Shown one piece after another: positions 1-31,528 of a DNA stretch of 31,528 nucleotides (positions within the stretch are counted from its first letter, which is position 1; every line of letters starts with the position of its first letter). Source of the DNA: Planctomycetes bacterium UBA2386 (GTDB lineage: Bacteria > Planctomycetota > UBA1135 > UBA2386); assembly GCA_002343845.1 (NCBI GenBank), contig DDSQ01000118.1, positions 12,724 through 44,251 on the forward strand, in the 5' to 3' direction. Both the position numbers and the translations under genes were made by a program. The notes beneath the pieces were generated by a model. That model had not been told where the DNA came from, did not search any database, and saw nothing but the letters and a program-made list of their open reading frames with translations.

Positions 1-13
1 CCGCCGCACCGGC

Positions 14-2602
14 TCACCACTGCAGCTTGACGACGTTCGTCTGGCCGGTGCCGAACGGATGCGGCGCGCTGAGGTAGACCGCCTGGGCGTGCACGGCGAT
101 CCCGGGCGGCACCAGGCCGCCGAGGGGCAGCGACGCTTCCCAGTTGCCGAACGCATCGGCCAGGACTTCGCCGAACAGGATCGGTGCCGGCGACAGCAGC
201 GTGCCGCCGCGCCACGGCGTCGGCAGCAGCGGCAGGTCGAACACCACATACGCCGGGCTCGAGACCGGCAGGCTGACGAGTTGCAGCGTCGCCCACGTGC
301 CCGGCACCGGCAGCGCACCTCCGCACACGGAAATCAGCGCGTTGCCGTTCGTCGCCAGCGGGATCATCTCCTGGCACGGCGAGCAGCGGAACGCCTCGGC
401 GCGGAACACATCGATCGCCGCCTCGACCGTCGAGTTGTTCGGGTTGTCCGAGGTGCGGAAGCGGACGCGCACCTGGTTGGTCGGCAGCACGTGGTCACTG
501 ACGCGGAACTGGCGCTGCAGCCACTGGTTGTTCCCCGTCGACGCCACCGATTCGACCTGCACCCAGGTGGCGCCGTCGTTGCTGACGTGCACGAGCAGGG
601 TGTCCTCGGCAGTGCTCGAGAAGAACCAGCGTCGGTAGCTGATGAAGCCATCGCTGCCCGCGAAGTTCAGCGGCGGCGAGATCAGGTCGGTCGGCCCGCC
701 GTCGACGTCGGCGTCGTTGGCGAGCCCGCCGAAGACCCCGTTCTGCGTCACCCAGCATTTCGTCGCCGTCGCGAGGTTCTCGGCGTCGAAGGGCGGCGCT
801 GCGAACTGCGCACCGACATTGGTCGCGTTCGGAGTCGCGATCTCCCAGGCGCCGCCGGTCAGCGCGGTGTTGGTCACGGTCCAACCGAGGACCGGCGACT
901 CGAAGCCGCTCTCGTAGACCAGCTGGGTATCCGCGGCGGCGACCGCGGAGAAGCTCGCGGTCGGCGCGGTCGGCGGGTCGGAATACGTCACGCTCGTCTG
1001 GCTGTTGACGCGCACGTAGTAGCGGATCGCGGTGGTGCACGTCATCGCCGGGAGCGAGGCCAGGTAGAGGCCCGGACCGAGATCGAGCATCGGCGCCTGC
1101 TGCCACGGCCCATTGCCGATCGACCAGTGGACGACGCCGGTACCGGCGGCGGGCACGGCGCCACCGACCCCCGCCACCTGCACGACCAGCGGGTGGCTCA
1201 CCCCCGGGTCGATGAACGTCGGCAGCCCGTTGGGGTACGAGAACGCGAGTCCCGTCGGCGGCACGTTCATCCACACCTGCGTGCCGGTGCATCGACCGAT
1301 CACCATGTCCTTCCAGCCGTCGCCGTCGATGTCGAAGACCGCGATGTCGTAGGTGCCGCTCAGCATTCCGGTCGGAATGCCGCACACCGCACCACCGACC
1401 AGCTGCTCCTGCAGCGTCACGTTCGGCGCGTTGCCAAGGTTGCGGAAGATGTGGGTGCGCCGGCCGCAACCCGTCAAGTCGACGTCGAAGTCGGCGATCA
1501 GGACGTCGTTCCAGCCGTCGTTGTTGAGGTCGACGATGCGGCTCGTGCCGCCGAAGCCGTCGTCAGTGCCGCCGCCGTTGTAGGTGAAGGCCAGCGACGG
1601 TCCCCAGGTCGCCACGCCACCGACGACGCCCTCGTTCAGCACGTAGCGATCCTGCCCGTCGTCGCTGACGACGATGTCGGGCAGCCCGTCGTTGTTGAGG
1701 TCGCCGAGGTTGAAGTGGTACGCGGCGCCCGAGTACACGGCCTGCCGCGTGCCGTAGAAGCCGGGACCCCCGGCCCCGTTGTTGTAGGTGATGTCCACCC
1801 CCACCACGTTGTTGCGCGCGTAGTCGATGCGGCCGTCGAGGTTGAAGTCGGCCATCTGCGCGCTGGTCACGAAGTTCGAGACGTTCAGCGGGTTGGGCAG
1901 CTGCGTCGCCGTCACGTCGGTGAAGTAGCCCGCCCCGTTGTTCCGCATGATCCGGTCGTTCGGATCCGGGCCGCCACCACGATCGTAGTCGCCGAAGTAG
2001 AGGTCGAGGTCGCCGTCGTTGTCGATGTCCCCCGCGGCCACGGCGCAGAACCGGTGGTTGCCGCCCCAGCTCGCGTCGCTGATGCGCAGCATGTCGTCGT
2101 AGAGGAACCCCTGCCAGTTGCCGACGGCGTCGTCACCGAGGTTGACGTAGACGCGCGGCACGCGGATGTACTGCGGCATCGTCGAGGTCAGCGTGGTGCA
2201 GGTGACCAGATCGAGCCAGCCGTCGCCGGTGACGTCGATCGCCAGCACGTCGCGGTCGTTCGTCGCATCGAGCATGCCGCTGCTGCCCGGCACCAGCGAA
2301 GCACTGGCGTAGAGCGCCGTGCGGTCGCGCAGCACGCCGCCTTCGTTCATGAACAGCACGTTCGGGAAGTGGCCGCTCGTCGACGCCGGCTGCTTGCGCA
2401 CGCAGACCAGGTCAATGTCGCCGTCCTGATCGAAGTCGGCGTACGCGTAGTCCTTCTCCTGCGGATCGGCGGAGCCGAGACCCGACGTGGCGACAAGACG
2501 CGTCGCGGTCTGGTCCTGGAACGTCGCCCATTGCGCCCGCGCCAGCGGTGCGGTCAGGACGGCCATGGCAACGAACGGAACGACGGCAGCGAGTGCGCGC
2601 AA
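14..2602 (-). CDS. Secreted VCBS/FG-GAP repeat protein
   Basis: 862 residues. The N-terminus is a typical Sec signal peptide (MRAL, hydrophobic core, cleavage likely after ARA near residue 23). Seven Asp-rich loops of the type DxDxDGxxD lie near residues 56, 123, 192, 252, 301, 358 and 424; such loops bind calcium in FG-GAP/VCBS beta-propellers. Residues about 565-745 look like a jelly-roll/discoidin-type beta domain (LVYESGFESP onwards), and the last ~100 residues form a beta-rich module ending in VVKLQW that resembles the C-termini of other secreted proteins in this window (DAFGNW...LP...QA...N). The protein is probably extracellular or envelope-bound and adhesive or structural; no catalytic motif is seen. 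It is monocistronic by position, with its own promoter candidate upstream. The fold assignment is firm, the role is inferred. Confidence 0.9.
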   Translation of the reverse strand: MRALAAVVPFVAMAVLTAPLARAQWATFQDQTATRLVATSGLGSADPQEKDYAYADFDQDGDIDLVCVRKQPASTSGHFPNVLFMNEGGVLRDRTALYASASLVPGSSGMLDATNDRDVLAIDVTGDGWLDLVTCTTLTSTMPQYIRVPRVYVNLGDDAVGNWQGFLYDDMLRISDASWGGNHRFCAVAAGDIDNDGDLDLYFGDYDRGGGPDPNDRIMRNNGAGYFTDVTATQLPNPLNVSNFVTSAQMADFNLDGRIDYARNNVVGVDITYNNGAGGPGFYGTRQAVYSGAAYHFNLGDLNNDGLPDIVVSDDGQDRYVLNEGVVGGVATWGPSLAFTYNGGGTDDGFGGTSRIVDLNNDGWNDVLIADFDVDLTGCGRRTHIFRNLGNAPNVTLQEQLVGGAVCGIPTGMLSGTYDIAVFDIDGDGWKDMVIGRCTGTQVWMNVPPTGLAFSYPNGLPTFIDPGVSHPLVVQVAGVGGAVPAAGTGVVHWSIGNGPWQQAPMLDLGPGLYLASLPAMTCTTAIRYYVRVNSQTSVTYSDPPTAPTASFSAVAAADTQLVYESGFESPVLGWTVTNTALTGGAWEIATPNATNVGAQFAAPPFDAENLATATKCWVTQNGVFGGLANDADVDGGPTDLISPPLNFAGSDGFISYRRWFFSSTAEDTLLVHVSNDGATWVQVESVASTGNNQWLQRQFRVSDHVLPTNQVRVRFRTSDNPNNSTVEAAIDVFRAEAFRCSPCQEMIPLATNGNALISVCGGALPVPGTWATLQLVSLPVSSPAYVVFDLPLLPTPWRGGTLLSPAPILFGEVLADAFGNWEASLPLGGLVPPGIAVHAQAVYLSAPHPFGTGQTNVVKLQW

Positions 2603-2665
2603 GGCAACCTCCGCAAGCGATGGAACGAGCCACCGCGGCCGAAGGGGCGGACGCGGTCCCGCGCG

Positions 2666-2695
2666 AGTCTAGCCAGCGATCCGCACCCTCACCAA
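2666..2695 (-). promoter_or_regulatory. Promoter candidate for the VCBS-repeat gene
   Basis: On the minus strand, TTGGTG (2695-2690) and TAGACT (2671-2666) are separated by 18 bp, a sigma-70-like arrangement. The start would fall near 2659, leaving a leader of about 57 nt before the ATG at 2602. TAGACT contains one of the rare CTAG tetramers of the window. Called by eye, without a scoring matrix. Confidence 0.4.
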
Positions 2696-2699
2696 CCCC

Positions 2700-3191
2700 T
2701 CACGCCGGCGATGCCGAGCCCGCCGGCGGGTTGCTGGGCGCAGCCGGCGTGTAGAAGACCAGGCGGTAGCCGTCGAGGTCGGTCACCTGCACGTCGCGGA
2801 TGCCGTAGAACTGCGTCTTCGGCGGCAGCAGCGGCTTGACGCGGCGCTTCTTGAGCCGGCGCGCGAACGCGTCGACGTCCTTCACCTTCACGTAGTAGCT
2901 GACGCCGGTGCCGGGCCCACCACGCGCGAAGGCGCGCGCGTCCTGCTTCAGCACCTCGATCTCCGCCTGGTCCATCCCGAACTGCCGCGCCTCCTGCAAC
3001 GACGGCAACTCGCCGAGCATGATCGACTGGCCGTTGAGCACCACGTTCGCCCACACCGGCTTCTCGGGCGGGAAGGACTCGATCGTCTTGAACCCGAGCT
3101 TCTCCTCGTAGAAGCGCGCGGCCCGCGGCACGTTGACGACGGTCAGGTGGATGGCGTTGGGGTGCTTCTGCTTCGACTTCGAACTGGCCAT
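2700..3191 (-). CDS. VOC-family (glyoxalase/bleomycin-resistance fold) protein
   Basis: 163 residues starting MASSKSKQ. The opening IHLTVVNV, followed by ARFYEEKLGF, is the classic first beta-alpha-beta unit of the vicinal oxygen chelate fold, with His15 in the usual first metal-ligand position. The C-terminal half repeats the unit (GVSYYVKVKDVDAFARRL ... YGIRDVQVTDLDGYRLVFY), giving the paired-module layout of a single VOC domain. Substrate and chemistry cannot be told: the family includes glyoxalases, dioxygenases and antibiotic-binding proteins. The reading frame stays open upstream to 3365, but the extra 58 residues are low-complexity and would run into the divergent transporter, so the ATG at 3191 is preferred. 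A short Ala/Pro-rich tail ends the protein. Confidence 0.8.
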   Translation of the reverse strand: MASSKSKQKHPNAIHLTVVNVPRAARFYEEKLGFKTIESFPPEKPVWANVVLNGQSIMLGELPSLQEARQFGMDQAEIEVLKQDARAFARGGPGTGVSYYVKVKDVDAFARRLKKRRVKPLLPPKTQFYGIRDVQVTDLDGYRLVFYTPAAPSNPPAGSASPA

Positions 3192-3349
3192 GGGTGATCG
3201 GGCGGCGCATTGGAGCGAGCACGCATCGGCGAGGGAAGGGCCGGGCCCACGGGCGCGCCGGCCGGGCGTTTCTCGCAAGGTCTCGTTGCATCGACCTGCC
3301 GCCAACGCGACAGTCCCGCCGCCACGCTCAATCGCTCGTTCGCTCGCGC

Positions 3350-4957
3350 ATGACGAAGCAACCAACGCAACAGTGGGGCTCGCGCCTCGGTGTCATCCTC
3401 GCGGTCGCCGGCTCGGCGGTCGGCCTCGGCAACTTCCTGCGCTTCCCGGGGCAAGCGGCGGCGAACGGCGGCGGCGCGTTCCTGATCCCTTACCTGCTGG
3501 CGCTGCTGCTGCTCGGCATCCCGATCGGCTGGGCGGAGTGGGCGATGGGCCGCTACGGCGGCTTGAAGGGGTTCCACAGCGCGCCGGCGATCCTCGGCGT
3601 CTGGTGCAAGGGCGCCGTCGGCCGCTACCTCGGCGGCTTCGGCGTGCTGATCCCGATCGGCGTCTACTTCTGGTACGTGCTCGTCGAGTCGTGGTGCCTC
3701 TACTACGTCTTCCAGTACCTGAGCGGCGGCATCGGCGTCGATGGCAACGCGCCGATGGCGGCGCAAGTCGAGACGACGCACGGCTACTTCGCGACGATCA
3801 CCGGCGCCAAGGCGAACGGCGCGCTGTTCACCGACGGCGTGCATCCGATCGTCTGGACGTTCCTGCTGGTCGCCGCGATCAACATCTGGTTCGTCTTCCG
3901 AGGGCTCTCGAAGGGCATCGAGACCGTCTGCAAGTACGCGATGCCGGTGATGGCGATCCTGGGCTTCGTCATCCTCGCGCGCGTGCTGACGCTCGACTCG
4001 CCCGCCGGGACCACGGGCCAGTCGGTCAGCGACGGGCTCGGCTTCCTGTGGAACCCGGACTTCGACAAGCTCTGGACCTTCAAGACCTGGCTGGCAGCCG
4101 CCGGCCAGATCTTCTTCAGCCTGTCGGTCGGCTTCGGCGTCATCATCAACTACGCCAGCTACCTGAAGAAGAAGGACGACGTGGTGCTGTCGGGCCTGAC
4201 GTCGTCGTCGACGAACGAGTTCTTCGAGGTGATCCTCGGCGGCACCATCGCCGTCACCGCCTCGGTGGTGTTCATCGGCGTCGCGGCGACGATGGAAGGT
4301 GCTTCCGGCGGTTCGGTCAGCCTCGGCTTCAAGACGCTGCCGATGGTGTTCGCGCAGATGCCGGGCGGCAACTTCTTCGGCGCCGCCTTCTTCCTGATCC
4401 TGTTCCTCGCTGCGATCACCAGTTCGCTGTCGATGCTGCAGCCGACCAAGGCGTTCCTCGAGGAGAGTCTCGGCATCAACCGCGTGCAGTCCACGATCGC
4501 GGTCACCGCCTGGGGGCTCGCCGGCAACTTCTTCGTGCTGTGGTACAGCAAGAACCTGATCGCACTCGACACCATCGACTTCTGGGTCGGCACGTTCTTC
4601 ATCCTGGTCGTCGCCGCCGTGCAGATCATCGCGTTCGGCTGGGTGTTCGGCGTCGACCGCGGCCTGCAAGAGGCGCATCACGGCGCGCAGATGCGCATCC
4701 CGACCGCATTCCGCTTCATCATCAAGTACGTGTCGCCGGCGTTCCTGCTGGTGGTGATCGTCGGGTTCTGCATCAACGACGTCCCGGGCTACTGGCGGAC
4801 GTTGTGGGCCGACACCGAGACTTCGGCGGACGCCCGCAAGACGTGGGTGCTGATCCTGCTGACCATCGGCGCGATCCTCGCCATCACCGCGGTGGGCGCC
4901 AAACGTTGGCGCGCCCAAGGACTCGATCTCGACGGCCGGCTGCCGGTCAAGGACTGA
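3350..4957 (+). CDS. NSS-family sodium-dependent amino acid transporter
   Basis: 535 residues, about 11-12 membrane helices. The first helix carries AGSAVGLGNFLRFPGQAA, followed by NGGGAFLIPY; this is the unwound TM1 signature of the LeuT-fold neurotransmitter:sodium symporter family, which forms the Na+ and substrate sites. Length is normal for bacterial NSS proteins. The frame is open back to 3194, but the segment before MTKQPTQQWGSRLG is Arg-rich and unlike the family, so the ATG at 3350 is chosen; no clear Shine-Dalgarno precedes it. The gene is followed 11 nt later by a one-helix protein, the arrangement seen in MetP-MetS type importers. The substrate is probably an amino acid; which one is not visible. 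Confidence 0.92.
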   Translation: MTKQPTQQWGSRLGVILAVAGSAVGLGNFLRFPGQAAANGGGAFLIPYLLALLLLGIPIGWAEWAMGRYGGLKGFHSAPAILGVWCKGAVGRYLGGFGVLIPIGVYFWYVLVESWCLYYVFQYLSGGIGVDGNAPMAAQVETTHGYFATITGAKANGALFTDGVHPIVWTFLLVAAINIWFVFRGLSKGIETVCKYAMPVMAILGFVILARVLTLDSPAGTTGQSVSDGLGFLWNPDFDKLWTFKTWLAAAGQIFFSLSVGFGVIINYASYLKKKDDVVLSGLTSSSTNEFFEVILGGTIAVTASVVFIGVAATMEGASGGSVSLGFKTLPMVFAQMPGGNFFGAAFFLILFLAAITSSLSMLQPTKAFLEESLGINRVQSTIAVTAWGLAGNFFVLWYSKNLIALDTIDFWVGTFFILVVAAVQIIAFGWVFGVDRGLQEAHHGAQMRIPTAFRFIIKYVSPAFLLVVIVGFCINDVPGYWRTLWADTETSADARKTWVLILLTIGAILAITAVGAKRWRAQGLDLDGRLPVKD

Positions 4958-4968
4958 AGGAGACTGCC

Positions 4969-5112
4969 ATGCTCGCGACCCTCAACGCTCTCGGCTGGAC
5001 GTTCATGCTGGTCTCGATGTCTGCCGTCGCCGGGCTCACCTTCTGGTGTTTCCGGCGCGTGCTCACCGGCACCGGCGACGAGCCCGAACTGCCGAGCGGC
5101 CTCGGGCCGTAG
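4969..5112 (+). CDS. Small one-helix protein, putative NSS transporter small subunit
   Basis: 47 residues: a single hydrophobic segment (about residues 7-28, ending FWCFRRVL) followed by a short acidic, Pro/Gly tail. A strong Shine-Dalgarno, GAAGGAG at 4956-4962, overlaps the transporter stop codon and sits 6 nt before the ATG, which argues that this short frame is really translated and coupled to the transporter. Small one-helix subunits encoded directly after NSS transporters are known (MetS of the methionine/alanine importer MetPS of Corynebacterium). The assignment rests on position, size and topology, not on sequence identity. Confidence 0.75.
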   Translation: MLATLNALGWTFMLVSMSAVAGLTFWCFRRVLTGTGDEPELPSGLGP

Positions 5113-5119
5113 CGATCGT

Positions 5120-5650
5120 CTACGGCGAACCGCTGCTGGCGCGCTCGACCTCGCGCCGCACCGACCGCGCACCGGCAATGCCGAGGCCGATGGCGCAGGC
5201 CAGCACGGCGCCAAGCAGCACGAACGACACCGCGGGCGGCAGCGCCTGCCAGTCCCCCGCCGCAACGCGCGCGCTGCCGTAGACGATCCAGCCGACTAGC
5301 GCCTGCACGCCGACGACGAGCGCGCGCAGCCAATCGACCGGCGCCTGCACCGCGCGTTCGCGCGCCGCCAGCGGCAGCGCCATGAACTCCGCCTTGCGCG
5401 GCATGTTGAGCCAGCGCGAGTTGGCCCGCGCCATCGCCAGCATCCACCGCGGCAGCAGCCACCCCATCACGACGCCGATCGTGGTCGCGAACGCCGGCAG
5501 CAGGAACCACCACAACGCACTGCGCGCGGCCCAACCGTCGGGCCGACCGGCCAGGTCGAAGTGGATCGGCACCCGCGCGGGCAACTGCGGCCACGCCGCC
5601 GCGGCGAGCGCCCACACCGCGAGCATCGACAGCAGCAGCGTGGCGCGCAT
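5120..5650 (-). CDS. DUF1648-domain integral membrane protein
   Basis: 176 residues with about four membrane helices (near residues 2-20, 46-67, 108-124 and 140-160). The segment LPARVPIHFDLAGRPDGWA after the first helix is the DUF1648 signature, found alone or at the N-terminus of SdpI-like immunity/signal proteins. Here the SdpI part is not evident, so the role is unknown. The ATG at 5650 is taken because the longer frame upstream is only the asnS gene read in another frame. The gene follows asnS on the same strand by 23 bp and may be co-transcribed with it; it converges with the small transporter-subunit gene with 7 bp between the stops. Confidence 0.75.
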   Translation of the reverse strand: MRATLLLSMLAVWALAAAAWPQLPARVPIHFDLAGRPDGWAARSALWWFLLPAFATTIGVVMGWLLPRWMLAMARANSRWLNMPRKAEFMALPLAARERAVQAPVDWLRALVVGVQALVGWIVYGSARVAAGDWQALPPAVSFVLLGAVLACAIGLGIAGARSVRREVERASSGSP

Positions 5651-5673
5651 GGAGGACCGAGCGCCGGCTCCCG

Positions 5674-7074
5674 TCAGAACGCCGCCCAGCCCGGCACGCG
5701 CGGATACGGGATCGCGTCGCGGATGTTGGCGAGCCCGCAGATGTAGACGAGCAGCCGCTCGAAGCCGAGGCCGAAGCCGGCGTGCGGCACCGTGCCGTAG
5801 CGCCGCAGGTCGCGGTACCAACCGTAGTGCGCAGGGTCCAACCCCATCTTGCGCATGCGCGCGTCGAGCACGTCGAGCCGTTCCTCGCGTTGCGAGCCGC
5901 CGATGATCTCGCCGATGCCGGGCGCGAGGATGTCCATCGCCGCGACGGTGCGGCCGTCGGGGTTGCTGCGCATGTAGAACGCCTTGATCGCCTCCGGGTA
6001 GTTCATCACCACCACCGGGCGGCCGACGTGCTCCTCGCACAGGTACCGCTCGTGCTCGGTCTGCAGGTCCATGCCCCACTGCGGGGCGTAGTCGAACTTC
6101 TTCTTGGCGCGCTGCAGGACCTCGATCGCGGCGGTGTAGTCGAGCCGCTCGAACGACTGCGCGAGGAACGTCTCGAGACGCGCGATCACGCCCTTCTGGA
6201 TGCGCTCGTCGCAGAACTTCAGGTCGTCGGCGCGCTCGGCGAGAACGTGGCGGAAGACGTGCTTGAGGAAGCGCTCGGCGAGGTCGGCGTCGGCGGCCAG
6301 ATCGGCGAACGCGATCTCCGGCTCGATCATCCAGAACTCGGCGAGGTGGCGCGTGGTGTTGCTGTTCTCGGCGCGGAACGTCGGGCCGAAGGTGTAGACC
6401 TTCGACAGCGCGAGGCAGTAGGCCTCGACGTTGAGCTGGCCGGACACGGTGAGGAACGTCTCGCGGCCGAAGAAGTCCTTCTTCCAGTCGGTCTTGCCGT
6501 GGTCGTCCTTCGGCAGGTTCTGCACGTCGAGCGTGCTGACGCGGAACATCTGGCCCGCCCCTTCGGCGTCGCTGGCGGTGATGATCGGCGTGTTGACCCA
6601 GAAGAAACCCTCCTGGGTGAAGAACTGGTGGATCGCGAACGACGCCGCGTGGCGGATGCGCGCGACCGCGCCGAACGTGTTGGTGCGCGGCCGCAGGTGC
6701 GCCACCTCGCGCAGGAATTCGAGCGTGTGTTCCTTGGGCTGGACCGGGTAGGTCTCGGGATCGTCGACGAGCCCGCAGATCTCGATCGCGTCGGCCTGCA
6801 CTTCGACCGACTGGCCCTTGCCCTGGCTCGCGACCAGCGTGCCGCGCGCGATCAGCGAGCTGCCGGCGGTCAGCTTCAACACGCCGTCCTGGTAGTTGGC
6901 CAGCGTGTTCGGCGCGACGACCTGCAGCGTGCCCTGGCAGCTGCCGTCACTGAGCTGGACGAACGAGATGCCCGCTTTGCTGTCGCGCCGCGTGCGCACC
7001 CAGCCGCGGACTTCGACCTTGCTGCCGACGGCGACCTGGCCGGCGAGCGCTTGCCTGACGGAGACGGTTTGCAT
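5674..7074 (-). CDS. asnS: Asparaginyl-tRNA synthetase
   Basis: 466 residues, the same length as the E. coli enzyme. The protein charges tRNA-Asn directly with asparagine in the cytoplasm. An N-terminal OB-fold anticodon-binding domain (residues ~15-115, including [12 protein letters not shown]) is followed by a class II catalytic core. Motif 2 reads [20 protein letters not shown] and motif 3 is [12 protein letters not shown] near the C-terminus; [12 protein letters not shown] is the AsnRS-type insertion in place of the AspRS sequence. The start has GAGGT six nt upstream. A TTGACC-N17-AAGCAT promoter candidate lies just before the gene. Having AsnRS means the organism does not depend only on the GatCAB amidation route for Asn-tRNA. 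Confidence 0.97.
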
Positions 7075-7094
7075 GGCGACCTCGGGGGCCGCGC

Positions 7095-7123
7095 ATGCTT
7101 CCGGCGACGCCCGCGTCGGTCAA
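7095..7123 (-). promoter_or_regulatory. Promoter candidate for asnS
   Basis: Minus strand: TTGACC (7123-7118), a 17-bp spacer, then AAGCAT (7100-7095). The -35 is good and the -10 poor (three of six consensus bases). Predicted start near 7088 leaves a leader of about 14 nt. The -35 overlaps the hairpin at 7113-7131. Confidence 0.35.
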
Positions 7124-7131
7124 GCCGACGC
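7113..7131 (-). terminator. Perfect hairpin after the NxxGxxxF-protein gene
   Basis: A 7-bp perfect stem (GCGTCGG / CCGACGC) with a 5-nt loop lies 24 nt beyond the stop codon of the secreted-protein gene ending at 7155 and before asnS. No T-run follows on the minus strand, so it is at best a weak or Rho-assisted terminator, and could instead be chance or part of the asnS promoter region. Confidence 0.3.
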
Positions 7132-7154
7132 TGGCATCGCCGACAGCGACCGCA

Positions 7155-8882
7155 TCAGAATCCGAGCACGACGTCCTGGGCGTTGGTCGGCACGTAGACG
7201 TAGTCGAAGCCGTTCCAGTCGACGCGCAGCCCCTGCAGGAAGACCTCGAGGCCGAGGAACTTCATCGCCGCCGGCAGCGGGAACGTCGTCGGCATCTCGG
7301 CGACCGGGAACGCGACCAGCAGCTCGTAGCCGAGCAGCGGCGTAGGCGCCACCGGCGCCGTGGAGAGGAACACGCCGGTCACCAGGGTTTGCGGGCCGGA
7401 GGTCACCGCGAGGCTCCACGTGGTGCCGAGCACGGGCGGCGTCACGCACGTCAGGGCGACGGGGTTGATGTTGTTGCCGTTGCGCAGCGTGCAGCTCGCC
7501 GACCGCGGCACCAGCCGGAACAGGCCCTGGTCGACGGCGGCGCCCGCCGCGTTCTTGAGCGTGGCGGTGAAGACGACGGTTCCGTCGTTCTGCAGCAGCA
7601 CGTCGTCGTCGCCGAAGGTGTTGAAGAAGCGGTCGTCGTCGAACAGCCCGTTGCCGTCCATGTCGATCGGATCGCTCTCGCGGGCGATGACGCGGCGGAA
7701 CCCCGTCGCGTCTTCGAAGACCAGCACGCCGTTCGATGTCGCCGGTGCGGTGGTCACGCCGCCGAACACGCGTTGGCCGAACGTGTTGCCGTCCATGCAG
7801 AAGAAGCAGGCCGTGAACGTCGCATCGTCGAAGAACTCGCCCGACCCCGCCACGACTTCGCTGCCACCCGAGGAGTCGGCGAGCAGGACGCCGTTGCGCA
7901 CGATCCAGTCGTTGGCATCCGCGTTGGAGCCGCGCGCGTACCAGTTGCCGGCGCCGTCGAACCAGGCCTTGCCGATCGTGCTGACGTTGCTGACGAACGA
8001 ACTGCCGGGCAGCGGCTGGCCTTCCTGGATGAAGACGACGTTGTTGATCGTCAGCACGAAGTCCCCTGTCGTCGGCCCATTCGTGTCGCCGAGCACCATC
8101 ACCTGCGTTCCATCCGGCGAGGTGTAGACCCGGTTGAGGCTGAAGTTCTCCCACGTGTTCGTGGCGCCACCCGCCTGCAGCAGCGGCACGGTGATGCCTT
8201 TCTGCAACTGCACCGCCACACCGGCCAGCGTGACCATCGCGTTGTTGGCCGTCGGCAGGCCGCCGATGGCGCCATCACGCCAGTAGGTGGCCCCGGTGTC
8301 GGTCAGGGCGGCGCTGTCGATCGAAGAACTCCACGTGCCGCCGGCCGGCGTGGGCTGTCCTTCCTGCGCCAGCACCGACCACGTCGAACCGTCGAAGAAC
8401 GCGATGTAGTCGTCCAACGTGGTCGCAGGAGCGACGTTGTTGCCGAACAGGACGTGGCCCGCCGCGTTGATCGCCAGGTCGGGGTCGATGGTGCCGACGT
8501 TCTGGCCGGCAGCCCACGGAGCCGGCGATCCCTCGCGCAGCAGCAATGCGCCGTTGCGCAGCAGCACGTCGTCGTCGGCCGTGACCGCCGGCGCGCCGGC
8601 GACGACATTGATCGCGAGGTTCGCTCCCGTGGAGCAGATCCACGGCCGCTCGAACGCCGAAGTGCCAGTGCCGCCGGCCCGGAACGGGGCGCCGACTCCC
8701 GGAACGACGTTCGTCGGGTGGCCGGGCGTGTTCACGTGCACGATCGTGAGGTCGTAGAACGGCGAGAAGACGCTCTCGGGGCCGCCGGCGATCGGCAGGG
8801 CGGCGCTGCCGTCCTGCGCGATCACGCGGCAGACGGCCGTGAGGAGGAGGGTCGGAAGGAGGATCGGACGCGTGTGGATCAT
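7155..8882 (-). CDS. Secreted protein of the NxxGxxxF tandem-repeat type
   Basis: 575 residues from MIHTRPILLPTLLLTAVCRVIAQ, a Sec signal peptide likely cut before QDG. The body contains recurring units of the form E-G-x-P-x-P followed later by N-x-x-G-x-x-x-F: for example LLREGSPAPWA then INAAGHVLFG, VLAQEGQPTPAGG, and VFIQEGQPLPGSSF. Such units occur in large secreted proteins of Planctomycetes and related bacteria; their function is unknown. The last ~90 residues (from about VLGTTWSLAV) are a beta-rich module ending DVVLGF that resembles the C-termini of the other secreted proteins here. Upstream in-frame codons to 8951 lack signal-peptide character, so 8882 is the chosen start. No enzymatic motif is seen. 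Confidence 0.8.
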   Translation of the reverse strand: MIHTRPILLPTLLLTAVCRVIAQDGSAALPIAGGPESVFSPFYDLTIVHVNTPGHPTNVVPGVGAPFRAGGTGTSAFERPWICSTGANLAINVVAGAPAVTADDDVLLRNGALLLREGSPAPWAAGQNVGTIDPDLAINAAGHVLFGNNVAPATTLDDYIAFFDGSTWSVLAQEGQPTPAGGTWSSSIDSAALTDTGATYWRDGAIGGLPTANNAMVTLAGVAVQLQKGITVPLLQAGGATNTWENFSLNRVYTSPDGTQVMVLGDTNGPTTGDFVLTINNVVFIQEGQPLPGSSFVSNVSTIGKAWFDGAGNWYARGSNADANDWIVRNGVLLADSSGGSEVVAGSGEFFDDATFTACFFCMDGNTFGQRVFGGVTTAPATSNGVLVFEDATGFRRVIARESDPIDMDGNGLFDDDRFFNTFGDDDVLLQNDGTVVFTATLKNAAGAAVDQGLFRLVPRSASCTLRNGNNINPVALTCVTPPVLGTTWSLAVTSGPQTLVTGVFLSTAPVAPTPLLGYELLVAFPVAEMPTTFPLPAAMKFLGLEVFLQGLRVDWNGFDYVYVPTNAQDVVLGF

Positions 8883-8959
8883 GGGTGCGTTCGGGATCGG
8901 GTCGGGAGGACGCAACAGGCTAGGCAGGGGCGTCCGTCGCGCACCCCGCACGCAACCGA

Positions 8960-8977
8960 GTTACACAACTGTGTGAC
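8960..8977. promoter_or_regulatory. Imperfect palindrome, operator candidate
   Basis: GTTACACAACTGTGTGAC is an 18-bp inverted repeat without spacer; seven of nine half-site positions match (GTYACACAR). It lies about 80 bp upstream of the secreted NxxGxxxF gene and downstream of the GNAT gene, a fitting place for a regulator site of the former. The regulator is unknown. Confidence 0.3.
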
Positions 8978-9041
8978 GATCGCTCACGCGCGCCGGTGGT
9001 CCGCATCCAAACCGGCCTGCCGTAGCAGCCCGCCGCGACCG

Positions 9042-9521
9042 TCAGCCGATGTCGAGCGGCTCGGCGTGCACCCCGGCATGCACCAGCCGCCGCATGCGGA
9101 TCCGGTCGCCGACCATGCCGTCCTGCACGAAGCCCTGGTCGGCGAAGAACGCGAGCGCAGGGGCGTTGCCGACGTCGACCGACGCGACCAGCGCGCGCAG
9201 GCCGAGCCCCCGTGCCTGGTGCAGGGCCGCCGCGAACATCGCCGAGCCGCAGCCCGAACGCCGCAGGCCGGGAGCGACCACGATCGTCACTTCGGCGATC
9301 TGGTCGGGCCCGCAGTCGAACCGCACGAAGCCCACCCGGCTGCCATCGGCCTCCGCGATCGACGTGCGGATGCGGGCATCGGCGAGCAGCCGTTCTGGCC
9401 ACTGGCGGCGCAGGGCGCCGGCCGGGACCGACAAGCCATGGCCATCGAGCCACGACTCGATCGCGCTCGCGTCGGCGAGGGTGAACGGGCGCAGGCGCAG
9501 CGGTCGGCGTAGCGAGGGCAT
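9042..9521 (-). CDS. GNAT-family N-acetyltransferase
   Basis: 159 residues from MPSLRRPLRLRPFTLAD. The middle has the GNAT core: a beta strand (AEVTIVVAP) running into the acetyl-CoA pyrophosphate loop GLRRSGCGSAM (R/Q-x-x-G-x-G/A type), then LRALVASVDVGNAPALAFF, the motif-B helix with the Asn-Ala-x-x-x-x-F pattern and DQGF typical of the family. The acceptor substrate cannot be inferred. The frame remains open far upstream, antisense to the nusA operon, but that extension is an artefact of GC content; the ATG at 9521 begins the recognisable fold. A TAGAGT -10-like hexamer at 9538-9533 sits 11 nt before the ATG, which would give a very short leader. Confidence 0.85.
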   Translation of the reverse strand: MPSLRRPLRLRPFTLADASAIESWLDGHGLSVPAGALRRQWPERLLADARIRTSIAEADGSRVGFVRFDCGPDQIAEVTIVVAPGLRRSGCGSAMFAAALHQARGLGLRALVASVDVGNAPALAFFADQGFVQDGMVGDRIRMRRLVHAGVHAEPLDIG

Positions 9522-9583
9522 CGAGACGACCCACTCTAGCCCGCGGCCAGCGAAGGTAACCGCGTGTCCTGCGGAACGTTGGC

Positions 9584-9611
9584 TTGACGGTCCTGCTGCC
9601 CTGGCTAGCAT
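9584..9611 (+). promoter_or_regulatory. Promoter candidate of the nusA operon
   Basis: TTGACG (9584-9589), a 16-bp spacer and TAGCAT (9606-9611) make the best sigma-70-like match I found on the plus strand here. The start would be near 9618, about 195 nt before the nusA ATG, so the whole foldable leader at 9659-9770 would be transcribed. Confidence 0.5.
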
Positions 9612-9658
9612 CTCCGCCCTCGCGAATGCCGCCCGGCGGACGCGAGTACCGATCTCCC

Positions 9659-9770
9659 GGCTAGCCCGGACAGTCGGCAGACGCTCCGCGAACGGCACAC
9701 CGCCGGTCAGGAAGCCCCGAATCCAGGTTCGGGGTGCGGGGATTCTGCCGACTGCCCGGGTTGGCTTTTT
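9659..9770 (+). promoter_or_regulatory. Structured nusA leader ending in a terminator-like stem
   Basis: A long-range stem pairs 9665-9680 with 9745-9760 (15 of 16 positions, one A-C mismatch) and extends outward through 9659-9664 with 9761-9766 using Watson-Crick and G-U pairs, so that the 3' arm ends in TTTTT (9766-9770). Inside are a 6-bp helix (9684-9689 with 9736-9741), a perfect 7-bp hairpin (CCCCGAA 9715-9721 with TTCGGGG 9728-9734), and a small hairpin near 9693-9702. This is the shape of a ~110-nt folded RNA or intrinsic terminator/attenuator upstream of nusA. I looked for and did not find the SRP RNA, RNase P, tRNA or 5S signatures. The function is inferred from position and structure. 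Confidence 0.6.
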
Positions 9771-9812
9771 CCCCCCACCGTCTCCCATCGCGCCGAACCG
9801 CCGCCGCCGGCC

Positions 9813-10874
9813 ATGGCAAACAACTCCGACATCCTTCGCTTCATCGACTCCATCGCGCGCGACAAGGAGATCGACAAGGAAGCGCTCATCGTCGCCATCG
9901 AGCAGGCGATGGCGCAGGCGCTGGCGAAGAAATACGGCGTCGACGACGTCGAGATCGCCCTCGACCGCGAAACCGGCGAGTTCGTCTGCAACTACGACGT
10001 GTCGATGGAGGAGCAGGGCCGCATCTTCGCGATGTCGGTGCGCCAGGCGATCACCGGCCGCATCCGCGAGGCCGAGCGCGACGTCGTGTTCGCCGAGTAC
10101 GAGAAGAAGATCGGCGAGATCGTCAGCGGCACGATCCAGCGCTTCGAAGGCGACACCGTGATCGTCAACCTCGGCCGCACCACCGAGGGCATCCTGCCGC
10201 GCGCCGAAAAGGTGCGCAGCGAGTCGTACAACATCGGCGAACGCATCCGCGCGCTGGTGTTCGAGGTCAAGAAGGTCGGGCCGCGCGTCAAGGTGATCCT
10301 GAGCCGCACCCACCGCGACCTGGTGCGCGCGCTGTTCGAACTCGAAGTGCCCGAGATCGCCGACGGCACGATCAACATCCGCCGCATCGAACGCGAGCCG
10401 GGCTACCGCACCAAGCTGGCGGTCGATTCGGCCGACGACAAGGTCGATTGTGTCGGCGCCTGCGTCGGCGTGCGCGGCAACCGCATCAAGTCGATCATCG
10501 ACGAGCTCAACGGCGAGCGCATCGACATCATCCGCTGGAACAGCGACCCGTCGACGCTGATCGCCAACGCGCTGAAGCCGAGCGAAGTCGGCGACATCAC
10601 GCTCGATCCGCCGGCCAAGAAGGCGCTGGTGATCGTCAGCGAGGACCAGCAGTCGCTCGCGATCGGTCGCAAGGGCCAGAACGTTCGCCTGGCGAGCAAG
10701 CTGACCGGCTGGGACATCGACATCATGACGCGCGCCGAACTCGAGCGTTCGGTTGCCGAGGAAACGGCCGGCGACGGCAGCGGCGGAACCGCCACCGAGG
10801 CGCCGCCAGCACCGGACCGCCCCGAAGCGGGCGGCGGCGACGCCGCGGGCAACGCTGGCGACTCGCTTTCCTGA
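9813..10874 (+). CDS. nusA: Transcription termination/antitermination factor NusA
   Basis: 353 residues. NusA binds RNA polymerase and nascent RNA and modulates pausing, intrinsic termination and antitermination. Visible domains: the polymerase-binding N-terminal domain (residues ~1-125), an S1 domain beginning GEIVSGTIQRFEGDTVIVNLG, and two KH domains with loops GVRGNRIKSI and GRKGQNVRLA. The C-terminal acidic repeats of E. coli NusA are absent, as in many bacteria; instead there is a Gly/Ala/Pro-rich tail of about 45 residues. No clear Shine-Dalgarno precedes the ATG. rimP, the usual upstream neighbour, is missing; a structured leader occupies its place. infB follows after 102 bp. Confidence 0.97.
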   Translation: MANNSDILRFIDSIARDKEIDKEALIVAIEQAMAQALAKKYGVDDVEIALDRETGEFVCNYDVSMEEQGRIFAMSVRQAITGRIREAERDVVFAEYEKKIGEIVSGTIQRFEGDTVIVNLGRTTEGILPRAEKVRSESYNIGERIRALVFEVKKVGPRVKVILSRTHRDLVRALFELEVPEIADGTINIRRIEREPGYRTKLAVDSADDKVDCVGACVGVRGNRIKSIIDELNGERIDIIRWNSDPSTLIANALKPSEVGDITLDPPAKKALVIVSEDQQSLAIGRKGQNVRLASKLTGWDIDIMTRAELERSVAEETAGDGSGGTATEAPPAPDRPEAGGGDAAGNAGDSLS

Positions 10875-10960
10875 GCGCCCTTTCCAGTTCTCCGACCAAG
10901 CACCCCCTAGCATCCACCAGGACATTCCCGCGGCGCGCACGACGCGCGTCGGTCGCCGAC

Positions 10961-10968
10961 GGGAGGAG
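10961..10968 (+). promoter_or_regulatory. Shine-Dalgarno that fixes the infB TTG start
   Basis: GGGAGGAG lies 8 nt before the TTG at 10977. It supports a TTG start directly in front of [13 protein letters not shown], the expected N-terminus of IF2, rather than a later ATG. Confidence 0.7.
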
Positions 10969-10976
10969 CAAGCCGA

Positions 10977-13697
10977 TTGAAAAAGGTACGAGTGTTCGAG
11001 CTGGCCAAGGACTACGGGATGAAGGGTCCCGACCTGGCGAAGCTGCTGCGCGAGATCGGCTTCGACAAGGTCAAGGGGCACATGACGGTGCTGGACGACG
11101 GCGACCTGATGATGGTCGAAGCCCGCTTGTCGGCACAGGGCCTCAAGAAGCAGCCGGCGGGCACGGAAGCCCCTCCCACCCCGGGCATCCTGAAGAAGAA
11201 GTCGTTGACGGCGCCCACCGAAGTGGCGGTCGACGACACGGCGACCGCCCCCGAGCCGGCACCGCCTCCGCGCAAGGAAGCGAAGGACTCCGCGCTGAAG
11301 AAGGCGCTGCCGAAGCCGTCGCCGAAGAAGCTGCCCGGCAAGAAGGACGAAGCCGCGGACGACATCGCGCCGCCAGCACCTGAGCCCGAACCCGTCGTCG
11401 AGCTCGTGCGCAAGGCGCCGCCGCGGCCGCCGGTCGAAGTTCCGCCGCCCGCGCCCGCGGTCGTCGCGAGCGTGGCGCCGGTCGAGCCCCCTCCGATCGC
11501 GCCGGCCGTGGCCGCGCCGCCGCCACCGGCACCCGTCGCGCCGCCGCCGCCGCCCCCAGCCGCAGCACCAGCCGCTCCCCCCGAACCGGTCGCGCCTGCG
11601 GCCCGGGCCGACGAAGGCGACGCGGTGCGCAAGCTGCTGGTGCCGCAGAAGAAGGCGACGATCGTCGGCCGCATCGAACTGGCGCAGGACCAGATCCGCG
11701 ATGCCAAGCAGCGCTCGGCGCCCGCGGGTCCCGGCAACATCAAGCGGCAGGCGCTTGCCAAGCTGCAGCAGCGCAGCGGCATGCGCCCGACGCAGCAGTC
11801 CGGAGGCGTGCGCCGCCCGCCGGCCGGCCCCGGTGGCTACCGGGGTGGCCCGGGCATGCGCGACAGCCGCGGCGGCCCCGGCGGCGCCCGCCGCACCAAG
11901 GTCGCGCCGACGATCGACCCGACCAAGGTCGTCGAGGTCGAAGAACCGGTGTCGATGAAGGCGCTGTCCGCCGCACTGGGCGTGACGGTCGTCGAGCTGC
12001 TGCAGACCTTCATGCTCAAGCTGAAGGTGATGGGCAAGAACATCAACTCGCTGCTCACCAACGAAGAAGTCGAGTTGGTCGGCCTCGAACTCGAGCGCAA
12101 CATCCAGATCGTCAAGCACAAGGAAGCCATGGACGAGCTGGTCGAACAGCTCGTCGAGGAGTCCGAGGGCGAACAGGAGATGCTGCGCGCGCCCGTGGTG
12201 ACGTTCATGGGCCACGTCGACCACGGCAAGACGTCGTTGATGGACGCGTTGCACCAGAGCGACGTCGCCAAGCACGAAGCCGGCGGCATCACGCAACACA
12301 TCGGCGCCTACAAGGTCACCGGCGACGACGGCAAGTCGATCGTGATCCTCGACACCCCGGGCCACGCGGCGTTCACCGCGATGCGCGCACGCGGTGCGCA
12401 ACTCACCGACATCGTCGTGCTGGTCGTGGCCGGCGACGACGGCGTGATGCCCCAGACCGAGGAGGCGATTGCGCACGCGAAGGCCGCGAACGTGCCGATC
12501 GTCGTCGCGATCACCAAGTCCGACCTGCCGTCGAGCAAGCCCAAGCAGGTCAAGCAGCAGCTGATGATCAAGGGGCTGCAGTCCGAGGATTTCGGCGGCA
12601 CGACCGGCATGGTCGAAGTGTCGGCCGTCACCAAGAAGGGCCTGCCCGAGTTGCTCGAGCGCATCCACCTCGAATCCGAGATCCTCGACCTGCGCGCGCG
12701 GCCCGACGCCGGCGGCAAGGGCATCGTCGTCGAGTCCCGTCAGTCGCCCGAACAGGGCGTCGTCGTCACGCTGCTGGTGACCGACGGCACGCTGCGCCTC
12801 AAGGACCAGGTCGTCTGCGGCGAGAGCTTCGCGCGCATCCGCGCGATGATCGACGACCACGGCAACAACCTCGAGGAAGCCGGCCCGAGCACGCCGGTGA
12901 CGCTGTTCGGTCTCGACCGGCTGCCGTCGCCGGGCGACAAGCTGTTCGCCGTCGAGGACGCGAAGAAGGCCAAGGAAGTGGTCGAGGAGCGGCAGCGGCG
13001 CCTGCGCGAGCTGGGCCGCGCCGAACGCTCGGCCGTCACGCTCGAGACGTTGTCGGCCAAGCTGGCCGAGAAGAACGTCCGCGAGATCAAGCTGATCCTG
13101 AAGGCCGACGCGATGGGTTCGCTCGAGCCGCTGCGCAAGTGCCTCGAGGAGCTGTCGACGACCGAGGTGCGCGTGAACCTGGTGCACAGTGCCCTTGGCG
13201 GCATCAACGAAACCGACGTCAGCCTCGCCGAAGCGTCGGGGGCCGTGATCGTCGGCTTCCACACGATCGCCGACAGCAGCGCGCGCCAGGCCGCCGAGGC
13301 CGCCGGCGTCGAGATCCGCTACTACGACGTGATCTACGAGCTGCTCGACCAGGTGAAGGCCGCGATGGAAGGCCTGCTGGCGCCGCAGGAAGTGCAGAAC
13401 GTCATCGGCCACGCCGAGGTCAAGGCGACCTTCAAGTCGAGCAAGTTCGGCACCATCGCCGGCTGCCGCGTCACCGACGGCATCGTGCGGCGCAGCGCCA
13501 TCGCGCGCCTGTCGCGCGAAGGCACGGTCGTGTGGTCCGGCAAGCTCGGCAGCCTGCGCCGCGTCGAAGAGGACGTGCGCGACGTCAAGGCCGGCCTCGA
13601 GTGCGGCATGACGCTGGACGGCTTCCAGGACATCAAGGTCGGCGACGTGCTCGAGTTCGTGCAGATCGAACTCGTCAAGCGCACGCTCGGCGGATGA
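10977..13697 (+). CDS. infB: Translation initiation factor IF-2
   Basis: 906 residues from a TTG codon. IF2 is the GTPase that brings fMet-tRNA to the 30S subunit and promotes 50S joining. The N-terminal IF2_N domain ([20 protein letters not shown]) is followed by a very Pro/Ala-rich linker (about residues 55-210), a Gly/Arg-rich stretch (~270-310) and a second IF2_N-like helix bundle (~325-390). The G domain has G1 GHVDHGKT (412-419) and G3 DTPGH (459-463). G4 reads TKSD (513-516) where bacterial IF2 normally has NKxD; Thr is tolerated at this place in some GTPases. Domains II-IV follow to the end and look complete, with the [17 protein letters not shown] and [18 protein letters not shown] segments of the fMet-tRNA-binding C-terminal domain. 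Confidence 0.97.
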
Positions 13698-13739
13698 CGC
13701 CGAGCGACCCGTGACCCCGCCCACGACGGAATCCCGGTC

Positions 13740-14042
13740 ATGCTGCACATCGGCGTGCTCCAGTTCAGCCTCGAGATCCCGTACGCGGAGTCCCTCAAGG
13801 ACAAGCGGAACGTGATCAAGGCGTTGAAGGACCGGCTGCGCCGCTCGTTCAACGTCTCGATCAGCGAGATCGACGACCTCGACGCCACGACCGTCGCGAC
13901 GCTCGGCGCCGTCGTCGCCGGCAGCGACGTCCCCCACCTCAACAGCACGATGGACCACCTGGTCAACGAGCTGAACGAGTGGCGGGACGGCAACCTGATC
14001 GACCACCAACTCGAGATCATCTCGCCCGACTCGCCCGGATGA
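13740..14042 (+). CDS. ylxP: DUF503 / YlxP-family protein
   Basis: 100 residues: MLHIGVLQFSLEIPYAESLKDKR opens the protein and SLKDKRNVIKALKDRLRRSFNVSISEID is the DUF503 core. The family is small, alpha-beta and of uncertain role; it is conserved between infB and rbfA in the nusA-infB operons of Firmicutes and others, exactly as here, and is thought to act in ribosome biogenesis or translation. It lies 42 bp after infB, and its stop codon overlaps the rbfA start (ATGA), so the two are translationally coupled. Confidence 0.9.
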   Translation: MLHIGVLQFSLEIPYAESLKDKRNVIKALKDRLRRSFNVSISEIDDLDATTVATLGAVVAGSDVPHLNSTMDHLVNELNEWRDGNLIDHQLEIISPDSPG

Positions 14043-14461
14043 ACGAACGCCGCATCCAACGACTGCAGGAGCAGATCAAGCAACGGCTGGCCGAGGTCCT
14101 GCAGCGCGACATCGCCGATCCCAAGCTCGGGCTGGTGACGATCGCCCGCGTCGAACTCGACGCCGAGTTCACGATCTGCAAGGCCTACTGGTCGGTGATC
14201 GCGGCCGGACCAGGCGGCGAGGCCCGTGCCAAGGCCGCCAGTTCCGAAGCGTTGGCCCGCGCCCGCGGCTTCTGCCAGCGCGAGGTCGGCAAGTCGCTCG
14301 CGACGCGCACGATTCCGCGGCTCGAGTTCGTGTTCGACGAGGGCATCGGCGGCGGCATCCGCATCAACAAGCTGCTGCGCGAACTGCAGCAGGAGCGCGA
14401 GCAGAAGGTCCCGCCGGCCGACCCGGGCAAGCCGCCGCAATCGCCCGACCTCGGCACCTGA
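14039..14461 (+). CDS. rbfA: 30S ribosome-binding factor A
   Basis: 140 residues from MNERRIQRLQEQIKQRLAEVLQRDI. RbfA binds the maturing 30S subunit near the 16S rRNA 5' helix and is needed for late assembly and cold adaptation. The opening helix, then DPKLGLVTIARVELDAEF, and the segment IPRLEFVFDEGIGGGIRINKLL (the KH-like fold with the LxFxxDxxxxxxxxIxxLL pattern) identify the family. A polar, Pro-rich tail of about 20 residues follows. The ATG overlaps the ylxP stop by four bases (ATGA at 14039-14042). It is the last gene of the operon; the next gene has its own -10-like sequence. Confidence 0.92.
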   Translation: MNERRIQRLQEQIKQRLAEVLQRDIADPKLGLVTIARVELDAEFTICKAYWSVIAAGPGGEARAKAASSEALARARGFCQREVGKSLATRTIPRLEFVFDEGIGGGIRINKLLRELQQEREQKVPPADPGKPPQSPDLGT

Positions 14462-14487
14462 CCGCAGCGCCAGGCTTTCGGCGAGTC

Positions 14488-14493
14488 TAGAGT
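14488..14493 (+). promoter_or_regulatory. -10-like hexamer before the secreted-protein gene
   Basis: TAGAGT within TCTAGAGT, 29 nt before the ATG at 14523. No good -35 is seen 16-18 bp upstream. It is one of the recurrent CTAG-containing hexamers placed just before starts in this window. Confidence 0.3.
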
Positions 14494-14522
14494 TCCGGGC
14501 CCCGACGTTCGTGAGGCCCCGC

Positions 14523-15518
14523 ATGCGCACTCTGCTGCTCTCGTTCGTGCTCGCCCCGGCCCTGCTGGCGCAAGCCGAGTCCTCGCCGCCTGCCGCTTCC
14601 GCCGAACTGACCGCGGCCGAAGCGCGCGCGGTCGCCGCGCTGAAGAAGAGCGCCAGCCTCGCCGACACCGGCTTCACCCTGCGCTGGGGCCCCGACGAGA
14701 AGAAGAAGAAGGCCGCGGACAACCCGTTCGCCCAACTCGCCGGCTCGGCCACGTCGGGCGACACCACGGGCTCCTGGCATCAGGACCACCTTCGCGTCGC
14801 CTTCTCGGGCGAGAACGACGACGAACTGGTGCTGGCTGGCGGCCGCACGCTCGCGAAGGACGGCGAACGGCCCTGGCGCCTGCGCCAGGGGCGATTCGCC
14901 GACGGCAGTCCGCTGTCGTTCGTGCCGAACGTCCCGCTGCTGCTGCAGCACCTCGCGGCGCAGGACCTCGCGGTCACGCAACGCACCGTCGGCTCCCTCG
15001 ACGACCGCCCGGTCGAGATCGTGTCGGCGACGCTGAACGCCGACCAGATCGCCGAACTCGTCTGGTCGGGCCTGCTGCCCGAGGCTTTGGTGACCGCCAG
15101 CGGGTTCGGGCGTGCGATCCGCTTCGCCGCGATCGGCGCGCAGGCCGGGCAGAAGCGCCCCGCCCCGCCGCCGCCGACGTCGACGGTCGACATCGCCGTG
15201 TTCCTCGATCCGGCGACGACCCTCGTGCACCAGATCCGCTTCCGCGCCTGGACCAAGGCCGACCAGGGCGGCGGAGCCGCCGGCGTCATGATCGTGCAGC
15301 GCGCCGGCGGTGCCGCTGTCGTCGAAGAGGACGACGAGGAGGAAGAAGCCGAGCCGGATGCCGCAGCCAAGCCCGCAACGCTGGTCTACGAGAACGGGCT
15401 GCCCGTTCGACCGCGCAAGAAGGTGTCGGTGTGCGACGTCGTCGTGTCCCTGCACGACCACGGCAAGACCACGCCGCCGCCGTTCGACGAAACGCAGAAG
15501 GCGCTGCTGGGCCGCTGA
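14523..15518 (+). CDS. Secreted protein of unknown function
   Basis: 331 residues. MRTLLLSFVLAPALLAQAES is a Sec signal peptide. The mature part begins with an Ala/Glu-rich helix, then a Lys-rich patch (DEKKKKAADNPF), a beta-rich centre (residues ~80-200; LRVAFSGENDDELVLAGGRT and DRPVEIVSATLNADQIAELVW), and a strongly acidic run (EEDDEEEEAEPD, near residue 265) in the C-terminal third. I do not recognise a family. The FVPNVPLLLQHLAAQD and VFLDPATTLVHQIRF segments resemble periplasmic beta proteins that handle lipids or lipoproteins only in a general way. It follows rbfA by 61 bp but has its own -10-like sequence, and it converges on selD with 15 bp between stops. Confidence 0.75.
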   Translation: MRTLLLSFVLAPALLAQAESSPPAASAELTAAEARAVAALKKSASLADTGFTLRWGPDEKKKKAADNPFAQLAGSATSGDTTGSWHQDHLRVAFSGENDDELVLAGGRTLAKDGERPWRLRQGRFADGSPLSFVPNVPLLLQHLAAQDLAVTQRTVGSLDDRPVEIVSATLNADQIAELVWSGLLPEALVTASGFGRAIRFAAIGAQAGQKRPAPPPPTSTVDIAVFLDPATTLVHQIRFRAWTKADQGGGAAGVMIVQRAGGAAVVEEDDEEEEAEPDAAAKPATLVYENGLPVRPRKKVSVCDVVVSLHDHGKTTPPPFDETQKALLGR

Positions 15519-15533
15519 GCAGCCCGCCGCCGG

Positions 15534-16586
15534 TCAGCCAATCGTGAGGGCCGGCGCGTCGGGCCGCCGGTCCCCGAAGCGGCCGATCACCGCGTGGCTC
15601 GGCGCCCCCACGTCGCGCAGGCGCTGCACGACCTTGCCGACGATCGCCTCGGGCACCGCGAGCAACAGCCCGCCCGACGTCTCGGCGTCGAACACCAGAT
15701 CGGCCAGCGCCGGATCGACGTTCGACCCGATGCGCACGCGCGGCCCGAAGTGCTGCTTGCCCCGGTTGCAGCCGCCGGACATCACGCCCGCGCGCACCAC
15801 GTCGAGAGCGCCGGCCAGGATCGGCAGGTCCGCGGCGCGCAGTTCGAGCGCGAGTGCTGCGCCGTCGGCCATCTCGATCGTGTGCCCGACGAGGCCGAAG
15901 CCCGTCACGTCGGTGCACGCATGCACTTCGAGATCGAGCACCGCCTCACACGCCGCCTTGTTGAGCGTGGCCATCTGCGCCATCGCCGCGCCGATCAGCT
16001 CCGGGCTCGCCTTCTCGCGCTTGATCGCGGTCGTCGCCGGCCCGATGCCGAGTGGCTTCGTCAACACCAGCACGTCGCCACGCCGGGCCCCGCCGTTCGG
16101 CCACCACCGCTGCGGATGCACGATCCCCGTCACCGACAGGCCGAACTTGACCTCCTGGTCCATCACCGAGTGGCCGCCGCACAGCACGGCTCCGGCTTCC
16201 TTCGTCTTCTCGAGGCCGCCGGCGAGCACTTCGCCGAGCAGCTCGAGATCGAGGTCGCGCGGCCAGCCGACCAGGTTCATCACCGTCAGCGGCTTGCCGC
16301 CCATCGCGTAGACGTCGGAGAGCGAGTTCGCCGCGGCGATGCGGCCAAACCACCGCGGGTCGTCGACCATCGGCGGGAAGAAGTCGACGGTCTGCACCAG
16401 GGCGCGTTCGGCGTCGAGACGGAAGATCCCCGCATCCTCGAAGCCGCGGTGACCCGCGAGCAGGTCGGGATGTTCGATCGTGCCCAGCTTCTGGAGAACC
16501 TGCCCGAGGCTCCCCGGCGGCAGCTTGGCGGCTCAACCCGAGCCGGATGCCCAGCGGGTCAAGCGCTTGTCGGTGGGGTCGGTCAT
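15534..16586 (-). CDS. selD: Selenophosphate synthase, itself a selenoprotein (UGA = Sec18)
   Basis: 350 residues if the in-frame TGA at 16535-16533 is read as selenocysteine. SelD makes selenophosphate from selenide and ATP, the selenium donor for Sec-tRNA. The N-terminus reads MTDPTDKRLTRWASGSG, then Sec, then AAKLPPGSLGQVL. This aligns with the family catalytic loop GxGC/U-x-x-K, with Sec18 at the catalytic Cys/Sec position and Lys21 at the essential Lys (Cys17 and Lys20 in E. coli). Downstream, DFFPPMVDDPRWFGRIAAAN, SDVYAMGGKPL, CGGHSVMD and DVTGFGLVGH are standard. A frame called from stop to stop would start near 16397 and lose the active site. The ATG overlaps the selA stop (ATGA, 16586-16583), so selA and selD are coupled. 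A SECIS-like hairpin follows the UGA. Confidence 0.93.
16500..16523 (-). promoter_or_regulatory. SECIS-like hairpin downstream of the selD UGA
   Basis: Nine nt after the UGA, CTGC (16523-16520) pairs with GCAG (16503-16500) and, after a two-nt bulge (CG), CCG (16517-16515) pairs with CGG (16506-16504), leaving an 8-nt apical loop GGGAGCCU about 19-26 nt after the UGA. Bacterial SECIS elements lie within the coding sequence directly after the UGA and present a G in a small apical loop to SelB; position and shape fit. Folded by eye. Confidence 0.6.
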
Positions 16587-17998
16587 GACGATGCAGCGCC
16601 GACCGCCGCGCGCACGGCGGCGGCGACGGCGGCGAGGTCTTCGAGCAGCAGCGTGCGCGCGTCGAGCAGAACGCGCCCCTCGGCGACGCGCGCGAACACG
16701 GCCACGGGCCGCGCGGCTCGCAGACGATCGCACAGCGCGTCGCCGCCCGGCAGCGCCACGGCGAAGCTCGGCAGCGGCCGCGCCGGGTTGGCGCCCGAGC
16801 CCGCGAACGACTCGCTCGCCACCACCACAGCCCCGATCCCCGGCAGCGCCGCCGCCAGCTGTTCGCTGCGCGCGCGCAGTTCCTTCGGGTCGGCGGCGAG
16901 CAGCCGCAGGGTCGGAATCTCGCGCAGCGGCTCGCCGTCGCGATAGACGAGCAACGTCGCCTCGAGCGCGGCGAGGGTCAGCTTGTCGCAGCGCAGCGCG
17001 CGGTAGAGCGGGTGTGCGCGGCAGGCAGCGATGCGCGCGGCGTCCCCGAGCAGGATGCCGCACTGCGGCCCACCCATCAGCTTGTCGCCCGAAACGCAGG
17101 TGACCGTCGCCCCGGCGGCCAGGCTCTGCTGCACGCGCGGCTCGTCGGCGAGGCCGGCGATCGGTTCGTTCCAGAACAGGCCCGAGCCGAGGTCGTCGAG
17201 CACCAGCAGCTCGCGGCCCGCCGCAGAGGCCACCAGTTCGGCCACCGATGGCGTGCCGGCGAAGCCCTCGATGCGGAAGTTGCTCGGATGGACCTTCAGC
17301 CAGGCCGCGGTCGCCGGCGTCGTCGCGTCGGTGAAGTCGCGCAGGTGCGTCTTGTTGGTGGCGCCGACCTCGACCATCGTGCAGCCGGCGCGCCGCATCA
17401 CGTCGGGCACGCGGAAGCCACCACCGATCTCGACCAGCTCCCCGCGCGAGACCACGACCTCGCGGCCGGCGGTCAACGCCGTGAGCATCAGGGTGGTCGC
17501 CGCCGCGTTGTTGTTGACGACCAGCGCCCCGCCAGCGCCGGTGATCGCGCGCAGCAAGGCGGCGACGCCGAGTTCGCGCTGGTCGCGTTCGCCACTTCGC
17601 GGATCGACCTCCACCACCGCGTAGCCGGCGGCTCCGGCAAGAGCCTCGACCGCCGCGTCGCACAGCGGCGCCCGGCCGATGCCGGTGTGCAGCACGACGC
17701 CGGTTGCATTGAACACGCGCCGGTGCCGCCGCTCGGTCGCCCGCCGCGCGCGTTCCACGATCGCCGCCGCCAGCGCCTCGGTCGCGGCAGCACGCTCGAC
17801 CGCGGTCGCGTCGAGGGCGCCGCGCAGCACGTTGGCGCGCAGGTCGTCGAGCCATTCGCGCGCGAGTCGCGCCAGCAAGGGTCGCGGCAGCGTCGCCAGC
17901 GCCGGCAGACGCAGGATCGCATCGACGGGCGGCAGCAGGCGCAGCGCCGCCGAACGGTCCGAGTCGGTTCTGTGCATCGGCAGTGAGCTCGCTACCAT
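16583..17998 (-). CDS. selA: L-seryl-tRNA(Sec) selenium transferase
   Basis: 471 residues (E. coli 463). This PLP enzyme converts Ser-tRNA(Sec) to Sec-tRNA(Sec) using selenophosphate. Signature segments: FNATGVVLHTGIGRA (~96-110), VVNNNAAATTLML (~160), VEIGGGFRVPDVMRRAG (~189-205), VEVGATNKTHLRDF (~209-222), and SGDKLMGGPQCGILLG with the PLP-binding Lys306. Start: the ATG at 17998 has GAGGTGAGGT just upstream; MHRTDSD at 17977 is an alternative with a weaker ribosome site. Only 12 bp separate it from the divergent recJ start, so its promoter must lie within or overlap the recJ 5' end. It is coupled to selD; selB and the tRNA-Sec gene are not in the window. Confidence 0.96.
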   Translation of the reverse strand: MVASSLPMHRTDSDRSAALRLLPPVDAILRLPALATLPRPLLARLAREWLDDLRANVLRGALDATAVERAAATEALAAAIVERARRATERRHRRVFNATGVVLHTGIGRAPLCDAAVEALAGAAGYAVVEVDPRSGERDQRELGVAALLRAITGAGGALVVNNNAAATTLMLTALTAGREVVVSRGELVEIGGGFRVPDVMRRAGCTMVEVGATNKTHLRDFTDATTPATAAWLKVHPSNFRIEGFAGTPSVAELVASAAGRELLVLDDLGSGLFWNEPIAGLADEPRVQQSLAAGATVTCVSGDKLMGGPQCGILLGDAARIAACRAHPLYRALRCDKLTLAALEATLLVYRDGEPLREIPTLRLLAADPKELRARSEQLAAALPGIGAVVVASESFAGSGANPARPLPSFAVALPGGDALCDRLRAARPVAVFARVAEGRVLLDARTLLLEDLAAVAAAVRAAVGAASS

Positions 17999-18010
17999 AC
18001 CTCACCTCGC

Positions 18011-19720
18011 ATGCTGCGCGCCGCTCCGAAGACGCCCGAGCCCGATCCACGCGAACGGGCCCTGGCGAAGGCGCTCGGCCTGCCCGACCTGCTGGCGCGG
18101 GTGCTGCTCGCGCGCGGGCTCGACGACCCGGACCGTGCGAAGCGCTTCCTGCGACCCGACCTCGGCACCCTGCACGATCCGTTCGCGTTCCGCGACATGG
18201 CGAAGGCCGTCGAACGCATCCGGCAAGCCCTGCGCAGCGGCGAGTCGATCCTGATCCACGGCGACTACGACGTCGATGGCATCAGCGGCACCGTGCTGCT
18301 GCACCAGTTCTTCGGCCTGCTGTCGGCGAGCAGCAAGCCGTTCATCCCGGCCCGCGCCGACGGCTACTCGTTCTCGGCCGCGAGCGTCGACGCGATCAAA
18401 CAGGGCGGCCATCGGCTGGTGATCTCGGTCGACAACGGCACCAACGCGGTCGCGAAGATCGCCGAGCTGCAGGCGGCGGGCATCGACGTGATCGTGACCG
18501 ACCACCACGGGACCAACGACAACGTCTGTTCGCCCTTCGCCCTGCTGAACCCGCGCCTTCCGGACGCCGGGTACCCGGATCGGGAACTCGCCGGCTGCGG
18601 CGTGGCGTTCCGCCTCGCGGCCGCGGTCGCCTCGACCCTGACCCAGAGCCTGCTGACCAGCTCCGAGTTCCGCGAGTTCCTGATCGACGCGCTCGGCTAC
18701 GTCGCGCTCGGCACGGTCGCCGACGTGGCGCCGCTGCGCGGCGAGAACCGCACGCTGGTGATGCACGGCCTGCGTTCGCTCGCCCAGAGCCGCAACCCCG
18801 GCGTGCGCGCCTTGATGGACGCCGCCGGCCTGTCGCATCGCGGCGTCGAGGTCGAGGACATCGCGTTCCGCCTGGCGCCGCTGATCAACGCCGCCGGCCG
18901 CGTCGGCCACGGCCACGACGCCGTGCAACTGCTCTGCGCGCCGGGCTACCGCGAGGCGCAGACCGCGGCCAAGGTGCTCGAACAGCACAACGAGGAACGT
19001 CGCCGCGTCGAACGGCAGCTGCAGGACGAGGTGCTGCAGCTCGCCGCGCGCGAACACGGCCCGGCGATCGTGCTCGGCGCCGACCATTGGCACCCGGGCG
19101 TGCTCGGCATCGTCGCTGCCCGCGTCGCCGAGACGACCGCACGGCCCGTGCTGCTGGTCGCGTTCCGCGGCGACGTCGGGCGCGGCTCCGGTCGTTGCAC
19201 CGGCGGCCTGCACCTGCGCGACGCTCTCGGTGCCTGCAGCGACCTGCTGGTCGCGCACGGTGGCCATGCCGCCGCCGCCGGCCTCGAGGTCCGACGCGAT
19301 CGCTTCGAGGCGTTCCGCGAACGGTTCGCCGCGCACTGCGCCCAAGCACCGGTCGCCACTGCGACCGTCGCCGTCGACGGCCACGCCGGCTTCAGCGAAC
19401 TCGACCCGCACACCGTGCGGAGGCTCGACCTGCTGGGCCCGTTCGGTGCTGGCGCGCCGCGGCCGCGCTTCGTGACCCGCGGCGTGCACGCCGTCGGCAA
19501 TCCGTGCGTCGACCTGCGCGGCCAGGACGTGCGCGTGCGGTTGGTGGCGGACGGCTGCGTCGTTCCGGCGCGAGTCGTTCGCGGGCACGCGCGCTTCGAA
19601 GAACTGTGCCGCACACGGGGCCCGTGGACCGCGGTCTACTCGCCACGCATCGGCGCGCGCAGCGAGGACGGACCCGTGCAGCTCGACGTGCACGAGTTGC
19701 ACGCCGACGAAGTTCGATAA
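18011..19720 (+). CDS. recJ: Single-stranded-DNA-specific exonuclease RecJ
   Basis: 569 residues (E. coli 577). RecJ degrades single-stranded DNA 5' to 3' in recombination and mismatch/base-excision repair. The DHH phosphoesterase motifs are all present: HGDYDVDGIS (83-92), VDNGT, VTDHHG (162-167), GTVADVAPLRGENR, LINAAGRVGHG, and the DHHA1 part with HWHPGVLGIVAARV and GGHAAAAGL. The C-terminal OB-like domain follows (FGAGAPRPRFVTRGV). The ATG at 18011 is nearly back-to-back with selA. A membrane-protein gene follows after 7 bp. Confidence 0.95.
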   Translation: MLRAAPKTPEPDPRERALAKALGLPDLLARVLLARGLDDPDRAKRFLRPDLGTLHDPFAFRDMAKAVERIRQALRSGESILIHGDYDVDGISGTVLLHQFFGLLSASSKPFIPARADGYSFSAASVDAIKQGGHRLVISVDNGTNAVAKIAELQAAGIDVIVTDHHGTNDNVCSPFALLNPRLPDAGYPDRELAGCGVAFRLAAAVASTLTQSLLTSSEFREFLIDALGYVALGTVADVAPLRGENRTLVMHGLRSLAQSRNPGVRALMDAAGLSHRGVEVEDIAFRLAPLINAAGRVGHGHDAVQLLCAPGYREAQTAAKVLEQHNEERRRVERQLQDEVLQLAAREHGPAIVLGADHWHPGVLGIVAARVAETTARPVLLVAFRGDVGRGSGRCTGGLHLRDALGACSDLLVAHGGHAAAAGLEVRRDRFEAFRERFAAHCAQAPVATATVAVDGHAGFSELDPHTVRRLDLLGPFGAGAPRPRFVTRGVHAVGNPCVDLRGQDVRVRLVADGCVVPARVVRGHARFEELCRTRGPWTAVYSPRIGARSEDGPVQLDVHELHADEVR

Positions 19721-19727
19721 CGCCACC

Positions 19728-20372
19728 GTGACCACGACGACGCCGACCGTTCCCGAGACCCCGCCCACGATCGGGCGGCGTGGCCCCATTCGCCGGCTCT
19801 ACGACTGGGTGCTGCACTGGGCCACGACGCCCTACGCGGTGCCGGCCCTGTTCGTGCTCAGCTTCGCCGAGAGCAGCTTCTTCCCGATCCCCCCCGACGT
19901 GCTGCTGATCGCGCTGTGCATCGGCAACGTGCGCGGCAGCTACCGCTACGCGTTCTGGTGCTCGATCGCGTCGGTGCTCGGCGGCATCGCCGGCTACGGC
20001 ATCGGCATGTTCGCGTGGGACCAGCTCCGCGACCTGTTCTATGCCTGGGTGCCCGGCGTGAACGAAGCGAGCGTCGCCAAGGTCAGTGCCCTCTACGAGC
20101 AGCACAACTTCTGGATCGTGTTCGTCGCCGCGTTCACGCCGATTCCGTACAAGGTCATCACGATCCTCGCCGGCGTCTGCGCGATCAGCTTCCCGATGTT
20201 CGTGATCGCCTCGGCGGTCGGCCGCAGCGCGCGCTTCTTCCTGGTCGCCTGGTTGATCCGCCACTTCGGTCCGTCGATCAAGGACTTCATCGAACGACGC
20301 TTCGCGCTGGTCACGATCGCCGGCACGGCGCTGCTGATCGGCGGCTTCGTCGCGATCAAGTACCTGATGTGA
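19728..20372 (+). CDS. YqaA/DedA-type (SNARE-associated, VTT) membrane protein
   Basis: 214 residues from a GTG start, 7 bp after the recJ stop. Helices are visible at about residues 43-65, 75-98, 125-150, 155-175 and 190-212. FAESSFFPIPPDVLLIALCI and the later FTPIPYKVITILAGVCAISF are the two re-entrant proline-containing repeats of the DedA/YqaA family, and GRSARFFLVAW is the C-terminal conserved segment. Family members are proposed to move lipids (including undecaprenyl phosphate) or maintain envelope energetics; the YqaA branch is poorly studied. No strong Shine-Dalgarno is seen, so translation is probably coupled to recJ. Confidence 0.88.
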   Translation: MTTTTPTVPETPPTIGRRGPIRRLYDWVLHWATTPYAVPALFVLSFAESSFFPIPPDVLLIALCIGNVRGSYRYAFWCSIASVLGGIAGYGIGMFAWDQLRDLFYAWVPGVNEASVAKVSALYEQHNFWIVFVAAFTPIPYKVITILAGVCAISFPMFVIASAVGRSARFFLVAWLIRHFGPSIKDFIERRFALVTIAGTALLIGGFVAIKYLM

Positions 20373-20456
20373 GCCTGGACGGCCGGCGGACGCGCTTCGC
20401 CGCCCGCTCCGTGCCGCAGCCGGATCGGTTGCCGGGGAATGCGCGCTCTCCCGCGG

Positions 20457-22307
20457 TCATCGCGAGCGCAGCGGCAACGCCGCGCGCAGCGCCTCGGGAG
20501 CATTCGCCCAGGTGGCGGGGTCTGCCGCGATGAGAGGCGCGACGTCGACACCGTCCGCAACCGCGCGCCGCAGTTCCGTGATGGCGCCGTCGACGTCGTC
20601 GTTGCGCCACCGGCTCAGCACGAGGAAGTACCGAGCGTTCGCGTTGCCTGGCTCACGCGCGACTGCGCGCGTGAAGCGATCCGTGGCCGAGGCGAAGTCC
20701 CCACCTTCGAACGCGAGCCGGCCGAGCATGCGCAACGCACCGGCGTGTTCGGGTTCTGCCGCGAGCACCCGGGCGAACGCCGTCTCCGCCGCCCGGCGGT
20801 CGCCGAGGTTGGTCAGGGCCGTCCCGTAGTTCAGCCAATCCCCGGTCAGAGCCTGCGGCGAAGCGACCACCAGCGCGAGCACGTCGGCTGCCTGCCGCCA
20901 CTGGCCTCGCTGCATCGCGAGCAACGCGGCTTGCGAGCGTTCTCGCCGCGCCCGCGCGGAATCCGGCGAGAGCGCGGCCCCCGCGTCCGCAGGCAGTTGT
21001 GCCGCCGCTTCCTCCGTTCGGCCTTGTCGCAGCAGTTCGTTGACCAGGAACCGCTGCATGATCGACGACGACCACGGGCTCGCTGCGGTGGCACCGAACA
21101 GCGTCTCGTTGTCACGCCAGTCGCCGGTCCGCACGAACGATCCCGCGCAGAGGACACCGAGCAGCGCGATGAACAGAGGCCGCCTCGACCGCACGCCCTG
21201 CCAACGCGCTGCGACCATCTGGTGCAACCCGAACAGCACCGCGACACACCCGGCGATCGAGAGGTAGGCGAAGCGCTCGGCCACCGCGACATAGCCCGGC
21301 AGCAGGTTGCACCCTGGCGCCAGCGCGAGGCACGCAAACACGCCGCCAGCCCGCACGACCGGCCAACGCGTGCGCCACAGCAGTGCCGCCGCGGCCGCCT
21401 GCGTCAACACCGATATCCACAGCACTCCGGACCCGAAGCCGAGCACGTGGACCCCGGAGTAGTCGGCGCTCAACGAGAACGGCCATACGACGCGAAGCCA
21501 GTAGAGCGGGAGGTGCGCGAGCGAAGTCGGCAGCAGGTGTGCGGCCGGCGCACTGCCATCGACCGTGGCGGCAGCCAGCAGCTCGTGACGCACGAACAGG
21601 TACGCGGCGGTCAGGAACGCGACCGCCCCGGCGAGCACGAGGCCGCGAGTTCGCAACGTGGTCACGGCTGGCAGCCTCGCCCAACCAATCGTCGCGAGCA
21701 GCACCGGCAGGATGACGGCGCTCTCCTTGCTCAGGAGCGCCAACGCCGCAAGCCCGACGACCGACAGGCAGCCACGCACGGTGCCGGTCACCCGGCCGTC
21801 CACGAACCGCCGACACACCCACAGCATCGCGTTCGCTGCCAACAGGTCGTCCTGCGCCTTGATCGAGACCACGACTTCGCTGGCGAGCGGGTGGCAGGCG
21901 AACACGAGCGCCACCGGCAACGCCACACTGGCGCCGAGCAGACGGCGGGTCAGCCACAGCAGCTGCAGCGCAACCAGGGCGTGCAGCACGAGGCTCACCA
22001 GATGAAACCCGGCCGGGTGCATGCCGAACACCGCGTGCTCGGCCTGGAACAGCATGGTTCGCAGCGGGCGGTACATGCGGACCGGCCGAATCGACGTGTG
22101 CGTTTCCGGGTCGACCACCGCCTGCCACGGCGAACCCGCGTGGACCCCTGGGTTGTCGACCAGCGTCCCGAAGTCGTCGTAGGTGAATCCGTTCGTGAGG
22201 CAGCGTCCGAACGCCAGGAGGACCAGCGCGACGACCAGCAGCGGCTGCCAGCGCGATTGGCCTGCGCCACATCCCGCGACGGAATGCGGTGTACGGTCGG
22301 ATCCCAT
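20457..22307 (-). CDS. GT-C-type multi-spanning protein with C-terminal TPR repeats
   Basis: 616 residues from MGSDRTPHSV. After a first helix (~21-38), the loop NGFTYDDFGTLVDNPGV holds the Asp-Asp pair (D44, D45) typical of the first luminal/periplasmic loop of GT-C O-mannosyl-transferase-like proteins (TMTC family). About 9-11 helices follow, with IKAQDDLLAANAMLW and LLSKESAVILPVLL as characteristic family segments. From about residue 425 on, TPR-like helices appear (YGTALTNLGDRRAAETAFARVL, MLGRLAFEGGDFASATDRF, YFLVLSRWRNDDVDGAITEL). It probably transfers a sugar from a lipid donor to envelope proteins; donor and acceptor are unknown. Longer in-frame starts at 22355 and beyond overlap the divergent polA region and look like random GC-rich sequence. 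Confidence 0.8.
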   Translation of the reverse strand: MGSDRTPHSVAGCGAGQSRWQPLLVVALVLLAFGRCLTNGFTYDDFGTLVDNPGVHAGSPWQAVVDPETHTSIRPVRMYRPLRTMLFQAEHAVFGMHPAGFHLVSLVLHALVALQLLWLTRRLLGASVALPVALVFACHPLASEVVVSIKAQDDLLAANAMLWVCRRFVDGRVTGTVRGCLSVVGLAALALLSKESAVILPVLLATIGWARLPAVTTLRTRGLVLAGAVAFLTAAYLFVRHELLAAATVDGSAPAAHLLPTSLAHLPLYWLRVVWPFSLSADYSGVHVLGFGSGVLWISVLTQAAAAALLWRTRWPVVRAGGVFACLALAPGCNLLPGYVAVAERFAYLSIAGCVAVLFGLHQMVAARWQGVRSRRPLFIALLGVLCAGSFVRTGDWRDNETLFGATAASPWSSSIMQRFLVNELLRQGRTEEAAAQLPADAGAALSPDSARARRERSQAALLAMQRGQWRQAADVLALVVASPQALTGDWLNYGTALTNLGDRRAAETAFARVLAAEPEHAGALRMLGRLAFEGGDFASATDRFTRAVAREPGNANARYFLVLSRWRNDDVDGAITELRRAVADGVDVAPLIAADPATWANAPEALRAALPLRSR

Positions 22308-22503
22308 GGGGCGCCGAGTCTGCGAAGGCCTCGCGAGTCCGGCAAGCACGCTCATGCATCGCCGCGTTCCGGCACGCAGCCGGCAGCGGCCTCGCGGCCC
22401 GTTCGCCCTCGCCCAGAGTGAGCGCCCGCCGATCTCGAAGGCAGCGTCGCCGTTGCCGCCAAGACACCTGCTCTGACGCGGCCGTGCTGCTACAAAAGCC
22501 GCG

Positions 22504-25215
22504 ATGCAGAAGCGCCTCTTCCTGATCGACGGCACGGCGCTCGCCTACCGCAGCTTCTTCGCGTTCCAGGGCACCGGCCGCTCGCCGCTGACGAACAGCA
22601 CCGGCCACCCGACGGCCGCGACCTACGGCTTCTGCATGACGTTGCGCGCGCTGCTCGAACGTGAGAAGCCCGACGCGGTGGCGATCGCCTTCGACGGACC
22701 GCGCGGCGAACTGCAGCGCACCCGGCTCTACCCGGAGTACAAGTCGACGCGGCAGAAGATGCCCGACGAGATGCGCGTGCAGCTCGCCGACATCCGCGAA
22801 GCGACGGTGGGCTTCGGGCTGACGATCGTCGAGAGCGAGACGCACGAGGCCGACGACGTGATCGCGACGATGGCCGTGCGCGGGCGCGAGGCCGGCATGG
22901 CGGTGTTCATCGTCACCGGCGACAAGGACTTCCTGCAGGTCGTCGACGACCAGGTGAAGCTGTGGAACCTGCGCAGCTCGACCAGCAAGCCGGAGATCGT
23001 CGATGCGCCGGCCGCGCTGGCGAAGTGGGGCGTGCCGACGACGGCGATGATCGACCTGCTGGCGCTGATGGGCGACACCTCCGACAACGTGCCCGGCGTG
23101 CCGAAAGTCGGCGAGAAGACCGCGGTCGAGTTGCTGCAGCAGTTCGGTTCGCTCGACGGCGTCTACGAGCGCCTCGCCGAAGTGAAGAAGCCCGCCGTGC
23201 GGCAGTCGCTCGCCGACCACAAGGACCTCGCCCTGCTGAGCCGCGAGCTCGTCACGCTGCGCACCGACGTGCCGCTCGCCGTCGATGCGGCGAAGCTCGG
23301 TCCCGCCGTGCCGGACCCCGAACTGCTGCGCCCTCTCTTCCAGCGGCTCGAGTTCACCAACCTGCTCGCCGACCTGGCGGCGCGCCCGGCTCCGCAGGCC
23401 GAGGTCGCGCAGAGCTACCAGCTACTGCGCAGCACCGCCGAACTGCCGGCCCTGCTCGCCCGCCTGCAGCAGGCGCCGTTCGTCGCGATCGCCGCCGAGG
23501 CCAGCCCCGGCAGCATCCGCCAGCGCAAGCTCGTCGGACTCGCGTTCGCTGACGCGCCGGGGCGGGCCTGCTACGTGCCGCTCGACACCGGCAACCCGCT
23601 GCGCGACGCGGCCCTCACGGCCCTGCGCCCGTGGCTCGCCGATGCGGCGAGGAAGAAGGTCGTGCACGACGGCAAGCACCTGCTCGGCATCCTGCGCGCC
23701 GCCGCGATCGAGCTGCGTGGCATCGCCGACGACACGCTGCTCGCCAGCTACTGCTGCGACCCCGGCATCGCCTCCCATTCGCTCGACGCGCAGGCCCTGC
23801 GCCAGTTCGCCTTCAAGAAGACCTCCCAGAAGGACCTCGTCGGCACCGGCAAGAAGCAGCGCACCTTCGCCGAGGTCGACCCGACCCTGGTCGCCAACTT
23901 CGCCTGCGAGGAGGCCGACCTGACGCTGCGCCTCCACGCGCCGCTGCGGGAGCGGCTGCAGCAGCTCGGCGTCGAGCCGATCTACCGCGACCTCGAACTG
24001 CGCCTCGTGCCGGTGCTGCTCGACATGGAGTGGGAAGGCATCGCCATCGACCGCGACCACCTCGCGTCGTTGTCGCGCGAGATGCAGGCGCGCATCGACG
24101 GCCTGCAGGAACGGGTCCACGCACGCGCCGGGCACCCGTTCAACCTCGGCAGCCCGCAGCAACTCGGCGTGGTGCTGTTCGACGAACTCGAAGCGCACCG
24201 GCTCGCCGACATGCCGAAGCCCAAGCGCACGCCGACCGGCCAGTACAAGACCGACCACGAAGTGCTCGAGAAGCTCGCCCCGCACCACGAGGTGGCGCAG
24301 CTCGTCCTCGAATGGCGGCAGCTCAGCAAGCTGAAGGGCACCTACGTCGACTCGCTGCCGACGATGGTCGACGCCAGCACGCAGCGGGTGCACACGACGT
24401 TCAACCAGGCGGTCGCGGCGACCGGGCGGCTGAGTTCCGAGGATCCGAACCTGCAGAACATCCCGATCCGCACCGAGGAAGGGCGCAAGGTGCGCGCCGC
24501 GTTCGTGCCGCGCGGCAAGGGCTGGGTGCTGCTGTCCGCCGACTACAGCCAGATCGAGCTGCGCATCCTCGCCCACGTGTCGGGCGACAAGGCGCTGGTC
24601 GACGCGTTCTCGCGCGGCGAGGACATCCACACGCGCACGGCAGCGCTCGTGCACGGGCTGTTGCCGAACATGGTGACGCCCGAGCTGCGCAACCAGGCGA
24701 AGGTCATCAACTACGGGTTGATGTACGGGATGGGTGCTTCGCGGCTCGCAGCCGAAACGGGGCTGCGGCCGCCGGAGGCGAAGAAGTTCATCGACGGCTA
24801 CTTCCGGGCGCTGCCCGGGGTGAAGCGCTGCCTCGACGACTCGCTCGCGCACGCGCGCGAGAAGAAGGAGGTGCGCACGATGTTCGGTCGCCGCCGACCG
24901 TTGCCGGACATCGACAGCACCAACGCGATGCAGCGCATCGCCGCCGAGAACATGGCGGTGAACACGCCCATCCAAGGAGCGGCGGCGGACATCGTGAAGC
25001 GCGCGATGCTGGCGGTGCACGCGGCGTTGGCGGAGCGTGGGCTCCGGGCGCGGCTGCTGTTGCAGGTGCACGACGAGTTGGTGCTCGACGTGCCGGAGGA
25101 CGAACTCACCGAGGTGCAGCGGCTGGTGAAGGACGCGATGGCTGGCGCGGCGCAGCTGGCGGTGCCGCTCGAAGTCGCGATGGGCCACGGGCCGACGTGG
25201 TTGTCGGCGCACTGA
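22504..25215 (+). CDS. polA: DNA polymerase I, proofreading site degenerate
   Basis: 903 residues. Pol I fills gaps and removes RNA primers. The 5'-3' nuclease domain is intact (EADDVIA, VTGDKDFLQVV, LLALMGDTSDNVPGVPKVG). The central 3'-5' exonuclease domain is present but its metal ligands are not: E. coli Asp355, Asp424 and Asp501 correspond to Ala330, Leu393 and Glu470, and Tyr497 to Phe466; only Glu357 survives (Glu332). Polymerase motifs are complete: A DYSQIELR (Asp680), B R729-K733-Y737 (RNQAKVINYGLMYG), C VHDE (Asp857, Glu858). Tyr737 replaces the usual Phe762 of E. coli. No Shine-Dalgarno is seen; TACAAA at 22491-22496 could be a -10 placing transcription start at the ATG itself (speculative). 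Confidence 0.97.
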   Translation: MQKRLFLIDGTALAYRSFFAFQGTGRSPLTNSTGHPTAATYGFCMTLRALLEREKPDAVAIAFDGPRGELQRTRLYPEYKSTRQKMPDEMRVQLADIREATVGFGLTIVESETHEADDVIATMAVRGREAGMAVFIVTGDKDFLQVVDDQVKLWNLRSSTSKPEIVDAPAALAKWGVPTTAMIDLLALMGDTSDNVPGVPKVGEKTAVELLQQFGSLDGVYERLAEVKKPAVRQSLADHKDLALLSRELVTLRTDVPLAVDAAKLGPAVPDPELLRPLFQRLEFTNLLADLAARPAPQAEVAQSYQLLRSTAELPALLARLQQAPFVAIAAEASPGSIRQRKLVGLAFADAPGRACYVPLDTGNPLRDAALTALRPWLADAARKKVVHDGKHLLGILRAAAIELRGIADDTLLASYCCDPGIASHSLDAQALRQFAFKKTSQKDLVGTGKKQRTFAEVDPTLVANFACEEADLTLRLHAPLRERLQQLGVEPIYRDLELRLVPVLLDMEWEGIAIDRDHLASLSREMQARIDGLQERVHARAGHPFNLGSPQQLGVVLFDELEAHRLADMPKPKRTPTGQYKTDHEVLEKLAPHHEVAQLVLEWRQLSKLKGTYVDSLPTMVDASTQRVHTTFNQAVAATGRLSSEDPNLQNIPIRTEEGRKVRAAFVPRGKGWVLLSADYSQIELRILAHVSGDKALVDAFSRGEDIHTRTAALVHGLLPNMVTPELRNQAKVINYGLMYGMGASRLAAETGLRPPEAKKFIDGYFRALPGVKRCLDDSLAHAREKKEVRTMFGRRRPLPDIDSTNAMQRIAAENMAVNTPIQGAAADIVKRAMLAVHAALAERGLRARLLLQVHDELVLDVPEDELTEVQRLVKDAMAGAAQLAVPLEVAMGHGPTWLSAH

Positions 25216-25227
25216 GTCGGTGCCAGG

Positions 25228-26643
25228 CTACTGCTGGCGGCCGACGGTGCCGCGAATCGAGTTGCCGAGCACGACGCCCGCTGCGTTGGCTCCCGGGTCG
25301 ACGGCGAACGGTTGCTGGAAGTACTCGACGCCGACCAGCGCCTGCGTGAACGGGATCGGCAGGGTCATGGTGGCGGTGGTGCCGGTGACGTTCGCCCAGG
25401 CGGTCGCCGCTGGGTCGATGTTCAGGAAGCACGACGGCATGCCGATCGACGCCAGCGACAGCGGCAACGGGACGCCGTTGGAGAACTGGTCGTCGAAGCC
25501 CATGCCGAGCCCGGCGAGCGGGCCGTTCAAGCCGACGATGTTCACGGAGAGCGTCTGGCCGATCCAGGCGCGCGACCAGCTCTCGGTGAGATAGAGCCCT
25601 GGGGAGAGGTTCTGGGTGCAGTGCGTGCCATGCCACTCGAACTCACTCGGGTAGGCGTCGCCGATGTAGCCGAGGTTGCCGGTCCCGTTCAGCAGGTAGA
25701 GCCGGTTGTGCACGCGGTCGTAGCTCTCGGTAAGCGGGTACGGCGCAATCGGCGTTCCTTGCGAAGGAACGCCAGCCCAGGAGGTCGGGCCGGTTCTCCG
25801 GAAGTACGTAGTCACGCCGGCATGCGTCTGCATGCGCATCAAGCAGCCACGATGCGCGTCGAACCAGATCGAGTTCCAGCCGAGGACGGGACCGCTGGAA
25901 CCCAGGAGTTGCCACCCACTACTGGCCGACCACTCCCAAGTGACACCCTCAAGACTCAAGACTTGGCCTTGTGAACTCACATGGCTTCGCCCGAATAGCA
26001 CAAGCCGGTCGATGCTCTCGTCGTAAGCGAACCCCAGGTAGAAGTACTTGCTGCCTAACGGCCCGATTGTGGGAGGCACCGTTGGGCCCGTCGGCAGTTG
26101 CGTGAAGAACACTCCATTCCATGAAGTCAGCGTGGGGCCTTGGACTCCGTCATGGAACATCAACTGACACGACTCGCCTCCAGGAACTGGACTGAAGGTA
26201 GCGAACATTCCTTTGGCCGCGCCTGCAAGCGGTGATGGCAGAGGTCCACGCGAACCAAGTGTAGATCCGGTCCATTCCCAGAGTTCAGGCGGCAGTTGCA
26301 CCTGACCCGTCGTGGCAGCTATCAGCACGTAGCCTCGATGGTCACCCTGGATCCAACGAACTGATGTGAATGGCAGGACTGTCATCAACGTCCATGACAC
26401 ACCATCGAACTCGTACAGTGATGCGCCGTCCAGCGAGACAACGCGGTCGCGGCCAGTGGCGTAGACACTGACACCTCCGAGACTCGTGTTCGGCGCGTTG
26501 GGTATCGGCGTCCAGGTCACTTGGGCCATGGAGAACGACGCGAAGAGATGCAGCGCCACGAAGCATGCTGCAGGAGATGCATGCTGAATCGCCACGGACG
26601 GCGATGCTCCGCAGCAGGTCTTTGACCTTGGCGAGAAGATCAC
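25228..26643 (-). CDS. Secreted Kelch-like beta-propeller protein
   Basis: 471 residues from a GTG that overlaps the upstream subtilase stop by four bases (GTGA, 26643-26640). The N-terminus has Arg/Lys then a hydrophobic run (ACFVALHLFASFSMAQ), a signal peptide probably cut after MAQ. Repeating units of the type W-x-W/E...P...(Y/F)D...R-L-V-L-F-G (for example FAYDESIDRLVLFG, VTWEWSASSGWQLLG, FEWHGTHC) suggest Kelch/galactose-oxidase-like blades. The last ~110 residues form a beta-rich module like those in the other secreted proteins here. No catalytic residues are recognised. G+C is clearly lower (about 52-57% in sampled lines between 25900 and 26640) than in neighbouring polA. The other possible start, the long frame to 26886, is antisense-like noise. 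Confidence 0.75.
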   Translation of the reverse strand: MIFSPRSKTCCGASPSVAIQHASPAACFVALHLFASFSMAQVTWTPIPNAPNTSLGGVSVYATGRDRVVSLDGASLYEFDGVSWTLMTVLPFTSVRWIQGDHRGYVLIAATTGQVQLPPELWEWTGSTLGSRGPLPSPLAGAAKGMFATFSPVPGGESCQLMFHDGVQGPTLTSWNGVFFTQLPTGPTVPPTIGPLGSKYFYLGFAYDESIDRLVLFGRSHVSSQGQVLSLEGVTWEWSASSGWQLLGSSGPVLGWNSIWFDAHRGCLMRMQTHAGVTTYFRRTGPTSWAGVPSQGTPIAPYPLTESYDRVHNRLYLLNGTGNLGYIGDAYPSEFEWHGTHCTQNLSPGLYLTESWSRAWIGQTLSVNIVGLNGPLAGLGMGFDDQFSNGVPLPLSLASIGMPSCFLNIDPAATAWANVTGTTATMTLPIPFTQALVGVEYFQQPFAVDPGANAAGVVLGNSIRGTVGRQQ

Positions 26644-29600
26644 AGCCCACCTCCGACGAACACATGCAGACCGTTTGAGAGGAACGTCCCGCCACCCGAT
26701 GGGAAGACCGCGGCCTGCAGTCCGAAGTCGGAGTGCACTACACCCGGGGGAAGCTGCACCGCCCAGCGAGCCATGCCGAACGCGTCGGTGATTGCAGGCC
26801 AACTGTTCGTCACGGTGCTCAGCCAGAGCGTGCACGGCGGCACCGCAATCGGCGCACTGCTCCAATCGCCGATCCCCAGCAGGCATGGGGCCAGGGCGTC
26901 ACCGCTGAACAGCTGCAGATCGAATGCACTGCCAGTCCCGGCGCCCGAACGGCTCCATGGCTCACCGCGCGCCACGAGACGCACTTCCCTGGCGGCCTGT
27001 GTGGAGTCGGCGATCAGGCCGAGGATCGGGGCCTGGCCCCATCCTGGCGTCGCCAACGACGGGTACGTCAAGTAGGGGACCGACCAGTAGTAGTCGACTG
27101 GCTGCCCTTGGCCGTCTCTCGTCCCATCGACCACGAACACCGGCACCGTCGACGATGTGTCCACCCGGATCCACATGTGCAACGAGCCGGTCCCCGTGTA
27201 GGAGAACGGCACGTCGAGCGGCAGCACGACGTTGAAGTCGCCCAAGCCGGTCGTGGTCATCGCGGCGCCGACACCGAAGGACGCCGGCGCCGAAACCGTG
27301 CGATTCGTGAGCACCTGCACGGCGTTGAGGGCCGAGGGCAAGATCATCGGCACCGGCGGGCTCTGCGGAGGGAACGTAGGCGGGTTGGGGTTGGGCGCTT
27401 GCCACCAACCTCCCTCCGCCAGCCACATTTCCTGTATCACCAGATCCTGTGCGCTGAACGGACCCCACGCCCGGAGCGCAATGCCACGGATCGTCATCGG
27501 CCCGCCGACGACGTTCGCAACGCTGTCGTTGCGGTAGAGAATGTGGATCAGGCCGCGGTACGGCATCTGGCTCGTGGACTGGCGCCCCCAACCGAGATCA
27601 AACCCGTTCTGGTAGCCGCGGTGGTTCAAGTAGGGTGCATTATTGAAAGGCTCGTACAGCTCGAATGCAGCGGAGCCGTAGGCCCAGTCGTAGGGCACGA
27701 TCCGATCGACCTGCCAGTCGCGGTCCGTTCGCGTGCATGTTCCACTGGCGGTCTGGACGGATCCGGACGCCGCTTGCACCCGGTCCGCCAGATCGGTCGT
27801 TGCGGTGTCGAGGTTGCTCCCGAGCCGGCGCCCGACCACCTGCACCGGCAATGCGGGGGTCAGCAAAGCCGTGTCGGCGCTCGACACGCGCAGGGTGACC
27901 GCCCCACCCGATGGCGCTACGAACACGACGCGCTCGTAGCTGTTCGCCGGCGTGATCGATCGGGCCAGCATCTGACCATTGCTGACGTCGAGGGCTTCCA
28001 GGTCGACGTTGGCCAGCGGCCCCTCGGGAACGACGAGGTCGTTCACGGGATCGTGCCAACGCCGCCAGCAGCAAACCACGGCATAGCGCTCGCCCGGCAG
28101 GAGGCCGGTGTACGAAGTCGTCACGACGGGAGTCGCTGTCGTGAGCGTCACCGTCGTCACGAGTGGCTGGATCGCCGAGTCCCGCGTCGCGAACTGCGCC
28201 AGGACGTCGTCGCGCACGTAGCCAAGGCCGAAGGTGTTGCGCCCGGTGTAGCTGTGCTGGTCCCCCGGCTCGGACGACGCCCCGTCCTGGCGGCTGTAGG
28301 TGCCGACCGTGTTGAGGAGGATCGCTGCACGCGTTTCCTCGGCGGACGCGGAAGTCACGTAGCCGCGGTACAGCAGGGCAGCTCCCGCCACCTGCGCCGA
28401 CGCCGCGCTGGTGCCGATGTTGGGCCGGACCGGCGACACGCGGTTGCCACCTGTCTGCGCAGCCGGGTCAGCGATATCGATCCCCGGAGCGAGCATGCAC
28501 CCGCTCACGAACCAGTTGTTGAACGTCGGGTACTGGAAGCCGAGGACCCCACCGGTGAACTGCCCCTTGCCGCCGCCCGTCGCGCAGACGTCCGGGTAGT
28601 AGCGGCCCGGATTCTGGTCGAGCGGCCCACGCGAGGACTGCGGGATCGGAACGAAGGCGAGGTTCTGGTTCGTGCCGACCACGCGCGCATGCACGCCGCC
28701 AACTGCGAGTCCGTGGTAGAAGCCGTTGCTCGAGCGCGAGGAGTCGCCGCCGTTGCCGGCGTTGGTGACGATCAGCAGGTCCTCCTGTCGGGCCAGCGAG
28801 TCGAGAGCAACGCTCACCGGATGGTCCGGGGACGGACGACCCGCGATGGAGAGGTTGACGACATCGACGTCGTTCCCGAGCAGGATGTACGTGCGCAGCT
28901 CTTCGATGCCGCCGAGATAGCCTTCGTCGGTGAACACCCAGGGGTTCGCGGCAGAGAGCTGTTGGCCGGGGATGTTGTCTAGCGAGCTGCAGGCTACGTC
29001 GACGATCATCGCGTCGGGAGCATGTCCAAATCCTGAGAAGGACTGATACGAAGAGCCGGCTGAGATTGCCGCCATGGCGGTTCCGTGTCCGCAAGTCTCG
29101 GCATGCACCAAGGGCCGGTAGCCAACGGTCCCTGCATTAGGTGGAGGCGAATGTGGGAAAGGTAGACACAACCGGGGTTGTGCGGTGGTCAACCGGTTGC
29201 AGTTCACATGATTGGCTTCGTTCACGACCAAGTGCGCCACGACGCGCGTCTGCCCCGCTCCGTTGTCGAACGCCGGATGCGGCCCAGGCCCCGACGACCC
29301 TCCGGTGATGTTGTAGTCGATGCCCGAATCGAACACGGCGAGCGTCGCGCCGGCCCCGCGGTAAGGCGCGCCGGCCCCGCCGAGCAAGGACCACGCCGCC
29401 ACGACGTTGTGGTTCGCGGCATCCACGGCATCCACTTGCGGCGGCACCACGGGCATGGGTGCTTCGAGCACCTCGCTGGCCGGCACAGCCGGAGATCCGA
29501 GGTCGGCATCGGCGGCGCTGTGGGCCTGCACCGGCCACGCCGAGTGCACACGCGCCAGCTGTCGAAGCGCGGGCACGGCAACCGCCGGAACCTCGATGCT

Positions 29601-29966
29601 GATCGCATTGAGGTGCCAGTAGTGTCGGGCGACGACGCCACCCGCCGCCTGCACCGCCTGCGCGATCCCCGCCTGATCCGTCTGCGCCAGCGCCCGCAGA
29701 TTCGCTACCAACGCCGCGCGCGCGGCGACCGGTGCCTGCTTGATGTTCGCGATCGCCTGCTGCAAGTTGTAGCCGCGATTCTTCAGCAGCAGGATCCACC
29801 GCTCGCTCCCCGGCGCCGCGCCCGGCAAGGCCGTGCTGGTGCTGGTCGTCACGACCTGCGCCCGTCCCGTCTCAGCAACGCCGCCTGCTACCAGGAAGAG
29901 CAGAGTGAGTGAGTGAGTGAGTGAGTGAGTGAGTGAGTGAGTGAGTGAGTGAGTGATCGTCTTCAT
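26640..29966 (-). CDS. Secreted subtilase (S8) with a phase-variable-type repeat in its signal peptide
   Basis: 1108 residues from the ATG at 29966 (an upstream in-frame TTG at 29972 adds two residues). The signal peptide contains four and a quarter copies of T-H-S-L (residues 5-21) before the hydrophobic core LLFLVAGG; this is encoded by a 54-bp tetranucleotide tract. An inhibitor-like propeptide follows (~55-145). The S8 triad is complete: Asp213 (VFDSGID), His294 (CGHGTAM), Ser520 (GTSAASAQ), with Asn405 (NAGNGG) as oxyanion residue. A large C-terminal beta region (~600-1108) ends in a module like the other secreted proteins (DAFGMARWAVQLPPG...LQAAVF...SNGLHVFVGGGL). It probably works outside the cell or on its surface. 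Its stop overlaps the start of the Kelch-like gene, so the two are coupled. Confidence 0.93.
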   Translation of the reverse strand: MKTITHSLTHSLTHSLTHSLTLLFLVAGGVAETGRAQVVTTSTSTALPGAAPGSERWILLLKNRGYNLQQAIANIKQAPVAARAALVANLRALAQTDQAGIAQAVQAAGGVVARHYWHLNAISIEVPAVAVPALRQLARVHSAWPVQAHSAADADLGSPAVPASEVLEAPMPVVPPQVDAVDAANHNVVAAWSLLGGAGAPYRGAGATLAVFDSGIDYNITGGSSGPGPHPAFDNGAGQTRVVAHLVVNEANHVNCNRLTTAQPRLCLPFPHSPPPNAGTVGYRPLVHAETCGHGTAMAAISAGSSYQSFSGFGHAPDAMIVDVACSSLDNIPGQQLSAANPWVFTDEGYLGGIEELRTYILLGNDVDVVNLSIAGRPSPDHPVSVALDSLARQEDLLIVTNAGNGGDSSRSSNGFYHGLAVGGVHARVVGTNQNLAFVPIPQSSRGPLDQNPGRYYPDVCATGGGKGQFTGGVLGFQYPTFNNWFVSGCMLAPGIDIADPAAQTGGNRVSPVRPNIGTSAASAQVAGAALLYRGYVTSASAEETRAAILLNTVGTYSRQDGASSEPGDQHSYTGRNTFGLGYVRDDVLAQFATRDSAIQPLVTTVTLTTATPVVTTSYTGLLPGERYAVVCCWRRWHDPVNDLVVPEGPLANVDLEALDVSNGQMLARSITPANSYERVVFVAPSGGAVTLRVSSADTALLTPALPVQVVGRRLGSNLDTATTDLADRVQAASGSVQTASGTCTRTDRDWQVDRIVPYDWAYGSAAFELYEPFNNAPYLNHRGYQNGFDLGWGRQSTSQMPYRGLIHILYRNDSVANVVGGPMTIRGIALRAWGPFSAQDLVIQEMWLAEGGWWQAPNPNPPTFPPQSPPVPMILPSALNAVQVLTNRTVSAPASFGVGAAMTTTGLGDFNVVLPLDVPFSYTGTGSLHMWIRVDTSSTVPVFVVDGTRDGQGQPVDYYWSVPYLTYPSLATPGWGQAPILGLIADSTQAAREVRLVARGEPWSRSGAGTGSAFDLQLFSGDALAPCLLGIGDWSSAPIAVPPCTLWLSTVTNSWPAITDAFGMARWAVQLPPGVVHSDFGLQAAVFPSGGGTFLSNGLHVFVGGGL
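29903..29956. repeat. Tetranucleotide tract (GAGT/ACTC), 13.5 units
   Basis: 54 bp of uninterrupted period-4 sequence within the signal-peptide codons of the subtilase. On the coding strand it is a TCAC repeat that encodes Ser-Leu-Thr-His in rotation in every frame, so the tract itself has no stop in any frame. A change of one unit shifts the frame; just downstream TAG (29890-29888) and TGA (29874-29872) close the two other frames. Confidence 0.97.
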
Positions 29967-30000
29967 GGGCAAGCCGGCTGCTCCGTGCGGCGACCGACGA

Positions 30001-30028
30001 ACACTACCTCACGCCCACGACCTGGCAA
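30001..30028 (-). promoter_or_regulatory. Promoter candidate of the subtilase gene
   Basis: Minus strand: TTGCCA (30028-30023), 16 bp, TAGTGT (30006-30001). Predicted start near 29994 gives a leader of about 28 nt before the ATG at 29966. This puts the repeat wholly inside the coding region and not in the promoter. Confidence 0.45.
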
Positions 30029-30110
30029 CTCCCCCAGCGCCGCACGCGACCATGCCATCGAGCAACCGTCGCATCCCGGCGACACAGCGCTGGCCCCCGT
30101 TCAGATACCC

Positions 30111-31091
30111 TCACCCACCGCACTGCGCATCGAGCCACGCCAGCATCACGTACCCCTCCGCCGTGTGCCGCGGCCCCGGCAACCCCATCAACCGCCGCGC
30201 CCCACACTGCACGTGCCGGTGCCGGAAGAACTCGAACAGCAGCGACCCCGCATCGAGCCGCTGCCCATCGAACCGGCTGTCGATCTCGATGCTGCTGAGG
30301 CCCTCGTCGGCCATGCGCTTCGCCAGCCGTTCCAGTTCTTCCGACGACGTCCCGAACAGGAACTCGCGGAACGCCTGCACCTCGACGTCGCCGTAGTCCT
30401 GGTCGAGCAGCAGATCGACGAACTCGGGCTCGCCGCCCTCGACCAGCAGCTGCATCAACTCGCTGCTGCCGGCCATCGTCCCGCCGACCACCCGCACGCG
30501 CTGCCGCGCCTCCCACGTCTGCGCCAGGATCGGGAAGAACGCGTGCGCCCGCCACACCAGCCGGTCGCTCCAGAGCTGCGCCAGGTTGCGCACCGCCTGC
30601 GCGCGCAGCTCGCGCCGCGTCGTGCCGTCGGTGACGAGATCGACCAGCACTTCCTCGCAGAGCCGCGTGTGCACGCTCGCACGGAGCAAACGCGCCGCGT
30701 GTTCGCGCAGCGACGTGCGCGTTTCGCTGTCCGGCATGCCGCCGGCCGCGTGCCACAGCAGACGCAGGAAGTTGATCTGCGCCATGTTCATCGCGCGGCC
30801 GACGAGTGCTTGCGTCGGCGCTCGGAACGGGAACGACGCCTGGTCGCACTGCATCATCGCATCGACCAGCGTGTCGAGGCCGCGCCGCTTGCCGTCGAGA
30901 ACCTGCTCCTGCAGCGGCGACGGGTAGCGCGTGAGCAGTTCGGCGAAGCGATCGAGGCTGCCTTGCTGGTCGCGGATCGCGCCGATGGTGTGCGCGGCCG
31001 TCGCGTTGCCGCACGTGGCGAGCTCGGCGCAGAGCCGCTCGACGAGCGCGAGCTCGTCGGGCTGCAGCGCGCGCGGGCCCTCGCCGACCAT
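30111..31091 (-). CDS. Uncharacterised alpha-helical protein
   Basis: 326 residues from the ATG at 31091 that overlaps the stop of the acetyl-CoA synthetase gene (TGATG); a GTG three bases earlier is the alternative start. The sequence is almost entirely helical and soluble (ELALVERLCAELATCG, FAELLTRYPSPLQEQVLDG, ELMQLLVEGGEPEFVDLLL), with pairs of amphipathic helices like HEAT/ARM-type scaffolds, no signal peptide and no membrane segment. The end, GLPGPRHTAEGYVMLAWLDAQCGG, is more polar. I recognise no family and see no catalytic motif. The overlap with acs suggests a joint transcript but does not show a joint function. Confidence 0.7.
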   Translation of the reverse strand: MVGEGPRALQPDELALVERLCAELATCGNATAAHTIGAIRDQQGSLDRFAELLTRYPSPLQEQVLDGKRRGLDTLVDAMMQCDQASFPFRAPTQALVGRAMNMAQINFLRLLWHAAGGMPDSETRTSLREHAARLLRASVHTRLCEEVLVDLVTDGTTRRELRAQAVRNLAQLWSDRLVWRAHAFFPILAQTWEARQRVRVVGGTMAGSSELMQLLVEGGEPEFVDLLLDQDYGDVEVQAFREFLFGTSSEELERLAKRMADEGLSSIEIDSRFDGQRLDAGSLLFEFFRHRHVQCGARRLMGLPGPRHTAEGYVMLAWLDAQCGG

Positions 31092-31528
31092 CACCCGCCC
31101 GCCTGGCGATGCCCCTGCACGATCTGCTCGACCACCGCCGGCTCGGCGAGCGTGGTCAGGTCGCCGAGTTCGGTGTAGTTGCCCTCGGCGATCTTGCGCA
31201 GGATGCGGCGCATGATCTTGCCGCTGCGCGTCTTCGGCAGCCCGGGCACCACCTGGATGCGATCGGGCGTGGCGATCGGCGAGATGCCCTTCCGCACCGC
31301 CTGCTTCAGCACCGCTCCGACGTCGTCGGCGGGCACGCCTTCGGCCGCCTTGCCGGCGATCACGAACGCGTGGATGCCCTGGCCCTTGAGGTCGTGCGGG
31401 AACCCCACCACCGCGGCCTCGGCGCAGTACTCGTGGGCGACGAGGGCACTCTCGATCTCGGCAGTGCCGAGGCGATGGCCCGCGACGTTGAGCACGTCGT
31501 CGACGCGGCCGGTGATCCAGTAGTAGCC
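31091..31528 (-). CDS. acs: Acetyl-CoA synthetase, C-terminal part (runs off the window)
   Basis: The last 145 residues of an AMP-forming acetyl-CoA synthetase; the rest lies beyond 31528. The visible part is the mobile C-terminal domain: [20 protein letters not shown] contains the hinge (GRVDD) and the A8 core motif, and [18 protein letters not shown] is the A10 motif with the catalytic Lys that is acetylated for control in Salmonella Acs. It activates acetate to acetyl-CoA in the cytoplasm via acetyl-AMP. Related acyl-CoA synthetases share these motifs, but the spacing and wording fit Acs best. Incomplete only because of the window edge. Confidence 0.9.

Follow-up and report, generated by a model that had tools for sequence, protein, structure and literature searches.

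A tetranucleotide tract in the signal-peptide codons of a planctomycete subtilase gene: a probable phase-variation switch with counterparts in other secreted-protein genes of its order

A predicted protease gene of Planctomycetes bacterium UBA2386 carries a run of four-base repeats near its start codon, and the question raised by this locus is whether the repeat acts as a switch that moves the gene in and out of frame. The gene lies on the minus strand of the window (the whole stretch of DNA analyzed, 31,528 nucleotides) at 26640..29966, stop codon included, and encodes 1108 amino acids (aa), in frame (ON) as sequenced. Its product was assigned to the S8 subtilases on the basis of a Peptidase_S8 domain above the cut-off (PF00082, E 1e-13, 51.7 bits versus a cut-off of 21.8; residues 205-553, 28308..29354, minus strand) and of the Asp213, His294 and Ser520 triad, which was kept in all eight aligned proteins, bearing out the statement in the initial annotation that the ON-frame protein has an intact catalytic triad. 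PF00082 was the only Pfam match of the protein at E up to 1, with no autotransporter beta-domain, and no Protein Data Bank chain matched at E 0.001. Examined by eye, the ON-frame signal peptide (29859..29966, minus strand) reads MKTITHSLTHSLTHSLTHSLTLLFLVAGGVAETGRA|Q, with a probable cleavage site at A36|Q37 (GRA|QVV), and an A|Q site was also seen in relatives. Judged from the sequence, the repeat falls among the codons that specify the signal peptide of an exported protein.

Tandem Repeats Finder placed the tract at 29903..29956 on the minus strand (period 4, 13.5 copies, 100% match, score 108), in agreement with the 54-bp tetranucleotide tract of 13.5 units described initially. This perfect 54-nt (CACT)13.5 starts 10 nt past the A of the ATG at 29966 (29964..29966, minus strand) and occupies nucleotides 11-64 of the gene, covering codons 4-22 and thus slightly more than the codons 5-21 first proposed. 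The open reading frame list opens the gene at a TTG 6 nt upstream (29972-29970; ORF 26640-29972), and both the TTG and the ATG are in frame with the ON reading. In a frame test, the loss of one unit gave a peptide of 24 aa, closed by a TAG at 29888..29890 (minus strand), and the gain of one unit gave a peptide of 32 aa, closed by a TGA at 29872..29874 (minus strand), while a change of three units regained the frame. Both stops were found at the positions that had been claimed for them, and the single-unit OFF states did encode short peptides only. When whole-unit changes were computed from 9 to 17 units, tracts of 10, 13, and 16 units gave the full-length protein and the other six lengths gave 20-36 residues. 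Every frame through the tract encodes THSL repeats, and the signal peptide can therefore tolerate in-frame changes in length. A long perfect repeat with a non-triplet unit in the 5' coding region and an early end of the alternative frames (here 24 and 32 aa) are the marks of a contingency locus, and both were found at this gene.

Such a tract is not expected by chance in this DNA. Across 200 first-order Markov simulations with the dinucleotide make-up of the window, period-4 repeats reached 15 nt at most, versus 54 nt in the real sequence, and the tract was the sole perfect repeat listed there in a scan for units of 1-8 nt. We consider it very likely that (CACT)13.5 serves as a contingency locus, a phase-variation switch of the slipped-strand type. 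Units of 4 nt would be gained or lost by slippage during replication. In one of the three length classes, translation from the start codon would run through a working signal peptide into the subtilase (ON); the remaining two would be OFF, with a stop after 20-36 residues at 9-17 units and a presumed loss of the protein. Switching within a clone would be reversible.

If the tract is a switch, relatives of the gene may be expected to carry one too. A protein search returned five subtilase homologues, 42-53% identical (7,988 candidates scored), and a repeat of the homologue search with an eight-row alignment (about 7,990 candidates scored) returned the same five proteins; the two of the five that bear a taxon name belong to Planctomycetota metagenome-assembled genomes (MAGs). 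The annotated N-termini of P0002, P0003, and P0004 are short, and P0006 starts inside the protein. P0005, the sole one of the five database homologues to show a complete signal peptide, has an ordinary one without a repeat. The nearest homologue, P0002, is known as a protein sequence only.

At the DNA level, a search of genome contigs matched four loci, one of which belongs to a haloarchaeon and was dropped. Locus L002, which encodes P0003, carries (CT)14.5 following a TTG, and its paralogue in the same MAG, L001, carries (CT)19.5 following ATGCG. As assembled, neither gene is in frame; with one CT unit less they contain open frames of 1067 (L002) and 1060 (L001) residues. The annotated start of P0003 lies just beyond the tract, which indicates that automatic gene calls will clip the signal peptides of genes assembled OFF. 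Among the 154 genomes of the order, three gave a match at E<=1e-30 when no more than five candidates per genome were scored. The subtilase of genome G130 on contig C90 has (TGTCC)7.2 near its start and is also out of frame as assembled. No tract was found in the subtilase relatives L003, G096 (L032), and G130:C121 (L034), which are more distant and match the family more weakly. The last of these, a second subtilase relative in G130 (L034/L035), contains an internal TAG. A search of the class, which comprised the same 154 genomes (at most five candidates per genome), and one of the phylum (392 genomes, at most two candidates per genome) gave no further subtilase relative at the threshold. In all, four of the seven family members read at the DNA level carry a tract, with three different units. 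The initial annotation had asked whether an orthologue retains the repeat with another copy number; a repeat is indeed present at the same place in three relatives, but its unit is different, CT or TGTCC, and the three distant ones are without.

We then searched the whole order for such tracts. The window was placed in this order by its DNA polymerase I, which is 82% identical to that of G147, 80% to those of G152 and G150, 76% to those of G134 and G136, and 61% to that of G130. A repeat-blind scan (units of 1, 2, 4, 5, 7, and 8 nt; thresholds of 11-26 nt depending on the unit) covered 349 kb of G130, 108 kb of G001, 246 kb of G134 (L186-L200) and the window. It found three perfect repeats of at least 20 nt (G130:C8, G130:C20, and the window), all of them in signal peptides. 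The G152 tract, whose contig had been chosen on purpose, was the sole such repeat across 291 kb of G147 and G152. In the 7.8 Mb of G001, (CT)>=9 occurs at three places, two of which are the subtilases L001 and L002. The third tract of this genome, (CT)15 at G001:C450:31968-31997 (L029 3969-3998), is without a clear signal-peptide gene.

Tracts were classified with a signal-peptide rule. A start codon reading into the tract had to lie at most 60 nt upstream, the frame beyond had to stay open over 150 codons (or over 35 where it ran to a contig end), and a sparsely charged hydrophobic stretch had to precede an [AVSTGL]xA site. (CACT)>=6 was found at eight places in 5 of the 154 genomes. All eight start 3-23 nt past the A of an ATG, and seven passed the rule (opposite strand 0/8), the exception being L040, whose frame has just 85 codons. 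The CACT locus L036 may encode a membrane anchor and not a cleaved signal. (CT)>=9 was found at 86 places, of which 30 passed on the CT strand versus 2 on the other (binomial p 2e-7, with 85 loci entered and one duplicate locus left out), in 14 genomes. By eye, L127, L167, and L180 seemed to be chance matches, without which 27 tracts from 12 genomes are left, and L125, L152, L173, and L177 were apparent true cases missed by the rule. A looser rule, requiring a long frame from the tract but no signal-peptide features, separated the strands weakly (32 vs 21 of 79 CT tracts), and a rule requiring one single long frame gave 34 vs 11 of 79. Five other CT tracts (L064, L144, L146, L163, and L169) seemed by eye to lie upstream of the start codons of exported proteins; these are perhaps 5' untranslated and could vary expression rather than frame.

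Runs of TGTCC x4 were found as five tracts, in 4 of the 154 genomes. One of the five (G131) passed the rule; the tract of the G130 subtilase failed it, yet sits behind an ATG and a hydrophobic stretch. Of the others, the G129 tract is not in a signal peptide and the two in G031 stop at contig edges. At the protein level, L182, an STHDW-type protein, has 55 relatives in the database, and three of these (P0023, P0025, and P0026) open with THSLTHSL after one or two residues. P0045 opens with a threefold EARSSKL, which is what a seven-base repeat would encode; such a unit was absent from the 278 loci examined.

The subtilases are one of several tract-bearing families. Genes of a galactose-oxidase-like family, linked by 27-44% identity and each with a rule-positive signal peptide, carry CT in G134 (L184/L185) and G150 (L282, 44% identical to L184), CACT in G089 (L037), and TGTCC in G131 (L283). 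Penicillin-amidase-like L072 and L147 (G131) are a further tract-bearing enzyme type, and many other open reading frames scanned matched no Pfam family. The CACT-bearing STHDW-type gene L048 (G136:C16, about 1475-2812) is cut short and continues without a frame break into a Cas6 domain (PF09559, E 5e-53); a genuine gene fusion, read-through, or a join made during assembly could each account for this. The window gene is one of several secreted-protein genes in the order with CT, CACT, or TGTCC tracts in their signal peptides.

The main rival to the slipped-strand switch is a neutral microsatellite: repeats born of slippage would accumulate in signal peptides, which tolerate low-complexity hydrophobic or Ser/Leu-rich sequence, with no selection for switching. 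Constraint on signal peptides is loose, and a triplet repeat, which keeps the frame, can be found in one. Of 27 places in the order with (CTG)7, 21 were examined; four passed the rule on the sense strand and one on the other, although by eye only L235 has a convincing signal peptide. The proportion for CT is not significantly higher than for CTG (30/86 vs 4/21, Fisher p 0.13), but that for CACT is (7/8 vs 4/21, p 0.001). GCT(CT)8 passed at 10 of 25 places in the order versus 1 of 11 outside (L269; p 0.07), the outside sample being 212 Planctomycetota genomes with 13 of the order among them. The strand control is strong, and the triplet and out-of-order controls agree with it in direction but are weak for CT. 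Reading the repeat backwards is not an independent control for CACT and CT and was not used. Against neutrality, units of 2, 4, and 5 nt would disrupt the gene at two out of every three lengths and yet persist, and units replace one another in both the subtilase and the galactose-oxidase-like families. We therefore regard the neutral reading as improbable, and purifying selection on a pair of genes assembled OFF, described below, also argues against it. H-DNA formation was set aside as a reason for the tracts, since neither CACT nor TGTCC consists of pyrimidines alone.

A slipping tract would be expected to differ between close copies. Tract lengths, taken from assemblies that are mostly fragmented, did differ between close copies within one genome, and the difference changed the frame in three of eight groups, all in related genomes. 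The two galactose-oxidase-like copies of G134 have tracts of 30 and 26 nt between flanks identical at 44/45 bases upstream and 292/300 downstream. The G105 pair has tracts of 25 and 27 nt (44/45 bases identical upstream, 52/60 downstream), and three G043 copies have, by hand count, 30, 18, and 26 nt, each followed by CTGGCC, being in, in, and out of frame, with frame-changing differences of 4 or 8 nt. In the five remaining groups (two in G049, one in G130, the G134 CACT pair, and the G136 CACT pair), the net difference was 12 or 15 nt and keeps the frame; these values were hand-counted, leaving out L124, a third G130 copy that differs upstream too. The initial annotation held that changes solely in frame-keeping steps would speak against a switch, and the steps of 4 nt (G134), 2 nt (G105), and 4 or 8 nt (G043) in these related genomes are not of that kind.

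Lengths and OFF states could also be errors or chimeras of assembly or sequencing. Several tracts are at or near contig ends (L058/L183, L083, L084, L124, L156, L164, L175, L279, L254, and L262), as this explanation would have it, but many genomes carry tracts with three units and the same placement, and the G134 galactose-oxidase-like pair is well inside its contigs, making an artefact a very remote prospect.

The frame of the tracts was then considered. Nine of 36 tracts in a first set were in frame (L036, L040, and L048 depending on the start codon chosen), as were 8 of the 30 rule-positive CT loci, and neither proportion differs from one third. Whichever of the candidate start codons was used, all four G049 copies came out "off" in one and the same frame, and because of this another start codon is possible there. 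With 22 of the 30 rule-positive CT loci out of frame from the nearest start (random-frame p 0.56), the OFF-tract genes might be taken for pseudogenes and the window gene for one in frame by chance. However, most of the bodies are open over hundreds of codons, and dN/dS was 0.22 (G134 galactose-oxidase-like pair, 644 aligned codons), 0.22 (G049), 0.29 (G130), and 0.49 (G105) in the four close pairs with enough differences, two more having too few. The G134 copies are both OFF, in two different frames, and the pair is under purifying selection, as a reversible switch would predict. Decay is hence highly unlikely in our estimation. Taken together, the comparative evidence favors a slipped-strand switch over chance, artefact, neutral repeat, and decay, and the phase-variation reading proposed from the window is well supported by the tracts of relatives and the lengths in close copies, insofar as genome comparison can support it.

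The flanks of the tracts suggest that the 5' end has been copied or gene-converted, which is best seen in the G134 pair, inside contigs. Upstream of the tract, its copies are 98 and 90% identical in the first two 60-nt bins and then about 50-72%; downstream, they are 93-100% identical over the first 360 nt and then mostly 70-88%. The G105 pair is 98% identical upstream (one bin, at a contig end); downstream, identity is 87% in the bin next to the tract and 48-77% farther on, and the G130 and G049 pairs show a weaker rise of identity near the tract. L183/L058 (G134:C120, at a contig end) and L181/L039 share 112 of 113 upstream bases and the same first bases past the tract, followed by unrelated protein bodies, which reflects either a cassette exchange or an assembly chimera. 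It is conceivable, though we lean slightly the other way, that the signal peptide serves this order as a switch point for secreted proteins in general, with a cassette of start codon, tract, and export signal that is copied or homogenized and whose unit is replaced over time. If this is true, each cell would display a random subset of the secretome, including proteases, enzymes of the galactose-oxidase-like and amidase-like types, and functionally uncharacterized proteins.

As far as is known, most Planctomycetota of this type are free-living. PMC4060949 describes a strong correlation between long simple repeats in a genome and dependence on a eukaryotic host. If these organisms are free-living, one may ask what favors secreted-protein-plus and -minus cells outside a host, be it phage, predators, or shared secreted enzymes; the benefit would be one of bet-hedging. 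No paper on repeat-based phase variation in Planctomycetota was found in searches of an open-access library.

The tetranucleotide contingency loci of Haemophilus, a host-bound organism, are mostly in genes for lipopolysaccharide (LPS) modification and surface structures. The window gene likewise has a tetranucleotide repeat in its 5' coding region but encodes a secreted subtilase. In the opa genes of Neisseria, as an excerpt of PMC3960869 describes, CTCTT repeats in the leader peptide shift the frame by slippage and switch a surface protein. The window gene resembles them in having a non-triplet repeat in its leader-peptide codons, but its unit is CACT and its product an S8 subtilase and not an Opa outer-membrane protein; unlike in that host-bound pathogen, the repeats of this other phylum occur in several unrelated secreted families and with several units. 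The locus would thus work like opa without being an opa gene. NalP of Neisseria meningitidis is, in an excerpt of PMC5472700, a phase-variable subtilisin-like protease with slippage in its coding region. The window gene similarly combines a subtilisin-like protease and a coding-region tract that would be prone to slippage, but NalP has a poly-C tract and is an autotransporter lipoprotein, whereas no autotransporter domain was found in the window protein. The novelty put forward initially is accordingly narrower, since a leader-peptide repeat (Opa) and a phase-variable subtilisin-like protease (NalP) were both known, and holds for Planctomycetota in the literature covered. The mechanism would be of the known Opa and NalP kind, and what appears to be new is its recurrence in unrelated secreted families of one lineage.
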